This document shows positions 1-64,000 of a stretch of DNA of 64,000 nucleotides, one piece after another. Position 1 is the first letter of the stretch. Each line of letters begins with the position of its first letter. The stretch is from Sphingopyxis fribergensis (GTDB taxonomy: Bacteria > Pseudomonadota > Alphaproteobacteria > Sphingomonadales > Sphingomonadaceae). Position numbers and translations under genes: made by a program. The notes under the pieces are model-generated. The model was not told where the DNA came from and did no database searches. It was given only the letters and a program-made list of their open reading frames with translations. Where the stretch lies: the NCBI RefSeq assembly GCF_000803645.1, contig NZ_CP009122.1:1836501-1900500 (forward strand), given 5' to 3'.

Positions 1-711
1 CAGGCTGCCACCTGCGAGCTCTTCCATCGCCGCAAACCGGCGCGCGAATTTCATATTGGCATCGCGCAGCGCACCTTCGGCATCGACACCCAACTTGCGC
101 GCATAATTGACGACCGCGAACAGCAGGTCGCCGACTTCCTCATGCCGCTCGTCATCGTTCGTTGCTTGCGCGACCTCGGCCATTTCTTCGTCGATCTTCG
201 CAAGCGGCCCTTTGGTGTCGGGCCAGTCGAAACCAACGCGCGCGGCGCGGCCCTGCAGCTTTTGCGCGCGCAACAATGCGGGCAAAGACGAAGCGACGCC
301 CGTGAGCGCGCCCGCTGCGCCACCGTCGGCCGATCGCTCGGCCGCCTTGATCTGTTCCCATTGCTGGCGCACGTCGTCGGTCTTGCCATCGCCGAAAATA
401 TGCGGGTGCCGGCGCTCCATCTTGTCGCTGATCGCATTGGCGACATCGTTGAAGCCGAACAGGCCGTCATCGGTCGCAATCTGGCTTTGAAAGACGACCT
501 GGAGCAACAGGTCGCCAAGCTCTTCGCAAATGGCCGCAGGATCGCCGCCGGCGATCGCGTCGGCGACCTCATAGGCTTCTTCGATCGTGTAGGGCGCGAT
601 CGTCGAGAAGTCCTGCGCCAGATCCCATTCGCAGCCGCCATCGGGATTGCGCAATCGCGCCATGATGGCGAGCAGGCGGTCGATGGGGGATTGGGTTGCC
701 GTCTCGGCCAT
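1..711 (-). CDS. mazG: Nucleoside triphosphate pyrophosphohydrolase MazG (3' end cut by window edge)
   Basis: House-cleaning enzyme that hydrolyses (d)NTPs to monophosphates and pyrophosphate in the cytosol. The frame opens at an ATG at 711 and stays open to base 1, giving 237 codons without a stop. Both MazG repeats are visible: residues about 40-75 carry the metal-binding pattern EEAYEVADAI followed by EELGDLLLQVVF, and a second copy (EEMAEVAQ then EEVGDLLFAVVNYARKLG) lies near residues 175-210. The last visible residues (KFARRFAAMEE) match the usual MazG C-terminus, so only a few dozen residues should be missing. It follows the small membrane gene ending at 775 after 63 bp of AT-rich DNA that could hold its own promoter. 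Confidence 0.93.
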   Translation of the reverse strand, partial: MAETATQSPIDRLLAIMARLRNPDGGCEWDLAQDFSTIAPYTIEEAYEVADAIAGGDPAAICEELGDLLLQVVFQSQIATDDGLFGFNDVANAISDKMERRHPHIFGDGKTDDVRQQWEQIKAAERSADGGAAGALTGVASSLPALLRAQKLQGRAARVGFDWPDTKGPLAKIDEEMAEVAQATNDDERHEEVGDLLFAVVNYARKLGVDAEGALRDANMKFARRFAAMEELAGGSL

Positions 712-774
712 GTGATTATCCGATAATATATATTATGTTAAATATCGACGAATATGAGAAGGGGTAAGGCCCCG

Positions 775-951
775 CTATGTCACCGCCTGCCACGTGCGAA
801 TGACGAGGAACACGAGCCCGAAGATCGCGACCCACGCCAGCGCCATCTTCAACCAATCAGCCATCGGCAACCGGCGTGCGAAGAGCGAGCTCAGCACCAA
901 TGTGAACGCGCCCACGAACCAGAGCATCTGCACTGCCGTTTCGCCCGTCAT
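775..951 (-). CDS. Small two-helix membrane protein (58 aa), function unknown
   Basis: I do not recognise this protein. The frame starts at an ATG whose ATGA overlaps the stop of the upstream metallo-hydrolase gene (bases 948-951), so translation is probably coupled. The 58 residues begin MTGETAVQMLWFVGAF and form two hydrophobic stretches (about residues 8-24 and 36-54) separated by a basic turn containing ARRLPMADW, the pattern of a helical hairpin in the inner membrane. It ends with TAG at 775-777. The coupling and the two clear membrane segments are the reasons to believe it is real; there is no catalytic motif. Confidence 0.72.
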   Translation of the reverse strand: MTGETAVQMLWFVGAFTLVLSSLFARRLPMADWLKMALAWVAIFGLVFLVIRTWQAVT

Positions 952-1712
952 AGCTGCACCTCCAGCCCATCATATCCCGGTTCGACACCCGGCGGCAATT
1001 CGGCCGCAAGGTCTTCATAATCCATCGTATTGTCCATATGCGTGATGATTGCGCGCGGATTGCCGACCTTCGCAAGACCTTCGAGCGTCATCGCCAGATG
1101 CGGATGCGTCGGATGCGGATAGCGGCGCAGCGCATCGATGACGAACAGGTCGACGCCTTGGAAAAAATCGACCATTTCGTCGGTAAATTTCGAGAAGTCA
1201 GTTGCATAAGCGATCTTGTGCGCACCGTCGCTGAAGATCAACCCAGACGCCTTGATCGGCCCGTGCGGCATTTCGATCGCCGATACTTCGATAGGGCCGA
1301 TCGATTGATGATCGTGAAGGTCGATCGGATCAACCGACGCTGGATATCCGGCGTTGCCGGCAAAAGCATAGGTGAAGCGCCATTTCAGGATGTCGAGCAC
1401 ATGGTCGCGCGCATAGACCGGCACCGCTGATCGGCGCAGATGCATGACCTGTCGAAGATCGTCGAGGCCGTGCGTATGGTCGGCATGCTCGTGGGTCCAG
1501 ATTACGGCATCGATTTCACCCACGCCCGCGTCGAGCAGTTGGAGCCGCATATCGGGGCTGGTGTCGACAAGGATACGAAAGCCGCCGAGCGACACCATGA
1601 TAGAAGCTCGGCTGCGGAGATTTCGCGGATTGTCGGGATCGCACTGCCCCCAGTCATTGCCGATGCGCGGGACGCCCGAAGAAGTGCCGCAACCGAGGAT
1701 TCTCAGCCTCAT
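948..1712 (-). CDS. MBL-fold metallo-hydrolase, PhnP-like
   Basis: A 254-residue metallo-beta-lactamase-fold phosphodiesterase-type protein. It opens with MRLRILGCGTSSGVPR, typical of the PhnP / phosphoribosyl 1,2-cyclic phosphate phosphodiesterase branch. The metal-binding signature THEHADHTHGLDDL is at about residues 73-86, and later metal ligands are in EMPHG (near 149), ATDFSK (near 170) and ITHMD (near 224). Length fits the family. It lies 13 bp after tatD and its stop overlaps the start of the small membrane gene downstream. There is no phn operon here, so the true substrate may be another cyclic nucleotide or phosphodiester; the family call is firm, the substrate is not. Confidence 0.9.
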   Translation of the reverse strand: MRLRILGCGTSSGVPRIGNDWGQCDPDNPRNLRSRASIMVSLGGFRILVDTSPDMRLQLLDAGVGEIDAVIWTHEHADHTHGLDDLRQVMHLRRSAVPVYARDHVLDILKWRFTYAFAGNAGYPASVDPIDLHDHQSIGPIEVSAIEMPHGPIKASGLIFSDGAHKIAYATDFSKFTDEMVDFFQGVDLFVIDALRRYPHPTHPHLAMTLEGLAKVGNPRAIITHMDNTMDYEDLAAELPPGVEPGYDGLEVQL

Positions 1713-1725
1713 GGCGTGTATGGCG

Positions 1726-2502
1726 TCATGGCAGCGCCTTGTTGAAAAGCGTGTAGAAATTGGCGGCTGTCACCGCCCTGAGTGTTTCCGCGTCCTCTCC
1801 ACGCAAGTAGGCGAGGAAAGCGAGCGTATCGGCGACAAAAGCCGGCTCGCCGGTCTTGCCTCGATGCGGGACGGGGGCGAGGAAGGGGGAATCGGTCTCG
1901 ATCAGCAGACGGTCCTGCGGCAACCATTTCGCCGTCGCCTGTAGGTCGGAGGCGTTCTTGAACGTCACGATGCCCGAGATCGAGATGAAGAGCCCGAGAT
2001 CGAGCGCCTTGCGCGCGAAGTTATCGCTTGCAGTGAAGCAGTGGATCACGCCCGGAAATTCGGCCTTCCCCATTTCCTCGCCGAGCAGCCTAAGCGTATC
2101 TTCCTCGGCATCGCGCGTGTGGACGATGATCGGCAGGCCGGTCTGCTGCGACGCGTGGATGTGGCGGCGGAAACTGTCCTGCTGCCGTGCGCGGTCGCTC
2201 TTGTCGTAATAATAGTCGAGCCCGGTCTCGCCGATCCCGATTACCCGCGGATGCGCAGCACGCTCAACGAGCTTCGCGGTATCGACATCGGGGTGATGGT
2301 CGGCGTCGTGCGGATGGATGCCGACGCTGGCCCAGACGTCGTCGTTCGCTTCGGCGGCCGCGAGCACATCGTCCCATTCGCTTTCGCGCGTCGCGATGTT
2401 GAGCATCGCGGTGACGCCGCGAACGCGGGCGCGTTCCAGCACTTCGCCCTGCTGCTCGGCGAGGCCTTTGTAGTTGAGGTGGCAGTGCGAATCGACGAGC
2501 AT
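1726..2502 (-). CDS. tatD: TatD family metal-dependent hydrolase
   Basis: 258-residue TIM-barrel hydrolase of the TatD/YcfH family, associated with 3'-5' DNA exonuclease and D-aminoacyl-tRNA deacylase-like activities. Metal-binding motifs are present: DSHCHL at residues 4-9, GIGETGLDYY near 90, HTRDAE near 128, HCFTAS near 153 and ETDSPFLAPVPHRGK near 203. The ATG at 2502 overlaps the last base of the metG stop (TGATG), so it is translationally coupled to metG. This metG-tatD-MBL order is common in alphaproteobacteria, and the YcfH subgroup is the usual one beside holB and tmk. Confidence 0.93.
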   Translation of the reverse strand: MLVDSHCHLNYKGLAEQQGEVLERARVRGVTAMLNIATRESEWDDVLAAAEANDDVWASVGIHPHDADHHPDVDTAKLVERAAHPRVIGIGETGLDYYYDKSDRARQQDSFRRHIHASQQTGLPIIVHTRDAEEDTLRLLGEEMGKAEFPGVIHCFTASDNFARKALDLGLFISISGIVTFKNASDLQATAKWLPQDRLLIETDSPFLAPVPHRGKTGEPAFVADTLAFLAYLRGEDAETLRAVTAANFYTLFNKALP

Positions 2503-4079
2503 CAGACCTCCCCTTCTCCTTCGGGCAGTTCGAGGCGTGGGAAAATGGCCACGGGTTGTCCGACGGTGAAACCACTGGCCGAGAGTTTCGCAAACCAGTC
2601 GTTATCGGCGAGCGCCGCGGAATTTCGCGCATCTTCGGCTATACCCATCTGGTCGAGCAGATTGTCGGCCGCCGCCGGCACCACGGGCCGGATAGCGATC
2701 GCCAGGGTGCGAACCGCCCTGAACAAGGTCATCAGCACCGCCCGCATTCGCTCCGGGTCGGTCTTGCGCAGCGCCCACGGCGCCTGTGTGTCGACATATT
2801 GGTTGCAGGCGAATACCGCGCGAATCCAGTCCTCGATGCCGACCGAGAATGCAAGCTGCTCGAATTCGCGTGGCAGGCGGGCCGCCGCCATGTCGGTGAG
2901 GTCGGCGAGGAGGTCTATATCGTCATTTGCTGGCGAATAGTCGACCGAAAGTTTGCCATGCAAATTCTTGAAAATCATCGACAAGCTGCGTTGAGCGAGA
3001 TTGCCAAAGCTGTTCGCAAGGTCGGCGTTTGCGGTTCGCACGATCGCGTCGGCCGAATAGGTACCGTCCTGCCCGAAGCTGACTTCGCGGAGGAGATAGT
3101 ACCGCAGTGCGTCGACCCCGAACTGGTCGGCGAGCGCCATGGGGTCGACGACATTGCCGAGCGACTTCGACATTTTCTCGCCGCGGTTGAGCAGGAAGCC
3201 GTGGCCGAACACCTGCTTGGGCAGCGGCAGGTTCGCGCTCATCAGAAAGGCCGGCCAGTAAACGGCATGAAAGCGCACGATATCCTTGCCGATCATGTGG
3301 ATATTCGCTGGCCAGAATGTTCCGAAATCGCTGTCGGGATCGGGATAGCCCAGCCCCGACAAATAGGTGGTGAGCGCGTCGACCCACACATACATGACAT
3401 GCCCCGGCGAACCCGGCACAGGCACGCCCCAGTCGAAGCTGGTGCGCGATACGCTAAGGTCTTTGAGCCCGCCTTCGACAAAGCGCATCACTTCGTTGCG
3501 GCGAGTTTCGGGGCGGATGAAATCGGGATTGTCGTTGTAGAGCGCGAGCAGCTTGTCCTGATATCTGGACAGGCGGAAAAACCAGCTTTCCTCGACGGTC
3601 CATTCGACCGGCGTGCCCTGCGGAGAGAGGCGGATGCCCCCTTCCCCGTCGGTCAGTTCGCTTTCGTCGTAGAAGGCTTCGTCGCGCACCGAATACCAGC
3701 CCTCGTAGCGGTCGAGATAAAGATCGCCATTCGCTTCCATCGCGCGCCAGATCGCCTGCGACGCGGCGTGATGCGTGGCGTCCGACGTGCGCATGAAATT
3801 GTCATAGCTGATGTTCAGTCTAGCGTACATCTCACGGAAATATCCCGACATTTCGTCGGCAAGGTCGATCGTCGCGCGGCCCTGGTCGCGTGCGGTCTGG
3901 AACATCTTCAGCCCATGCTCGTCAGTGCCGGTGATGAGCCGCACGTCACGGCCGCGCGCGCGCTGGAAACGTGCCATGACGTCGGTCGCAATCGCTTCAT
4001 AGGCGTGGCCGATATGCGGACGGCCGTTGGGGTAGCTGATCGCCGTGGTGATATAGAAAGGTTCGGTGTTTTCGGACAT
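2502..4079 (-). CDS. metG: Methionyl-tRNA synthetase
   Basis: Charges tRNA-Met with methionine in the cytosol. The 525-residue class I synthetase has the HIGH signature as HIGHAYEA near residue 22 and the KMSKS loop as KMSKSLGN near residue 303. The zinc-knuckle cysteines of the long MetG form are absent between the two halves of the Rossmann fold, and there is no C-terminal EMAP-like dimerisation domain. This is the short form usual in alphaproteobacteria. The separate EMAP-like protein CsaA at 42322-42693 is not linked to it here. Start at ATG 4079; 38 bp separate it from holB upstream. Confidence 0.96.
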   Translation of the reverse strand: MSENTEPFYITTAISYPNGRPHIGHAYEAIATDVMARFQRARGRDVRLITGTDEHGLKMFQTARDQGRATIDLADEMSGYFREMYARLNISYDNFMRTSDATHHAASQAIWRAMEANGDLYLDRYEGWYSVRDEAFYDESELTDGEGGIRLSPQGTPVEWTVEESWFFRLSRYQDKLLALYNDNPDFIRPETRRNEVMRFVEGGLKDLSVSRTSFDWGVPVPGSPGHVMYVWVDALTTYLSGLGYPDPDSDFGTFWPANIHMIGKDIVRFHAVYWPAFLMSANLPLPKQVFGHGFLLNRGEKMSKSLGNVVDPMALADQFGVDALRYYLLREVSFGQDGTYSADAIVRTANADLANSFGNLAQRSLSMIFKNLHGKLSVDYSPANDDIDLLADLTDMAAARLPREFEQLAFSVGIEDWIRAVFACNQYVDTQAPWALRKTDPERMRAVLMTLFRAVRTLAIAIRPVVPAAADNLLDQMGIAEDARNSAALADNDWFAKLSASGFTVGQPVAIFPRLELPEGEGEV

Positions 4080-4117
4080 GGCCGCGCCTTAGCCGTTGGC
4101 GCGCGCGAGGGAAAGCG

Positions 4118-5107
4118 TCAGCGTGCGGTTTGCCCCGCACGCGGCGCCAATTCGGCAAGGCAGTTGCCGATTTCGAACCCCACCATCGCCCCGTCGTACG
4201 ATCCGCGTATCGCATCGCGCACGGTGCGCTGGACGCGGTCCCATTGCGCGAGGATCGGTGCGATCTCGGCCACCGGCCGTTCGCGTGCCAGGCGCGCAAG
4301 CAGCCCGGGAACGATATCAATCACTAACTCGAGCCGGGCGCGATTACTGGTCCCTCCAACCTCGCGTGCGAGCGCCTCGCGGAGGCGGTTTTCGGGATCG
4401 CCCGACGTCGCGATAGCGAGCAATTTCTTTTCCATCACCGCAACATCGCTGTCGATCAGCGCGAGCGCCTTCCCCGGCACCCCCCCCGATGCGGCGACGA
4501 TCGCGCGGACCTCGGCCAGCTCGAGCATCGGACGCAGTTCGTGCAGCCATGCTGTCATGACGTCACGGGCAACAGGCTGAAAACGTAGCGTTCTACATCG
4601 TGACCGGATCGTCGGTAGCAAGCGTCCCGGCGAGTGGCTGACGAGCAGGAAGAGCGTTTTCGTCGGCGGTTCTTCGAGTGTCTTGAGCAGCGCGTTAGCG
4701 CCGTCGGTCTCCAGATCGTCAACGGCGTCGACGATGATCACGCGCCAGTCGCCGAGCGACAGCGAGAGGTGGAGACGGCGGATCATCTGTCGGACCTGCT
4801 CGATCGTGATGTTGCGCGCCAGTTCCTTGGCTTTGTCCTTAGGCTGGCGGGCAAGGCGGAGAATTTCGGGGTGGTTTCCGGCATCGACTAGGCGCCCCGC
4901 AGCACCATCGCCCGGATCGTCGAGACCGATCACTTGTCCCTCGCCGCCACGGCCATGGGTGACGAGAAAACGCGCGACGCGCTCGGCGAACGCGCCTTTC
5001 CCCATGCCATGGGGTCCGGCGAGGAGCCAGGCATGATGAAGGCGGCCACCCTGCCACGCCTCGAGAAAAGCCTTTTCGGCGTCGTGATGGCCGATAATCA
5101 CAGCCAT
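4118..5107 (-). CDS. holB: DNA polymerase III subunit delta'
   Basis: Clamp-loader subunit (329 aa) of the replicative polymerase. Visible: the P-loop-like GPHGMGKGAFAER near residue 28, the DAVDDL Walker B-like segment near residue 135, and the diagnostic SRC motif (RSRCRTLRF) near residue 177. I chose the ATG at 5107 (MAVIIGHHDAEKAF) because it overlaps the end of tmk by 10 bp and matches the usual N-terminus; a longer in-frame extension to 5176 is low-complexity Arg-rich translation of tmk antisense-free sequence and is unlikely. The tmk-holB-metG-tatD order is a classic conserved block. Confidence 0.93.
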   Translation of the reverse strand: MAVIIGHHDAEKAFLEAWQGGRLHHAWLLAGPHGMGKGAFAERVARFLVTHGRGGEGQVIGLDDPGDGAAGRLVDAGNHPEILRLARQPKDKAKELARNITIEQVRQMIRRLHLSLSLGDWRVIIVDAVDDLETDGANALLKTLEEPPTKTLFLLVSHSPGRLLPTIRSRCRTLRFQPVARDVMTAWLHELRPMLELAEVRAIVAASGGVPGKALALIDSDVAVMEKKLLAIATSGDPENRLREALAREVGGTSNRARLELVIDIVPGLLARLARERPVAEIAPILAQWDRVQRTVRDAIRGSYDGAMVGFEIGNCLAELAPRAGQTAR

Positions 5108-5715
5108 TCCGCGAGTTCGGCGAGAATCGCAGCGGTGACATCGGTGGCGGCCGCGTCGGCATCGACGATCCGCCATCGGCTGGGCTCGCTCATTGCCATC
5201 TCGACGAAACGAGCCGCGAGCCGCGCCTGATAATCGGCAGGTTTATTGCCCATTCGGTCTCGGCCACCGCGTTCGGTCAGCCGCCGTGCGGCTTCGTCGG
5301 CGCTCACGGTGAGCAGGAAGGTACGGTCGGGTAACAAACCCAGCGAACCAAAGCCGTGCAGTGTCAGCAGATCGGCATCGGTGATGCCGCCGCCACCGCC
5401 TTGATAGGCGCGGCTCGAATCGACAAACCGATCGCAGAGCACCCAGGCGCCGCGATCGAGCGCCGGACGAATGGTTCGCGCAACATGATCGGCGCGCGCC
5501 GCAGCGAACAGCAACGCCTCGCTGCGCGAATCCCAGCGGTCGTCGCTGCCCTCCATCAGCAGCGTGCGGATCGCTTCCGCGCCCGCGCTGCCACCCGGTT
5601 CGCGCGTCGCCACGGCTTCGATATCGCGCGCCTCCAGCGCCGCTGAAAGCGCGCGGATCTGGGTCGATTTACCGACCCCCTCCCCGCCTTCCAGCGTGAT
5701 AAAGCGCCCTGTCAC
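5098..5715 (-). CDS. tmk: Thymidylate kinase
   Basis: Phosphorylates dTMP to dTDP. The 205-residue P-loop kinase has the Walker A motif GGEGVGKSTQ at residues 9-18, the DR(F/Y) motif as CDRFVDSSRAYQG near 95 and a LID segment rich in Arg (TERGGRDRMG) near 150. I chose the GTG at 5715 because GTGA overlaps the dac stop (5712-5714) and gives the family length with VTGRFITLEGG at the N-terminus; the longer reading to 5757 would add 14 atypical residues. Coupled to dac upstream and to holB downstream. Confidence 0.93.
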   Translation of the reverse strand: MTGRFITLEGGEGVGKSTQIRALSAALEARDIEAVATREPGGSAGAEAIRTLLMEGSDDRWDSRSEALLFAAARADHVARTIRPALDRGAWVLCDRFVDSSRAYQGGGGGITDADLLTLHGFGSLGLLPDRTFLLTVSADEAARRLTERGGRDRMGNKPADYQARLAARFVEMAMSEPSRWRIVDADAAATDVTAAILAELAEWL

Positions 5716-6956
5716 AGTCCGGTCAGCCGGTAAAATCCGGTTCGGGCGCGCGACCACCAGCCGCCCTCCGCCTTGGCCACATCGGCTGCGGCGATTAGCG
5801 GCGTCGTTTGTGGCGGCAATCCATCGGGCGTGACGACGAGGTCGGCGACAGGCGTGCCGCGCGTGACGGGCGCTGCGATAGGAGCTTGGCTGCGCATCAC
5901 AGCGCGATAGCCGCCCTCATAGCCCTTGGGAACCGTCATCCGGACAGCGATTCCCGTCCGGGTGGCGACCGCTGGAAAGGCGCCTTTTCGGATGTCGACG
6001 TGGCCGAGACTGGCGCCGGCGGGCAGAATTTCGCGCCCCTCCCACTCGTCGAAACCCCATTTCATCAGCCGCTCGGCCTCGTCGCGCCGCGCCTTTTCGC
6101 TGCTCATGCCGGCGACCACCATGATCAGGCGGCGCCCTTTGCGTTTCGCCGAACCGAGGAAGCAATAGCCCGCTTCGGTAGTGTGGCCGGTTTTCAGGCC
6201 GTCGGCGCCTTCGAAGCGGCCGAGGATCGGGTTGCGATTGGGCTGGATGATCGGTTTGCCCTCGGGCGACGTGCCATGCTGAAGCTTTGGCAACGAGAAA
6301 TAGCGATTATAGCCATCCGGATGGTCGCGGATCAGCCGGTCGGCAAGCGTGACGAGGTCGGCGGCGCTGACCTTGGTGACGCCACCATCGGGCCAGCCAT
6401 TCGGTGTTCCGAAGCGACTCGATGCCATCCCAATTCTGGCAGCTACAACATTCATTCTTTTGACGAATGCCTCCTCGCTTCCGTCGATTCCGACCGCGAG
6501 AACAGCTGCCGCATCATTGCCCGACACGGTAATCAGGCCCTTGAGCAGTTCGTCGACCGAGACTTTTTCGTTCGGACTAAGGAACATTGTCGATCCGCCG
6601 GTGCTGCCGTTCCATTTCTTCCAGGTCGTTTCGCTAACGGTAAATCGTTTATCGCGCGCCAGTTCGCCTTTTTTAAGCAGGTCGAACACGACATAGGCCG
6701 TCATCACTTTCGCCATAGATGCGGGAGCGAAGCGTTTGTTGGCGCCACGCGAAAAGAGGATTGCGCCCGAATCAATATCTTTGAGCAAGACGATTGGCGC
6801 CTGCGTGACATAGAGCGGGCGGCTCACGGGAGCATTTTTGGCCGGCGCGCTTTTCGGGCGGGAATCGCTCGCAGATGTTGCCGGAAAGGCGAAGCAAAGC
6901 GCAAACACCGTCAGCGCCGCCGCGCCGCCTTTCGCAAGGATGGCTGGCCTTCCCAC
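5712..6956 (-). CDS. D-alanyl-D-alanine carboxypeptidase (PBP5/6 type)
   Basis: Periplasmic low-molecular-mass penicillin-binding protein that trims terminal D-Ala from peptidoglycan pentapeptides. The 414-residue product starts with a signal peptide (hydrophobic core about residues 10-27). The active-site serine is in SMAK (S80, K83), followed by SGN near 146 and KTG near 256, the complete serine D,D-peptidase triad. A C-terminal beta-rich PBP5-type domain follows (about 290-390) and the end (WWSRARTGFYRLTGL) is a plausible amphipathic membrane anchor. It sits 12 bp after rlpA and overlaps tmk, in a wall-related run with rlpA and a lytic transglycosylase. Confidence 0.93.
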   Translation of the reverse strand: MGRPAILAKGGAAALTVFALCFAFPATSASDSRPKSAPAKNAPVSRPLYVTQAPIVLLKDIDSGAILFSRGANKRFAPASMAKVMTAYVVFDLLKKGELARDKRFTVSETTWKKWNGSTGGSTMFLSPNEKVSVDELLKGLITVSGNDAAAVLAVGIDGSEEAFVKRMNVVAARIGMASSRFGTPNGWPDGGVTKVSAADLVTLADRLIRDHPDGYNRYFSLPKLQHGTSPEGKPIIQPNRNPILGRFEGADGLKTGHTTEAGYCFLGSAKRKGRRLIMVVAGMSSEKARRDEAERLMKWGFDEWEGREILPAGASLGHVDIRKGAFPAVATRTGIAVRMTVPKGYEGGYRAVMRSQAPIAAPVTRGTPVADLVVTPDGLPPQTTPLIAAADVAKAEGGWWSRARTGFYRLTGL

Positions 6957-6968
6957 GGCGTCCGGCCG

Positions 6969-7955
6969 TTAGCGGTCGCGCTGGACTACCGCGTCGCGGA
7001 AGCCCTTGGTTTTGACCTTGCCGAGGGCGCCACGCGCGTCGGCGTCGCTGGCGAAGGGGCCCACGCGGACGCGCCACAGATTGCCGGCCTTGGTGACATA
7101 CCCGCCGACCGACTTAGCCGCCGCATTGGCGCGGCTTTCGGCGCTGAACGCGCCGACCTGAACGACATATTTTCCCGCGACTGCGGCAGCGGCCTTGGTT
7201 GCCGTCGCTGCCGGCCTCGTCGCCGGTGCGGGCTTGGTGGTTCCGGGGCCTTCGACGACGAAGCGGTCATCGCCCGGCTTGGCCTTGCCCGACGCGATCG
7301 GCGCCGCCGGCTGGGCGGCGACCGTCGCCGCCGCGTCGCCCGCCGCTTTGGGTGCCGGCAAAGCCTTCGCCTTGCTGCGCAGGATCGCCAGCAGCGATTC
7401 GGGGGTCGCGATCCGTTCGGGAACCGGCTTCCCCGCGCGAAGCTGCGCGCGTTCTGCCAGCGGCGGATTGGTGCGACGGACGCGGACCGCGGAAACGCCG
7501 TCGGTCAGCCCCAATTGTTCGGCGGCGCCGCGCGACAGGTCGATCAGCCGGTCGCCGACCATCGGGCCGCGGTCGTTGACGCGTACGAGGATCGTCCGCC
7601 CGGTATCGAGCGCGGTGACCTCGACATAGCTGGGCAGCGGCAATGTCTTGTGGGCGGCCGAGATACCCGCGGGATCGAAAATCTCGCCATTCGCGGTGGG
7701 GCGCCCGGCGAGTTCCTCGCCATACCAGCTGGCATAGCCGACGTCGTCATAGTCGGGGATATCGGCGGGCGTATAGGTGACGCCTGCAATCGTGTAAGGA
7801 TCACCGACCTTAACCGGCACATCGGCGACGCCGTTCGCTGCCGTCGTCGGGCTGGCCGTCGGTCTCCCTTCGCGCGTGCCGTCCATGCTGCCACAGCCGG
7901 AGAGCAATAGCATTGCCCCCGCCAACAGGCCCCCGCCCCTAACGATCGATTTCAT
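6969..7955 (-). CDS. rlpA: RlpA-family septal ring lipoprotein with SPOR domain
   Basis: 328-residue RlpA-like protein, expected to cleave denuded glycan strands at the division site. The N-terminus is a lipoprotein signal with the lipobox LLSGC near residue 20. The double-psi beta-barrel follows (about 75-165: YASWYGEELAGRPTANGE, then VRVNDRGPMVGDRLIDLS, which contains the conserved Asp). A Pro/Ala-rich linker leads to a C-terminal SPOR domain (about 255-325: YVVQVGAFSAES) that binds peptidoglycan. I chose the ATG at 7955 (MKSIVRGGG) since it precedes the lipobox directly; it overlaps the transglycosylase gene by 17 bp. Confidence 0.93.
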   Translation of the reverse strand: MKSIVRGGGLLAGAMLLLSGCGSMDGTREGRPTASPTTAANGVADVPVKVGDPYTIAGVTYTPADIPDYDDVGYASWYGEELAGRPTANGEIFDPAGISAAHKTLPLPSYVEVTALDTGRTILVRVNDRGPMVGDRLIDLSRGAAEQLGLTDGVSAVRVRRTNPPLAERAQLRAGKPVPERIATPESLLAILRSKAKALPAPKAAGDAAATVAAQPAAPIASGKAKPGDDRFVVEGPGTTKPAPATRPAATATKAAAAVAGKYVVQVGAFSAESRANAAAKSVGGYVTKAGNLWRVRVGPFASDADARGALGKVKTKGFRDAVVQRDR

Positions 7956-9003
7956 CCGCCAGCAACCCCACAGATAATGCGTAAAAATTGGAACAATTAT
8001 AGTCCAATATCGCACGATAGTTACCGGTCAGCAAATAGGCGGTGCGACCGGGGCCATCTGGTTCGAGCAAGGTCGCCTGGACGTTGCCGTCGGGCCACCT
8101 GCCATCGACCGGTTGGATACCGGCCGCACGCCATTCGGACATCGAGCGCCAGCGACTATGGCGGTCGAAAACGCGCGGACAGCGGGTGGGCGTCAGACGG
8201 TTGGCGACCACGCCGCGATTGAAGCCGGCGGGCACGGTGACCGCGACGCCCCACGGCTGCCCGGCGCGCCAGCCCGCGTTGCGAAGATAGGATCCGATCG
8301 ATTCGATCGCATCGGCTTCGCTCGACCAGATGCGCGCAACGCCGTCGCCGTCACCGTCCTCGGCGACGCGCAGATAGACCGACGGCAGGAATTGGGGATA
8401 GCCGAAAGCGCCAGCCCAGCTGCCCTTCAGCACGCTGCGCGGCACGCCGCGTTCGACCATCACCATCGTCGCGATCAGCTCGGGTTCGAACAGGCTACGG
8501 CGGCGCCCTTCATAGGCGAGCGTCGCGAGCGCCTCGGGCAGGTCGAAATTCCCGGTCACCTGGCCATAGGCGGTTTCGTGGCCATAGATGGCGATCATGA
8601 TGCTCGTCGGCACGCCGGTGCGCTGTTCGATACGGGACAGCAGCGGCAGCAACCGGTCGTGGACGCGACGGCCGCCGCCGATGCGCGCGGCATCGACATG
8701 CTTCACTCTGTACGGCGCAAAGGCGGGGATCGGGGTATTGGGATTTGGCGGACTGCCCAGATTGTCGCGATCGAGCGCGACGACGCGGGCATTATAGCTT
8801 AACCCCGCGGTCACCCGGTCAAAGGTCGTTCGCGACACGCCGCGCGCTTGCGCCTTCGGCCACAGCGACTGGACATAGGCGGCGAATCCCCCGTCGCCGC
8901 TTTGCGCGTGGAGCGGCGCCGAGGCGGTGAGCATCCACGCCGACAGGAACGCCGTGGTGATCGCGAAAAGGCGTCCGATTCTGAAACGTATAGCGTGCGT
9001 CAT
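7939..9003 (-). CDS. Lytic murein transglycosylase, MltB type
   Basis: 354-residue exported lytic transglycosylase that cuts peptidoglycan to 1,6-anhydromuropeptides. A signal peptide ends at HAQ near residue 34. The catalytic domain has the acid Glu in IYGHETAYGQVTGNFD (about residue 155), then FGYPQFLPSVYLRVAEDGDGDG (split here as GYPQFLPS and DGDGDG) near 205-225 and the IGSYLRNAGW segment, all standard for the MltB/SLT_2 family. There is no lipobox, so it is probably soluble periplasmic. The ATG at 9003 has a G-rich ribosome site (GGGTGGGGAC); an upstream ATG at 9015 lacks one. First gene of the minus-strand wall/housekeeping run. Confidence 0.92.
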   Translation of the reverse strand: MTHAIRFRIGRLFAITTAFLSAWMLTASAPLHAQSGDGGFAAYVQSLWPKAQARGVSRTTFDRVTAGLSYNARVVALDRDNLGSPPNPNTPIPAFAPYRVKHVDAARIGGGRRVHDRLLPLLSRIEQRTGVPTSIMIAIYGHETAYGQVTGNFDLPEALATLAYEGRRRSLFEPELIATMVMVERGVPRSVLKGSWAGAFGYPQFLPSVYLRVAEDGDGDGVARIWSSEADAIESIGSYLRNAGWRAGQPWGVAVTVPAGFNRGVVANRLTPTRCPRVFDRHSRWRSMSEWRAAGIQPVDGRWPDGNVQATLLEPDGPGRTAYLLTGNYRAILDYNCSNFYALSVGLLADEIDR

Positions 9004-9146
9004 GTCCCCACCCATAGGACGTGTGTCGCACAGATGCGAGCGGCTTGGCTAGGCGTTGGCGGGACAAGGCGAGTCATTCGCGCGACGGGTCGAGAAGGCA
9101 AGGTTTCGCTTGCCGCCGGACGATCGCGCGCTATGGCGACGGCCAA

Positions 9147-9236
9147 GGACAGGTGGCCGAGTGGTTTAAGGCAGCGGTCTTGAAAACCGCCGTGGGTGCA
9201 AGCTCACCGTGGGTTCGAATCCCACCCTGTCCGCCA
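9147..9236 (+). tRNA. tRNA-Ser (anticodon UGA)
   Basis: A 90-nt class II tRNA. Acceptor stem GGACAGG (9147-9153) pairs with CCTGTCC (9226-9232), then discriminator G and an encoded CCA (9234-9236). The anticodon arm is GCGGT/ACCGC around the loop CTTGAAA with anticodon TGA at 9181-9183. A long variable arm (from about 9191) identifies the serine type, and the T arm is GTGGG TTCGAAT CCCAC. It reads UCN codons. The minus-strand flavin reductase gene ends one base after the CCA. Confidence 0.97.
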
Positions 9237-9237
9237 A

Positions 9238-10323
9238 TTACGCGAAATGCAATCGCCGGTATTTTCCGCGGAAATAGAGCAAGGGGTCGCGGTGCGGCTC
9301 GAACTGCGCGCGCACTACACGGCCGACGAGGATGAAGTGATCGCCGGCTTCGTGCAGCGATTCGTGCTGGCATTCGAACGACACGAGTGAACTGCCGAGC
9401 AGCGGGACGCCGGTATGGCCCGGCGCCCATGGCTGGTTGGCAAAACGGTCCTCGCCCCGCGCGGCAAACCGGTTCGAGGTCGGTTGCTGTCCGATTTGCA
9501 GGACGTTTACGCCGAAATGCGTGGCCTCGCGCAGGGTGGGCGCTGTTCCCGCGGTGTTTGCTATGCAAACAAGAAGCAGCGGCGGATCGAGCGAGACCGA
9601 GGTAAAACTGTTCGCAGTCAGGCCGACCGGCGTGCCTTCGGCATCGAGTGCTGTCACAATTGTGATGCCGGTGGCAAAACAGCCCATCGCGTCCCGCAGC
9701 GTGCGCGGGTCCGACCCCGCCTTGAACTCCATCGCCTCGCGCGGCTGGCGCCGTTCTAGAAATTCGAGCAATTGGCCGAGCAGCGCTTCTTTACGGTCCG
9801 ATGCGAGTTCGAGGTCGCAATCATTAATGTCGGCGCTCTGGCCGAGCGGCAGTGCGGCGAAGAAGGCATCGCTGTCGGCGCTTGCCTCTGCGGGAGAAAA
9901 GCCGCCGCGAACGGCGAGAGTTGGAAGGACAAGGCGCGTCGCGGCGGCGCTTGCAATAACCACGTCGTCGACGGGCATGTCGACGAGAACAAGCCCCGCG
10001 GCGAGATGCGTCCCATCATCGAGGCCCAGCGCGTGCGCAGCGATCCAGCTGCCGCGTCCCGCTGCGACCACCACGGGCCTAGATCCCATCTGCGCGAGAA
10101 CGGCGCGCAAATCCTCGATATGCGGCGCCAGGTCGGTGCCATCGCGAAGGTCGAGATTGACGACGCGGCGGCCCGAGAGCACGAGCGCCTCGGCGACCTC
10201 GCGCCAATTCGCGCGGCTTTGGCCGATGTCGGGGACCAGGAGGACCGCCGGGTCATTCTCGTCACCCAGCATGTCGGCCGCCAGAACAACGCCGCCGAAA
10301 CCTTTATATTCGATGAGGCTCAA
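9238..10323 (-). CDS. Fusion: degenerate alpha/beta-hydrolase domain + flavin reductase domain
   Basis: 361-residue two-domain protein. Residues 1-185 follow an alpha/beta-hydrolase fold pattern (FGGVVLAADMLG, VLLVPDIGQSRANW, RRVVNLDLRDGTD), but the nucleophile elbow reads AGRGSW with Gly where Ser is expected, and the acid and His positions near residues 150 and 170 are not conserved, so this half looks catalytically dead. Residues about 195-361 are a flavin reductase (FMN-binding split barrel): AMGCFATGITIVTA, TANSFTSVSLDPPLLLVC and HFGVNVL are typical of HpaC/flavin reductase-like proteins that supply reduced flavin to monooxygenases. Start is TTG 10323 behind a GGGGGA ribosome site. No partner oxygenase is adjacent. 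Confidence 0.85.
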   Translation of the reverse strand: MSLIEYKGFGGVVLAADMLGDENDPAVLLVPDIGQSRANWREVAEALVLSGRRVVNLDLRDGTDLAPHIEDLRAVLAQMGSRPVVVAAGRGSWIAAHALGLDDGTHLAAGLVLVDMPVDDVVIASAAATRLVLPTLAVRGGFSPAEASADSDAFFAALPLGQSADINDCDLELASDRKEALLGQLLEFLERRQPREAMEFKAGSDPRTLRDAMGCFATGITIVTALDAEGTPVGLTANSFTSVSLDPPLLLVCIANTAGTAPTLREATHFGVNVLQIGQQPTSNRFAARGEDRFANQPWAPGHTGVPLLGSSLVSFECQHESLHEAGDHFILVGRVVRAQFEPHRDPLLYFRGKYRRLHFA

Positions 10324-10434
10324 AAATCCCCCTTGCCGTGCCGGCAGGCTGAAGCCGACGGCGTCCGATATGATCGATTGCGAAGAATCAGACCATATCG
10401 AAAGCCGCCGCGTCGCGCCAGCGTGCGGGGCGCA

Positions 10435-11415
10435 TTAGGCGCGCATCGACGCCAGCCGCTGGTCAACGATCGCATCGGCGTCGGCGATGATCCGGTCGAT
10501 GAGTTGTCGGCAGGTCGGGATATCGTGGATCAGCCCCTGCACCATGCCCGCCCAGAACACGCCCTTCGAAAGGTCCCCGGTTTCGAGCAATTCGCGGCCC
10601 GCCTTGCCGTTCACCAGTTCGGCGACGTCGGCGAAGGTCGCCTCGGGCACCGCGAGGCGGCGCACCACCTCTTCGCTCACCTCGCTCTTGCCGACGCGCG
10701 CGGTGTTCTTGAGGCTGCGGAAGATCAGGAAACTGCCGCGTTCGTCATTATCGATATAGGCCTGCTTCACATTTGGGTGGATCGGCGCCTCGACGGTGGC
10801 GCAGAAGCGCGTGCCCATGTTGATGCCCTCTGCGCCGAGGGTGAGCGCGGCGACGAGGCCGCGGCCATCGCCGAAGCCACCCGAGGCGAGCATCGGGATC
10901 TTCAACTTGTCGGCGGCGGCGGGGATCAGGATCAAGCCGGGGATATCGTCCTCGCCCGGGTGGCCGGCGCATTCGAAGCCGTCAATCGAGATGATGTCGC
11001 AACCCGCGCGTTCGGCCGACAGCGCGTGGCGCACCGCGGTGCATTTATGAAGGATGGTCACGCCATGGGGTTTCAGCATCTCCCAAATTTCGCGCACCGC
11101 CTGTGTGCCCGCGGTCTCGACGATCTTGACTCCGCCGTCGATGATCGCCTGCGCATAGGCCTTGTAATCGGGCGCGTTGATCGTCGGGAAGACGGTCATG
11201 TTCACGCCGAAGGGCTTGTCGGTCATCGCACGGCAACGCTCGATCTCGGCGCTGAGTGCTGCGGGCGATGGCTGGGTCAACGCGGTCAAAATGCCGAGGC
11301 CGCCGGCGTTGGACACCGCGCTCGCAAGTTCGGCATAGCCGACGCTCTGCATCCCGCCCTGGACGATCGGATGCTCGATACCCAGCATTTCGGTGATGCG
11401 TGTCTTGAAAGCCAT
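10435..11415 (-). CDS. NAD(P)H-dependent flavin oxidoreductase / nitronate monooxygenase family
   Basis: 326-residue FMN-dependent TIM barrel of the YrpB/2-nitropropane dioxygenase family. It opens MAFKTRITEMLGIEHPIVQGGM, with the substrate-side GGMQSVG and the catalytic His in GFECAGHPGE near residue 147. Phosphate-binding glycines are in ASGGFGDGRG and GAEGINMGTRF near 180-205. Members next to acyl-CoA genes often act in fatty-acid or ketone metabolism rather than on nitronates, so the reaction is unassigned. Ribosome site AGGAGA lies 7 bases before the ATG. Divergent from the acyl-CoA dehydrogenase gene at 11537; the palindrome at 11476 could serve both. Confidence 0.88.
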   Translation of the reverse strand: MAFKTRITEMLGIEHPIVQGGMQSVGYAELASAVSNAGGLGILTALTQPSPAALSAEIERCRAMTDKPFGVNMTVFPTINAPDYKAYAQAIIDGGVKIVETAGTQAVREIWEMLKPHGVTILHKCTAVRHALSAERAGCDIISIDGFECAGHPGEDDIPGLILIPAAADKLKIPMLASGGFGDGRGLVAALTLGAEGINMGTRFCATVEAPIHPNVKQAYIDNDERGSFLIFRSLKNTARVGKSEVSEEVVRRLAVPEATFADVAELVNGKAGRELLETGDLSKGVFWAGMVQGLIHDIPTCRQLIDRIIADADAIVDQRLASMRA

Positions 11416-11475
11416 CTCGATCTCTCCTGCGCGATCCCGCCCTTACGGCATGTCCGCCGCGATCCATGAAATAAC

Positions 11476-11491
11476 TTGACGCTTACGTCAA
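11476..11491. promoter_or_regulatory. 16-bp palindromic operator candidate, copy 1
   Basis: TTGACGCTTACGTCAA, with perfect 6-bp arms and a 4-bp spacer, lies in the divergent intergenic region 60 bp before the oxidoreductase gene and 45 bp before the acyl-CoA dehydrogenase gene. A near-identical copy occurs at 12763. From memory it resembles operators of the MerR-family regulator LiuR (branched-chain amino acid / acyl-CoA degradation); no such regulator gene is in this window. Confidence 0.6.
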
Positions 11492-11536
11492 CGTCGGGTT
11501 GACTTAAGGGATAGTTAGATAACGAAGGGAATCGGG

Positions 11537-12718
11537 ATGGCGGCGCGCGAAGGCATATCGGATCGGGCGCTGGCGATTGCCGCAAAGGTCGAAAGCTTCG
11601 TGCGCGAAATCGTCGTTCCCTATGAGCGTGACCCACGCCGCGACCATCATGGTGCACCGACCGACGAACTTGTGATGGAAATGCGCGACCATGCGCGCGC
11701 CGCGGGTGTGCTGACCCCGCACATCCTCGGCGACGGCGATCATCTCAATCAGCGTGAGACCGCCGTCGTGCTGATCAAAAGCGGCCTCTCCCCGCTCGGT
11801 CCCCTCGCTTGCAACACGATGGCGCCCGACGAGGGCAATATGTATCTGCTCGGCAAGGAAGGCAGCCCCGAAATCAAGGAACGGTTCCTGAAGCCGATGG
11901 TCGAGGGCCGCGTCCGCTCGGCCTTCTTCATGACCGAACCCGCCGAAGAGGGCGGCGCCGGATCCGACCCGTCGATGATGAAGACGACCTGCCACCTCGA
12001 CGGCAATCATTGGGTGGTGAACGGCCGAAAGACCTTCATCACCGGCGCGCTCGGCGCGCGCGTCGGCATCGTGATGGCGAAATCCGAACAGGGCGCTTGC
12101 ATGTTCCTCGTCGATCTGCCCGACCCCGCAATCCATATCGACGATGTGCCGAACACGATCGACAGTTCGATGCCCGGTGGCCACGCGACGCTGACGATCG
12201 ACAATCTGCGTGTCCCCGCCGACCAGATGCTGGGCGAGGCCGGCGAAGGCTTCCGCTATGCGCAGGTCCGCCTGTCCCCTGCCCGCCTGTCGCACTGCAT
12301 GCGCTGGCTGGGCGCGTGCATCCGGGCGCACGAAATTGCGACCGATTATGCCAACCGCCGCGAAGCGTTTGGCAAGCCGCTGATCGAGCATGAGGGCGTC
12401 GGCTTCATGCTCGCCGAAAATATGATCGATCTGAAGCAGGCCGAACTGATGATCGACTGGTGCGCATCGGTGCTCGACACCGGATCGCTCGGCACGGTCG
12501 AAAGCTCGATGGCGAAAGTAGCTGTGTCGGAGGCGCTGATGCGCACCGCCGACCGCTGCGTCCAGGTGATGGGCGGTACCGGCGTGACCGACAAGACGAT
12601 CGTCGAACAGGTGTTCCGCGAAGTCCGCGCCTTCCGCATCTACGACGGCCCGACCGAGGTTCATAAATGGAGCCTCGCGAAGAAGATCCGTCGCGACTGG
12701 AAAGCCGGGCTGGCCTGA
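11537..12718 (+). CDS. Acyl-CoA dehydrogenase (ACAD10/11-like)
   Basis: 393-residue flavoprotein oxidising acyl-CoA to 2-enoyl-CoA. Middle-domain FAD/substrate motifs are SAFFMTEPAEEGGAGSDP near residue 130 and HWVVNGRKTFITGA near 157. The C-terminal helical domain has RREAFGKPLIEHEGVGFMLAE near 275 and VMGGTGVTDKTIVEQVFREVR near 340, ending with YDGPTEVHKWSLAKKI, the form typical of ACAD10/11-type enzymes. All three domains are present, so it can work as a stand-alone homo-oligomer. First gene of the plus-strand acyl-CoA island, behind the palindrome at 11476. Confidence 0.93.
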   Translation: MAAREGISDRALAIAAKVESFVREIVVPYERDPRRDHHGAPTDELVMEMRDHARAAGVLTPHILGDGDHLNQRETAVVLIKSGLSPLGPLACNTMAPDEGNMYLLGKEGSPEIKERFLKPMVEGRVRSAFFMTEPAEEGGAGSDPSMMKTTCHLDGNHWVVNGRKTFITGALGARVGIVMAKSEQGACMFLVDLPDPAIHIDDVPNTIDSSMPGGHATLTIDNLRVPADQMLGEAGEGFRYAQVRLSPARLSHCMRWLGACIRAHEIATDYANRREAFGKPLIEHEGVGFMLAENMIDLKQAELMIDWCASVLDTGSLGTVESSMAKVAVSEALMRTADRCVQVMGGTGVTDKTIVEQVFREVRAFRIYDGPTEVHKWSLAKKIRRDWKAGLA

Positions 12719-12762
12719 CAAGGTCGCCAGTTGCGACGGGAAAAGCACAGCCTCAAAGTGCT

Positions 12763-12778
12763 TGACGTTTACGTCAAC
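12763..12778. promoter_or_regulatory. 16-bp palindromic operator candidate, copy 2
   Basis: TTGACGTTTACGTCAA, differing by one spacer base from the copy at 11476. It lies 51 bp before the next acyl-CoA dehydrogenase gene in a 110-bp gap, so the gene at 12829 probably starts its own regulated transcript. TTGACG can also serve as a -35 hexamer, so a MerR-type arrangement with the operator inside the promoter is possible. Confidence 0.6.
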
Positions 12779-12828
12779 GTCCGGTTCACTGGCGGCAACG
12801 AGACAATGGGAGAAGGACGGGTGCAGGC

Positions 12829-13923
12829 ATGACCATCCTCTACGATGAAGGTCAGCAGGCGATCGCGACCGAGTCGCGGCGCGTATTGGAGGCGCGGGTC
12901 GACAAGGACGCGCTGCTGCCGCTTCTCGAAAGGGTCGGCGAATATCATCGCCCCTTCTGGGATACCGCGAAGGAACAGGGCTGGACCGGGCTTGCGCTTC
13001 CCGAAGCCAATGGCGGACTGGGCCTTGGGTTGGCCGAGCTTGGCCTGATCGCGCATCAGGCAGGGCGCAGCATCAGCGGGGCGCCGTTCCTGACGTCGAG
13101 TTTTGGCGCGGCCAAGGCGATCGAGCTGTTCGGTTCCGACGCGCAGAAGCTGCGTTGGCTGCCCGGACTGGCAAGCGGCGAAATCATCGGCGCGGTAGCT
13201 TTTGCGGCCGGTCCCGACGCGCTGCCCCCCTGCCCCGACGTGACCTTTACCGACGACCGGCTCGACGGTATCGCGCGTGGCGTTTCCGCCGGGCTCGCGG
13301 CGAATATCGCCATCGTTTATGCAAATGGTCCGGGTATGCGGGTGCTCGCGCTGGTCGAACTCGCCGGAACGCAGCGCTCGGCAGTACCGAGCTTCGACAA
13401 TAGCCGCCTGATCGCCGACATCGGCTTTTCGGGCGCGTCGGCTGAAACGCTTGCAGCCGGCGATGCAGCGCGCGATGCGGCGCTCCATATACTGGCGTTG
13501 CAAGCTGTCGTGACGGCGCATGAACAGACCGGCGGCGCCGAGGTGCTGATGGAAATCGCACGCGACTATGCGCTGACGCGAAAGGCGTTCGGCCAGCCGA
13601 TCGGCGCTTTCCAGTCGGTGAAACATCGTATCGCCGAACTTTACGGGCTGGTCGAACTGGCGCGTGCGAACTGCATCCATGCCGCGGCGCGGGAGGGCGC
13701 CGCCGATTTCGTTACCGCGGCCGCGGCTGCGCGGTTGTCCGCGACCGAAGCCTATGACACCGCGGCGCGGGACTGCATCCAGATCCATGGCGGCATCGGT
13801 GTGACATGGGAAATCGGGCTGCACCTTCATATGCGCCGCGCACGCAGCCTTGCGATCGAACAGGGCAGCAGCCTGTTCTGGGAGGACGTCCTCGTCGATC
13901 AACTCGCGGGAGAAGCGGCATGA
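12829..13923 (+). CDS. Acyl-CoA dehydrogenase, probable small subunit of a heteromeric pair
   Basis: 364-residue acyl-CoA dehydrogenase homologue. The N-terminal domain has TGLALPEANGGLGLGLAEL near 50, but the middle domain is short and lacks the usual FAD-contact motifs with paired Thr/Ser. The C-terminal domain has ALTRKAFGQPIGAFQSVKHRI near 252 and IQIHGGIGVTWE near 320, and it ends without the catalytic-Glu segment of the YEGT type. This is the pattern of the non-catalytic partner in alpha2beta2 dehydrogenases such as mycobacterial ChsE1/ChsE2. ATGA couples it to the next dehydrogenase gene, supporting complex formation. Pairing is inferred. Confidence 0.88.
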   Translation: MTILYDEGQQAIATESRRVLEARVDKDALLPLLERVGEYHRPFWDTAKEQGWTGLALPEANGGLGLGLAELGLIAHQAGRSISGAPFLTSSFGAAKAIELFGSDAQKLRWLPGLASGEIIGAVAFAAGPDALPPCPDVTFTDDRLDGIARGVSAGLAANIAIVYANGPGMRVLALVELAGTQRSAVPSFDNSRLIADIGFSGASAETLAAGDAARDAALHILALQAVVTAHEQTGGAEVLMEIARDYALTRKAFGQPIGAFQSVKHRIAELYGLVELARANCIHAAAREGAADFVTAAAAARLSATEAYDTAARDCIQIHGGIGVTWEIGLHLHMRRARSLAIEQGSSLFWEDVLVDQLAGEAA

Positions 13924-15125
13924 GCGATCTCGAATCCTATCGCGCCAAGGCCGCGGCCTGGCTCCAGTCGATGGCCCCGACCTTTGGCCGCAACGCACGC
14001 AAAGGCCTTTCCGAGGCCGATGATTTGGCGCTCGGCCGCCGGTATCAGAAAGCGAAGTTCGACGCGGGTTTTGCCGGGATCAACTGGCCGACCGAATATG
14101 GCGGCCAAGGACTGAGCCATCTCGAAAAGGTCACCTTCGACGCCGAAGAAATGAAGCACGGATTTCCGAGCTTCTATTTCGGCATCTCGCTCGGCATGCC
14201 GGTGCCGGTGCTGATGCAGTTCGGCAGCGACAAGGATTTCGTCAAGGAACGCGTGCTGAAAGCGCTGCAGGGCGAAGAAATCTGGTGCCAGCTCTTTTCC
14301 GAACCGTCTGGCGGGTCGGACCTCGCCGGCCTGCGCACCAAGGCCGAACCCGACGGCAATGGGTGGAAGATCAACGGGCAAAAGGTGTGGACCAGCTGGG
14401 CGCATTATAGCGACTATGGCGTCATCGTCGTGCGCACCGACCCCAATGTGCCGAAGCATAAGGGCCTCACCTATTTCTGGGTCGACATGAAGGCGCCGGG
14501 TGTCACGGTGCGCCCGATCAAGCTTGCGGGCGGCGAAAGCCACGTCAATGAAGTCTTCTTCGACGATGTGAAGATCAGCGACGATCACCGCATGTCGCCG
14601 GTCGGCGGCGGCTTTGCGGTCGCCATCGCGACGCTGATGATAGAGCGTTATGTCGCGACCGACAGTGCGGGGTTCGGCCCGCATCTCGACCTGTTCGTCG
14701 AACTCGCGAAAGAGATTCAGCTCAACGGCCGGCCGGCGATCGAGGACGGCCGCATCCGGCAACAGATTGCGCGCAACTATGCGATGCGGTCGGGGCTCGA
14801 TTCGATCAACGTGCGCGCGCGGCTGATGATGCAGACGGGCATGATGCCTGGGGCCGAGGGCTCGCTGAACAAGCTGGTCGCGGTGCGCTCGCGCCAGAAG
14901 CTTTCGGAACTGGCTATCGATCTGCAAGGCAGCGACGGTTTCCTTTTCGACGAACATGCCTCGCAAAAGGAGGATTGGGCGTCGAGCTGGATCAACGCGC
15001 CGACGGGCCGCATCGCGGGCGGATCGGATGAGACGTTGCTCAACACGATTGCGGAAAAGGTGCTTGGCCTGCCGCAGGATCATCGCCCCGACAAGGGCAT
15101 TCCCTTCAACCAGATCCCCGCCTGA
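13920..15125 (+). CDS. Acyl-CoA dehydrogenase, probable large subunit
   Basis: 401-residue full-length acyl-CoA dehydrogenase. Motifs: INWPTEYGGQGLSHLE near 60, QLFSEPSGGSDLAGL near 124, WKINGQKVWTSWAHYSDYG near 150, and a C-terminus with GRIAGGSDETLLNTIAEKVLGLP, where the catalytic-loop region of large subunits in heteromeric dehydrogenases lies. The start ATG at 13920 overlaps the stop of the preceding small-subunit gene by 4 bp; a longer in-frame reading from 13806 would run through that gene and is rejected. Acts in the cytosol, passing electrons to ETF. Substrate unknown; the operon suggests branched acyl-CoA. Confidence 0.92.
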   Translation: MSDLESYRAKAAAWLQSMAPTFGRNARKGLSEADDLALGRRYQKAKFDAGFAGINWPTEYGGQGLSHLEKVTFDAEEMKHGFPSFYFGISLGMPVPVLMQFGSDKDFVKERVLKALQGEEIWCQLFSEPSGGSDLAGLRTKAEPDGNGWKINGQKVWTSWAHYSDYGVIVVRTDPNVPKHKGLTYFWVDMKAPGVTVRPIKLAGGESHVNEVFFDDVKISDDHRMSPVGGGFAVAIATLMIERYVATDSAGFGPHLDLFVELAKEIQLNGRPAIEDGRIRQQIARNYAMRSGLDSINVRARLMMQTGMMPGAEGSLNKLVAVRSRQKLSELAIDLQGSDGFLFDEHASQKEDWASSWINAPTGRIAGGSDETLLNTIAEKVLGLPQDHRPDKGIPFNQIPA

Positions 15126-15136
15126 GGAGCCGCCCC

Positions 15137-15919
15137 ATGAAAATCGATTCTACGGTTGCAGCAGTTGTGACGGGCGGTGCATCGGGGCTTGGCCGTGCGA
15201 CGGCAGAGGCGCTCGCCGCGTCGGGGGTGAAGGTCGCAATCTTCGATATCAACGACGCGCTTGGTGAAGAACTCGCGGCGTCGATCGGGGGACTGTTCGT
15301 TCATGTCGATATTACCGACGAGCAATCGGTGCTCGATGGCTATGCGAAGGCGCGCGCCGCGCATGGGCAGGAGCGCGTGTGCGTCCACTGCGCGATGACC
15401 TCGCGGCGCGGCAAGACGCTCGCTTACGACAAGGAGAGCGGCGGGTATCGCCGAACGCCCACCGCCGACTATGCCTTTGGCGTCGAGGGCATATTGACCG
15501 CGAGCTATCGTGTCGCATCGATCTCGGCCGAAGGCATGGCCAGTTTACCCGCAATGGAAGACGGCGAACGCGGCGCGATCGTGCTCACCGCCTCGGTCGC
15601 GGCGCAGGATGGTCAGATCGGCCAGGTCATCTATGGCTCGGCAAAGGCCGGCGTGAACGGCCTTGTCCTGCCGATGGCGCGCGACCTGATGGACCTTGGC
15701 ATCCGTGTCAATTCGATCATGCCCGGCGTGTTCGGCACGCCGCTGCTCAACAATATGAACCCGAAGGTGAAGGAGAGCCTTGAAGCCTCAGTCCCCTTCC
15801 CCAAGCGGCTTGGCAAGGCCGAGGAATATGCGAGCCTTGCGATGGAGATGGTCCGCAACACCTATTTCAACGGCCAAGCTGTGCGCCTCGACGGCGCAAT
15901 TCGAATGGCCCCCCGCTGA
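15137..15919 (+). CDS. SDR-family oxidoreductase, probable 3-hydroxyacyl-CoA dehydrogenase type
   Basis: 260-residue classical short-chain dehydrogenase. The cofactor glycine motif is GGASGLG near residue 14, an acidic Asp after beta-2 (IFDIND) favours NAD, and the catalytic Ser/Tyr/Lys are in TASVAAQDGQIGQVIYGSAK near 153-174. The usual NNAG segment is altered to VHCAM. The long variable loop between residues 88 and 118 resembles type II 3-hydroxyacyl-CoA dehydrogenases of the HSD17B10 group. It lies 11 bp after the dehydrogenase pair and before a thiolase, which fits the third step of beta-oxidation. Confidence 0.88.
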   Translation: MKIDSTVAAVVTGGASGLGRATAEALAASGVKVAIFDINDALGEELAASIGGLFVHVDITDEQSVLDGYAKARAAHGQERVCVHCAMTSRRGKTLAYDKESGGYRRTPTADYAFGVEGILTASYRVASISAEGMASLPAMEDGERGAIVLTASVAAQDGQIGQVIYGSAKAGVNGLVLPMARDLMDLGIRVNSIMPGVFGTPLLNNMNPKVKESLEASVPFPKRLGKAEEYASLAMEMVRNTYFNGQAVRLDGAIRMAPR

Positions 15920-15987
15920 GCTCCCCATCAACTCGCTTTCAATCAACCGACGATCTTCGAAGCTCTCCACGAAAGGATATCCACACC

Positions 15988-17238
15988 ATGGCCGAGGCCT
16001 ATATCATCGACGCCGTCCGTACCCCGCGCGGGGTCGGCAAGCCCGGAAAGGGCGCATTGTCGCACCTCCATCCGCAGCATCTTGCCGCGACCGTGCTCGC
16101 CGCGATCCGCGACCGCAACGATCTGGACACCGCGACGGTCGACGACATCGTCTGGTCGACATCGAGCCAGAACGGCAAGCAGGGCGGCGACCTTGGCCGG
16201 ATGGCGGCGCTTTCGGCCGGGTACGATACGAAGGCGAGCGGCACGACGCTCGACCGCTTCTGCGGCGGCGGCATCAGCTCGGTGAACTTCGCGGCGGCCA
16301 GCGTGATGAGCGGCATGGAAGATTGCGTCATCGCCGGCGGCACCGAGATGATGAGCTATACGACCGCTTATGCGGCCGAACAGGCGAATGCGGGCCTGCC
16401 GCAGCGGCTGATGGGATCGGGCCATGAGGCGCTCGACGAACTGCATCCGCAATCGCACCAAGGTGTATGCGGCGATGCGATCGCGACGATCGAAGGCATC
16501 AGCCGCGAAGCGCTCGACGCGCTGGCGCTCGTCAGCCAGCAGCGCGCCGATCGCGCGATCAAGGAAGGCCGTTTCAACAAGTCGGTGGTCCCCGTTCTCA
16601 ACCCCGATGGCAGCGTCGCGCTCGACCATGAAGAATTCCCGCGGCCGGAAACGACCGCCGAGGGGCTCGCGGCGCTCAAGCCCGCCTTCACCGGGCTCGC
16701 CGATTTCGACCTTGGGGGCGGCTTCACCTTTCGCAAGCAGGTCAATCGCCGCTACCCGGATGTCGAGATCCAGCATTTCCACCATGCCGGCAACTCGTCG
16801 GGCGTCGTTGATGGTGCCGCGGCGTTGCTGCTGACGTCGAAAGACTATGCGGACAAGCATGGCCTGAAGCCGCGCGCGCGCGTCGTCGCCTACGCCAATA
16901 TCGGTGACGATCCGACTCTTATGCTCAATGCCCCGGTTCCCGCAGCGAAGAAGGTGCTCGAAAAGGCGGGGCTGACCAAGGACGACATCGACGTCTGGGA
17001 AATCAACGAGGCCTTCGCGGTCGTCGCCGAAAAGTTCATCCGCGATCTCGATCTCGACCGCGAGAAGGTGAACATCAACGGCGGTGCGATGGCACTCGGC
17101 CATCCGATCGGCGCGACCGGGTCGATCCTGATCGGGACCGCGCTCGATGAGCTTGAACGTTCGGGTGGCCGCTATGGTCTCGTCACGATGTGCGCCGCGG
17201 GCGGCATGGCGCCCGCGATCATCATCGAACGTATCTGA
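15988..17238 (+). CDS. Acetyl-CoA acetyltransferase / 3-ketoacyl-CoA thiolase
   Basis: 416-residue degradative-type thiolase cleaving 3-ketoacyl-CoA with CoA. The nucleophilic Cys is in LDRFCGGGISSVN near residue 91, the substrate-binding NEAFAVV is near 342, the catalytic His in MALGHPIGATG near 372 and the second Cys in TMCAAGGMAPA near 403. It completes a set with the upstream dehydrogenases and the SDR, so acyl-CoA oxidation through thiolysis is covered except for a nearby hydratase, which occurs at 20278. Start ATG 15988 has AAGGA 10 bases upstream. Confidence 0.94.
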   Translation: MAEAYIIDAVRTPRGVGKPGKGALSHLHPQHLAATVLAAIRDRNDLDTATVDDIVWSTSSQNGKQGGDLGRMAALSAGYDTKASGTTLDRFCGGGISSVNFAAASVMSGMEDCVIAGGTEMMSYTTAYAAEQANAGLPQRLMGSGHEALDELHPQSHQGVCGDAIATIEGISREALDALALVSQQRADRAIKEGRFNKSVVPVLNPDGSVALDHEEFPRPETTAEGLAALKPAFTGLADFDLGGGFTFRKQVNRRYPDVEIQHFHHAGNSSGVVDGAAALLLTSKDYADKHGLKPRARVVAYANIGDDPTLMLNAPVPAAKKVLEKAGLTKDDIDVWEINEAFAVVAEKFIRDLDLDREKVNINGGAMALGHPIGATGSILIGTALDELERSGGRYGLVTMCAAGGMAPAIIIERI

Positions 17239-17254
17239 GCGACAGGAGAAGAGT

Positions 17255-18385
17255 ATGACCGGGCCGCTAAAGGGTATCAGGATCATCGAGTTTGCAGGGA
17301 TAGGTCCTGGTCCCTTCTGCGGCATGATGCTCGCCGACCATGGCGCCGAGGTGATCCGTATCGATCGCCCCGGCGGCTTCATGGATCCGCGCGATCCGCT
17401 GAGCCGCAACCGCACGTCGATCATACTCGATATGAAGAAGCCGGAGGCGGTGCAGATCGCGCGCGATCTTTGCAAAAGCGCCGACGGGATCATCGAGGGT
17501 TATCGGCCGGGGGTCATGGAACGGCTCGGGCTGGGGCCGGACGTGCTGCTCGCCGACAATCCAAAGCTTGTCTATGGCCGCATGACGGGCTGGGGGCAGT
17601 ATGGTCCCTATGCGCAGGCGGCGGGCCACGACATCAACTATATCGCGCTGTCGGGTGTCCTCCACGGCATCGGCCGTGCGGGCGAAAAGCCCGTGCCGCC
17701 CGCGAACTATGTCGGCGATTTTGGCGGTGGCGGGATGATGCTCGCGTTCGGCATGTCGAGCGCGCTCGTCCACGCCGCGCGCACCGGTGAGGGCCAGGTG
17801 ATCGACTGTGCGATGACCGATGGCTCGGCGCTGCTCGCAGGGATGAGCTGGTGGTTCCATGCGGCGGGACGGTTGCAGGACCAGGCGGGGGTCAACATGC
17901 TCGACGGCGGCGCGCATTTCTATGACAGCTATGCGTGCGCCGACGGCAAGTTCATCTCGATCGGGTCGATCGAGCCGCAATTCTATGCGCTGCTCCGCGA
18001 GAAGACCGGGCTGACCGACGACGCCGATTTCGACGCGCAGATGGACCCGGCGCAATGGGGGCCGCTGAAGGAAAAGCTCACAGCCTTGTTCGCGACCAAG
18101 ACCCGCGACGAATGGTGCGCGCTCATGGAAATGACCGACGTCTGTTTCGCGCCGATCCTGTCCCTGAGCGAAGCGCCGCAGCATCCGCACAATGTCGAAC
18201 GTGAGACGTTCCTGACGGTGGGCGGCGCGGTCCAGCCCGCCCCCGCCCCGCGTTATTCGGCAACGGTCAACGACACCCCGCGTCCGGCGCCCGCTGTCGG
18301 TGCCGACGGCGACGCTGTGCTGACGGGACTGGGCTATGATGCAGGCAAGATTGCGACGCTGCGCGAAGGTGGCGCGGTGCGCTGA
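17255..18385 (+). CDS. Alpha-methylacyl-CoA racemase (CaiB/BaiF family)
   Basis: 376-residue class III CoA-transferase fold enzyme. It matches alpha-methylacyl-CoA racemases more closely than CoA transferases: the N-terminus has GIGPGPFCGMMLADHGAEV, the catalytic His is in AGHDINYIALSG near residue 128, the catalytic Asp in PANYVGDFGGGGMM near 155, and the catalytic Glu in GSIEPQFYALL near 240. These correspond to the His/Asp/Glu set known from mycobacterial MCR. The enzyme interconverts 2R- and 2S-methylacyl-CoA so that branched chains can enter beta-oxidation. I chose ATG 17255 after GACAGGAGAAGAGT; a longer reading overlaps the thiolase. It is the strongest clue to the substrate class of this island. 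Confidence 0.86.
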   Translation: MTGPLKGIRIIEFAGIGPGPFCGMMLADHGAEVIRIDRPGGFMDPRDPLSRNRTSIILDMKKPEAVQIARDLCKSADGIIEGYRPGVMERLGLGPDVLLADNPKLVYGRMTGWGQYGPYAQAAGHDINYIALSGVLHGIGRAGEKPVPPANYVGDFGGGGMMLAFGMSSALVHAARTGEGQVIDCAMTDGSALLAGMSWWFHAAGRLQDQAGVNMLDGGAHFYDSYACADGKFISIGSIEPQFYALLREKTGLTDDADFDAQMDPAQWGPLKEKLTALFATKTRDEWCALMEMTDVCFAPILSLSEAPQHPHNVERETFLTVGGAVQPAPAPRYSATVNDTPRPAPAVGADGDAVLTGLGYDAGKIATLREGGAVR

Positions 18386-18388
18386 CGC

Positions 18389-19090
18389 TCAGGCGTCGCG
18401 CGCGGTCATTGTGTCCCACAGGCCGCGGCCTCCAAGAGCGGCAACCTGACGGCCGAGGATCTGCGCCCAATGGTCATCGTTGCCGTGCGCGCCGCGCCAG
18501 CGCATCAGGGGCACCGTAAGGCGGTGGAGCTCATATTCTGCGGTAAAGCCGATTGCGCCATGAACCTGATGCGCGATCGACGTGACGACACCGACGGCCC
18601 GGTTGGCACGCAATTTTGCCGCAGCAATTTCGAACCCTGCCGCAGCCGCATCGAGCTTCGCCGTATCGAGCCGCGCCGCCAGCGCCGCCGCCACCGCGCC
18701 GACGGCGCGAACTTCGCATGCCATAACCGCGAGCGATTGCTGCACCGCCTGAAACTTGCCGAGCGGGCGACCGAACTGCTGGCGCGTGTTCACATGATCG
18801 ATCGAGAGCGTGAGAGCCCGATCCATCGCTCCGGCCATCAGGCTTACAGTCGCTGCAGGCTGGAGCGTTTCGCCGGCGATCAGTTCGGCGACGGGTAAGT
18901 CGGGCACCGCCATCCCCGCGATCTGCAGAACGGCATTCACATCGCCCCAGTCGCCACCGAAACCGCCTTGCTCTTCCGCAACCAGCAGCAATCCGAAGCC
19001 CGCTTCTTCGATAGGCGCGATACCCACCGTCTCCGCTTCGGCGAAGACCGCACGCGCGGTATCGCAGAGCAAGGCGCGCGCGTCGCTCAC
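18389..19090 (-). CDS. Truncated acyl-CoA dehydrogenase homologue lacking the middle domain
   Basis: Only 233 residues where about 370-400 are normal. Residues 1-70 resemble part of the N-terminal helical domain (LLLVAEEQGGFGGDWGD), and from about residue 86 the protein enters the C-terminal domain (AMDRALTLSIDHVNTRQQFG, then GRPLGKFQAVQQ, QVHGAIGFTAEYELHRL). The whole beta-rich middle domain, which contacts flavin and substrate, is missing. The frame is intact, with a GTG start whose GTGA overlaps the stop of the full-length dehydrogenase upstream (19087-19090), so it looks like a retained subunit rather than debris. Probably a structural partner in a heteromeric dehydrogenase. Confidence 0.8.
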   Translation of the reverse strand: MSDARALLCDTARAVFAEAETVGIAPIEEAGFGLLLVAEEQGGFGGDWGDVNAVLQIAGMAVPDLPVAELIAGETLQPAATVSLMAGAMDRALTLSIDHVNTRQQFGRPLGKFQAVQQSLAVMACEVRAVGAVAAALAARLDTAKLDAAAAGFEIAAAKLRANRAVGVVTSIAHQVHGAIGFTAEYELHRLTVPLMRWRGAHGNDDHWAQILGRQVAALGGRGLWDTMTARDA

Positions 19091-20226
19091 CTGAGGCCCA
19101 ATCCGCGCGCTATGATGCCCCGGATCACTTCGCGCGTACCGCCGCGCAGCGAGAAGCTCGGCGATGCGATAAGTAACGCGCGCAGGAGTCGTGCGAGATC
19201 ATCTTCGTCATCCCAACCGCTTGTCACGATCGCCTGCACGCGGCGCGGCATATCCTGTTCGAAGGCGTTGCCCAATTCCTTGACTACGGACGCCTCGACC
19301 ATCGGGTCTTCGCCTGCCGCGAGCTTCGCTGCGGTCGACATCGACAATTGGCGCAGCGTCCACATTTCGGCGGTGAGTTCGCCGATCAGGGTTGCGATTG
19401 CAGGCGCGGGATCTGGCCCTGCCGTATCGATCAGCGCGACCAGCAGCGCATGGCTCGACAGATAACGTTCGGGGCCCGAACGTTCGAGCCCGAGTTCGGC
19501 GGTGACCTGCTTCCACCCCTGCCCGTGTTCGCCGACCAATGCGCCATGCGGCACGAGCGCGTCATCGAAAAAGACTTCGTTGAAATCGTGGTGGCCCGCC
19601 ATGTCGATGATCGGGCGGATCGTAATGCCGGGCGTGTCGAGGTCGATCAGCAGCTGGCTGAGCCCGACGTTGCGTTCGCTGCCCTCCTCGGTTCGGACGA
19701 GCGCGAGCATGATGTGCGAGAAATGCGCGCCGGTGGTCCATATTTTCTGGCCGTTGATGCGCCAGCCATCCGCGGTTTCACGCGCCATTGTCCGCACCGC
19801 GGCAAGGTCCGATCCCGCACCCGGCTCCGACAGGCCGATGCAGGCGTAAAGCTCGCCGCGCGCGATGCCTGGCAGGTAACGCTCGCGCTGTTCCTCGCTG
19901 CCGTAGCGCAGAATCAGGGGGGCGGTTTGACGGTCGGCAATCCAGTGCGCGCCGACCGGCGCTCCGGCCGCGAGCAATTCCTCGATCACGACATAACGTT
20001 CGAGTGGGTGTCGGTCGCCGCCGCCGTATCGCGCCGGCAACGTCATGCCGACATAGCCCGCCGCCCCAAGCGCGCAGCTGAAATCGGGATCGAAGCTCGC
20101 CCAGCAATTCGCCCGCGCAACGACGTCGCTCTGCGGCTGGTTCACCGCGAGCCATGCCCGCAAATCGGCGCGCAGTGAGGCAATGTCGCCGGGCGGATCG
20201 AAAGGGTAGAGCGCAAAGCCTTGCAT
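19087..20226 (-). CDS. Acyl-CoA dehydrogenase, probable catalytic subunit of second pair
   Basis: About 379 residues with all three domains: MTLPARYGGGDRHPLERYV near 60, ACIGLSEPGAGSDLAAVRTMA near 120 (motif core GLSEPGAGSDL), WRINGQKIWTTGAHFSHI near 150, and a C-terminus with SLRGGTREVIRGIIARGLGLR (core RGGTREVIRGI), typical of large subunits. The ATG at 20226 is preferred; an in-frame TTG lies at 20244. It is divergent from the enoyl-CoA hydratase gene at 20278 (51-bp spacer) and coupled to the domain-deleted gene downstream. Electrons would pass to ETF. Confidence 0.9.
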   Translation of the reverse strand: MQGFALYPFDPPGDIASLRADLRAWLAVNQPQSDVVARANCWASFDPDFSCALGAAGYVGMTLPARYGGGDRHPLERYVVIEELLAAGAPVGAHWIADRQTAPLILRYGSEEQRERYLPGIARGELYACIGLSEPGAGSDLAAVRTMARETADGWRINGQKIWTTGAHFSHIMLALVRTEEGSERNVGLSQLLIDLDTPGITIRPIIDMAGHHDFNEVFFDDALVPHGALVGEHGQGWKQVTAELGLERSGPERYLSSHALLVALIDTAGPDPAPAIATLIGELTAEMWTLRQLSMSTAAKLAAGEDPMVEASVVKELGNAFEQDMPRRVQAIVTSGWDDEDDLARLLRALLIASPSFSLRGGTREVIRGIIARGLGLR

Positions 20227-20277
20227 GTCGCACCAGCCATGCAATAGCTTTGGTTAGGCAGCAAAGGATAATTGAAG

Positions 20278-21081
20278 ATGGGCGAATTTCTGAGTGTCGA
20301 GCGGCGGGGCAAGATCGCAATCCTGACGATGATCAAGCCCGAGAGCATGAACGCGATCGGCACCCATGAAGATTGCCAGGACATCATCGACACGTTGCGT
20401 ATTCTTGGCGACGACCGCGGCGTCAGCGCGATCATCTTGACCGGCAGCGGCAAGGCGTTCAGCGCCGGCGGCAACCTCAAAGGCATGCAGGACCGCACCG
20501 GCATCGGCGTGCTCGACCAGCCCGATTCCACCCGCGCCAATTATCGCAAGGGCGTGCAGGCGGTGATCCGTGCGCTGATGGATTGCGAAGTACCGATGAT
20601 CGCCGCGGTTAACGGCCACGCGATCGGCCTCGGCGCCGACCTCGCCTGCACCTGCGACATTCGCATTGCGGCGGAGAGCGCAAAATTCGCGTGCAGCTTT
20701 ATCAAGGTCGGGATCGTTCCGGGCGACGGCGGGGCCTGGCTTCTCCAGAAGATACTCGGTTATCCGCGCGCCGCCGAGCTTTTCCTGACCGGCGACCGCT
20801 TTGACGCGGCGCAGGCAAAGGAATATGGTCTGGTCACGGACGTCGTGCCCGATGCGGAGCTGCTCGACCGCGCAATCGCCATTGCTGAGCGGATCGTCTG
20901 CAACCCGCCGCGCGCGCTGCGTCTGACGAAACGTCTGCTGCGCGAGGCGCAGCACAGCCGGATGAGCGATATTTTGGAACTGAGTGCGGCCTATCAGGCG
21001 ATCGTCCATGAAACCGCGGATAACCGCGAGGCGATCAATGCGTTCGTCGAAAAACGTCCCCCGGTGTTTACAGGAGAATGA
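20278..21081 (+). CDS. Enoyl-CoA hydratase/isomerase family (crotonase) protein
   Basis: 267-residue crotonase-fold protein. The first oxyanion-hole segment is GSGKAFSAGGNLKGM near residue 62 and the second is NGHAIGLGADLACTCDIR near 113. In classical hydratases two Glu residues act near GGGCE and PGxGG; here those places read GLGAD and IVPGDGGAWL, so both Glu are replaced by Asp and the first is shifted. It may be a hydratase with altered chemistry, an isomerase or a different crotonase activity. Ribosome site AAGGA is 9 bases before ATG 20278. Its stop overlaps the phosphatase start (ATGA at 21078). Confidence 0.87.
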   Translation: MGEFLSVERRGKIAILTMIKPESMNAIGTHEDCQDIIDTLRILGDDRGVSAIILTGSGKAFSAGGNLKGMQDRTGIGVLDQPDSTRANYRKGVQAVIRALMDCEVPMIAAVNGHAIGLGADLACTCDIRIAAESAKFACSFIKVGIVPGDGGAWLLQKILGYPRAAELFLTGDRFDAAQAKEYGLVTDVVPDAELLDRAIAIAERIVCNPPRALRLTKRLLREAQHSRMSDILELSAAYQAIVHETADNREAINAFVEKRPPVFTGE

Positions 21082-21866
21082 TGATGATTGCCGAGCGAGT
21101 CCTGCCACTGGCCGGCATCCACAATTTCCGCGATTATGGCGGCTATGCGGTCGAGGGTGGCGGGCGACTTCGCGACGGGACCTTGTGGCGCTCGGCGCAC
21201 CATGAGGCGGCGACCGACGACGATCTCGACGCCCTCGACGCGCTCGGGCTCGAGACGGTGATCGACCTGCGCGGCGACGACGAGCGCGAATTGCATCCGT
21301 GCCGCCGCTCCGAGGCGTTTTCGGCGCGCGTACTCTACGCGGGCGGTATCACCGCCGGGCTCGCCCCGCACCTGCAGGCGGCGGGCGGTACGATCGATGT
21401 CGAGACGGCGCGTGAGCGGATGATCGACACCTATGCGGGCATGCCCTATCGCCCGGCGCTGGTCGCGACGCTGCGGCTCTATCTGTCCGCACTTGCCGAA
21501 TATGATGCGCCGAGCCTTGTCCACTGTGTCGCGGGCAAGGACCGGACGGGTTTCGCGGTCGCCATCGTCCACCGGCTGCTCGGGGTTCATGAAGATGATC
21601 TGATGCAGGATTATCTCCTCACCAATACTGCGGGCAAGATCGAGGAACGCATCGCACAGGGCGCAGCACATATCCGTTCGCGCTATGGCGCCGAGATCCA
21701 CGATGATGCGATCCGCGCCCTGATGTCGGTCAATCCCGCCTATCTCGACGCCGCGCTCGCCACGGTGCGGCGCGACCATGGAGATATTCCGACCTATGCC
21801 GAGGCGGTGCTGAACTTCACCCCCGCGATGCGCGAGGCGCTGACCGACCGGTTGGTGGTGACCTGA
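21078..21866 (+). CDS. Tyrosine-protein phosphatase family (Tyr_phosphatase_3 / IphP-like)
   Basis: 262-residue single-domain phosphatase. It starts LAGIHNFRDYGGY, the hallmark of the LipA/MptpB/IphP group, and carries the P-loop HCVAGKDRTG (catalytic Cys near residue 150, Arg six residues later). Three consecutive ATGs (21078, 21081, 21084) follow CAGGAGA; the first overlaps the hydratase stop, while the third has better spacing, so the true N-terminus may be 1-2 residues shorter. These enzymes hydrolyse phosphotyrosine or phosphoinositides. Why one is coupled to an enoyl-CoA hydratase is unclear. Confidence 0.88.
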   Translation: MMMIAERVLPLAGIHNFRDYGGYAVEGGGRLRDGTLWRSAHHEAATDDDLDALDALGLETVIDLRGDDERELHPCRRSEAFSARVLYAGGITAGLAPHLQAAGGTIDVETARERMIDTYAGMPYRPALVATLRLYLSALAEYDAPSLVHCVAGKDRTGFAVAIVHRLLGVHEDDLMQDYLLTNTAGKIEERIAQGAAHIRSRYGAEIHDDAIRALMSVNPAYLDAALATVRRDHGDIPTYAEAVLNFTPAMREALTDRLVVT

Positions 21867-21872
21867 CGGGGC

Positions 21873-23207
21873 TTAATTGCCCCGGACGAGCACCCCACCC
21901 TTCACCACGGCATCGACGCTTTCGAGCTGGCGCACGTCGGCGAGCGGATTACCGTCTACTGCGACGATATCGGCGTAGCGGCCAACCGCGATCGCCCCGA
22001 CATCCTTCTCGCGCCCGAGCGCCTCGGCGGCGTTCTTTGTCGCCGCCTGGATCGCCTGTAGCGGGGTCATCCCATATTCGACCATGACGCGGAACTGGCC
22101 GCCGACCTGTCCGTGGGGCATGACGCCCGCGTCGGAGCCGAACACCATCCGCACGCCAGCCTTCACGGCTTTACGGAAATTGTCGCGCTGGATCTGCGCG
22201 ATCTCGCGGTCCTTGCGGAGGTTGTCCTCTAGCACGCCATTTTTCGCGCCTTCGGCCTGCGTATATTCGGTATTGTAGATATCCATCGAGAACCACACGG
22301 GCTGCTTGCGCGCGACGGCCATGCGGATGCCTTCGTCGTCGACGAGGCTGACATGCTCGATCGTGTCGATGCCCGCGGCGATTGCGGCGCGGATGCCGGT
22401 CGCGCCGTGGGCGTGTGCGGCGACGCGCAGCCCCCATTGATGCGCCTCTTCGGCGATCGCGGCGAGTTCTTTTTCCGACACCTGCAACTGACCGGGTTCG
22501 GTGTTGCGCGAAAAGACCCCGCCGGTGGCACAGACCTTGATTACCTCGGCGCCATATTTGCGCTGGCGGCGGACCTGGTAGCGCAGTTCTTCAGGCGTAT
22601 CGCCGATACCCTCTTCCTTCCCGTCCTTCTTTTCGAGACTGGGCGGCAGGAAAGTGCTGTCACAATGGCCGCCGGTTGCACCGAGCGCATAGCCCGCCGG
22701 AACAATACGCGGCCCGGTCGCATAGCCCGCGTCGATCGCCTGCTTCAGCCCGATGTCGTTACGGTCGCTCGACCCGACGTTGCGCACGGTGGTAAAGCCC
22801 GCGCCGAGCATGTCGTTGGCGTTTTTGACGGCGGTCATGCCCCAGAAGCTGTCGGTGAATTCGAGGCCGCGATAACCGCCGATGTCGGCGGGACCGTCGA
22901 GATGGACGTGCATATCGATGAGGCCCGGAAGCAGCGTCTTGTCGCCAAGGTCGATATGTTTGACGTTCGATCCCCAGCGGACGGTGCGCGCGTCGGCGAT
23001 GTTAGTGATGCGGCCATCGGGGCCGACGAAGATCGCGGGGAACTCGACCGCCTTCCCAGTGAGCACGTCGACGTAGCGCGCGGCAGTGATCACCGTCTGC
23101 CCCGCCGCGTCCTGTGCCTTGGCCGGGGCGATCGAGGCGACAAAAAGCGCCGTCGAGCCCAAAGCGATTCCCCGCAGAAAACTCCCTAACTTCACTCGCG
23201 ATTGCAT
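21873..23207 (-). CDS. Exported metal-dependent amidohydrolase (Xaa-Pro dipeptidase/imidazolonepropionase-like)
   Basis: 444-residue amidohydrolase-superfamily enzyme with a signal peptide ending near AKA-QD (residue 31), so it is periplasmic or secreted. Metal-site motifs in order: HVHLDGP near 100, the carbamylated Lys in VIKVCATGGVFS near 230, AHAHG near 279, EHVSLVDDEG near 299 and GSDAGVMPHG near 372. This set is that of the Sgx9260/Xaa-Pro dipeptidase-like group acting on L-Xaa-Pro or N-acyl amino acids. I chose ATG 23207 because the signal peptide starts there. Convergent with the phosphatase gene (6-bp gap). Confidence 0.9.
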   Translation of the reverse strand: MQSRVKLGSFLRGIALGSTALFVASIAPAKAQDAAGQTVITAARYVDVLTGKAVEFPAIFVGPDGRITNIADARTVRWGSNVKHIDLGDKTLLPGLIDMHVHLDGPADIGGYRGLEFTDSFWGMTAVKNANDMLGAGFTTVRNVGSSDRNDIGLKQAIDAGYATGPRIVPAGYALGATGGHCDSTFLPPSLEKKDGKEEGIGDTPEELRYQVRRQRKYGAEVIKVCATGGVFSRNTEPGQLQVSEKELAAIAEEAHQWGLRVAAHAHGATGIRAAIAAGIDTIEHVSLVDDEGIRMAVARKQPVWFSMDIYNTEYTQAEGAKNGVLEDNLRKDREIAQIQRDNFRKAVKAGVRMVFGSDAGVMPHGQVGGQFRVMVEYGMTPLQAIQAATKNAAEALGREKDVGAIAVGRYADIVAVDGNPLADVRQLESVDAVVKGGVLVRGN

Positions 23208-23280
23208 GTTTGACCCGCCTGTTGTTGGTGCCCGCAAACTAGATGGCAAAGCGGCGCAAAATAGGACAGCGGAAAATGCG

Positions 23281-23904
23281 TCAGGCGTCCGCCCGCTGCC
23301 TCGCAACCCACCAGGCACCGAGCAGCGCGAACGCCGTGCCGAGCATCGTGCCGCCGGCGATATCGCTCGCCCAATGGACGCCGAGCATGATGCGCGAGAA
23401 GCCGTTGAGGATGATCATCGTCGCTGCCAGCGTCCAAGCATAAGGCCGCCAGCGAGGCGGGGCGAGCCAGGCGAGGAGCAGGTAGACGGTCGCGGCGCTC
23501 GTTGCATGGCCGCTGGGGTAGGAATAGCTCGTCTGATGGTCGAGGTGGTCGATCAGGTCGGGGCGGGCGCGGGCGAAGCCGAGCTTCAGCAGGCTGGACG
23601 CGAGGTTCGAGAGCAGCGACGCGCCGCCGAGTGCGACGGCGCAACGCGGCCCGCACCAGTGCCAGACGAGCCCGCAAAGCAGGATGACGATGATCCAGCG
23701 CGGCGTCCCGCTGCCGATCCAGCTTATGCCTTGCATGAAGGCGATAAAGGCGGGGTCGCTTGCGTCGACGCGGATCGCAAGGCTGTGCGAGACTTGCCAG
23801 TCGGCCGCCTGAGTCCAGCCAGCGCCGACCGCGAGGCCTAGCAGGACGACGGCGGCGATAAGTGCTGCTGCTATGGCAGAAAATCGGATGAATTTGGCTG
23901 TCAT
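23281..23904 (-). CDS. PAP2-family membrane phosphatase
   Basis: 207-residue integral membrane lipid phosphatase with about six hydrophobic segments. The three PAP2 signature parts are visible: KLGFARARPDL near 93, PSGHATS near 115 and SRIMLGVHWASDI near 157-169. It would dephosphorylate phosphatidic acid, undecaprenyl pyrophosphate or a related lipid at the outer face of the inner membrane. ATG 23904 is preceded by GAAGGGAAGGC, an excellent ribosome site; an in-frame upstream ATG at 23922 lies in the repeat and is rejected. Confidence 0.9.
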   Translation of the reverse strand: MTAKFIRFSAIAAALIAAVVLLGLAVGAGWTQAADWQVSHSLAIRVDASDPAFIAFMQGISWIGSGTPRWIIVILLCGLVWHWCGPRCAVALGGASLLSNLASSLLKLGFARARPDLIDHLDHQTSYSYPSGHATSAATVYLLLAWLAPPRWRPYAWTLAATMIILNGFSRIMLGVHWASDIAGGTMLGTAFALLGAWWVARQRADA

Positions 23905-23916
23905 ATGCCTTCCCTT

Positions 23917-23988
23917 CGTCATTCACGCGAAAGCGGGAACCCAGCGAGCTGACGTCGCAACTGGGTTCCCGCTTTCGCGGGAATGACG
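23917..23988. repeat. Paired short palindromic repeat, copy A
   Basis: Two outward-facing arms, 23917-23944 and 23961-23988, are inverted copies of a 28-bp unit (CGTCATTC...GCGAAAGCGGG...CCCAG) around a 16-bp spacer. Each arm also contains the short stem CCCGC/GCGGG. The same unit occurs at 28936-29007 and in short form at 62642-62669. Could act as a terminator after PAP2's neighbour lpdA or simply be a REP-type element. Confidence 0.85.
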
Positions 23989-24001
23989 AGGTTGGTGAAG
24001 A

Positions 24002-25399
24002 TCAAATATGCAGCGGTCGCCCAAACGCCGCGAGCACGCCCTCGTGCATCGTCTCACTGAGCGTGGGATGCGGGAAGACGGTGCCGATGAAATCATCCTC
24101 GACCAGCTCGGCGGTCTTGCCGATCGTATAGCCCTGGATCAGTTCGGTGACTTCGGCGCCGATCATGTGCGCGCCGAGCAGTTCGCCGGTCTTCGCGTCG
24201 AACACGGTCTTGGTGAAACCCTCGGATTCACCGAGCGCAATCGCCTTGCCGTTGCCGATGAAGGGAAAGGTGCCGACCTTGACCTCGTAGCCGAGTTCCT
24301 TGGCTTTGGCTTCGGTCAGGCCGACGCTGGCGATCTGCGGGCGGCAATAGGTGCAGCCGGGGATGTTCCGCGGGTCCATCGCGTGCGGGTGGCCCCCCGC
24401 GATCGCCTCGACCGAAATCACCGATTCGTGCATCGCCTTGTGCGCGAGCCACGGCGGCGCGGTGACGTCGCCGATCGCCCAGATGCCGGGGACGTTGGTG
24501 CGGCACATCGCGTCGGTGTCGATATGGCCCTTGGTCGTCTTCACGCCGAGCGCTTCGAGCCCGATATTCTCGGTGTTCGGGACGATGCCGATCGCAACGA
24601 TCGCGTGGCTGAATTCGGCAGATTCGGTCTTGCCGTCCTTGGTCTTGATCTTCGCGGTGACGCCGGTCGCGGTCGCCTTCAATTCCTCGACGCCGGCGCC
24701 GGTGAAGATCGTCATGCCCTGCTTCTTGAGCGATTTTTCGAGGAAGGCCGACACATCGGCATCCTCGACCGGCACCACGCGATCGAGCATTTCAACCACG
24801 GTCACGTCAGCGCCCATGTCGCTGTAGAAGCTCGCAAATTCGATCCCGATCGCACCCGATCCGATAACGAGCAGCTTCTTGGGCATTTCGGGCGGGACGA
24901 GCGCATGGCGATAGGTCCAGATGCGCTTACCGTCGGCGGGCGCGAACGGCAGGTCGCGGGCGCGTGCGCCGGTCGCGACGATGATATTCTTGGCGGAAAG
25001 GGTTTCGGTCCCCTTCTCGCCCTTCACTTCCAATTTGCCGGGCGCGGTCAGCTTGCCCTCGCCCATATGGACGGTAATCTTGTGCTTCTTCATCAGGAAG
25101 GCGACGCCCTGGCTGAGCTGCTTTGCAACGCCACGGCTGCGCTTCACGACCGCGTCGATGTCGGCGCTGATCTGTTGCGCGATCAGGCCGTAGTCACCCG
25201 CATGTTGCATATAATGATAGATTTCGGCCGAGCGCAGCAGTGCTTTGGTCGGGATGCAGCCCCAGTTGAGGCAAATGCCGCCGAGATTCTCGCGTTCGAC
25301 GATCGCGGTTTTCAGGCCCAATTGCGCCGCGCGGATCGCCGCGACATAGCCGCCGGGACCCGAGCCGAGGACGATGAGGTCGTAATTCGTGTCGGCCAA
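24002..25399 (-). CDS. lpdA: Dihydrolipoyl dehydrogenase (E3)
   Basis: 465-residue flavoprotein that reoxidises dihydrolipoyl groups of 2-oxoacid dehydrogenase complexes with NAD. The FAD motif is VLGSGPGGYVAAI near residue 10, the redox-active disulfide is C43/C48 in GGICLNWGC, the NAD motif is VIGSGAIGIEF near 180, and the C-terminal interface has HPTLSETMHEG with the catalytic His-Glu pair. I chose the TTG at 25399 (MADTNYDL) because AAGGAA lies 7 bases upstream; another in-frame TTG at 25420 has no such site. Downstream of E2 and a small membrane protein in the same direction. Confidence 0.94.
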   Translation of the reverse strand: MADTNYDLIVLGSGPGGYVAAIRAAQLGLKTAIVERENLGGICLNWGCIPTKALLRSAEIYHYMQHAGDYGLIAQQISADIDAVVKRSRGVAKQLSQGVAFLMKKHKITVHMGEGKLTAPGKLEVKGEKGTETLSAKNIIVATGARARDLPFAPADGKRIWTYRHALVPPEMPKKLLVIGSGAIGIEFASFYSDMGADVTVVEMLDRVVPVEDADVSAFLEKSLKKQGMTIFTGAGVEELKATATGVTAKIKTKDGKTESAEFSHAIVAIGIVPNTENIGLEALGVKTTKGHIDTDAMCRTNVPGIWAIGDVTAPPWLAHKAMHESVISVEAIAGGHPHAMDPRNIPGCTYCRPQIASVGLTEAKAKELGYEVKVGTFPFIGNGKAIALGESEGFTKTVFDAKTGELLGAHMIGAEVTELIQGYTIGKTAELVEDDFIGTVFPHPTLSETMHEGVLAAFGRPLHI

Positions 25400-25426
25400 G
25401 CGACTATTCCTTTCCGCCAAACATAT

Positions 25427-25732
25427 TCATTGAAATTTCGCCATGAGGCCGAGCCCGACAGCTGGTAGCAGCCAGAGGCAAGCCATTACGATCATGGGAA
25501 GGCTAGCCTCTGTCCTTCGTAGGCGGAGCCCCAAGCCAACTGAAATAACAGCCCAAAGGCCGATCCCCAAAATCCAGGATTTCCAATGTGCGCCACCCGC
25601 CTCGCCCAACATCTGCGGGGCAACGACCATCAAAGCCACTAAGGTTCCGACGCCGAAGAACGCCAGCACCAACCCCAAAGTGGACTGACGCGAACCAAGA
25701 TATTCGTTCAGCGTGGACTGCTCGCTTTGCAT
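25427..25732 (-). CDS. Hypothetical three-helix membrane protein (101 aa) coupled to PDH E2
   Basis: I do not recognise this protein. After a polar start ([16 protein letters not shown]) it has three hydrophobic segments at about residues 18-38, 50-68 and 79-97, with a basic loop (RLRRTE) between the second and third. The start ATG shares a base with the E2 stop (TGATG at 25730-25734), so it is translated with E2. Base composition is lower in GC than the flanking genes. Position between E2 and E3 of pyruvate dehydrogenase is unusual for a membrane protein. Confidence 0.72.
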   Translation of the reverse strand: MQSEQSTLNEYLGSRQSTLGLVLAFFGVGTLVALMVVAPQMLGEAGGAHWKSWILGIGLWAVISVGLGLRLRRTEASLPMIVMACLWLLPAVGLGLMAKFQ

Positions 25733-27024
25733 CAGGCAACGAGCCCCAGCGGGTTCTCCACCAGTTCCTTGAAGGTCTTCATCAGCAGCGCGCCGTCGGC
25801 GCCGTCGATTGCGCGGTGGTCGAAGCTGCCGGTCGCCGACATGACGGTCGCCATCGCGAGCGCATCGTCCACGATATAGGGCCGCTTTTCACCCGCGCCG
25901 ATCGCCATGATCATGCCCTGCGGCGGGTTGATGACCGCGGTGAACTGCTTGATCCCCATCATGCCCATGTTCGAGATCGAGGCGGTGCCGCCCTGATATT
26001 CAGCGGGCTGGAGCTTGCCTTCCTTCGCCTTTGCCGCGAGTTCGGACATTTCGGTCGAGATTTTCGACATCGACTTGCCGCCGGCGTCGACGATGATCGG
26101 GGTGATCAGGCCGCCCGGGATGCTGACCGCGACCGAGATGTCGGCGCGCTTGTACTGGCGCATCACGTCGCCGCCGAAGCTGACGTTGCACGCCGGAACA
26201 CGTTCGAGCGCGACCGCGAGCGCCTTGATCAGCATGTCGTTGACGCTGAGCTTGACGCCGCGGCTTTCGAGGCTGGCGTTGAGTTCGCCGCGGAGCTTGA
26301 GCAGCGCGTCGAGGCGGATGTCGACGGTCAGGTAGATGTGCGGCGATTGCTGCATCGACTCGGTCAGGCGGCGCGCGATCGTCTTGCGCATGCCCGACAG
26401 CTTTTCGTCCTCGTGCGGGATGCCGAAATCGGGGATGCTGCCCGCGGTGGCCGGTGCGGCGGTTGCTGCCGCAGGTGCGGCAGCGGCGGGAGCCGGGGCG
26501 GCGGTCGCTGCGGGTGCTGCGGCGCCAGCAGGCGCGCCTCCGAGGTCGGCCTTGACGATGCGGCCGCCGGGGCCGGTGCCGGTCAGGTTCTTGAGATCGA
26601 TGCCCTGTTCGGCGGCGAGACGCTTGGCGAGCGGGCTGGCTTTGATCCGGTCGCCCGACGCAGCGGGAGCGGCTGCCGGAGCCGGTGCGGGCGTCGGCGC
26701 AGGGGCAGCGGCGGGCGCGGGTGCTTCGGCTTTCGGTTCAGCGGCGGGAGCCGGAGCAACTTTCGCGCTCCCGGCATCTTCGCCCTCGCCCGCGATTACC
26801 GCGATCACGGTGCCGACCTTCACATTGTCGGTGCCTTCGGCGACGAGAAGCTGGCTGACGACCCCCTCGTCGATCGCCTCGAATTCCATCGTCGCCTTGT
26901 CGGTTTCGATTTCGGCGAGCAGGTCGCCCGATTTGACCGTGTCGCCTTCCTTGACCAGCCATTTGGCAAGGGTGCCTTCCTCCATCGTCGGCGAGAGGGC
27001 GGGCATTTTCAGTTCAATTGGCAT
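25732..27024 (-). CDS. pdhC: Pyruvate dehydrogenase complex E2 (dihydrolipoyllysine acetyltransferase)
   Basis: 430-residue acetyltransferase core of the pyruvate dehydrogenase complex. One lipoyl domain (residues 1-78) carries the lipoylated Lys in ETDKATMEF near 43. An Ala/Pro-rich linker (about 85-130) leads to the peripheral subunit-binding domain ([16 protein letters not shown], near 133-168), a second Ala-rich linker, then the catalytic domain from about 205 with the active-site His and Asp in [11 protein letters not shown] near 403. The N-terminus [17 protein letters not shown] is typical of PDH rather than 2-oxoglutarate dehydrogenase E2. The E1 genes are not adjacent. Confidence 0.93.
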
Positions 27025-27183
27025 GGTTAGGCGTATCCCTGTCAGTCTCGCAGGCGTCGCCTGCCGCTACGGTTTGTTCCTCGCCATAAGCCTTGCGTCG
27101 GTCAAGGTCTAGCGGGCCAGCTTGCGTTTCATACGAATGTGACGCACTCTTAGCCCCAAGCAAAAACACGAGGGGTCGGGGTG

Positions 27184-27636
27184 ATGCGGACATATCTGGT
27201 GGTGATCGACGACAGTCCGGAATCGACGCTGGCGTTGCGTTTTGCCGCGCGGCGTGCGGCGCGGACGGGCGGCGGCGTCATGGTGCTGGCGATTATCCCC
27301 CCACAGGATTTCGTCGCTTTCGGTGGCGTCCAGGCGACGATCGAGGCCGAAGCGCGCGAACATGCCGAGGAGATTGTGGCGGCGGCTTCCGATGCCGTCG
27401 TGCAGGAAGGCGTCACGCCGCAGACGCTGATCAAGGCGGGCGACCCCGCCGAGGTCGTGCGCGACGTGATCGGCGCGAGCGAAGAGATTGCGGCGCTGGT
27501 GCTGGCGACCGCCGCGACCGGCGCGCCGGGGCCGCTGGTCGCGCATTTCACCGGACAGGATGCGGGGACGCTTCCCTGTCCGGTGATGCTGGTGCCCGGC
27601 GGGATCGATATTTCCCGGCTCGATGCGTTGAGTTAG
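27184..27636 (+). CDS. Universal stress protein family
   Basis: 150-residue single UspA domain. It begins MRTYLVVIDDSPESTLALRFAARRA, with the conserved Asp after beta-1, and the last strand region (LPCPVMLVPGG) is conserved, but the ATP-binding glycine cluster GxxGxGxxxGSVS is altered (ATAATGAPGPLVAHFTG), so nucleotide binding is uncertain. GTG at 27181 immediately precedes the ATG and either could be used; GAGGGGTCGGG lies upstream. Its stop overlaps the stop of the convergent membrane gene by 4 bp (27633-27636). Confidence 0.85.
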   Translation: MRTYLVVIDDSPESTLALRFAARRAARTGGGVMVLAIIPPQDFVAFGGVQATIEAEAREHAEEIVAAASDAVVQEGVTPQTLIKAGDPAEVVRDVIGASEEIAALVLATAATGAPGPLVAHFTGQDAGTLPCPVMLVPGGIDISRLDALS

Positions 27637-28025
27637 ACGGTTGCGAGCCGCGACAGCGCAGCTGCGCCCTTCGCCTCGAAAATTGCGAAATCGAGGACAA
27701 CGATAGCCTGAATCGCGACGATGGCGATGCCGAGCCATGTCATCTGGCCCGCGAAGATCGCGAGAACCCCAAAGCTGGCGGCGACCCAACCGAGGTTGCC
27801 CACCGCGATCAGGTTCGCGAGTCCTTTGCTTGGCGCTTTCTGATAGGCGACGAACAGCATCAGCAGCGCGGACGGCAGGCCGATCCAGCCCGCGACGGTC
27901 ACCACATCGGAGGGGAGGCCGAGCAGCGCGGCGACCGTCGCGGTCGCAAAAACACACAGGATGAACAGCGCAATGCAGGTGATAGCGTCGATGATCAGTA
28001 TGTTCTTGAGATTGAAGATGGACAT
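27633..28025 (-). CDS. Hypothetical four-helix membrane protein (130 aa)
   Basis: I do not recognise this protein. The 130 residues form four hydrophobic segments (about 8-34, 41-60, 69-89, 95-116) with short loops and an N-in topology suggested by early Lys. There is a good ribosome site (AAAGGAGA, 7 bases before ATG 28025). It is divergent from the XRE regulator at 28146 across a 120-bp region, so it is the obvious candidate target of that regulator. A longer in-frame reading runs antisense through the regulator gene and is rejected. Confidence 0.78.
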   Translation of the reverse strand: MSIFNLKNILIIDAITCIALFILCVFATATVAALLGLPSDVVTVAGWIGLPSALLMLFVAYQKAPSKGLANLIAVGNLGWVAASFGVLAIFAGQMTWLGIAIVAIQAIVVLDFAIFEAKGAAALSRLATV

Positions 28026-28145
28026 GATGTTTCTCCTTTCGAATGCCCGTCCCAAATGGTCCTGAAAATGCGGCCAGTCGATTACGCGAGGGGTAATGGA
28101 AAAGCGGAAATCCGAGGTATAGCTCTCCGAACAAAGGAGATGATC

Positions 28146-28928
28146 ATGCAAGTCGCAACGCTGGGCGCACAATTGCGCGAATGGCGCACGCGCCGCCGGA
28201 TGAGTCAGATGGATCTCGCGCTCGATACCGAGATTTCGACCCGCCACCTGAGCTTCATCGAGACGGGTCGCTCGAAACCGAGCGCGCAAATGCTGCAACG
28301 GATCGCCGACAGCCTTGAGGTACCGCACCGCGCGCGCAACGCGCTGTTGCTCGCGGCGGGTTATGCCCCCGATTATCAGGAACGGCCGCTCGACAGCGCC
28401 GAGATGGCGGGAATGCGCGCGATCGTCGACCATGTGCTGAAGGGGCATGAGCCGTATCCGGCGCTGGCGGTCGACCGGCACTGGAACATGACCGCCGCGA
28501 ACGACGCGATTGCGATCCTGATCGAACAGGTCTCCCCCGCCCTGCTGGCGCCGCCGGTCAATGTGCTGCGCATCGCGCTGCACCCCGAGGGGCTGGCGCC
28601 GCAGATCGTCAACCTTGGCGAATGGCGCGCGCATATCCTGCACCGGCTGGACCTGCAGATCGAGGCGAGCGCCGACGCGGGGCTGATCGCGCTGCGCGAG
28701 GAACTGGCCGGTTATGCCGTCGAAGCGAACGACAATGGCGGCGGCCATGTGAGCGGGATCGCGGTGCCGTTGATCCTCGACACGGTTGCGGGGCGGATTT
28801 CGTTCGTCTCGACCGTGACCATCTTCGGCACGCCGGTCGACATTACGCTGTCGGAACTGGCGATCGAGGCGTTTTTCCCGGCAGATGCGGAGAGTGCCGC
28901 GCTGTTGCAGAAACTGGCGGCGAAATAA
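28146..28928 (+). CDS. XRE-family regulator with MmyB-like ligand-binding domain
   Basis: 260-residue transcription factor. Residues 7-70 are a helix-turn-helix of the XRE type (LREWRTRRRMSQMDLALDTE, then ISTRHLSFIETGRSKPS). The remainder (about 100-255) is the MmyB-like domain, a PAS-like fold (YPALAVDRHWNMTAANDA, near 110-130) that in Chloroflexus MltR-type structures binds a fatty-acid-like ligand. ATG 28146 has AGGAG 6 bases upstream; an earlier ATG at 28140 would overlap that site. The upstream region holds an imperfect palindrome ATTAC-N7-GTAAT (28081-28097) that could be its operator. Divergent from a membrane protein. Confidence 0.9.
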   Translation: MQVATLGAQLREWRTRRRMSQMDLALDTEISTRHLSFIETGRSKPSAQMLQRIADSLEVPHRARNALLLAAGYAPDYQERPLDSAEMAGMRAIVDHVLKGHEPYPALAVDRHWNMTAANDAIAILIEQVSPALLAPPVNVLRIALHPEGLAPQIVNLGEWRAHILHRLDLQIEASADAGLIALREELAGYAVEANDNGGGHVSGIAVPLILDTVAGRISFVSTVTIFGTPVDITLSELAIEAFFPADAESAALLQKLAAK

Positions 28929-28935
28929 TCACCCT

Positions 28936-29007
28936 CGTCATTCCCGCGAAAGCGGGAACACAGTTGCAACGGCTGCGCGCTGGGTTCCCGCTTTCGCGGG
29001 AATGACG
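28936..29007. repeat. Paired short palindromic repeat, copy B
   Basis: Arms 28936-28963 and 28980-29007 are inverted copies of the 28-bp unit seen at 23917, around a 16-bp spacer. The element fills the gap between the convergent regulator gene and rnr, where it may also end transcription from both sides. Confidence 0.85.
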
Positions 29008-29017
29008 AAAATTGGGT

Positions 29018-31321
29018 TTAGCGGCGCTTTCCCTTATGCTTGATATTCGCCGGCCGCCCCCGCTTGCCGACGACATGTTTGCCGGCCTTGTCCTTCACCC
29101 CGTCGCGCCGCGGCGGACGGTTCCGAAAACCGCCCTCGGGCGCGTCGGGCAATTCGAAACGGAGTGAGCCGCTGATCGGATTGGCGTCGATCAACCGGAG
29201 GTCGAGGCGCTGCCCCGTCGTGAAGCTGACGCGGCCATGCTCGCTATCGAGGCTGCGCGCCGCCTCGTCGTAGAAGAAGCGTTCGTTGCCCAGCGTTGAT
29301 ACGGGAACCAAGCCATCGCCGCCGAGGCCGTCGACGGTCGCGAAGAAGCCGAAGGGTTGTACCCCGGTGATCCGCGCCTGCACGATTTCGCCCTTTTTGG
29401 TCGAAAGATAGGCGGCGACATAGCGGTCGACGGTCTCGCGTTCGGCCTCCATCGCGCGGCGTTCGAGCGCGCTGATTGCTTCGCCGATGCGTGACAGACC
29501 CTTGGCGTCGGCCTCGCCCAGCCCGGTCCGTGTAGGCAAATCCTTGGGCTTGCCGGGCACTTCGAGTTTCCAGGAATCGACGAGCGCGCGGTGGACGATC
29601 AAATCGGCATAACGACGGATCGGCGAGGTGAAATGCGCGTAGCTGCCGAGTGCGAGGCCGAAATGGCCAGCGTTTGCGGGGCCGTAATAGGCCTGCGTCT
29701 GGCTGCGCAGGATCGCCTGCATGATTTCGGGCAGCCGGTCGTCTTCGGAAAAGCCGTCGATCAGGCGGTTGAACACAGCGGGGGTGATCACCTGCCCGAG
29801 CGCGAAACTCTGTTCGAAGGTTTCGAGATAATCCTTCAGGCTGACGAGCTTTTCGCGGCTCGGTGGCTCGTGGATGCGGTACATGACCGGCGACTTCTTC
29901 GCCTCGAGCGCCTTCGCCGCCGCGACGTTCGCCGCGATCATATAATCCTCGATCAACCGCATCGAATCGAGCCGGTCGCGGACGCGGATCTCGGCGATCC
30001 CGCCCTGCTCGTCGAGGATCACCTGGCGTTCGGGCAGGTCGAGGTCGAGCGGTGCGCGGGCCGCACGCGCCTTGGCAAGCATGGCCCAGCAGGCCCAAAG
30101 ATTCTTGAGCGTCGGGAGCACGTCGGCGTCCCATTCATCGCGCGGTGCGTCGGTGTCATAGGCCGCTTGCGCATGTTCATAGGCGATGTTGGCACGCAGC
30201 CGAACGAGCGCGCGGGTGAAACGCCATGACGTCACTTTCCCATGCTTGTCGATGACGAGATGACATGCCATTGCGGCGCGATCGTGCCCCGCTTTCAGCG
30301 AGCAGACGCCCGCAGACAATGTCTCGGGCAGCATCGGCACGACCTGGTCGGGGAAATAGACACTGTTGCCGCGCCGCCGCGCCTCGCGGTCGAGATCGCC
30401 GTCGGGGCGGACATAATAACTCACGTCAGCGATTGCGACGATTGCGCGGAAACCGCCCTTGTTCGGACCCTCGGTGTCAGACTCGGCCCAGACGGCGTCG
30501 TCATGGTCACGCGCGTCGATCGGGTCGATCGCGACGATCGGCAGGTCGCGCAAATCCTCGCGGCCCTCGGGGGTGAGCGGCAACTTCGCCGCCTTTTCCG
30601 CCTCGGTCAACGTTTCGGCGCCGAAGACGTGGGGGATTTCGTGTCGCGCGATCGCAATCATGCTGAGCGCGCGCGGCGCGAAGGGATCGCCGAGGCGCTC
30701 GATGACCTTGGCCTTGATCGCGGGGCCGCGCCCGGTCAGTTCGGCGCGGACGAGATCGCCGACGTTGCCATCGCCCTTGTCGGCAACCGCGAAGTCGTAG
30801 CGCGCGCGCTTGTCGGCGGGGCGCAGCCACAGGATCGGCTTGCCGCCCGGCCCCATATCTTCGACGAGCACACCGATCACCGTCTCGCCGCCCGCTTCGA
30901 GCCGTTTCATCGGGTGTGCGACATGGCCGCTGCCGCGTTCTTCGGTGCGGGCTAGGATCCGATCGCCGACGCCGAGTGCGCCCTTGCGGCCCTGCTCGAT
31001 CACGCGCAGGCGCGGGGGAGGTGTGGCAGCTTCCCAGCGTTCGGGCACCGCCCAGACATTGCTGCCCTCGATCGCCGCGACGCGCAGCACGGTGACACGC
31101 GGCAAGCCTCCATGCTTGTGGAAGGCACGTCCGGGGGCAAGATCGACGAGCCCCTCGTCGGTCATGTCCTTAAGCAGCGCCTTCAGCGCGATCTTGTCAT
31201 TGCCGTGGAGCGCAAAATGCTTCGCGATTTCGCGTTTGCCGACGGCCTCCTTGCTCTCTTCGATGAAGCGCAGGATCTGATCCGGGCTGGGCAGACCAGC
31301 AGGCTGTTGCCGTTTCGCCAA
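29018..31321 (-). CDS. rnr: Ribonuclease R
   Basis: 767-residue processive 3'-5' exoribonuclease. An N-terminal winged-helix segment (LPSPDQILRFIEES) and cold-shock domains precede the RNB catalytic domain, whose start is marked by IVAIDPIDARDHDDAVWAE (core DPIDARDHDDA, about residue 250-265, with the four metal-binding Asp). SGVCSLKAGHDRAAM and SPIRRYADLIVHRAL are further RNB signatures (about 345 and 545). An S1 domain is near 625-710, and the Lys/Arg-rich tail ends the protein. The TTG start at 31321 abuts the proS stop directly, so reinitiation is likely. Confidence 0.93.
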   Translation of the reverse strand: MAKRQQPAGLPSPDQILRFIEESKEAVGKREIAKHFALHGNDKIALKALLKDMTDEGLVDLAPGRAFHKHGGLPRVTVLRVAAIEGSNVWAVPERWEAATPPPRLRVIEQGRKGALGVGDRILARTEERGSGHVAHPMKRLEAGGETVIGVLVEDMGPGGKPILWLRPADKRARYDFAVADKGDGNVGDLVRAELTGRGPAIKAKVIERLGDPFAPRALSMIAIARHEIPHVFGAETLTEAEKAAKLPLTPEGREDLRDLPIVAIDPIDARDHDDAVWAESDTEGPNKGGFRAIVAIADVSYYVRPDGDLDREARRRGNSVYFPDQVVPMLPETLSAGVCSLKAGHDRAAMACHLVIDKHGKVTSWRFTRALVRLRANIAYEHAQAAYDTDAPRDEWDADVLPTLKNLWACWAMLAKARAARAPLDLDLPERQVILDEQGGIAEIRVRDRLDSMRLIEDYMIAANVAAAKALEAKKSPVMYRIHEPPSREKLVSLKDYLETFEQSFALGQVITPAVFNRLIDGFSEDDRLPEIMQAILRSQTQAYYGPANAGHFGLALGSYAHFTSPIRRYADLIVHRALVDSWKLEVPGKPKDLPTRTGLGEADAKGLSRIGEAISALERRAMEAERETVDRYVAAYLSTKKGEIVQARITGVQPFGFFATVDGLGGDGLVPVSTLGNERFFYDEAARSLDSEHGRVSFTTGQRLDLRLIDANPISGSLRFELPDAPEGGFRNRPPRRDGVKDKAGKHVVGKRGRPANIKHKGKRR

Positions 31322-32848
31322 TTAATAGGTCCGGCCGATGAGCACGCGTTCGACGGCGGGCTTGCCGGTGAAGAAACAGGCGCCGTCGGCAGGCGCGGCG
31401 TCGAGCGGGGTGTTGCGCATCGTCAGCTTCAAAGCCTTGAGCTGCTCGACGATCCCATCGAGGACCGCGCCGGTCGGGCGCGACCATTGCACCTCGACCC
31501 AGCCAACGAACTTGGCGTCGCCGGCGTAGTGCGCTGCAAGGTCGGTCACGTCGCGGCGGATATTGGCGTGAAGGCGCTCTTTCGCCTCGGCGTAAAGATT
31601 GTCCTGGATCTCGCCGAGCGTAGCGACCGCAGCGGCGACGAAATCGCCGCGCGGGATGAACGCACTATTGAGCTTGCCATCGTCCTTGTAGAGCCGGTCG
31701 CGGCGGATCACCGCGACATTGCCGCTGGCGACATCGCGCGGACCGATTTCGACGATGATCGGTGCACCCTTCTTGACCCAGCCCCAGCGCTTCGTCTGCG
31801 CCTTGTTGGCGCCGGCGTCGAGATGGACGCGCAGCGGTTCGCGGAAAGCGTCGAGTGCTTTCAGCTCGGCTTGGAGCGATGCGCAATAGTCGAGGATCGC
31901 CTGATCCTCCTCATTATCGCGCAGCATCGGCACGATGACGACCTGGTGCGGTGCAATGCGCGGCGGGCATCGCAGGCCATCGTCGTCGCCATGCGTCATG
32001 ATGACCGCGCCGATCGTGCGCGTCGAAAAACCCCAGCTGACGGTGTGGCACAGGCTGTGGCCGCCATCCTTGTCCTGGAAGCGGATGTTTGCTGCTTCGG
32101 CGAAGCCGGTGCCGAGATAATGCGAGGTGCCGGCCTGCAGCGCTTTGCCGTCCTGCATCATCGCCTCGATCGAATAGGTCGCGGCGGCGCCTGGAAAACG
32201 CTCATTCTCGGGCTTTTCGCCTGCAATCACCGGCAGCGCGAGCGCCTCTTCGGCAACCGCGCGATAGAGTTCGAGCGCGCGCATCGTTTCAGCGACCGCG
32301 TCTTCCTTGCTGTCATGCGCGCTATGGCCTTCCTGCCACAGGAATTCGGCGGTGCGCAGGAACATGCGCGTGCGCATTTCCCAGCGCACGACATTGGCCC
32401 ACTGGTTGACGCGCAACGGCAGGTCGCGCCACGACTGAACCCAGCGGCTCATCGCCGCGCCGATCACCGTTTCCGATGTCGGACGGACGATCAGCGGCTC
32501 CTCGAGCTTCGCCTCCGGGTCGGGGATCAGCTTGCCCTTACCGTCCTGGATCAGGCGGTGGTGCGTGACGACCGCCATTTCCTTCGCGAAACCATCGACA
32601 TGGTCGGCTTCCTTCTCAAAGAAGCTCAAGGGGATGAACAGCGGAAAATAGCAGTTCTGGACGCCCATGTCCTTGATGCCCGCGTCCATGATCGTCTGGA
32701 TGCGCTCCCATATGCCATAGCCCCACGGCTTGATGACCATGCAGCCGCGCACGCCCGATTCCTCGGCGAGGTCGGCTTCGGCAATGACATCCTGATACCA
32801 GGCCGCGAAATCGGCCTGCCGGGTTACGCTGAGCGCATGTTTGACCAT
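31322..32848 (-). CDS. proS: Prolyl-tRNA synthetase, archaeal/eukaryote-like form
   Basis: 508-residue class II synthetase. Motif 2 reads VVRWEMRTRMFLRTAEFLWQ (split across residues about 147-166), followed by EGHSAH, the pattern of the archaeal/eukaryote-like (short, no editing insertion) ProRS. The C-terminus after the anticodon-binding domain ends in CFFTGKPAVERVLIGRTY, with a terminal Tyr as in that branch, and a Cys-containing C-terminal segment. Alphaproteobacteria more often have a different short bacterial form, so this copy may have been acquired long ago. It follows phaR by 44 bp and abuts rnr. Confidence 0.93.
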   Translation of the reverse strand: MVKHALSVTRQADFAAWYQDVIAEADLAEESGVRGCMVIKPWGYGIWERIQTIMDAGIKDMGVQNCYFPLFIPLSFFEKEADHVDGFAKEMAVVTHHRLIQDGKGKLIPDPEAKLEEPLIVRPTSETVIGAAMSRWVQSWRDLPLRVNQWANVVRWEMRTRMFLRTAEFLWQEGHSAHDSKEDAVAETMRALELYRAVAEEALALPVIAGEKPENERFPGAAATYSIEAMMQDGKALQAGTSHYLGTGFAEAANIRFQDKDGGHSLCHTVSWGFSTRTIGAVIMTHGDDDGLRCPPRIAPHQVVIVPMLRDNEEDQAILDYCASLQAELKALDAFREPLRVHLDAGANKAQTKRWGWVKKGAPIIVEIGPRDVASGNVAVIRRDRLYKDDGKLNSAFIPRGDFVAAAVATLGEIQDNLYAEAKERLHANIRRDVTDLAAHYAGDAKFVGWVEVQWSRPTGAVLDGIVEQLKALKLTMRNTPLDAAPADGACFFTGKPAVERVLIGRTY

Positions 32849-32892
32849 GATATTCCGTATTTTCCGTAGCTGGGGCGCCGGGGGCGGCCCGA

Positions 32893-33435
32893 TTAATTCT
32901 TGTTGGCGAGCGCGGCCTTGAGTTCGGCGACTTCGGCCTTGAGCGCCGCGATCTCGGCATCCTTGGTCTTGCTTCCACCGGCGCCCGGAATGAACGCGCC
33001 CGCCGCCTGCTGGAACATCTCCATATTGCGGCGCGTCAGCTCGGCAAGCGGGTTCGACCCCAGAGCGCCTTCGAGCGCCGAGCGAACATCTTGCTGGTTC
33101 TTGCGGAACGCGGTCATCGACGCTTCGAGATATTGCGGCACCATCGACTGCATCTTGTCGCCGTACATGCCGATCAGGTGACGCAGGAAATTGACCGGCA
33201 GCAATGTTTCGCCGCGCGTTTCCTCGTCCATGATGATTTGCGTCAGGACATTATGCGTGATGTCGTCGCCGCTTTTGGCATCGACGACGCGAAAATCGCG
33301 GCCGTCGCGGACCATCGTGCCCAGATCTTCGAGCGTGATGTAGCAGCTGCGTTCGGTGTCATAGAGCCGCCGGTTGGCGTATTTCTTGATCGTGACAACG
33401 TCATCTTCCGTCGCCCCCGCCCTTGATTTCGCCAT
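32893..33435 (-). CDS. phaR: Polyhydroxyalkanoate synthesis regulator PhaR
   Basis: 180-residue DNA/PHB-binding regulator that represses phasin and granule genes. The PHB/PHA accumulation DNA-binding domain is at residues 14-75 (TIKKYANRRLYDTERSCYIT, then DFRVVDAKSGDDITHNVLTQI), and the adjacent accumulation region contains RGETLLPVNFLRHLIGMYG. The C-terminus is a short coiled coil (AALKAEVAELKAALA, near 160-178). I chose ATG 33435 (MAKSRAG) on homology; an in-frame ATG at 33468 is possible. No PHA synthase is in the window. Confidence 0.9.
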   Translation of the reverse strand: MAKSRAGATEDDVVTIKKYANRRLYDTERSCYITLEDLGTMVRDGRDFRVVDAKSGDDITHNVLTQIIMDEETRGETLLPVNFLRHLIGMYGDKMQSMVPQYLEASMTAFRKNQQDVRSALEGALGSNPLAELTRRNMEMFQQAAGAFIPGAGGSKTKDAEIAALKAEVAELKAALANKN

Positions 33436-33964
33436 TTTGACCTGCGCTCCTAACAATGCCCGGGCCATGGCGACTGCGCCGCCGGGGACATTCGAAGCGA
33501 CTGCATTAGCATCAAATAATGATGCATCGCAACATGCCCCGCCTGTTCGCCGCAACAGGCACGACTTGTCCCTGTTCGGCGCAAGGTCGCACTCGAATCG
33601 CACCCCGTCGAAAACGTGCATGCGATCGCGACGAAACGCCGCTGACAATCGGTGGCCTGCGTCCGCTTCGACGGCGCCCAAACGGCTAAACGCAATTTAG
33701 TTTCATCAGAAATCAACGAAGTGGTATTTTTGACTCAGCCAGGCGCCGATAGGGGTTGTTCCTTTCGCTTCCGGGCATTTTGATTTCAAGGCCCTCGACG
33801 TGGCGAGCGGCTCGCGCTGTTGCGAAAAAGTCACAGCGCCCAAACGGAGTCTCCAGACTGTCAGAAATTTTACATCAAAGGCTTGTGCCGTCCAAAATTT
33901 CGGGCTCTCTAAGCCTCAATCCGTTCACTCCCAACTCTTGAACGGACAACCGGGGAATTACATC
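33436..33964. other. 529-bp divergent intergenic region between phaR and the TonB receptor
   Basis: No convincing gene is visible on either strand. The open frame running upstream of phaR to about 33681 is Cys-rich, lacks homology I recognise and lacks a ribosome site. The right half (about 33700-33960) is less GC-rich and probably holds the receptor promoter and a long 5' leader; I find no convincing riboswitch, Fur box or -35/-10 pair. Confidence 0.5.
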
Positions 33965-36900
33965 ATGAAGAAGACTAGCCTGCTGGTTCAGGGCTCCGCT
34001 CTGACTCTTGCTTTATTCAGCGCAATGCCCGCGATGGCACAGGATGCCGCGCCCGCAGACGAAGTCGCGAGCGCAGCTGAGGAAAGCGCCATTGTCGTCA
34101 CTGGCTCGCGTATCCGCCAGCCGAACCTTGAGTCGGCTAACCCGATCGCCGTCGTGACCGGCGCCGAAATCTTTCAAACCGGCGGGATCTCGGTCGGCGA
34201 CCTTCTGAACGAACTGCCGCAGCTGCGCAGCACGTTCAGCCAGCAGAACTCGACGCGCTTCCTCGGGACGCGCGGCCTCAACCTGCTCGACCTTCGCGGC
34301 CTCGGCACGCAGCGCACGCTGGTGCTCGTCAACGGCCGCCGTCACGTCGGTTCGGACGTCCTGTCGAACGGCGTTTCGGTCGACACCAACACCATTCCTT
34401 CGGACTTGATCGAACGTATCGACATCGTGACCGGCGGTGCATCTGCCGTTTACGGTTCGGACGCGATCGCGGGCGTCGTCAACTTCATCCTCAAGGACGA
34501 CTTCGAAGGCGTGCAGGCGCGCGGCCAGAGCGGCATTTCGCGCTATGGCGACGCCGGCAACCAGTTCGTCTCGCTGACCGCCGGCAAGAACTTCGCTGAC
34601 GGTCGCGGCAACGTCGCCGTCAACCTTGAATATGCCCGCAGCTCAGACTTTTATGCTTCGGGTCGCCCCTATCTCGACACCAACGATGCCTTCCTTATTG
34701 TGGAAGCCGACCCCGCGGGTTCGCCGAACGGCGCGGCCGGCGGTTTCGACCGTTATTATTATCGCGACATCCGTTCGACGACGATCAGCCTTGGCGGCAT
34801 GGTCGCGGCTTATCCGAACCCGACGGCTGCTCCGTGCGGTCGCGGCGGCGGGACCGCGTTTACCTGCGCCTTCCTGTTCCAGCCCGATGGCAGCCTCGTG
34901 GAGCAGACCGGCGACCGTGCCGGCCTTGGCCCGACGGGGCCGTTCATCGGCGGCAACGGCATGACCGGCCGTGAAGGCAAGCTCATCGCCCTTTCGCCGC
35001 AGCTCGAGCGCTATTCGGCGAACCTGATTGCGCATTTCGAAGTTTCGCCGGCGTTCGTGCCCTTCCTTGAAGCGAAATATGTCCGTTCGGAAGCAATCGG
35101 CTCGCAGAGCGGTCCGTTCTTCTCGCAGGGCGCGACGCTCGGCGACGTGGGCGGCCGCGAACGCATCCGTCTCGACAACCCGTATATCACTGCGCAAGCG
35201 CGTCAGCTGCTGACCGATACGTTCCTGGCCTCGACGGTTAACCCGAACACCGGCGCCGCGATCGGACCGACCCGCAACGCCGACGGAGATATCATCCGGA
35301 CCGCAGCTGAAAATTTGGCGTTGCAGCGCGCCGCGATCACAGCGGGCACTTTCCGCTTCAGCCTGCGCCGCAACTGGACCGACTTCGGCACGCGCGACGA
35401 ACAGATCACCCGCGAAACCTATCGCGCCGTGATTGGTGCCCGCGGCGATTTCAACGACGACTGGAACTATGAAATCTTCGCCAACTATGGCGAGCACAAG
35501 GAAAAGAACCTGATCAAGGGCAACGTCAACATCCAGCGTTACCTGCTGGGCGTCGACACCACGACCGATGCGAGTGGCAACATCGTCTGCCGCTCGTCGC
35601 TCGATCGGAACGCAACATTGTCGTATCTCTATGGCGATCAGTTGCTCGGTACCGACCCCGACACGGGCCAACCCGTTCCCACCCGCGATCCGCGACTCGC
35701 CGCCGATATCGATGCTTGCGTTCCGATCAACCCGTTCGGCGAAGGTTCGGTCACCGATGCGGCGCGCAATTATGTGCTCGTCGACTCGCTCGCGACCGGC
35801 AAGATCACCCAGCTCAACATCGGCGGCTTCGTCGCCGGCGACACGAGCGAATTCTTCAACCTGCCGGGTGGCCCCGTGGCCTTCTCGCTGGGTGCAGAAT
35901 ATCGCCGCGAAACGCTGGACTATGATCTCGACGATCTGACGCAGGAAGGCTACGCCTTCTACAACGCGATCCCGAGCTTTGACTCGCCCGCGTTCGAAGT
36001 GAAGGAAGTCTACGGCGAAATTCAGCTTCCGATGCTGCGTGACACGCCCTTCTTCCAGGAACTGACGCTGCGCGCCAACGGCCGTATCTCGGATTACAAG
36101 GGCGGCGCCGGCACCACCTATACCTATGGTGGTGAAATCATGTGGAAGCCGATCGAAGACATCGGGTTCCGCGGCACCTATGCTCGCGCGGTCCGTGCTC
36201 CGAACCTTGCCGACCTCTATTCGGCGCAGGGTCAGAACTTTGCTCCGGGCTTCGGCGATCCCTGTTCGGCCGTCAACCTGGCGACGGGCTCGGCCAATCG
36301 CGTGGCGAACTGCCAGGCAGCGGGCGCTCCGGCCGGGTACGACTTCCGTTACAGCTCGTCGCTCGAGATCCTGAGCGGCGGCAATACCGACCTGAAGTCG
36401 GAAAAGTCGGATTCGTACACCGTTGGCGTGTTGCTGCAGCCGCGGTTCATCCCGGGGCTTTCGTTCTCGGCCGACTATTACACGATCACCGTCAATGACG
36501 TGATTACGGCGCCGTCGGCGCAGCAGATCGCCAACGCCTGTTACGATCTTCCCGATCTGAACAACCAGTTCTGCTCGCTCTTTGAGCGTGCAGGTCCCGG
36601 TGGCGGTCCGCGTGGCGAGGTCGAGTTCCAGATTCTCGAAGGCTCGCTGATTCAGACCAGCCAGAACTACGCGAAGCTGAAGGCACGCGGTATCGATGCA
36701 CAGCTCGACTATCGTTACTCCGACGGCGACTGGACCTTCACCTTCGGTGGTCTGTACACCCGCGTTCTGCAGCGTGACGAATTCCTGAACCCGGCGAACC
36801 CGGACTTCAAGAACCGTATTCTTGGCGAGCTGGCCGATCCGAAGAACCAGGTGAACGTCAATCTCAGCGCCAAGTATAAGAGCGTGACGCTGGGCTATCA

Positions 36901-37189
36901 GTTCCGCTGGATCGACAAGATGTACCTGAACACCTACGAAGACTTCAACGAGTTGAACGGCCTGCCGCCGCAGAACCTGGACTATGCGCCCGTGCAGAAA
37001 TATCCGTCGGTCGCCTATGTCGATCTGCGTGCGCAGGTCGACATTTCGGAGGCCTTCAACTTCTACGCCGGTGTCGACAACGTCTTCAACCGCAAGCCGC
37101 CGTTCGGTCTGACCGGCGTCGGCGCGGGCTCGGGCATCTATGACAACCGCGGCCAGTATCTCTATGCTGGTATCGTCGCGAAATTCTGA
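33965..37189 (+). CDS. TonB-dependent outer membrane receptor
   Basis: 1074-residue outer membrane active transporter. Signal peptide of about 24 residues ending AMA-QD. A TonB-box-like segment SAIVVTGSRI is near residue 40, the plug domain covers about 50-180 (FQTGGISVGDLLNELPQ, RGLGTQRTLVLVNGRR, SAVYGSDAIAGVVNF), then a 22-strand barrel ending YAGIVAKF with the terminal Phe expected for assembly by BAM. Several long loops carry Cys pairs. The SAVYGSDAIAGVVNF form is common in sphingomonad and Caulobacter receptors for polysaccharide, peptide or aromatic ligands, so the substrate cannot be named. Start ATG 33965 precedes the signal peptide. Confidence 0.94.
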   Translation: MKKTSLLVQGSALTLALFSAMPAMAQDAAPADEVASAAEESAIVVTGSRIRQPNLESANPIAVVTGAEIFQTGGISVGDLLNELPQLRSTFSQQNSTRFLGTRGLNLLDLRGLGTQRTLVLVNGRRHVGSDVLSNGVSVDTNTIPSDLIERIDIVTGGASAVYGSDAIAGVVNFILKDDFEGVQARGQSGISRYGDAGNQFVSLTAGKNFADGRGNVAVNLEYARSSDFYASGRPYLDTNDAFLIVEADPAGSPNGAAGGFDRYYYRDIRSTTISLGGMVAAYPNPTAAPCGRGGGTAFTCAFLFQPDGSLVEQTGDRAGLGPTGPFIGGNGMTGREGKLIALSPQLERYSANLIAHFEVSPAFVPFLEAKYVRSEAIGSQSGPFFSQGATLGDVGGRERIRLDNPYITAQARQLLTDTFLASTVNPNTGAAIGPTRNADGDIIRTAAENLALQRAAITAGTFRFSLRRNWTDFGTRDEQITRETYRAVIGARGDFNDDWNYEIFANYGEHKEKNLIKGNVNIQRYLLGVDTTTDASGNIVCRSSLDRNATLSYLYGDQLLGTDPDTGQPVPTRDPRLAADIDACVPINPFGEGSVTDAARNYVLVDSLATGKITQLNIGGFVAGDTSEFFNLPGGPVAFSLGAEYRRETLDYDLDDLTQEGYAFYNAIPSFDSPAFEVKEVYGEIQLPMLRDTPFFQELTLRANGRISDYKGGAGTTYTYGGEIMWKPIEDIGFRGTYARAVRAPNLADLYSAQGQNFAPGFGDPCSAVNLATGSANRVANCQAAGAPAGYDFRYSSSLEILSGGNTDLKSEKSDSYTVGVLLQPRFIPGLSFSADYYTITVNDVITAPSAQQIANACYDLPDLNNQFCSLFERAGPGGGPRGEVEFQILEGSLIQTSQNYAKLKARGIDAQLDYRYSDGDWTFTFGGLYTRVLQRDEFLNPANPDFKNRILGELADPKNQVNVNLSAKYKSVTLGYQFRWIDKMYLNTYEDFNELNGLPPQNLDYAPVQKYPSVAYVDLRAQVDISEAFNFYAGVDNVFNRKPPFGLTGVGAGSGIYDNRGQYLYAGIVAKF

Positions 37190-37212
37190 TCGCGTATCAG
37201 AACAGCGTAATT

Positions 37213-37244
37213 GGGGGCCGGAGCGATCCGGCCCCCTTTTTTTT
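37213..37244 (+). terminator. Strong intrinsic terminator
   Basis: Perfect 10-bp stem GGGGGCCGGA/TCCGGCCCCC (37213-37222 and 37227-37236), 4-nt loop, then eight T (37237-37244), 24 bp after the receptor stop. It should end the receptor transcript and separate it from the oxygenase gene at 37271. Confidence 0.93.
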
Positions 37245-37270
37245 GCCGTGAACACCGCTACAATCCGGCC

Positions 37271-38254
37271 ATGCTTCACGGGTCGCCCATCGAACAAGCG
37301 AACAGGCTCTTTGCCCAAAAACGCCCGGCGGATGGACTGGCGCTGCTGAAGCGCGCCGCGAAGGAAGGAAATGTCGACGCGCTGATGCAACTGGCGGTCT
37401 TCGATTTCGCGGGAAGTCATGGTGCTCGCGATTTGCCTCGCGGCCGGAAATGGCTACGCCGTGCGGTCGAAATCGGCCATGTCGATGGCGCGTTGATGGA
37501 GGTGGCGCTGGTCGCGAACGGATCGGGTCAGGCGCATCCGGATTGGACGGGCGCGCTGGCTTTGCTGCGAACGGCGGCGCAGGGCGACCCGGTAGCGGCC
37601 GAACAGTTGGAACTGGTCGAACGCATGTCGGTCGACGGACAAGGCCGTCCCGACGCGCTTCCGAAGGGCGAACCGCTTTCCAAAACACCGCATGTCGTTC
37701 GCTATCGCGCGCTGTTCTCGCCCGCGGAGTGCGCGCAGGTCGCGGCAGTGGCTGGGCCGATGCTCGAACCGTCTGCGATCGTCGACCCATCCACCGGGAC
37801 GCTTCGCCCGCATCCGGTCCGCACCGCAATGGCCGCCGTGATCGGACCCGCAAAAGAAAGTCTTGTCATTCGCGCGATCAACCACCGTCTGGCGGCCGTC
37901 ACCGGTACGTCTACCGAGCAGGGCGAACCTCTCTCGGTGATGCGGTACGATATTTCCCAGCAATATAGAATGCATATCGACGCCTTGCCGGGCACCGCCA
38001 ACCAGCGGATCAAGACCGCCATCATCTATTTGAACCACGGTTATGAAGGCGGTGAAACGCTTTTTGAACACGGCCCGAAAATTGCCGGTCAGCAGGGCGA
38101 CGTCATCGTTTTCGACAATGTCAGAAGCGATGGATCGCCCGATCCTCTATCGCGCCATGCGGGCCTGCCAATTGTGCGGGGCGTCAAGTGGATCGCGACG
38201 CGTTGGATACGCGAGGCCGACTATGATCCGTGGACCTATCGTCCAGGGACCTAG
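37271..38254 (+). CDS. Sel1-repeat / 2-oxoglutarate-Fe(II) oxygenase (prolyl 4-hydroxylase-like)
   Basis: 327-residue two-part protein. Residues about 5-110 are Sel1/TPR-like helical repeats (RPADGLALLKRAAKEGNVDA, then RGRKWLRRAVEIGHVDGALM). Residues about 140-320 are a P4H-type double-stranded beta-helix: the iron-binding HxD is HID in YRMHIDALPG near residue 238, the distal His is in SRHAGLPIVRGVKW near 299, and the Lys/Arg for 2-oxoglutarate follows. Expected reaction is hydroxylation of a protein or peptide. It follows the TonB receptor across a strong terminator and so has its own promoter or read-through. Start ATG 37271. Confidence 0.85.
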   Translation: MLHGSPIEQANRLFAQKRPADGLALLKRAAKEGNVDALMQLAVFDFAGSHGARDLPRGRKWLRRAVEIGHVDGALMEVALVANGSGQAHPDWTGALALLRTAAQGDPVAAEQLELVERMSVDGQGRPDALPKGEPLSKTPHVVRYRALFSPAECAQVAAVAGPMLEPSAIVDPSTGTLRPHPVRTAMAAVIGPAKESLVIRAINHRLAAVTGTSTEQGEPLSVMRYDISQQYRMHIDALPGTANQRIKTAIIYLNHGYEGGETLFEHGPKIAGQQGDVIVFDNVRSDGSPDPLSRHAGLPIVRGVKWIATRWIREADYDPWTYRPGT

Positions 38255-39300
38255 ATCCAAATCCGGTCGAACCGGCGGCCCAGGCCCGTCAGTAACTCAT
38301 ATTGCGACAACCCGCAGCGCGCGGACGTTGACGGCAGATCATAGTCGAGCGCAAGCCAGTCGCCCTCTTCGATCGCTCGGGCGTCGCTGGCATCAAAGGC
38401 GATGAGATCCATCGATATACGGCCGATCAGCGGCAGCGCGCGCTCCTGCCATGTCGCGGTTGCGCAGCTCCCGGCGTGGCAGCGCAAAAAGCCGTCCGCA
38501 TATCCCATGTTCGCGACCGCAACCCGGCTGTCGCGCCGCGCGGTCCAGGTCGCACCATAGCCCACTACCTCACCCTGCAGCACCGAGCGCACCTGCAGCA
38601 CGCGCGTTTCGGGATAGACGACCTGGCGGATATGCCCCTCAGCTTCGCTGCGCGGCGTGCCGCCATAGAGCGCGAGTCCGGGGCGCGTCAGATCGAAGGC
38701 ATAATCGCCGCCCAGGCAGACGCCGGCGCTGTTCGCCAAACTGTATCGCCGTGCGGGAATGGCCTGCCGCAGGGCCTGAAATGCCGCGAGCTGACGTGCA
38801 TTCTGGTCGCTGTCCTCGTCGGCCGACGCAAGATGGCTGAGCAGGGTTTCGATCGAAAGCCCGTCGAGCGCGCCGCCCACGGCCTCTTCGACACGCAGGC
38901 CGAGGCGGTTCATCCCGGTATCGACCATCACATCACACGGGCGCCCTTCCCCGGCTTCGCGCCAGCGCGCGACCTGTTCAACGCTGTTCAGAACCGGCCG
39001 TGCGGGCAGCGTGCGCGCGGCAACCATGTCGCTGGCGCCAACACCGTGAAGCACCGACAGCGACACGCCCTCGGGAAGTGGCATCGCCGCCGCCGCCTCG
39101 GCCCAGGTCGCAACGAAAAAGTCGCGGCAGCCGGCCGCGGCCAGATACGCGATCACCGCGCGCGCGCCAAGGCCGTAACCGTCCGCCTTGATCGCGGCGC
39201 CGCACGCCGCGCCGTTGCTTTGACTGGCCAGCCAGCGCCAGTTGGCGACGAGGGCCTCGCTGTCGAGACGGAGGCGTAGCGGCGACGGGACTTCGATCAT
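38251..39300 (-). CDS. alr: Alanine racemase
   Basis: 349-residue PLP enzyme making D-alanine for peptidoglycan. The PLP Lys is in AIKADGYGLGA near residue 38 and the catalytic Tyr is in VGYGATWTA near 247. The GMNRLGLRVEE segment near 122 and NMGYADGFLR near 264 are family landmarks. It is shorter at the N-terminus than E. coli Alr but complete. The stop shares CTAG (38251-38254) with the convergent oxygenase gene. Confidence 0.92.
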   Translation of the reverse strand: MIEVPSPLRLRLDSEALVANWRWLASQSNGAACGAAIKADGYGLGARAVIAYLAAAGCRDFFVATWAEAAAAMPLPEGVSLSVLHGVGASDMVAARTLPARPVLNSVEQVARWREAGEGRPCDVMVDTGMNRLGLRVEEAVGGALDGLSIETLLSHLASADEDSDQNARQLAAFQALRQAIPARRYSLANSAGVCLGGDYAFDLTRPGLALYGGTPRSEAEGHIRQVVYPETRVLQVRSVLQGEVVGYGATWTARRDSRVAVANMGYADGFLRCHAGSCATATWQERALPLIGRISMDLIAFDASDARAIEEGDWLALDYDLPSTSARCGLSQYELLTGLGRRFDRIWI

Positions 39301-39343
39301 CTCCTGCCCCTATACGGGTTCAACCGCCTCGCCAATGGGGTGT

Positions 39344-40984
39344 TCAGACCGTCGGCGTAGTCGTTGGGACTGGCTTGTTCCACTGCCCTTCGACCGGATC
39401 CTTGAGCATGAAGGCGGTCACAAGGAAGGCAATGAGCACGACGCCCCAAGTGTACCACAGGCCCGAATAGGCATTGCCGGTCTTGGCGATGATGAAACTC
39501 GCGATCAGCGGGAGGAAGCCCCCGAAATACCCGGTACCGAGATGGTAGGGAATCGACAGCGAGGAATAGCGGACATGCGGCGGGAACATTTCCGAAAGCA
39601 GCGCCGCAACGGGGCCATAGGTAAAGCCCGACAGCGCGCTGAGCCCAAGCAGCGCGAGAAAGATGACGGCGATGCTGTCCCAACTCGGTATCTGCTTGGC
39701 GAAATCATAGCCCATCGCTTCGAGCGCGGGCTGCAGAAGCGCGGGGTCCTCGCTCGCGACTTCGCGGTCGCCGATACGGATAGTGACGCTGTCAAAGCCG
39801 CTGTCCGTCGCCGCGACGGTGTAGGGCACGCCCAATTTCGTGAGCTCGCCCAATGTCCGGCCGCATGCCGTTTCCTGTTTCTGTGCAAAGGGGTCGAAGC
39901 TGCATTGCGAACCGGTTACGGTCACCGGCGCGCGCTCGGCAGCAGCCGACAGTGCCGGGTTGCCGACGCTGCCCATCCACCAGAAGAGCGGAAAGAGCAG
40001 AACCAGCGTCGCAGCATAGCCCCAAACGATCGGTTTCTTGCGTCCGACCCGATCGGAGAGGTGGCCGGCCCAGATGAAGAAGCCCATGCCGGTCGCCGCG
40101 GCGACGCCGACGATGATTTCGGCGGCGGTATCCTCGACCTTCATCGGACCTTTCAGGAACGACAGGCCCGAGAACATCGCGGTGTACCAGATAACGGTGA
40201 GGCCCGCGGCGATGCCGAACAGCGCGATGAAGATTCGGCGCGGGTTGCCGGGGTAGGTGAAGCTTTCCTTCAGCGGGTTCTTGGCCAGCTCGCCTTGCTG
40301 CTTCATCGCCTGAAAAACCGGGCTTTCGGACAGTTTGAGCCGCATCCACAGCGAAATGGCGAGCAGGATCAGCGACAGCAGGAAGGGCACGCGCCAGCCC
40401 CAGCTTTCCCAGAGCGCATCGGACATCAGCGCCTTGCAGCCGAGCACGACGATCAGGCTGAGCACGAAACCGCCGACGACGCTGGCCTGGATGAAGCTGG
40501 TGTAGAAACCGCGCTTTCCCGGCGGCGAATGTTCGGCGACATAGACCGCCGCGCCGCCATATTCGCCGCCCAGCGCAAGACCCTGCAGGATGCGGAGCAG
40601 GATGACGATGATCGGCGCGGCGATGCCAATGGTGGCCGCCGACGGGATCATGCCGACGCCTGCGGTCGCGATGCCCATCAAGGTGACGGTCACAAGGAAA
40701 GTATATTTGCGTCCGAGCCGGTCGCCGAGGAAGCCGAACAGCACCGCACCCAAGGGCCGGAAACCGAAGCCGACCGCAAATCCCGCCCATACGAGCAAAG
40801 TTTCGAGCGTCGCATTGTCGCTGGGAAAAAAGGCCTTGCCGATGATCGCCGCGAGCGTGCCGTAAATGAAGAAATCATACCATTCGAACACGGTGCCCGC
40901 CGACGAGGCGGCGATGACCATGCGGATATCTTTCGCGGTGGGTTCGTAAACGGCCGCGTTTCCGGCGGCGGCACTCTCGGTCAT
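39344..40984 (-). CDS. MFS transporter, metabolite:H+ symporter type, with periplasmic insertion
   Basis: 546-residue major facilitator protein with 12 membrane segments. The early signature GTVFEWYDFFIYGTLA near residue 30 and the loop 2-3 motif GFLGDRLGRKYTF near 86 mark the MHS subfamily (organic acids, osmolytes). LPxxHVRYSSLSIPYHLG-like text (PPHVRYSSLS) is near 480. Between segments 9 and 10 there is an extra hydrophilic stretch of about 100 residues (about 355-455) containing two Cys (QCSF and TACGR) that would lie in the periplasm. Ribosome site GGGGGAG precedes ATG 40984. Divergent from a cyclase gene. Confidence 0.88.
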   Translation of the reverse strand: MTESAAAGNAAVYEPTAKDIRMVIAASSAGTVFEWYDFFIYGTLAAIIGKAFFPSDNATLETLLVWAGFAVGFGFRPLGAVLFGFLGDRLGRKYTFLVTVTLMGIATAGVGMIPSAATIGIAAPIIVILLRILQGLALGGEYGGAAVYVAEHSPPGKRGFYTSFIQASVVGGFVLSLIVVLGCKALMSDALWESWGWRVPFLLSLILLAISLWMRLKLSESPVFQAMKQQGELAKNPLKESFTYPGNPRRIFIALFGIAAGLTVIWYTAMFSGLSFLKGPMKVEDTAAEIIVGVAAATGMGFFIWAGHLSDRVGRKKPIVWGYAATLVLLFPLFWWMGSVGNPALSAAAERAPVTVTGSQCSFDPFAQKQETACGRTLGELTKLGVPYTVAATDSGFDSVTIRIGDREVASEDPALLQPALEAMGYDFAKQIPSWDSIAVIFLALLGLSALSGFTYGPVAALLSEMFPPHVRYSSLSIPYHLGTGYFGGFLPLIASFIIAKTGNAYSGLWYTWGVVLIAFLVTAFMLKDPVEGQWNKPVPTTTPTV

Positions 40985-41094
40985 ACACTCTCCCCCGCCC
41001 CATATTGCATGGGGCTTTCGCTCTTCTCTACCGGGCAAGCGCCGCTGCGCAAGCCTTCTTGGCGTAGCGTCATTCCGGTGGCAGGATGCCCCGC

Positions 41095-41859
41095 ATGCAG
41101 TTCATCGACCTTTCGATCCCGATCACCAACGACGTCATATCCGACCCGCCGGTTATGCGCCCCAACATCACCTATATGACCCACGAAAATACGTGGGAGC
41201 AGATCGCGATGTTCTTCCCCGGCCTGACTCGCGAGGATCTGCCCGACGGTGAAGGCTGGGCGGTCGAGATGATGTCGCTGAGCACACACAACGGCACGCA
41301 TATGGATGCGCCGTGGCATTATCATTCGACGACCGACAGCGGCGCCTCGCCTGCCCCGTCGATCGATGAAGCACCGCTCGACCTCTTCTTTCGACCGGGG
41401 GTGAAGCTCGACTTTTCGGATCGTCCGCACGGGCACGTCGTGAGCGCCGCCGAGGTCGAGGCCGAACTTGTGCGGATCGGGCACGACCTCCAGCCGCTCG
41501 ACATCGTGCTCGTCCAGTCGGGCGCACTCTATGGCACCGAAAATTTCACCGATCAGGGTTGCGGCATGGGCGCCGAGGCGACGCTGTATCTGACCGAGCG
41601 CGGCGTAAAGGTCGTCGGCACCGACGCTTGGAGCTGGGACGCGCCGTTCAGCCACACCGCGAAGCGCTGGGCCGAAACGCGCGATCCGTCGATCATCTGG
41701 GAAGGGCATAAGGCGGGGCGCATCCGGCCTTATTACCAGATCGAGAAGTTGACCAACCTCACCGCGATCCCCGCGACGGGCTTCACCTTCAGCTGCTTCC
41801 CAGTGAAGATCGAGCGCGCCAGCGCGGGCTGGATCCGCGCGGTGGCGCTGGTCGACTAA
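41095..41859 (+). CDS. Cyclase-family hydrolase (KynB-like)
   Basis: About 254 residues. The metal-binding motif of the arylformamidase/putative cyclase family, HNGTHMDAPWH, is near residue 64, with downstream Asp/Glu-containing QSGALYG near 142 and GTDAWSWDAPF near 178. The closest well-known members hydrolyse N-formylkynurenine or isatin or act in polyketide cyclisation; none of these pathways is evident here. Two in-frame ATGs exist (41086, 41095); the second has AGGA 8 bases upstream and gives the usual MQFIDLSIP start. The divergent transporter may import its substrate. Confidence 0.87.
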   Translation: MQFIDLSIPITNDVISDPPVMRPNITYMTHENTWEQIAMFFPGLTREDLPDGEGWAVEMMSLSTHNGTHMDAPWHYHSTTDSGASPAPSIDEAPLDLFFRPGVKLDFSDRPHGHVVSAAEVEAELVRIGHDLQPLDIVLVQSGALYGTENFTDQGCGMGAEATLYLTERGVKVVGTDAWSWDAPFSHTAKRWAETRDPSIIWEGHKAGRIRPYYQIEKLTNLTAIPATGFTFSCFPVKIERASAGWIRAVALVD

Positions 41860-42263
41860 AGGTTGGTCGTTGCCAAAATCCATAGCGTCCAGCCGGCCAG
41901 CACCAGCAACGCACCGAAGGTCGCAAGGACGCCGATCTGTCGGCCGAGCGGCGCCTTCCCCGGCTCCGACGGCGTATAGAGCCCGATCACATGCGCGACG
42001 CGGCCGATGAGGAACATCGCACCGATGATCATCAGGCCCATATGATTGGCGCGTGCCGTTTCCAGCAGCCCGAGCAGGATGATCGTGATCGGTGCATATT
42101 CGGCGAGATTTCCGTGCGCACGGCTGGCGCTGATCAGTTTGGCATCGCCATGGTCGCCGAAAGCGGCCTTCACGCGCAGTCGCTGGCGCACCGTATCGAT
42201 CGCTGTGACGAGCAGCAGCAACGCGCAAACGGCGGCCACGAACGCGGTTACGGGTAATGTCAT
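41856..42263 (-). CDS. MAPEG family membrane protein
   Basis: 135-residue four-helix membrane protein. The MAPEG pattern is seen as RVKAAFGDHGDAKLISASRAHGNLAEYAPI (core RAHGNLAEYAP near residue 49-59), with the conserved Arg, Asn and Glu of the family that includes microsomal glutathione transferase. Prokaryotic members are mostly uncharacterised. Its stop overlaps the convergent cyclase stop by 4 bp (41856-41859). Confidence 0.9.
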   Translation of the reverse strand: MTLPVTAFVAAVCALLLLVTAIDTVRQRLRVKAAFGDHGDAKLISASRAHGNLAEYAPITIILLGLLETARANHMGLMIIGAMFLIGRVAHVIGLYTPSEPGKAPLGRQIGVLATFGALLVLAGWTLWILATTNL

Positions 42264-42321
42264 GAGCCCTCTCCCCTGTTTCCCTTCGCGAGACTAGCCG
42301 CGATGTCGGGCACGGGAAAGG

Positions 42322-42693
42322 TTAGAAGAGGCGCGACCCGTCGGGAACTTTGCGATCAGGTGCGAAGAGGATCACCGCGCCCTCCTCGTCGGCGAAGCCG
42401 AGCGTAAGCACTTCGGACATATATTTGCCGATTTGGCGCGGAGGGAAGTTGACGACCGCCGCCACTTGCCGCCCCGCGAGGTCTTCGGCCGTATAGCGGT
42501 CGACGATCTGCGCGCTGCTTTTCTTGATCCCAATCGCGGGGCCGAAGTCGATCTTCAGCTTGAAAGCGGGCTTGCGCGCCTCCGGGAATGGCTCGGCCGC
42601 GACGATCGTGCCGATGCGGATGTCGACCTTTAAGAAATCGTCGAAGGTGATTTCGGGTGCCGCGACTGCGTCGGCGTCGTGTTTTACGTGCAT
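42322..42693 (-). CDS. csaA: tRNA-binding protein / export chaperone CsaA
   Basis: 123-residue EMAP II-type OB-fold protein. Family landmarks: FDDFLKVDIRIGTIVAAEPF near residue 20, KPAFKLKIDFG near 43 and QVAAVVNFPPRQIGKYMSEVL (core NFPPRQIGKYMSEV) near 79-92. Members bind tRNA as dimers and have chaperone activity in Bacillus. ATG 42693 follows a GGAG about 9 bases upstream, at the edge of a repeat; a longer reading into the repeat is rejected. Confidence 0.9.
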   Translation of the reverse strand: MHVKHDADAVAAPEITFDDFLKVDIRIGTIVAAEPFPEARKPAFKLKIDFGPAIGIKKSSAQIVDRYTAEDLAGRQVAAVVNFPPRQIGKYMSEVLTLGFADEEGAVILFAPDRKVPDGSRLF

Positions 42694-42705
42694 TCCAAAA
42701 AACTC

Positions 42706-42808
42706 CGTCATTGCGAGCGAAGCGGGCCGAAGGCGGCCGTAGGCCAAGCAATCCCGAGCGGTTTACGCCATCCTGGATTGCCGCGTCGCTTCGCTCCTCG
42801 CAATGACG
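42706..42808. repeat. Palindromic repeat of the CGTCATTGCGAG type
   Basis: Imperfect inverted repeat with outer arms CGTCATTGCGAGCGAAGCG (42706-42724) and its complement (42790-42808), and inner arms GCAATCC/GGATTGC. It fills the gap between pccA and csaA. The sequence differs from the GTCATTCCCGC family elsewhere in the window. Confidence 0.82.
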
Positions 42809-42820
42809 AAAAGGAGACGG

Positions 42821-44827
42821 TTATTCCATCTCCAAAATCACCGCATCGACGGCAAGGCTGTCGCCCTGTGCGGCGTTGACGGTCTTCACCGTCCCCGCCT
42901 TTTCGGCGCGCAGGATATTCTCCATCTTCATCGCCTCGACCGTCGCGAGTGGCTGACCGGCCTCGACCTTGTCGCCCGCGCCAACGTGCAGCGCGACGAG
43001 CAGGCCCGGCATCGGGCAGATGAGGAATTTCGACAGGTCGGGCGGGATCTTTTCGATCATATGCTGGGTCAATGACGCGATATGCCACGGCAGCACGCGC
43101 ACGTCGTGGATATGCCCGCGCGTCGTCATTTTCCAGCCGGTGCGTGTCTTCGCGACCTTTACCGCCAGTTCGGTGTCGTCGATCTCGGCGACGACAAGCC
43201 GGTCGCCCGGCGTATATTCGAGCGCGATGTCGATCCGGTCGCCCTCGACCTTGATATGCTTCTCGCCGATCTTGACCTTGTACGAGGCGCCGTCGATCGT
43301 CACCTGCCACTTGGCGGGCGGTTCGAGCCGGTCGCCAAGCTGGCCGTTGGTGCGCCGCGCGCGGTCGGCCTCGGCAGACGCCATGAAGCCGGCAATCGCC
43401 GCGAGCGCGCGCGTGACTGCCGCATCGGTCGGCGCGCCGTGGAACCCCTCGGGATATTCCTCGGCGATGAAGCCCGTCGTCAGTTCACCCGAGCGGAAGC
43501 GTGGGTGCTGCATGATGGCCGAGACGAAATCGATATTATGCCCCAGCCCCTCGATTTCGAAACGATCGAGCGCCGCGACCTGCAAATCGGCGGCTTCGTC
43601 ACGCGTTTCGCCCCACGTCACCAGCTTGGCGATCATCGGGTCGTAGAAGATCGACACTTCGCCGCCCTCCTCGACCCCCGCATCGACGCGCACACCATCG
43701 ACGCCGCGCTCATCGCCTTCCCATGCCGGAACGGGGGTGCGGTAGCGCACGAGCCGCCCGGTCGAGGGCAGGAAGCCGCGATACGGATCCTCGGCATAGA
43801 CGCGGTTCTCGATCGCCCAGCCGTCGATCTTGATGTCGTCCTGCGTCATCTCCAGCTTTTCGCCCGCGGCGACGCGGATCATCTGTTCGACCAAGTCGAT
43901 GCCGGTGATTGCCTCGGTCACCGGATGCTCGACCTGGAGGCGCGTGTTCATTTCGAGGAAGTAGAAGCTCTCGCCCGTCGGGTCGGCGCCCGACACGATC
44001 AATTCGACCGTGCCCGCGCTGTAATAGCCTACGGCGCGTGCCAATGCCACGCACTGCTCGCCCATTGCCTTGCGCATCTTTTCGGTCACGAACGGCGACG
44101 GCGCTTCCTCGACCACCTTCTGGTGGCGGCGCTGGATGCTGCATTCGCGTTCGTTGAGGTAGAGGATGTTGCCGTGCTGGTCGCCCAGGATCTGGATCTC
44201 GATATGGCGTGGGTTGAGGATGAATTTCTCGATAAACACCCGGTCGTCGCCAAAGCTGTTGAGCCCCTCACGCTTGGTCGCCTCAAACCCTTCGCGCACA
44301 TCCTTTTCGTCATAGGCGAGGCGCATGCCCTTGCCGCCGCCGCCCGCCGAGGCTTTCATCATCACCGGATAGCCGATCTCGTTCGAAATCCGCACCGCGT
44401 GTTCGGTGTCGTCGATCTCGCCGACGAAGCCGGGGACGACGTTGACGCCGGCTTCCTTGGCGAGCTTCTTCGACTCGATCTTGTCGCCCATTGCGGCGAT
44501 CGCGTTCACCGGCGGGCCGATGAAGGCGATGTTTTCCTTGGCGAGCGCCTCGGCAAAGCTGGTGCGCTCCGACAGGAAACCATAGCCCGGATGCACCGCC
44601 TCGGCGCCCGTTTGCTTGCACGCGGCGATTATCTTGTCGGCGATCAGATAGGATTCGGACGCGGGCGACGGGCCGATATGCACCGCCTCGTCAGCCATCT
44701 GGACGAACGGCGCGCGTGCGTCCGCGTCCGAATAGATGGCGACGGTCGCGATGCCCATGCGGCGCGCGGTCTTGATAACGCGGCAGGCGATTTCGCCGCG
44801 ATTGGCGATCAGGATTTTCTTGAACAT
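42821..44827 (-). CDS. pccA: Propionyl-CoA carboxylase alpha (biotin carboxylase/biotin carrier) subunit
   Basis: 668-residue biotin-dependent subunit. The biotin carboxylase domain (1-445) starts FKKILIANRGEIACRV, with ATP-grasp GGGGKGMRLAYDE near 163, and catalytic region EMNTRLQVEHPVTE near 287. A BT interaction domain follows (about 480-590), and the C-terminal carrier domain has the biotinylated Lys in VEAMKMEN near 635. Carboxylates biotin for PccB to convert propionyl-CoA to methylmalonyl-CoA. Overlapping ATGs at 44830 and 44827 both overlap the stop of the small membrane gene; the second gives the usual MFKKIL start. Confidence 0.95.
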   Translation of the reverse strand: MFKKILIANRGEIACRVIKTARRMGIATVAIYSDADARAPFVQMADEAVHIGPSPASESYLIADKIIAACKQTGAEAVHPGYGFLSERTSFAEALAKENIAFIGPPVNAIAAMGDKIESKKLAKEAGVNVVPGFVGEIDDTEHAVRISNEIGYPVMMKASAGGGGKGMRLAYDEKDVREGFEATKREGLNSFGDDRVFIEKFILNPRHIEIQILGDQHGNILYLNERECSIQRRHQKVVEEAPSPFVTEKMRKAMGEQCVALARAVGYYSAGTVELIVSGADPTGESFYFLEMNTRLQVEHPVTEAITGIDLVEQMIRVAAGEKLEMTQDDIKIDGWAIENRVYAEDPYRGFLPSTGRLVRYRTPVPAWEGDERGVDGVRVDAGVEEGGEVSIFYDPMIAKLVTWGETRDEAADLQVAALDRFEIEGLGHNIDFVSAIMQHPRFRSGELTTGFIAEEYPEGFHGAPTDAAVTRALAAIAGFMASAEADRARRTNGQLGDRLEPPAKWQVTIDGASYKVKIGEKHIKVEGDRIDIALEYTPGDRLVVAEIDDTELAVKVAKTRTGWKMTTRGHIHDVRVLPWHIASLTQHMIEKIPPDLSKFLICPMPGLLVALHVGAGDKVEAGQPLATVEAMKMENILRAEKAGTVKTVNAAQGDSLAVDAVILEME

Positions 44828-45036
44828 CATTTGCTCCAGCGCCGCAGCGCCCAAATTGACAGGAATATTCCAGCGAGGGTTATCGAAAGTCCGCCTAGAG
44901 GTGCCCAACGTGAATCCAGCCCCGCCGCTTCCGATCCAATCACGATCGCGCCGGTGCCAAAGTAGAAGCCAACCGAAAGCCAAAAGGCGATCGCCAGCAG
45001 TGCCAGTAGCGATGACGTGACGCGCTTGGCGCTCAC
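44827..45036 (-). CDS. Hypothetical two-helix membrane protein (69 aa) between bioB and pccA
   Basis: I do not recognise this protein. Two hydrophobic segments (about residues 8-30 and 47-64) flank a loop with [15 protein letters not shown], and the tail ends ALRRWSK. The GTG start overlaps the bioB stop (GTGA at 45033-45036) and its own stop lies within the ATGATG of pccA, so it is stitched to both neighbours. Base composition is a little lower in GC than the neighbours. Confidence 0.72.
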
Positions 45037-46151
45037 TCAGCCGCCTCCATCCGCATCGGCTCTTCGCTCTCCATCGGACGCAGCCCGAGCTTCGCGAACA
45101 GCGCCGCGTCGGCATTGTCGCCCGCATTTGCGGTCGTCAGCAGCTTGTCGCCGGTGAAGATGCTGTTCGCGCCCGCCATGAAGCACAAAGCCTGCGTCGC
45201 CTCCGACATGCTCTCGCGGCCTGCCGACAGGCGCACCATCGATTTCGGCATGGTGATGCGCGCGACCGCGATCGTGCGGACGAACTCGATGTCGTCGATC
45301 TTCGCCAACGGCGTGTCGGCGAGCATGTCGCCGAGCACGGTCCCCTTCACCGGCACCAGCGCGTTGATCGGCACGCTGCCCGGATGTTCGGGCAGGGTCG
45401 CGAGCGCGTGGATGAAGCCGACGCGGTCGGCGCGCGTTTCGCCCATTCCGACGATGCCGCCGCTGCACACGTTGATGCCCGCGCTGCGCACTTCCTCCAG
45501 CGTGTCGAGCCGCTCCTGAAAGGTCCGCGTCGTGATGACATTGCCGTAATTTTCCGGCGAGGTGTCGATGTTGTGGTTGTAATAATCGAGCCCCGCGACC
45601 GCGAGCGTCTGTGCCTGCTCCTTGCTGAGCATCCCCAGCGTCATGCAGGTTTCCATGCCCATCGCGCGCACGCCCTCGACCATCTCGACGATCGCGGGCA
45701 TGTCGCGGTCCTTGGGGTTCCGCCAGGCAGCGCCCATGCAGAAACGCTTCGACCCCGCATCCTTCGCCTGCGCCGCGGCCTGCAACACCGCGCGGACGTC
45801 CATCAGCTTGGTGGCTTTGAGGCCGCTGTCGGCGCTTTTCGACTGCGAGCAATAGCCGCAATCCTCGACGCAGCCGCCGGTCTTGATCGACAGCAAGGTG
45901 CAAAGCTGCACCTCGCCGCGCGCGTGGTGGCGGCGATGGACGCCCTGCGCTTCCCACATCAGTTCGTCGAACGGCAGGTCGAACAGGGTGGCGATTTCGT
46001 CGCGGGTCCAGTCGCGGCGACACTCGTCACCGCGCCCCTGCGAAGGCAGGGGCCCATCACCTGCGCGTGCGGCAAAAGCAGCGCCATCTTGAGAGACCTC
46101 GTGATGGGCCCCTGCCTTCGCAGGGGCACGGGTGGTTTGAATATTACTCAC
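45033..46151 (-). CDS. bioB: Biotin synthase with repeat-derived N-terminal extension
   Basis: 372-residue radical SAM enzyme that inserts sulfur into dethiobiotin. The radical SAM cysteines are C94, C98 and C101 ([10 protein letters not shown]), and the [2Fe-2S] ligands are in the usual places (KRFCMGAAW near 137, METCMTLG near 167, [12 protein letters not shown] near 227). The GTG start overlaps the mutase stop (GTGA, 46148-46151) with GGAG 7 bases upstream. Compared with E. coli BioB (W7 aligns with W48 here) the N-terminus is about 41 residues longer, and residues 9-40 are encoded by a palindromic repeat. No later in-frame start precedes the conserved [11 protein letters not shown], so the repeat must be translated. 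Confidence 0.92.
46034..46127. repeat. 27-bp perfect inverted repeat inside bioB
   Basis: Arms 46034-46060 and 46101-46127 are exact inverted copies of 27 bp, 40 bp apart, each containing an internal stem GCCCCTGC/GCAGGGGC. On the bioB strand it encodes residues 9-40, visible as [10 protein letters not shown] at one arm and DGPLPSQGR at the other. The element looks like a mobile REP-type repeat common in sphingomonads (family membership from memory) that landed in a coding frame. Confidence 0.9.
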
Positions 46152-48295
46152 GCAGCTTCTCCAATCGGCGGCATATTATGCCCCAGCAAGCGCAGCACGT
46201 CGGCTGCACACTCAACAACATTCGACCCCGGCCCATAAATTCCCTGCACCCCTGCGTCGCGCAGATATTGATAATCCTGCGGCGGGATGACGCCGCCCGC
46301 GATCACCTTGACGTCCCCGCGCCCCGCTTCCTTCAGCTTGTGGATAAGTTCGGGGATAAGTGTCTTGTGTCCCGCCGCGAGGCTGGAGGCGCCGACGACA
46401 TCGACCTCGTTTTCGAGCGCTAGCACGACGGTTTCCTCGGGGGTCTGGAACAAAGGCCCCGACACGACATCGAAGCCCATGTCGCCGAACGCCGAGGCGA
46501 TGACGTTGGCGCCGCGGTCGTGGCCGTCCTGTCCCATCTTGGCGACGAGCAATTTCGGTTTGCGCCCCATGCGGCGTTCGACCGCCTTCACGCCTTCGAG
46601 CACCTGGCTCCAGCGGTCGTCGCCTTCATAGGGCGCGGCATAAACGCCCTTCACCGGGGTCGGCTGGGTGGCATAACGCTGGAAACTTTCCTCCATCGCC
46701 GCCGAAATTTCGCCGAGGGTCGCGCGGGCGCGGGCGGCTTCGACCGCATGCGCGAGGAGATTGTTCTCGATCGACTGCTCGCCCGCAGCGGCATCGCGCA
46801 GCGCCTTCAGCGCCGCCTGGCAGGCCGCCTCGTCGCGGCTCGCCTTCATCTTGTTGATCCGCGCGATCTGCCCTTCGCGCACCTTGGCATTGTCGACCTC
46901 GAGCGTTTCGAGCAGGTCTTCGTCCTTGAGGCGATATTTGTTCACCCCGACGATCACATCGTCGCCGCGGTCGACGCGCGCTTGTCGCGCCGCCGCCGCC
47001 GTCTCGATCATCGCCTTGGGCCACCCCGCGGCGACGGCTTTCGCCATCCCGCCTTCCTTCTCGACGCGCTCGATAATCTCCCACGCCTTGTCGACCAGCT
47101 CCTGCGTCAGCGCCTCGACATAATAGGAGCCGCCGAGCGGATCGACGACCTTGGTCATCCCGGTTTCTTCCTGGATGACGATCTGCGTGTTGCGTGCGAT
47201 GCGGGCGGAGAAATCGGTCGGCAGCGCGATCGCCTCGTCGAGCGCGTTGGTGTGCAGCGACTGCGTCCCGCCGAGCATCGCCGCCATCGCCTCGATCGTC
47301 GTGCGCATCACATTGTTGTACGGGTCCTGCTCGGTCAGCGACACGCCCGACGTCTGGCAATGCGTGCGCAGCATCTTGCTGCGCTCGTCCTTCGCGCCAA
47401 GGTTAGTCATCACGCGGTGCCACAACACGCGCGCGGCGCGGAGCTTCGCAATCTCCATGAAGAAGTTCATGCCGATCGCGAAAAAGAAGCTCAGGCGCCC
47501 GGCAAACTTGTCGATGTCGAGGCCCGACGCGACGCCGTAGCGCACATATTCGGCGCCATCCGCAATGGTGAAGGCCAGCTCCTGCACCTGCGTCGCGCCG
47601 GCTTCCTGCATATGGTAGCCGGAGATCGAGATGCTGTTGAACTTCGGCATCTCGCGCGATGTGTAGCCGAAAATGTCGCTGATGATCCGCATGCTCGGTT
47701 CGGGCGGATAGATATAGGTGTTGCGGACCATGAACTCCTTGAGGATGTCGTTCTGGATGGTCCCGTCGAGCAGCTTGCGATCGACCCCCTGCTCCTCGCC
47801 CGCGACGATGAAGAAGGCGAGGATGGGGATCACCGCGCCGTTCATCGTCATCGAAACCGACATCTGGTCAAGCGGGATGCCGTCGAACAGGATCTTCATA
47901 TCCTCGACGCTGTCGATCGCGACCCCCGCCTTGCCGACGTCGCCGACGACGCGCGGATGGTCGCTGTCATAACCGCGGTGCGTGGCGAGATCGAAAGCGA
48001 CGGAGAGACCTTTCTGGCCCGCGGCGAGGTTGCGGCGATAGAAGGCGTTCGATTCCTCGGCGGTCGAGAAGCCTGCATATTGCCGGATCGTCCACGGCCG
48101 CCCCGCGTACATCGATGCGCGCACGCCGCGGGTGAAGGGCGCGAAGCCGGGCAGGCCGGGGTCTTCGCGCACGTCCTCGGCCGTGTAGAGCGGCTTGACG
48201 GCAATCCCCTCGGGCGTGTGCCAGGTTAGGTCCTTGCCCTTTACTTCCTTCTCGGCGGCGGCGGCCCATTGGTCGAGGGTCGGTTTGTCGGTCAT
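46148..48295 (-). CDS. scpA: Methylmalonyl-CoA mutase, single-chain
   Basis: 715-residue adenosylcobalamin enzyme converting methylmalonyl-CoA to succinyl-CoA. The N-terminal TIM barrel has [23 protein letters not shown] (core [13 protein letters not shown] near 75) with the CoA and active-site residues; the C-terminal B12 domain (about 580-715) has the base-off signature [12 protein letters not shown], with the cobalt-ligating His near residue 604. Length matches the large catalytic chain of homodimeric forms. Downstream of mce after a repeat-filled gap of 200 bp, coupled to bioB. Confidence 0.95.
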
Positions 48296-48315
48296 ATGCA
48301 GTCTCGTTCCTAACT

Positions 48316-48493
48316 CCCCTCTCCCCTTGAGGGAGAGGGTTGCGCAGACTTGGCAGCTTGCTGCCTAGTCGAAGCTGGGTGAGGGGTATGCGGTCCAACG
48401 GACCGCGCGAGCTTAGCTCGCAACCCCTCATCCAAGTCCGGCTAGCCAGCAAGCTGGCAAGCCTCCCTATCCTTCTCCCTCAAGGGGAGAAGG
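48316..48493. repeat. Large imperfect palindrome between mce and the mutase gene
   Basis: The left half (48316-48400) and the complement of the right half (about 48405-48493) share CTCCCCTTGAGGGAGA, then CAGCTTGCTG and TGAGGGG in the same order, giving an imperfect inverted repeat of about 85 bp per arm. It fills the operon gap. MITE-like in architecture, no transposase nearby. It could attenuate or stabilise the operon mRNA. Confidence 0.75.
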
Positions 48494-48495
48494 TC

Positions 48496-48933
48496 TCAAT
48501 GCCCCTTCGGCGTCTCCATAATCTCGGTCAGCACTCCGCCCATATCCTTGGGGTGCAGGAAGAAGATCAACGTCCCATGCGCCCCGATCCGCGGTTCCCC
48601 CAGCACCCGCTTGCCCATCGCCTCGAACGCGGCCTTGGCGGCATGGATGTCGGGAACCTCGTAGCACATATGATGCTGCCCACCCGCCGGGTTCTTCTCC
48701 AGAAACCCCGCAATCGAGGTGTTGCCCGGCAACGGCTCGACCAGCTCGATCTGCGTCCCGTTCAGCGCGCCGTCCGCACCAGGCGTATCGACAAAACACA
48801 CCTTCACCCCCTGTTCGGGCAGGTCGAACGGCGCATGGATCTTCGTCGCGCCCATCACGTCGCGATAAAAGACGATGCTGTCAGCGATCGACGGCGTCGC
48901 AACGCCGATATGGTTGAGACGACCCAGTTTCAT
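48496..48933 (-). CDS. mce: Methylmalonyl-CoA epimerase
   Basis: 145-residue vicinal-oxygen-chelate enzyme that interconverts the 2S and 2R epimers of methylmalonyl-CoA. Metal-binding His and Glu are seen in LNHIGVATPS near residue 7, GQHHMCYEVPD near 86-96 and the terminal TEIME near 138. Length is typical. The ATG overlaps the stop of the orphan membrane gene upstream (ATGA at 48930-48933), so it depends on translation through that gene. Confidence 0.95.
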   Translation of the reverse strand: MKLGRLNHIGVATPSIADSIVFYRDVMGATKIHAPFDLPEQGVKVCFVDTPGADGALNGTQIELVEPLPGNTSIAGFLEKNPAGGQHHMCYEVPDIHAAKAAFEAMGKRVLGEPRIGAHGTLIFFLHPKDMGGVLTEIMETPKGH

Positions 48934-49784
48934 CGGAACCTTGCAAACCTCGCAAATCTTAACGCCAATACACTGTCATTATGCAACGCTTGTCGTACCG
49001 CTTTCGGAGGATTCCCGAAAAATGAAACCGCGATCATCAGAAAGACCAGCGTTCCCACGAGAGCGACCACGATTCCGGCCGGCACTGCAATCCAAGCGAG
49101 AACTGTCGGGATAGCAAATCCGTCTATTGCGCTGTTGAGATCGTCTATTCCGGGGCTGTCTAAAATCGATGCAAGCCCTCCAATGATTAGGCCACTCCCG
49201 AATCCAAGGTAGAGAAATCCTCCAAAAACGAGAAACAATCTATCAATCCAACCGCTGGCGAAAGGGCTACTAATGTAGATTGCCCCTCGAGGGATCCGGG
49301 CGACATGCGCCGAAATTTTTGGCCTATGTGTTTTTGACAATTCGGCATCTTGGTCACTGAGGCGCCCGTAGCATGTGAGAAGAAGGTAATCCCCCGAATC
49401 TAAGATTTGGATGTCAGATATCTTTATCTGATTGGGTCCAAATGTAATTGATCCACCTACGACATCACGCGACGTTTTAGATGCCTCAGCTTTCAAAATT
49501 TCGCTTTCCGAAAAACTGATTTCTATCGCATTTTCTTCAATGAAGTCAGCAGAGCGAATTGGACGATTTCCAGAGTTCCATATTCCAATCTTCCATTCGA
49601 CCAAATTGTCAATTTTCTCACCATCCAAGAAGGTTTCGACCCCGCTTGGATATTTCCCTCTAATCGGATCAAGTACTTTTCGTCTTGAATAGGCCCACTT
49701 TAGTGCCATTCTTTCTGTAAAGTATCGAGTAACCAAAACGGCAATCGCAATCGAAATGATTGACGTTAAGATTATTTCAGACAA
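48930..49784 (-). CDS. Orphan membrane protein (284 aa) inside the pcc operon
   Basis: I do not recognise this protein. An N-terminal membrane segment (about residues 3-19) is followed by a soluble region of about 160 residues (beta-rich, with GIWNSGNRPIRSADF and ISDIQILDSGDYLLL) and then two strongly hydrophobic segments (about 187-208 and 228-256). The layout suggests a protein with a large domain on one side of the inner membrane. The gene is visibly AT-richer than its neighbours, suggesting transfer, yet it lies 12 bp after pccB and its stop overlaps mce, so it is in the transcript. Confidence 0.75.
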   Translation of the reverse strand: MSEIILTSIISIAIAVLVTRYFTERMALKWAYSRRKVLDPIRGKYPSGVETFLDGEKIDNLVEWKIGIWNSGNRPIRSADFIEENAIEISFSESEILKAEASKTSRDVVGGSITFGPNQIKISDIQILDSGDYLLLTCYGRLSDQDAELSKTHRPKISAHVARIPRGAIYISSPFASGWIDRLFLVFGGFLYLGFGSGLIIGGLASILDSPGIDDLNSAIDGFAIPTVLAWIAVPAGIVVALVGTLVFLMIAVSFFGNPPKAVRQALHNDSVLALRFARFARFR

Positions 49785-49796
49785 ACGTCGATCTCC

Positions 49797-51329
49797 TCAC
49801 AGCGGAATATTGTCATGCTTCTTCCACGGGTTCTCCAACTGCTTGTTCCGCAGCTTCCGTAGCCCCAACGCAATCCGCTTGCGCGTATTATGCGGGTGGA
49901 TAACCTCGTCGATATACCCCCGCGACGCCGCGACGAACGGGTTCGCGAAGCGATCCTCATATTCCTTGGTTCGCTGCGCGATCTTCTCGGGATCGCCGAT
50001 GTCGCTGCGAAAGATGATCTCGACCGCGCCCTTCGCTCCCATCACCGCTATCTCGGCGGTCGGCCACGCGTAGTTGAGATCGCCGCGCAGATGCTTTGAC
50101 GCCATCACGTCATAGGCGCCGCCATAGGCCTTGCGCGTGATCACCGTGATCTTCGGCACCGTCGCCTCGGCATAGGCGAACAGCAGCTTCGCGCCATGCT
50201 TGATGATGCCGTTGAACTCCTGCGCGGTGCCGGGCAGGAAGCCGGGGACGTCGACGAAGGTGATGATCGGAATTTCGAACGCGTCGCAGAAACGCACGAA
50301 GCGCGCCGCTTTTTTCGACGAATTGATGTCGAGCACCCCGGCGAGCACCAACGGCTGGTTCGCGACGATGCCGATGGTGCGGCCCTCAATGCGGCCGAAG
50401 CCGCAGATAATGTTGCCCGCATGCGCCGGCTGCACCTCGAAGAAATCGCCCTCGTCGACGGTCTTCCGGATCAGTTCGTGCATGTCATATGGCTGGTTCG
50501 CGTTCGGCGGGATCAGCGTGTCGAGGCTGGGTTCGGCGCGGTCGAACGGGTCGCTCGTCGGGCGCACCGGAACGCCGCTGCGGTTATTCTCAGGCAGATA
50601 GTCGAAGAAATCGCGCGTCGCGAGCAGTGCCTCGATGTCATTCTCGAACGCAATGTCGGCGACCGAGCTTTTGGTCGTGTGGGTGATTGCGCCGCCGAGT
50701 TCTTCCTGCGTCACCACCTCGTTGGTCACCGTTTTGACGACATCGGGGCCGGTGACGAACATATAGGAGGAGTCCTTCACCATGAAGATGAAGTCGGTCA
50801 TCGCGGGCGAGTAAACCGCGCCGCCCGCGCATGGCCCCATGATCAGGCTGATCTGCGGCACCACCCCCGACGCCAGCACATTGCGCTGGAACACCTCGGC
50901 ATAGCCGCCCAGCGACGCGACCCCCTCCTGAATGCGCGCGCCGCCGCTGTCGTTCAGCCCGATGATCGGCGCGCCGACCTTCATCGCATTGTCCATGACT
51001 TTCATCATCTTCTGCGCGTGACGCTCGGACAGCGACCCGCCAAAGACGGTAAAATCCTGGCTGAACACATAGACGAGGCGACCGTTGATCGTACCCGATC
51101 CGGTGACGATGCCGTCGCCGGGAATGATCTGATCCTGCATCCCGAAATCGGTGCAATTATGCTCGACATAGGTGTCGAGCTCTTCGAACGAACCTTCGTC
51201 GAGCAGCACATCGAGCCGCTCGCGCGCGGTCAGCTTGCCTTTGCTGTGCTGCGCATCGATGCGTTTTTGCCCGCCGCCCAGGGCAGCGGCGGCCCGGCGG
51301 CGTTCCATTTCGGCGATATTGGCGGACAC
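49797..51329 (-). CDS. pccB: Propionyl-CoA carboxylase beta (carboxyltransferase) subunit
   Basis: 510-residue carboxyltransferase that moves CO2 from biotin on PccA to propionyl-CoA. The N-half oxyanion site is in [20 protein letters not shown] near residue 125 and the C-half site in [14 protein letters not shown] near 395, with [13 protein letters not shown] near 430. I chose the GTG at 51329 ([15 protein letters not shown]) because GGAG lies 7 bases upstream and the length matches PccB; the longer reading to 51401 runs into the operator cluster. First gene of the methylmalonyl-CoA operon, divergent from the PccR-like regulator. Confidence 0.94.
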
Positions 51330-51383
51330 TCGGGATCTCCATCGAAGCGGGAAAGCGTCGTTTGCCTGCTCGTCGCCCCAGAA

Positions 51384-51434
51384 GCAAATGTGAATTTGCA
51401 AAATTGCAAAGTGACATTTTGCAAATTTTATTTG
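51384..51434. promoter_or_regulatory. Cluster of TTTGCAAA-type sites, candidate PccR operator
   Basis: Between the divergent pccB and regulator genes lie TTTGCAAA at 51395-51402, ATTGCAAA at 51403-51410 and TTTGCAAA at 51418-51425, plus GCAAAT-N4-ATTTGC at 51384-51399 and CAAAT-N3-ATTTG at 51422-51434. From memory, PccR of Rhodobacter sphaeroides binds paired TTTGCAAA motifs with a 4-bp spacer upstream of pccB. The units match; the spacing here differs (8 and 15 bp between unit starts). The region is AT-rich against a GC-rich background. Confidence 0.75.
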
Positions 51435-51546
51435 GGGTGTATAGGCGTTTCAATCGTTTGGGATGGGTCGGGGCGCAATCACAAAGTTTTACGTCTCAAA
51501 AACCGATTGCGTCTCGGCACCTCAATAAATCCAAGGAACGCACGCG

Positions 51547-52956
51547 ATGGCTCGGCAGCGCATCTTTGCCGGAAACCGGTTGAAACAGCTTCGCATGGAA
51601 CGCGGCATCATGCAGGCTCCCTTTGCCGAGCAGCTTGGCATTTCAACCTCATACCTCAGCCAGATCGAGCATGACGACCGTCCGCTCACGCCGGCGCTGC
51701 TGGAGCGCCTGCAACGCCTGTTCCCGCTCGAATGGGAGGAAGTCGCCGCCGACGTCGGCGATCGCCGCGCAGGGGCGCTGCGCGAGGCCGCCGCCGACCC
51801 GCTGTTCGCTGCATCCCCCCTGCCCCCCGACCAACTCGAGCGTGCGGCGTTGCAACAGCCGCAGCTCGCCGACCAGTTCGTCGCGCTCCACGCCGCCTAT
51901 CGCCGCGCGGGACAGCGATTGCAGATCATCGACGAGGCGCTGACCGGCGGCACGGCCGAGGGCAGCCGCCTGCCGTGGGAGGAAGTGCGCGACTGGTTCC
52001 ACGATGCGGGCAATTATGTCGACAGCATCGACCTCGCGGCCGAGGCGCTCGCGGGGCAGTTGCGCGGAAAGGATCCCTCGCCTGCCATCGAGACGATCGA
52101 ACGGCGCCTGCGCGACGCGCTCGGCATTTCGATCGTTTATCAACAGACACAAACGTTGCGCGATTTCGATGCGACGATGCGCCATCTGGTGATCGATCCG
52201 TCGCAGCCCGCCGAAAGCCGCCGTTTCCAGCTCGCGCACCAATTGGCGGCGCTCGCGCTCGCGAATGAGATCGCCGCCGTGGTCGAGGCGTCACCGCTGC
52301 GCACCGCGGCCGCGCGCCAACTGCTTCATGTCGGGCTTGCCAACTACGCGGCGGGTGCGGTGCTGATGCCTTACGCCCCCTTCCGTGCGAGCGCGCGCGC
52401 GGTGCGGCACGATATCGACCGGCTGCGGCTCGAATATGGTGTCAGCTTCGAGCAGGCGTGCCACCGTCTATCGACGCTCCAGCGCCCCGGCGCGCGGGGC
52501 ATCCCGATGTTCTTTTGTCGTGTCGACATGGCGGGCAATATCACCAAACGGCATTCGGCGACGCGGCTGCAGTTCGCGCGCTTCGGCGGCGCCTGCCCGC
52601 TTTGGATCGTCCATGAGGCCGCGGCGATACCCGACCGCATCCTATTCCAGCTTGCCGAAACCCCGGATGGACTGCGCTATGTGTCGATGGCGAAGGGGCT
52701 GGTGAAGCCATCGGGCAGCTATGCGCGCAGCCCGCGCCGTTACGCCGTCGCGCTCGGGTGCGAGGCGCAATATGCGGGCGATTTCGTCTACGCCGACGGG
52801 GTCGATGTCACGGCACCACAAGCGGCAACGCGCATCGGGCTTTCCTGCCGTATCTGTCCGCGCGACGATTGCGACCAGCGCGCCTTTCCGCCAAGCGACC
52901 GCCCGATCCTGGTCGATCCCGACCGGCGTGACGTCGTGCCGTACCGGATCGGCTAG
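51547..52956 (+). CDS. pccR: ScfR-family regulator, PccR-like (propionyl-CoA responsive)
   Basis: 469-residue short-chain fatty acyl-CoA regulator. Residues 8-65 are an XRE helix-turn-helix (LKQLRMERGIMQAPFAEQLG, ISTSYLSQIEHDDRPLT). The middle is an IrrE/ImmA-like domain in which the HExxH zinc-peptidase site is HQLAA (H231), so peptidase activity is unlikely. The C-terminal domain carries Cys residues in FFCRVD, GGACPLW, ALGCEAQ and SCRICPRDDC; mycobacterial PrpR, a homologue, has been reported to bind an Fe-S cluster. Position beside pccB and the TTTGCAAA sites points to control of propionyl-CoA assimilation. Confidence 0.88.
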   Translation: MARQRIFAGNRLKQLRMERGIMQAPFAEQLGISTSYLSQIEHDDRPLTPALLERLQRLFPLEWEEVAADVGDRRAGALREAAADPLFAASPLPPDQLERAALQQPQLADQFVALHAAYRRAGQRLQIIDEALTGGTAEGSRLPWEEVRDWFHDAGNYVDSIDLAAEALAGQLRGKDPSPAIETIERRLRDALGISIVYQQTQTLRDFDATMRHLVIDPSQPAESRRFQLAHQLAALALANEIAAVVEASPLRTAAARQLLHVGLANYAAGAVLMPYAPFRASARAVRHDIDRLRLEYGVSFEQACHRLSTLQRPGARGIPMFFCRVDMAGNITKRHSATRLQFARFGGACPLWIVHEAAAIPDRILFQLAETPDGLRYVSMAKGLVKPSGSYARSPRRYAVALGCEAQYAGDFVYADGVDVTAPQAATRIGLSCRICPRDDCDQRAFPPSDRPILVDPDRRDVVPYRIG

Positions 52957-53849
52957 CCGTCTATCACCAGTTCTTCGTCGAGAAAATCGAGGAAGGCGCG
53001 GATGCGCGCCGCCGCGCGATCTTCGGGCGCGTAGAGCGCGTGTATATCCTCGCCGTCGCCCGGGTGATAATCGGGGAGCACTTCGACGAGCCGCCCAGCC
53101 GTCAGATCTTGCGCGACATGAAAGCGTCCGTGCCTTGCGATACCGCCGCCCGCGACCGCCATCTGGCGAACGACCTCGCCGGAATTGCCGAAGAAGCTGC
53201 CGTGCACTGGGCGTTGAACGATCTTGCCGCCGATGCGGAAGGGCCAGCTGTCGACCGAGCGACGAAAGCTGAAGCGCAGGCAGTCATGCGCATCGAGATC
53301 GTCCGGGGTTGATGGTGTGCCGCGCCGCGCCAGATAATCCGGGCTTGCGATCAGCACCATGCGGCTGTGGCCGAGCTTTTTCGCGCGCAGGCGCGTGTCG
53401 CGCAAAGGGCCGATGCGGACCGCGATGTCGGCGCGCTCTTCGACGAGATCGACGATTGCATCGGATAGCGTGAGATCGACGGTGATATCGGGATAGCGTG
53501 CGGTAAAGCGCGGCAGGATCGGGAGCAAGCCCATCGTGCCGATCGAGGGCGAGGCGTTGATGCGGAGCAGCCCGCGTGGCCCTTGCTGCTCCTGCCCGAG
53601 CCCCGCTTCGACAGACTGGATATCGGCAAGCAAAACGCTCATCCGGTCGCGATAGGCGGTGCCTTCGGACGTCAGCGCGAGCGAGCGGGTCGTCCGGCGC
53701 ATCAGCGTGACACCCAGCCGTTGCTCAAGTCGTGCTATGCTGCGACTGACCGCCGAGGGCGTGAGCCGCAGTGCTTTCGCCGCGGACGCGAGGCTGCCGC
53801 CGTTCGCCACCGCCAGAAAGGTTTCGATATCGCCGAACCGGTTGTCCAT
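52953..53849 (-). CDS. LysR-family transcriptional regulator
   Basis: 298-residue LysR regulator. The winged helix-turn-helix is at residues 5-63 (FLAVANGGSLASAAKALRLT, PSAVSRSIARLEQRLGVTL) and the periplasmic-binding-like co-inducer domain covers 90-295. Divergent from the SDR gene at 53963, the usual arrangement for a regulator and its target. ATG 53849 has AGGA 7 bases upstream; another in-frame ATG is at 53855. The stop shares CTAG with the convergent pccR stop. Confidence 0.92.
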   Translation of the reverse strand: MDNRFGDIETFLAVANGGSLASAAKALRLTPSAVSRSIARLEQRLGVTLMRRTTRSLALTSEGTAYRDRMSVLLADIQSVEAGLGQEQQGPRGLLRINASPSIGTMGLLPILPRFTARYPDITVDLTLSDAIVDLVEERADIAVRIGPLRDTRLRAKKLGHSRMVLIASPDYLARRGTPSTPDDLDAHDCLRFSFRRSVDSWPFRIGGKIVQRPVHGSFFGNSGEVVRQMAVAGGGIARHGRFHVAQDLTAGRLVEVLPDYHPGDGEDIHALYAPEDRAAARIRAFLDFLDEELVIDG

Positions 53850-53858
53850 CACCATTCC

Positions 53859-53871
53859 TGATTTTGAATCA
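53859..53871. promoter_or_regulatory. LysR-box candidate
   Basis: TGATT-TTG-AATCA, a perfect 5-bp inverted repeat fitting T-N11-A, lies 10 bp before the LysR start in the 113-bp divergent region with the SDR gene. Such a place would allow autorepression. Confidence 0.35.
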
Positions 53872-53962
53872 CCACTGAAATGATGAAGAGCATTCTAATC
53901 AACAATGGTGGGTCGCGCTATCTTGCATCCATAAGATTGCACTCAAGCGAAAGGATTTCGTC

Positions 53963-54748
53963 ATGGACCTTAAACTCAAAGGAAAGACTGCCCTCGTCAC
54001 CGGGTCAACTGCCGGCATCGGTTTCGCGATCGCCAAGCGCCTCGCCCAAGAAGGCGTCGATGTCGTCATCACCGGCCGCAACCAGCAAAAGCTCGAGGAA
54101 GCAACCGCCGAACTGGCACAGTCGGGCACGATCCGCGCGGTCCTTGCCGATCCCGCGACCGCCGAAGGCGCCAATGTGCTCATCGCCGCGATCCCCGAGG
54201 TCGATATTCTCGTCAACAATCTCGGCATTTACGAAGCCAAGCCCTTTGCCGAGATCAGCGATGCCGACTGGCACAACATCTTTGAGATCAACGTCGTCAG
54301 CGGCGCGCGGCTGTCGCGGCACTATTTTCCGAAGATGCTCGAAAACAACTGGGGCCGCGTAATCTTTATCGCGAGCGAAAGCGGGCTGCTGCCGCCCGCC
54401 GAGATGATCCATTACGGCATGACCAAGACCGCGCAGCTCACGATCGCCCGCGGGCTTGCCGAGCAGACCAAGGGCACAGGTGTGACGGTCAACAGCGTGC
54501 TGCCGGGGCCGACGCGCTCGGAAGGCATTACCGACTTCATCCGCTCGGTCGTGTCGAACCCCGACGCGCCCGAAGCAGAGCGCGAGAAGATCTTTTTCGA
54601 AGAACTTCGCCCGCTGTCGCTGATCCGCCGCCTGATCGATGCCGACGAGATCGGAGCGATGGTGACCTATCTGGCGAGCCCGTTGGCGGCCGTCACGAAC
54701 GGCGCCGCGATCCGCGCCGAGGGCGGGATTATACCGACGATTGCTTGA
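53963..54748 (+). CDS. SDR-family oxidoreductase
   Basis: 261-residue classical short-chain dehydrogenase. Cofactor motif TGSTAGIG near residue 14, an Arg after beta-2 (TGRNQQK) that favours NADPH, NNLG near 87, and catalytic Ser/Tyr/Lys in SESGLLPPAEMIHYGMTK near 138-155. The C-terminus (TNGAAIRAEGGIIPTIA) is the common FabG-like end. Substrate unknown. Probably controlled by the divergent LysR regulator. Confidence 0.9.
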   Translation: MDLKLKGKTALVTGSTAGIGFAIAKRLAQEGVDVVITGRNQQKLEEATAELAQSGTIRAVLADPATAEGANVLIAAIPEVDILVNNLGIYEAKPFAEISDADWHNIFEINVVSGARLSRHYFPKMLENNWGRVIFIASESGLLPPAEMIHYGMTKTAQLTIARGLAEQTKGTGVTVNSVLPGPTRSEGITDFIRSVVSNPDAPEAEREKIFFEELRPLSLIRRLIDADEIGAMVTYLASPLAAVTNGAAIRAEGGIIPTIA

Positions 54749-54757
54749 AGCCTCTCT

Positions 54758-54830
54758 CCTCCCGCTTGCGGGAGGGGGAGGGCCTGTTACCGAAACATGC
54801 CCTCCCCTAGTCCTTCCCATAAATGGGAGG
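54758..54830. terminator. Hairpin pair between convergent SDR genes, probable bidirectional terminator
   Basis: CTCCCGC-TT-GCGGGAG (54759-54774) and TCCCAT-AA-ATGGGA (54815-54828) lie in the 88-bp gap between two convergent genes, with repeated GGAGGG/CCCTCC around them. No long T tract follows, so it may instead be a REP-type repeat. Confidence 0.55.
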
Positions 54831-54836
54831 GAGACT

Positions 54837-55853
54837 TCACACCCTCACAATTCCCCGCTCGATCAAACCATGCGCCGTTGCGAGGATCGCTTCCTCGGGC
54901 GGGCGTATCGTCCAGCCGAGCGTCTTCATCGCATGGCTGCTGTCGCCGCCGCGGACATTGCCGAGTTCGGCGACGAGTTGCTTGAGCTCGGGCCGCACCA
55001 GCGCGAACAGCTTGAGCAGCCAGTCGGGCATTTTGCGCGTCGGCACCTTCTTCGCCTTGTCGCCAAGGTTCGTGGTCAGGATTTTCGCGACGTCGATCAT
55101 CTTCAAGAACGGCCCCGAACAGACATAACGCTCGTCTCGGACATCGGGCGCCGTCAGTGCGCGATAATGAAGGTCGGCGACGTCGCGCACGTCAATGATC
55201 CCGAAGCCGATGTCGGGGCACATCGGCACCTTGCCCTCCAGCAATTGTTTCACCAGCTCGATCGAGGTCGAAAGATCGTCCGAGAGCAAAGGCCCGAACA
55301 CCGCGGCGGGATTGACCGAGGCGAACTCCATATCGTCGCCCTCGGCCTTCACCCATTCGCGCGCCGCGCGCTCAGCGACGGTCTTCGAGCGCGGATAGGG
55401 CATGACATCGGGGTTATCGAGATTGGTCCAGTCGGACTCGCTGTAAATGCCGCCACCATCGCCATGGCCATAGGCGATCGCCGCCATCGACGAGGTCAGG
55501 ACGAAGCGCTTGATCCCGGCGGCGCGCGCGAAACGCAGCGCGCGGAGCGCCCCTTCGCGCGCGGGGACGACCAGATCGTCGGCATGTTTGGGCACGTCCA
55601 GGGGAAACGGCGAGGCAATATGGGCGACATGCGTGCAGCCCGCGATCGCTTCGGCCCAGCCCGCGTCATGCTCCAGATCGGCGGCGAAAAATTTCAGCCG
55701 GTCGTTATCGACGTTCAGCCAGCCGCGGACCTCTGCCTCGCGTTTCAGGCTGCGCACCGTCGTGTGGACGGTCCAGCCGTTGTCTATCAGCTGCCGAATC
55801 AGGAAGCCCGCGATATAACCGCTGCCTCCGGTAACCAGTGCCGTACCCGTCAT
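54837..55853 (-). CDS. NAD(P)-dependent epimerase/aldehyde reductase (extended SDR)
   Basis: 338-residue extended SDR of the dihydroflavonol-4-reductase/aldehyde reductase group. The cofactor motif is TGGSGYIAG near residue 9, an Arg (TTVRSLKRE) favours NADPH, and the catalytic Tyr/Lys are in YPRSKTVAE near 150. It reduces carbonyls or acts on a lipid or sterol-like substrate; which is not evident. ATG 55853 is preferred because the Rossmann fold starts right after. Follows gor and pgi on the same strand. Confidence 0.87.
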   Translation of the reverse strand: MTGTALVTGGSGYIAGFLIRQLIDNGWTVHTTVRSLKREAEVRGWLNVDNDRLKFFAADLEHDAGWAEAIAGCTHVAHIASPFPLDVPKHADDLVVPAREGALRALRFARAAGIKRFVLTSSMAAIAYGHGDGGGIYSESDWTNLDNPDVMPYPRSKTVAERAAREWVKAEGDDMEFASVNPAAVFGPLLSDDLSTSIELVKQLLEGKVPMCPDIGFGIIDVRDVADLHYRALTAPDVRDERYVCSGPFLKMIDVAKILTTNLGDKAKKVPTRKMPDWLLKLFALVRPELKQLVAELGNVRGGDSSHAMKTLGWTIRPPEEAILATAHGLIERGIVRV

Positions 55854-55894
55854 GCGGCCCTCCACGCCCGTCGAGAGCATGGAGGGTAGCAGGA

Positions 55895-57241
55895 TTATTT
55901 CAGCAGCACGAGTTCCTCGGCCATGCTTGGGTGGAGCGCGACAGTGTTGTCGAAGTCGGTCTTGGTCAGCCCGGCCTTCACGGCCACCGCCGCGGCCTGC
56001 AAAATCTCGGGGGCGTCGGGGCCGATCATGTGCAGCCCGACCACCTGATCGGTCGCCGCGTTGACGATCATCTTGTACAGCGCACGCTCGTTGCGGCCCG
56101 CGAGGACATTTTTCATCGCGCGGAAGTCGCTGGTGTAGACGCGGATCGAGCCGAGCTTGTTGCGCGCCTCGGCCTCGGTCATGCCGACCGCACCGATCGG
56201 CGGGTGGCTGAACACCGCGCTCGGGACATTGGCATAGTCGACGACGGTCGGTTTGCCGCCGAACACGCTGTCGGCAAACGCCTGCCCTTCGCGGATCGCA
56301 ACCGGGGTCAGCTGGATACGATTGGTGACGTCGCCGACCGCATAGATGCTCGGCACCGACGACTGGTTCGCTTCGTCGACCTTGATCGCGCCGTCCTTAT
56401 CGAGTTCGACGCCGATCTCTTCGAGCCCGAGCCCCTTGCTGTTGGGTACGCGTCCTGCGGCCACGAGCACTGCATCGGCCTGGATCGGTTCGCTATTGTC
56501 CAGATGGACCGTTAGCGAGCCGTCGTCATTCTTCTCGATCGACTGGAACGGTGCGTTGAACTTGAACTCGATGCCCTTGGTCATCGAAATCTGCAGCAGT
56601 CGGTCACGGATCTGTTCATCATAACCGCGCAGGATCGTGTCGCCGCGGTTGACGATCGTCACCTTGCTACCGAATTCATTAAAGATGCCGGCAAATTCGT
56701 TGGCGATATAGCCCCCGCCCGCGATGACAACGCGCTTTGGCAGCGTTTCGAGATGGAAAACCTCGTTCGAGGTAATGGCATGTTCGCTGCCCGGAAATTC
56801 GGGGACGTGCGGCCAGCCGCCGGTCGCGATCAATATGCGTTCGGCACTGATTTCCTGCCCGTCGGCGAGACGGACCTTTTGCGGGCCGACGACGGTCGCG
56901 CGGGTCTTGAACAGCGTCACCTTGTGATTGTCGAGCGTCTGTCCATAAAGGCCTTCGAGCCGGTCGACCTCCGCGAGGACGTTGTCGCGGAGACGGTTCC
57001 AGTCGAATTTGCAGTCTGGGACGTCCCAGCCGAACTTGCGCGCATCCTTCAGATCCTCAGCGAAATGCGCGCCATAGACGAGCAATTTCTTGGGGACGCA
57101 GCCACGAATGACGCAGGTGCCGCCGACGCGATATTCCTCGGCTAGCGCAACGCGGGCGCCGTGCGAGGCCGCGATGCGCGAGGCGCGGACGCCGCCCGAT
57201 CCGGCGCCGATGACAAACAGGTCGAAATCAAACTCGCTCAT
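55895..57241 (-). CDS. gor: Glutathione-disulfide reductase
   Basis: 448-residue flavoprotein reducing GSSG with NADPH. FAD motif VIGAGSGGVRAS near residue 10, redox disulfide C43/C48 in GGTCVIRGCVPKK, NADP motif VIAGGGYIANEFAG near 170 followed by an Arg/Asn pair (NRGD), and the C-terminal active-site His in ALHPSMAEELV near 438. GTCVIRGCVPKK distinguishes it from dihydrolipoyl dehydrogenase (which has CLNWGC) and is typical of glutathione reductases. 110 bp separate it from pgi upstream. Confidence 0.94.
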   Translation of the reverse strand: MSEFDFDLFVIGAGSGGVRASRIAASHGARVALAEEYRVGGTCVIRGCVPKKLLVYGAHFAEDLKDARKFGWDVPDCKFDWNRLRDNVLAEVDRLEGLYGQTLDNHKVTLFKTRATVVGPQKVRLADGQEISAERILIATGGWPHVPEFPGSEHAITSNEVFHLETLPKRVVIAGGGYIANEFAGIFNEFGSKVTIVNRGDTILRGYDEQIRDRLLQISMTKGIEFKFNAPFQSIEKNDDGSLTVHLDNSEPIQADAVLVAAGRVPNSKGLGLEEIGVELDKDGAIKVDEANQSSVPSIYAVGDVTNRIQLTPVAIREGQAFADSVFGGKPTVVDYANVPSAVFSHPPIGAVGMTEAEARNKLGSIRVYTSDFRAMKNVLAGRNERALYKMIVNAATDQVVGLHMIGPDAPEILQAAAVAVKAGLTKTDFDNTVALHPSMAEELVLLK

Positions 57242-57351
57242 TCAAAACCCCTGATCTTTGTGGTCGCGTGCTATTCGCGTCGGGCGCCTATGTGGTTACG
57301 CTGCCCTGCGATGCCAATCGAATTTTGCGGTCACAGTGATGAAGCGCGAGG

Positions 57352-58857
57352 TCACTCCCCTAGCGCGGCCTGCATCAGCGCCTGTGTTGCGGGATCGAAT
57401 TCGACCGTCCCTTCGGAAAGCCCCTTGGCCATTTCCTTGCCGAGCTCGACACCGAACTGGTCGAACGGGTTGATCCCGAGCAGCACGGCGTTGGCAAATA
57501 CGCGATGTTCGTAAAAGGCGATCAACGCGCCGAGACTGTGCGGCGTGACCTGATCGAGCAGGATCGTCGTCGAGGGCCGGTCGCCGGGATAATTGCGCGC
57601 GCCGTCGGCGCTCGCGCGCCCGGTCATCAGCGCCGCGCCCTGCGCGATGCAGTTCGCGACGAGCGTTTCGTGATGCGCCTCGTCGAGCAGATGGTCGGGC
57701 TCGCGAGCGACGACGAACTCGACCGGGGTCAGCCGCGTGCCCTGGTGGAGCAGCTGGAACACCGCATGCTGCGCGTCGGTGCCGACGCCGCCCCAGGTGA
57801 TTGGCGCGCTCTCACGGCCGACCGGCTGGCCGTCGAGGGTGACTGACTTGCCGTTCGATTCCATTTCGAGCTGCTGGAGATAGTCGGGAAGGAGCCGCAA
57901 CCGTTCGTCATAGGCAAAGACCGCGCGCGTCTGGCAGCCGAGGCGATTCGCGTAAATCTGATCGGCAAAGGCGGCGAGCAGGCAGACATTGTCGGCGCCG
58001 TCGGCGAGCCGGAAATGGCGATCCATCTCGGCCGCGCCTTCGAGCAGGTCGGCAAAGGCGTCCCATCCGAGCGCGAGCGCGGCGGGAAAGCCGATCGACG
58101 ACCAGAGAGAATAGCGCCCACCAACGCTTTCGTTGAACGGCAGGATGCGCGTCTCGTCGATGCCCCACTCGATCGCGCGCTCGGGCTTGGCGGTCAGCGC
58201 GATGAAGCGGCCGAGTGGATCGGTAACGCCGGCCTCTTCGAGCCATTGCAGCGCCGAACTGGCGTTGAGCAAGGTCTCGGTGGTGGTGAAGGTCTTCGAT
58301 GCGACCGCGACCAGCGTATGTTCAGGGCTGAATTTGGCGAAGACCTCGTCGAGCGCCGCCCCATCGACGTTCGACACCACCGCGACGTCATAGCGGTCGC
58401 TGTGGCGGCCAAGCGCGTCGATGAGCAGGTCGGGGCCGAGTGCCGAGCCACCGATGCCGATGTGGAGCAGGTGGCGGATCTCGCCGAACGCACCCGCCTC
58501 GATCGCGTCGATCATCATCCGCATCCGCTGGTGCAGCGCCTGTGCAGCGTGGACCGACTCGGGCGCGCCGTCGCCCCGTTCGGCGCTATGCTCGGCAGCA
58601 CGACCTTCGGTGGGATTGGCGATGCCGCCCGAAAACAGCGTCTTGCGCCGGCCCGCGAAATCCTGCGCCGCGGCAAGGTCGGAGAGGATCGATACAGCCG
58701 CCGCGTCAAGATGCGTCTTGGCAAAATCGAAGCGGATGTCGGCGACGCGGCGCACCGTGGCCTGCAGCCGCGCTTCGGGATCGGCGGCGACCAGATCGGT
58801 CAGCTTTTGCGGCTGCCATTCGGAAAGGGCCTGCCAGGCCTGCGAAGCTGTCGTCAT
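57352..58857 (-). CDS. pgi: Glucose-6-phosphate isomerase
   Basis: 501-residue isomerase linking glucose-6-phosphate and fructose-6-phosphate. Sugar-phosphate-binding region IGIGGSALGPDLLIDAL near residue 135, SKTFTTTETLLNA near 190, the second phosphate site GGRYSLWSSIGFPAAL near 249, and the C-terminal GINPFDQFGVELGKEMAK near 468. Two adjacent ATGs (58860, 58857) follow GAGGA; the second has better spacing. Divergent from lepB. Confidence 0.94.
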   Translation of the reverse strand: MTTASQAWQALSEWQPQKLTDLVAADPEARLQATVRRVADIRFDFAKTHLDAAAVSILSDLAAAQDFAGRRKTLFSGGIANPTEGRAAEHSAERGDGAPESVHAAQALHQRMRMMIDAIEAGAFGEIRHLLHIGIGGSALGPDLLIDALGRHSDRYDVAVVSNVDGAALDEVFAKFSPEHTLVAVASKTFTTTETLLNASSALQWLEEAGVTDPLGRFIALTAKPERAIEWGIDETRILPFNESVGGRYSLWSSIGFPAALALGWDAFADLLEGAAEMDRHFRLADGADNVCLLAAFADQIYANRLGCQTRAVFAYDERLRLLPDYLQQLEMESNGKSVTLDGQPVGRESAPITWGGVGTDAQHAVFQLLHQGTRLTPVEFVVAREPDHLLDEAHHETLVANCIAQGAALMTGRASADGARNYPGDRPSTTILLDQVTPHSLGALIAFYEHRVFANAVLLGINPFDQFGVELGKEMAKGLSEGTVEFDPATQALMQAALGE

Positions 58858-58981
58858 CATCAAAATCCTCGAGAAGGGGGAGCGAATCTCGAACTTTCTG
58901 TAAGCCTGCGGCCCTCGCGGCGCCAGTGTCGTCCGCCGATATTTGCTTGACGTGGCAACCTATTCATCGCCAATGCGCGGC

Positions 58982-59875
58982 ATGACCCAAGCCAGCTTTA
59001 CCGCCGATGTGACGCCCCCGACCGGACCCGCGCCGTCGTCCCCGACCCCGGCACCGTTGTCCGCCAAAGAAGAGGCGGTCGACACCGTCCGCTTCCTCGC
59101 TTTGCTCGCGATTGCGGTGCTGATTTTCCGCAGCTTTTTCCTGTCGCCCTTCAACATTCCATCGGAATCGATGCAGCCGCGGCTCTTGATCGGCGACTAT
59201 CTTCTCGTCAACAAAATGGCCTATGGCTATTCGAAATACAGCCTGCCGTTCAGCGTTCCGCTGATCCCTGGCCGTATTTTCGCGCGCACCCCCGAACGCG
59301 GCGACGTCGTCGTGTTCAAGGCGCCGCCGGTGGCCGACAATGATTATATCAAGCGCGTCATCGGCCTGCCCGGCGACAGCGTGCAGGTGAAGGACGGCAT
59401 CGTATGGCTGAACGGCAAGCCGCTGAAGCGCGAAGCCATTGCCGACTTCGTCATTCCGGTGACTCCGAACATGGTCGAAGCCTCGCGCATGACGGGCACC
59501 CTGCCCTGCTATTCGCCTGAGTTCGAGGAAATCGCCGCCGACGGCCAGCGCCAGTGCCGGTACAAGCAGTTCCGCGAGACGCTGCCGAGCGGCAAAAGCT
59601 ATAACATCCTCGACATCACGACGATCGCCGAGGACAACACCCCGCTCGTCGTCGTGCCCGCTGGCCATTTGTTCCTGATGGGCGACAACCGCGACCGCAG
59701 CGCCGACAGCCGCTTCCCCGCGATGGAAAATCAGGGCATCGGCCTCGTCCCTGAGGAAAATCTGGTCGGCCACGCGCTCGTCGGCATGTTCTCGACCGAC
59801 GGGTCGGCGAGCTGGATCAACCCGATCAGCTGGTTCACTGCGGCGCGGTGGGGCCGCATCGGGGACGGTTTTTGA
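58982..59875 (+). CDS. lepB: Signal peptidase I
   Basis: 297-residue inner membrane serine protease that removes signal peptides. One membrane segment (about residues 37-55) is followed by the catalytic Ser63 in PSESM, the general-base Lys in [12 protein letters not shown] near 125, and box [12 protein letters not shown] near 240. A Pro-rich N-terminal tail of about 30 residues precedes the membrane segment. ATG 58982 or 58973 could start it. First gene of the conserved lepB-rnc-era operon; its stop overlaps rnc. Confidence 0.94.
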
Positions 59876-60552
59876 ACGATCCGCTTAATAACGGGGCGCT
59901 CGCCGAGATCATCGGCTGCACCCCAGGCGACCTGAAACTCTATGATCTGGCTTTGACGCACGGAAGCACCGGGCGCGCCGATTATCAGCGGCTTGAGTTT
60001 TTGGGCGACCGCGTGCTGGGCCTGGTGATCGCGTCGGAACTCTACACGCGTTTTCCGGCGGCTAGCGAGGGCGAGATGTCGTCGCGGCTGCATGTGCTGG
60101 CGTCGGGTGCGACCTGCGCGGCGATTGCGCAGCGCCTGAACCTGACCGCCCTCGTCCGCTTCGGCGCGCAGGCACGCAATGATGGCGGGCGCTATAGCGA
60201 CAATATCGCGGCCGACGCGATCGAGGCGCTGATCGGTGCGCTCTATCTCGATCAGGGTGCCGAGGCCGCGCGCCGCTTCATCCTCACCCACTGGGATGAG
60301 ATGATCGACGGGCAGCAGGAAGCACCCAAGCATCCCAAGGCCGCGCTGCAGGAATGGGCACTCGCGCGCAAGCGCCGCCCGCCGGAATATGAAATCGTCG
60401 CGCGCGAAGGCCCTGACCACTCGCCGCGCTTTCGCGTGGCCGTCAGCATCGGCAAGCTTGCGCGCGCCGAGGCAGAAGGCACCAGCAAACAGGCGGCCGA
60501 AAAGGCCGCGGCGGCGACATTGCTCGCTGAGCTCGAAGGAATGAAATTATGA
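59872..60552 (+). CDS. rnc: Ribonuclease III
   Basis: 226-residue double-strand-specific RNase. Signature [13 protein letters not shown] near residue 40, the second catalytic Asp/Glu in [15 protein letters not shown] near 105-119, and a C-terminal dsRNA-binding domain (about 150-225: [30 protein letters not shown]). I chose the TTG at 59872 because TTGA overlaps the lepB stop and gives the family length; no ATG lies near the N-terminus. The era start overlaps the rnc stop (ATGA at 60549). Confidence 0.94.
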
Positions 60553-61442
60553 CCCACCGTTGCGGATTTGTCGCCGTCGTCGGCGCGCCGAACGCGGGCA
60601 AATCGACCATCGTCAACGCGCTTGTCGGCCAGAAGGTCGCGATCGTCAGCCCGAAGGCGCAGACCACGCGCACGCGGCTGATGGGGGTCGCGATGGACGG
60701 CGAAACGCAGATCGTGCTGATCGACACGCCGGGCATTTTCGCCCCCACCCGCCGGCTCGACCGCGCGATGGTCGCCGCAGCATGGAACAGTCTCGATCAG
60801 GCCGAGGCGATCCTCGTGATGATCGACGCCGCAGCAAAACTCGGTGAGCGCGCCGAACGCGTGCTGCAGGGGATCGAGGGGCGCCCCGAGAAGAAATTTC
60901 TCGTGCTTAACAAGGTCGACCTGACCAAGAAGGACAAGCTGCTGACGATCGCGACGCAGCTTAATGAGCGCGTCGCCTTCGATGAAACCTTCTTTATCTC
61001 GGCGAGCACCGGCGACGGGGTTCCCGAACTCAAGGCGCACCTCGCAAAGCTGATGCCCGAAGGCCATTGGCATTTTCCCGAGGACGAGGTCAGCGACGCC
61101 CCCGAACGGATGCTCGCCGCCGAAATCACGCGCGAGCAGCTTTATCGCCAGCTTCACGAGGAACTGCCGTACCAGTCGACCGTCGAGACCGAGAAATTCA
61201 CGACACGCCCCGACGGAAGCGCTGAAATCCACCAGCAAATCCTTGTCGCGCGCGACAACCAGCGCGCGATCATCCTCGGCCACAAGGGCGAGCGGATCAA
61301 GGAGATTGGCAGCAAGGCCCGCGCTGAGCTGACAGAGCTGTTGGGGCGCAAGGTCCATTTGTTCCTGCACGTCAAGGTCAAGGCGAATTGGGACGAGGAC
61401 CGCGGTGTCTATCGCGACATGGGGCTTGATTGGGTCGACTAG
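60549..61442 (+). CDS. era: GTPase Era
   Basis: 297-residue ribosome-assembly GTPase binding the 3' end of 16S rRNA. G1 GAPNAGKST near residue 12, G3 DTPG near 59, G4 NKVD near 122, then a C-terminal KH domain with [11 protein letters not shown] near 237. Coupled to rnc by ATGA. The stop shares CTAG (61439-61442) with the convergent lipase gene. Confidence 0.96.
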
Positions 61443-62563
61443 AGCCGTCTGCAATCGTTCGGCGGCGGGTTGCCGTCGAAGCGCGCGGTGATCCAGCCGA
61501 TCGTTTCCTGCGCACTGTCCTTCGCGCTGGCGCCATGATCGCCGGTCATGTCGATCCAGCGCAGCGGCGTGCCGCCTTTGCAGACGGCCTTGGCGAAGTT
61601 GCGCGTGACGGCGGGTGCGACGATCGTGTCCTTGCTGCTCTGCGCGATCAGCAGCGGCCCTGGCACGCGGGCCGGGTCGACGCTGTTCGCACGCTCGAAG
61701 GCACCGAAAGGTTCGATATTTTCGATATCCTTGCCCTTTGTCGCGCGGGCGACGGTCAGGATGCCGAGGATCGTACGGAGCTTGGGTTTCTTGTGAAATT
61801 CGACACAATTATTCTGTGCCAGCCGCGTGATGATGCCCTGGTTCGTTCGGTTGGTGATCGGATCGAGCGAAAAGCCGTAGAGCGTCGACCAACTGTGGAG
61901 CGCGAAGGACAGGAGCAGCGCCCGCGCATTTTTGTCGCTGCCCTCGCGCAAATTTGCCGCGAGATCGGTCGGCGGCGCGGCGGCGGCCGTGGCGACGAGC
62001 GTCAGGTCGGGGGCATAGGAGCGCGCGGCGGTCGCGGTCCACAGCGCGGCGTGCCCGCCCTGCGATTCGCCCCATGCCGCAAAGCTGCTGCCTGCCCCCG
62101 CACCCGGGATTTCGCGCGCCGCGCGCACCGCGTCGAGTACCGCATTCGCCGTGTCCTGCCCGACTAGGAACGGGTGCATCGTCGGGCTCCCAAGGCCGAT
62201 ATAGTCGGGGGCGACGACGACATAGCCGCTGCGGACGGCGTTCATCCCCGCCGAATATTCAAAGAAATTGGGACTGAGCGAGGGCGCGCATCTTTCCGCA
62301 ACCCCCCAAGCCCCGTGCGTCCAGGCGATGACACGGCGCGGGCGCGCCGGGATCACTTCCATGGGCGCAGCGACGATGCCGGTTACCGCGAAGCGTTGTC
62401 CGTTGCCGTTGGTGGTCCAATATTGAACGCGCCACGCCTGAACGCCCGGCGGCGTTTCGGGCAGCGGCGTCGCAGCGATCAGGCGCCCGGGCTGCTGCGC
62501 GGCCGCAGGCAGCGAAAAAACGGACAGGACGGCAACCAGGATGACGGCGTAGAGGTGGCGCAT
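61439..62563 (-). CDS. Secreted lipase-family alpha/beta hydrolase (secretory lipase type)
   Basis: 374-residue exported esterase/lipase. A signal peptide (about 1-22, ending AAA-QQ) precedes a hydrolase resembling fungal-type secretory lipases (LIP family): TNGNGQRFAVTGIVAAP near 50, APDYIGLG near 118, and the nucleophile in AWGESQGGHAALW near 160. The acid is likely in SSKDTIVAPA near 310 and the His in DMTGDHGASA near 340. Substrates may be triacylglycerol or polyesters. ATG 62563 has GGGAG 7 bases upstream; ATG 62569 is too close to that site. Confidence 0.87.
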   Translation of the reverse strand: MRHLYAVILVAVLSVFSLPAAAQQPGRLIAATPLPETPPGVQAWRVQYWTTNGNGQRFAVTGIVAAPMEVIPARPRRVIAWTHGAWGVAERCAPSLSPNFFEYSAGMNAVRSGYVVVAPDYIGLGSPTMHPFLVGQDTANAVLDAVRAAREIPGAGAGSSFAAWGESQGGHAALWTATAARSYAPDLTLVATAAAAPPTDLAANLREGSDKNARALLLSFALHSWSTLYGFSLDPITNRTNQGIITRLAQNNCVEFHKKPKLRTILGILTVARATKGKDIENIEPFGAFERANSVDPARVPGPLLIAQSSKDTIVAPAVTRNFAKAVCKGGTPLRWIDMTGDHGASAKDSAQETIGWITARFDGNPPPNDCRRL

Positions 62564-62641
62564 CGACATTCTCCCCGATGCACCACCCTAGCATGAGTTG
62601 GCGCCACCGCGAACGCCGTCTGCTAAGACACCCTACAACCT

Positions 62642-62669
62642 CGTCATTCCCGCTTTCGCGGGAATGACG
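62642..62669. repeat. Short palindromic repeat, single hairpin
   Basis: CGTCATTCCCGC-TTTC-GCGGGAATGACG, a perfect 12-bp stem, lies 20 bp after the topA stop on the topA strand. It is the core unit of the paired repeats at 23917 and 28936 and may help end the topA transcript. Confidence 0.88.
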
Positions 62670-62689
62670 AAAGAAACGGAAGAGCCCTG

Positions 62690-64000
62690 CTATTCTGCGT
62701 CGGCCTTCTTTTTCGCCGGAGCCTTCTTCTTCGCCGCTGGTTTCTTGGCCGACGCCTTCTTCGGCGCCGCCTTCTTCTTACCCTTCGCCGGCCCCTTGGC
62801 TGCGCGCGCGTCGATCAGTGCGATCGCTTCTTCAAGCGTCAGCGTCGCCGGATCGGCAGACTTGGGCAAAGTCGCATTGGTCGTGCCGTCGGTGACATAG
62901 GGGCCAAAGCGCCCTTCCATCAGCTTCATCTCGCCGCCGCTCGTCGGATGCGGGCCGAAGGTGTTGAGCGGCTCGGCCTTGGTACGTCCACGCCCACCAC
63001 CCGCCGCCGCCTCGGCAATGCGGACGACCGCAGCGTTCATGCCGATGTCGAAGATTTCGGCGGTGCCAGTCAGCTTCGCATATTTGCCGTCGTGAAGTAG
63101 ATAGGGGCCATAGCGTCCCAGACCCGCCATGATCGGCTTGCCGCTCTCGGGATGCACCCCGACCTCGCGCGGCAGGCTGAGCAGCCGCAGCGCATAATCG
63201 AGGTCGAAGTCTTCGCCCGGTATATCCTTCGGGATCGACGAGCGCTTCGCCTCCTTACCGTCGCCGAGCTGGATGTATGGACCGAAGCGTCCGCTGCGCT
63301 TCGTCACTTCCAGCCCGCTGTCGGGATCATTGCCCATCGTCTCGGGTCCGGTGTCGGCTCCATCGCTGCCGCCCGGCTGCGCGAACTTGCGGGTGTATTT
63401 GCAATCGGGATAATTGCTGCACGCAATGAACGGCCCAAACTTGCCGCCGCGCAGCGCCAGCTTGCCGGTGCCGCAGTTGGGACAGATGCGCGGATCGCTG
63501 CCGTCGCCCTTGTCGGGGAAGAGATAAGGGCCGAGGAATTCGTCGAGCGCCGCAGTGATTTCCGAAGGCTTCTGTTCCATCACCTCGCCGGTGCGCGGCT
63601 TGAAATCGCGCCAGAAGCGTTCGAGCACCGCCTGCCATTGCGCGCGCCCGCCCGAGACATCGTCGAGTTCTTCCTCGAGCCCCGCTGTGAAATCATATTG
63701 GACGTAACGTTCGAAGAAGCGTTCGAGGAAAGCGGTGAGCAACCGGCCGCTTTCCTCAGGAATGAACCGGTTCTTTTCGACCGTCACATAGGCGCGATCC
63801 TTCAGCACCTGGAGGATCGAGGCATAGGTCGAGGGACGCCCGATACCGAGCTCTTCCATCTTCTTGACAAGGCTCGCCTCCGAATAGCGCGGTGGCGGCT
63901 GCGTTTCGTGCTTTTCGACCTCAATGCCGGTCTTCGCAGGCGCGTCACCGCTTGCCATTGCCGGCAGCAGGCGCGCATCTTCATCTTCGCTATCGTCGCG
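62690..64000 (-). CDS. topA: DNA topoisomerase I, C-terminal part (5' end beyond window)
   Basis: 437 visible residues of the type IA topoisomerase; the frame is open to base 64000 with no start needed. Visible: the end of the catalytic gate domains (QPPPRYSEASLVKKMEELGIGRPSTYASIL, with core LGIGRPSTYA, and FERYVQYDFTAGLEEELD), then a zinc-ribbon (CPNCGTGKLALRGGKFGPF with CSNYPDC) and several topoisomerase C-terminal repeats of the RFGPY type. The protein ends in a Lys/Ala-rich tail (APKKASAKKPAAKKK) that likely binds DNA. The active-site Tyr lies outside the window. Confidence 0.95.
   Translation of the reverse strand, partial: RDDSEDEDARLLPAMASGDAPAKTGIEVEKHETQPPPRYSEASLVKKMEELGIGRPSTYASILQVLKDRAYVTVEKNRFIPEESGRLLTAFLERFFERYVQYDFTAGLEEELDDVSGGRAQWQAVLERFWRDFKPRTGEVMEQKPSEITAALDEFLGPYLFPDKGDGSDPRICPNCGTGKLALRGGKFGPFIACSNYPDCKYTRKFAQPGGSDGADTGPETMGNDPDSGLEVTKRSGRFGPYIQLGDGKEAKRSSIPKDIPGEDFDLDYALRLLSLPREVGVHPESGKPIMAGLGRYGPYLLHDGKYAKLTGTAEIFDIGMNAAVVRIAEAAAGGGRGRTKAEPLNTFGPHPTSGGEMKLMEGRFGPYVTDGTTNATLPKSADPATLTLEEAIALIDARAAKGPAKGKKKAAPKKASAKKPAAKKKAPAKKKADAE

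Follow-up and report, generated by a model that had tools for sequence, protein, structure and literature searches.

Palindromic repeats of several families occupy one junction at the start of bioB in Sphingopyxis fribergensis and its relatives

Introduction

The biotin synthase gene bioB of Sphingopyxis fribergensis contains a long inverted repeat closely behind its start codon and within its open reading frame. This locus raises the question of how a palindrome came to lie in the coding region of bioB, whether it is translated, and whether the peptide or the nucleic acid has been kept. The usual view places palindromic repeats between genes or takes them for isolated products of chance; at this locus, a single coding site carries repeats of unrelated types in many species, and the core of the protein is intact. 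In the following, the window is the whole stretch of 64,000 nucleotides of contig NZ_CP009122.1 that was analysed; the features of the locus are listed in Table 1.

Results

The inverted repeat and the start of bioB

The two arms are 97% complementary over 31 nt and 40 nt apart; the first arm begins after 20 nt of bioB. Their exact 27-nt parts, which span codons 9-40, lie where the initial annotation had placed them. The 22-nt core of the arm occurs twice in the window, compared with a mean of 0.00 in 100 shuffles, and the RNA fold of the element has an energy of -91.1 kcal/mol (z = -9.6), a stability reached by 0 of 200 shuffles. Reading the hairpin as an intrinsic terminator was rejected, as 0 terminators were predicted in 45900-46400. 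A second large inverted repeat (48317-48493), with 71-nt arms of 80% complementarity, lies between the genes for methylmalonyl-CoA epimerase and mutase; the mutase gene is thus flanked by palindromes on both sides.

The earlier assignment of the start codon, which relied on the overlap of GTG with the mutase stop and on an upstream GGAG, was retained. It had also been claimed that no in-frame start lies between the repeat and the BioB core; indeed, the GTG at 46151 is the sole in-frame ATG, GTG or TTG from the upstream in-frame stop to the core, whose motif DWTRDEI follows downstream of the arms. The E. coli-type BioB structure 1r30 aligns with this BioB from residue 41 and the family model TIGR00433 from residue 47; the tail therefore precedes the known BioB fold.

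The distance from the mutase stop to the BioB core is 134 nt here versus 11-17 nt at five empty sites within the genus, which corresponds to a net gain of 39-41 codons. The empty sites in relatives support the original claim of an insertion into bioB, whereas the size of 32 residues given for it has to be corrected to this value.

Table 1. Positions of bioB, its neighbours and the parts of the inverted repeat in the window
Feature	Position	Strand	Remarks and basis
bioB	45033..46151	-	GTG start, 372 codons; TIGR00433, 386 bits, match from residue 47; ORF list
Methylmalonyl-CoA mutase	46148..48295	-	NF006944, 1224 bits
Overlap of mutase stop and bioB start, GTGA	46148-46151	-	sequence
GGAG, likely bioB ribosome binding site, 7 nt before GTG	46159..46162	-	sequence; putative function
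5' arm of inverted repeat	46101..46131	-	31 nt; exact part 46101-46127
3' arm of inverted repeat	46030..46060	-	31 nt; exact part 46034-46060
REP-like unit CCCCTGC-GAAG-GCAGGGG in 5' arm	46109..46126	-	repeat searches, copy comparison
REP-like unit CCCCTGC-GAAG-GCAGGGG in 3' arm, opposite strand	46035..46052	+	repeat searches, copy comparison
Loop between arms, diverging freely in relatives	46061..46100	-	40 nt; comparison of relatives

A repeat family at gene ends

A search with the 18-nt unit yielded 45 matches with at most 2 mismatches in the 5.2-Mb genome of S. fribergensis and 0 for the reversed control, which confirms the proposed REP-like repeat family. The whole bioB element (arm type A, see below) gave 48 genome matches, many of which are the two strands of one site. 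The 11 complete inverted dimers of type A that were read follow the general arrangement CGTG-unit-CCCATC, variable loop, GATGGG-unit-CACG. According to our own gene models, type A copies are mostly intergenic and often lie about 20 nt or less from a gene end. The bioB copy sits directly behind a stop codon; this is the usual position of its family and not a target special to bioB.

The mutase-bioB junction in relatives

Junctions were compared for 66 bioBs adjoining a mutase gene with a gap of less than 250 nt. Left out were 14 duplicate loci, L201 (no anchor), 32 loci without a mutase end in the sequence retrieved for them, 13 loci with a mutase-to-core gap of 349-400 nt, and L138-L149 (similar peptide elsewhere or second bioB); the counts take genomes as they come, with kinship among them uncorrected. 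The gap is short (8-35 nt) at 20 junctions, which confirms that the tail is absent from some related bioBs; two junctions are apparent deletions, and 44 have a gap of insert size (101-244 nt). In 35 of these 44 bioBs, the extension can be read through from a start codon that overlaps the stop of the mutase gene; the remaining 9 have an own start, and none of the 44 lacks both. Palindromic repeats are carried by 34 of the 35 readable extensions; in the 110-nt extension of L194, no palindrome was seen. Readable filled junctions account for 20 of 27 coupled loci within the genus and for 15 of 30 outside it (Sphingomonas, Hephaestia, other Sphingomonadales). These 57 coupled junctions (35 + 22) were chosen as open with an overlapping start and have an intact frame by construction; the frame test is the fraction 35/44. 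In Sphingomonas populi (L183), the N-terminus of bioB contains a palindrome nested in another one, with 224 nt in total and a single open frame. In L063 (genome G019), the A element has its 3' arm interrupted by 24 nt inserted in frame, for which reason this locus was excluded from stem counts.

Arm types were assigned by eye to the 34 palindromic extensions. Type A, that of S. fribergensis, comprises 16 of them and has subtypes; type B (arm CCCTCCCGCTTGCGGGAGGG) comprises 9 and type C (arm GTGTCGAGCGAAGTCGAGACAC) 5. Type D (arm CCTGAGCTTGTCGAAGG) was found at L185, type E (arm CGTCATCCCCGCGAAAGC) at L225, and type F (arm CCCCTCCCCTTCAGGGGAGGGG) at L168 and L175. Type D has 45 matches with at most 3 mismatches in the genome of L185 (control 0), and segments of types E and F match 4 of 20 and 3 of 20 blocks of the S. 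fribergensis genome. Since the centre is common to A and E, and B is similar in style to F, we count at least four unrelated groups among the six types. The initial annotation had regarded an equally long but unrelated N-terminus in close relatives as evidence against an insertion. Such N-termini do occur, yet all that were read, except L194, are themselves palindromic repeats of another type, and thus they widen the insertion reading.

A tree was based on codons from the 3' part of the mutase gene and from the bioB core, with 57 rows and 1230 columns; of its 54 inner branches, 26 are starred. On this tree, the minimum is 21 changes of arm type and 12 of presence or absence, with two remnants and L194 scored as present. 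Sisters may carry different types, as do G007 (A1) and G009 (A2) at 100/100 or G046 (C) and G038 (B) at 97/70. The element of G009 combines the 5' unit of one A subtype with the 3' unit of the other; it looks like a mosaic, and type changes may in part be due to recombination. For this reason, the 21 changes are not a count of insertions, and equating each type change on the tree with one insertion was dropped.

Further copies and a second gene

Types B and C, which were seen at bioB of relatives, are also repeats in S. fribergensis, with 55 matches for B (both strands of palindromes counted) and 46 for C. Among 59 A loci with overlaps, 28 B loci and 30 C loci, with L249, L251 and L007 set apart, only bioB (A) and sufS (C) appear to be compelled to translate the element. 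Most of the other loci with a long reading frame have an ATG of their own behind the element, and several long upstream reading frames were rejected as translated cases for this reason; some of these genes we take to be dnaG-like, mpl-like and ABC-like. At L249 (C1:4955976), a 187-codon reading frame takes its stop and roughly its last 20 codons from a type B palindrome, and at L251 (window 54757-54776) another palindrome of this type lies near the start of a long reading frame on the + strand, a putative gene. Two near-identical palindromes of the window (23916-23989 and 28935-29008; arms TCGTCATTC.CGCGAAAGCGGGAAC.CAG) bear a CGTC tag; they are similar to the type E element that L225 has in its bioB.

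In sufS of S. fribergensis (C1:1062079-1063314; L261, L328), a C/D-type element lies in frame directly behind a GTGA overlap; elsewhere in the genus, the site holds a different variant or is empty. The gene product, a cysteine desulfurase, matches TIGR01979 with 463 bits, slightly below the curated value of 475. From 30 sufS loci, 29 junctions were read (L351 was left out): 22 hold one of two variants, with a gap of 95-107 nt, and the 7 empty ones have a gap of 38 nt; the filled fraction is biased upward, as the loci are the best matches of an element-bearing query. All 29 start at a GTGA overlap with the preceding gene. For 12 of the filled cases, no start other than the overlapping GTG lies nearby; the other 10 have one inside the element too.

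Control junctions and conservation

Among 76 other coupled junctions (from 2 x 400 kb of S. fribergensis and G001; looser definition, the stricter first version having given 38), a perfect stem of at least 12 in the first 180 nt was found in none, and one junction has a stem of 11. Such a perfect stem is present in 20 of the 35 filled and 0 of the 22 other bioB junctions, and in 34 of 230 ordinary same-strand spacers of at least 40 nt. The mean 120-nt fold energy is -65.5 for filled bioB junctions, -40.3 for other bioB junctions and -48.9 for the controls; 16 of the 35 filled junctions lie beyond the lowest control value.

The extension and the remaining sequence diverge differently. For A1, A2 and C, respectively, pN/pS of the extension is 0.57, 0.73 and 0.54, versus 0.14, 0.15 and 0.15 in mutase plus core; pairs of B, F and A3 gave 0.71, 0.44 and 0.85 for the extension. 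Stems differ by 3.6%, 3.6% and 4.0% (A1, A2, C; whole arms counted for C), the rest of the extension by 29.8%, 29.2% and 29.6%, and four-fold sites by 32.0%, 31.7% and 28.0%. In 15 A-type bioBs, the stems of the two units are paired in 105 of 105 and 103 of 105 cells and the long stem in 289 of 315; two-sided changes occurred at 6 of 14 unit pairs. As judged from these comparisons, it is the palindromes that are kept, and the peptide appears nearly free to change.

Orthologous A elements at two intergenic junctions (S. fribergensis C1:848584 and 4957497; L358-L366, L388-L399) have stem differences of 0/420 and 23/420 (0 and 5.5%), and their loops differ by 39-40%. Here, A is present in 6 of 9 and 6 of 12 genomes read, and other genomes hold other palindromes; these counts cover the 9 and 12 genomes that gave a single unbroken match, whereas in many others the two flanks matched separately. 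Because stem conservation is equally strong at the intergenic copies, it shows nothing special to bioB, and it could stem from gene conversion between copies. A selection of the hairpin specially in bioB was abandoned as the sole reading, as the two intergenic junctions show similar arm conservation and family swapping.

Discussion

A proposed slot behind the mutase gene

We suggest the following explanation. A REP-like inverted dimer occupies the junction immediately behind the mutase stop, and gene-end junctions of sphingomonads would be slots that are filled, vacated and refilled by several unrelated families of palindromic repeats. As the GTGA overlap of mutase and bioB leaves no spacer, the slot would fall inside bioB, and likewise inside sufS. 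Occupants would persist only if they are in frame and free of stops, or if bioB acquires its own start behind them. In S. fribergensis, the element would be translated as a dispensable N-terminal tail before the known BioB fold; the palindrome would be kept as nucleic acid and not as peptide. The 20 junctions without a palindrome, the extension of L194, which has none, and the 2 apparent deletions speak against a slot. On balance, a gene-end slot for palindromes together with a passenger peptide is the somewhat more probable account of the bioB tail, and that the tail peptide as such is a passenger seems very probable from the pattern of divergence. The insertion, the repeat family, the exchange of families and the divergence pattern are results of the comparisons, whereas translation, the passenger nature of the peptide and an RNA role are inferences.

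A role in the mRNA where the mutase cistron ends may contribute, with the hairpin either giving 3' protection to the mutase transcript or damping bioB, which is coupled to it. Such an RNA role of the hairpin is our best guess for its persistence, a tentative one that we view with slightly more reserve than conviction. The wider proposal, namely that a hairpin is selected whatever its family and that, at a given junction, unrelated families take each other's place to serve one RNA function, is distinctly more doubtful. If it were true, hairpin selection would override the protein where a start overlaps a stop, BioB and SufS would be forced to carry a translated hairpin tail, and the RNA function of the slot would be the marking of cistron ends or mRNA protection. 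At the bioB site, selection acting on the hairpin can be told apart from selection acting on the peptide, and the function of REP-like repeats becomes testable by synonymous recoding. A practical caution concerns BioB and SufS of these genera: their N-terminal tails are repeat DNA and not domains.

Alternative explanations

The extension might be untranslated if bioB started behind the element, at a codon that is non-canonical or has escaped detection, and if the frame were open by chance. GC-rich palindromes are indeed often open: among the 11 complete A elements of S. fribergensis, 43 of 66 frames are open and 3 of 11 lengths are 0 mod 3, from which a readable frame is expected by chance in about one fifth of insertions. 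The fraction observed among insert-size gaps, 35 of 44, is far above this value and makes translation likely. In 17 of the 35 readable extensions, a canonical start lies no more than 24 codons from the core, and a 2013 survey cautions in its main text that N-terminal REPs may be extragenic (PMC3733652); yet 18 extensions, among them that of S. fribergensis, contain no ATG, GTG or TTG in their last 24 codons. We therefore consider untranslated extensions improbable and have high confidence, on the basis of the reading frames, that the bioB tail of S. fribergensis is translated. That the peptide itself is useful, for example in targeting, regulation or stability of BioB, could be argued from its retention in 35 of 57 coupled bioBs. 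However, the peptides at this position are unrelated among relatives, pN/pS of the extension is 0.54-0.73, and divergence outside the stems reaches the level of four-fold sites, so that a function of the peptide is extremely unlikely.

The strongest competitor of the slot explanation assumes that palindromes land behind stops and are merely tolerated by the tails of BioB and SufS, conservation of the arms reflecting youth or gene conversion and not function. It is consistent with the equally conserved arms of intergenic copies, with the location of most S. fribergensis copies in intergenic DNA near gene ends, with the 20 empty and 2 apparently deleted mutase-bioB junctions, and with the genome of L163, where the bioB unit variant is present at one further place. 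It is less easily reconciled with the convergence of unrelated arm types on a single site, with the 0 of 76 other coupled junctions that are filled, or with Hephaestia, where the bioB unit variant is restricted to bioB among 11 matches. Moreover, bioBs of the genus contain an element in 1 of 28 cases when coupled to other genes (at least 4 of these couplings are doubtful) versus 20 of 27 behind the mutase. Mere tolerance is a serious possibility, although we would stop short of calling it probable.

Comparison with known systems

The BIMEs of E. coli are inverted REP pairs between the genes of operons, which are extragenic and have been proposed to protect upstream mRNA; unlike these, the bioB element lies inside the downstream reading frame. 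A resemblance exists to the alphaproteobacterial CGTC-1 REPs, for which the main text of the survey describes a short stem with a 4-nt loop, an unpaired tail that is mostly CCA, inverted dimers, most of them head-to-head, and an unpaired CGTC at one end, with no dedicated transposase known (PMC3733652). The bioB element likewise has a short stem, here of 7 bp, and a 4-nt loop (CCCCTGC-GAAG-GCAGGGG), and the unit is followed by CCCA in this and most copies. A search for PF01797 (RAYT), positive in 5 of 14 control genomes, gave 0 matches in the S. fribergensis genome; a RAYT-driven REP was therefore dropped, and by this search the element resembles CGTC-1 in having no dedicated transposase. The 11 complete inverted dimers have their tags outward, which may or may not be the head-to-head order of the survey. 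In contrast to CGTC-1, the stems are flanked on the outside by CGTG and CGCG in the bioB copy, and by mostly CGTG, some CGTT, in the other copies. The element thus resembles CGTC-1 REPs and, being without the CGTC tag, is not filed as a member. According to the same text, CGTC-tagged REPs favour the downstream side of coding regions, and intragenic REPs include cases in a tRNA synthetase and in truB of S. alaskensis (PMC3733652).

Rickettsia palindromic elements (RPE), as presented in PMC2229807, are about 105-146 bp long, are fused in frame within protein genes and are viewed as tolerated. The parallel drawn in the initial annotation holds in principle and not as membership: in both cases a palindrome lies in frame within conserved protein genes, here bioB and sufS, and the comparison concerns the working principle only, the genus being a different one. 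The described RPE repeat enters many genes, whereas the bioB site, a stop/start overlap, has received repeats of at least four unrelated groups.

In-frame palindromes are accordingly known from RPE and intragenic REPs, whereas the repeated filling of a single coding site from unrelated families appears to be new with respect to the printed sources found. Neither bioB nor biotin occurs in the main text of PMC3733652, and a literature search that was light on subscription journals found, among the entries listed, neither bioB with palindromes nor a coding site filled in this way. The nearest printed precedent found is recB of X. campestris and X. oryzae, where different REPs occur at nearly the same position within the gene (PMC3733652). 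That case concerns two species and REPs only; bioB adds 34 typed cases from several genera, in which unrelated groups of palindromes occupy an N-terminal stop/start overlap.
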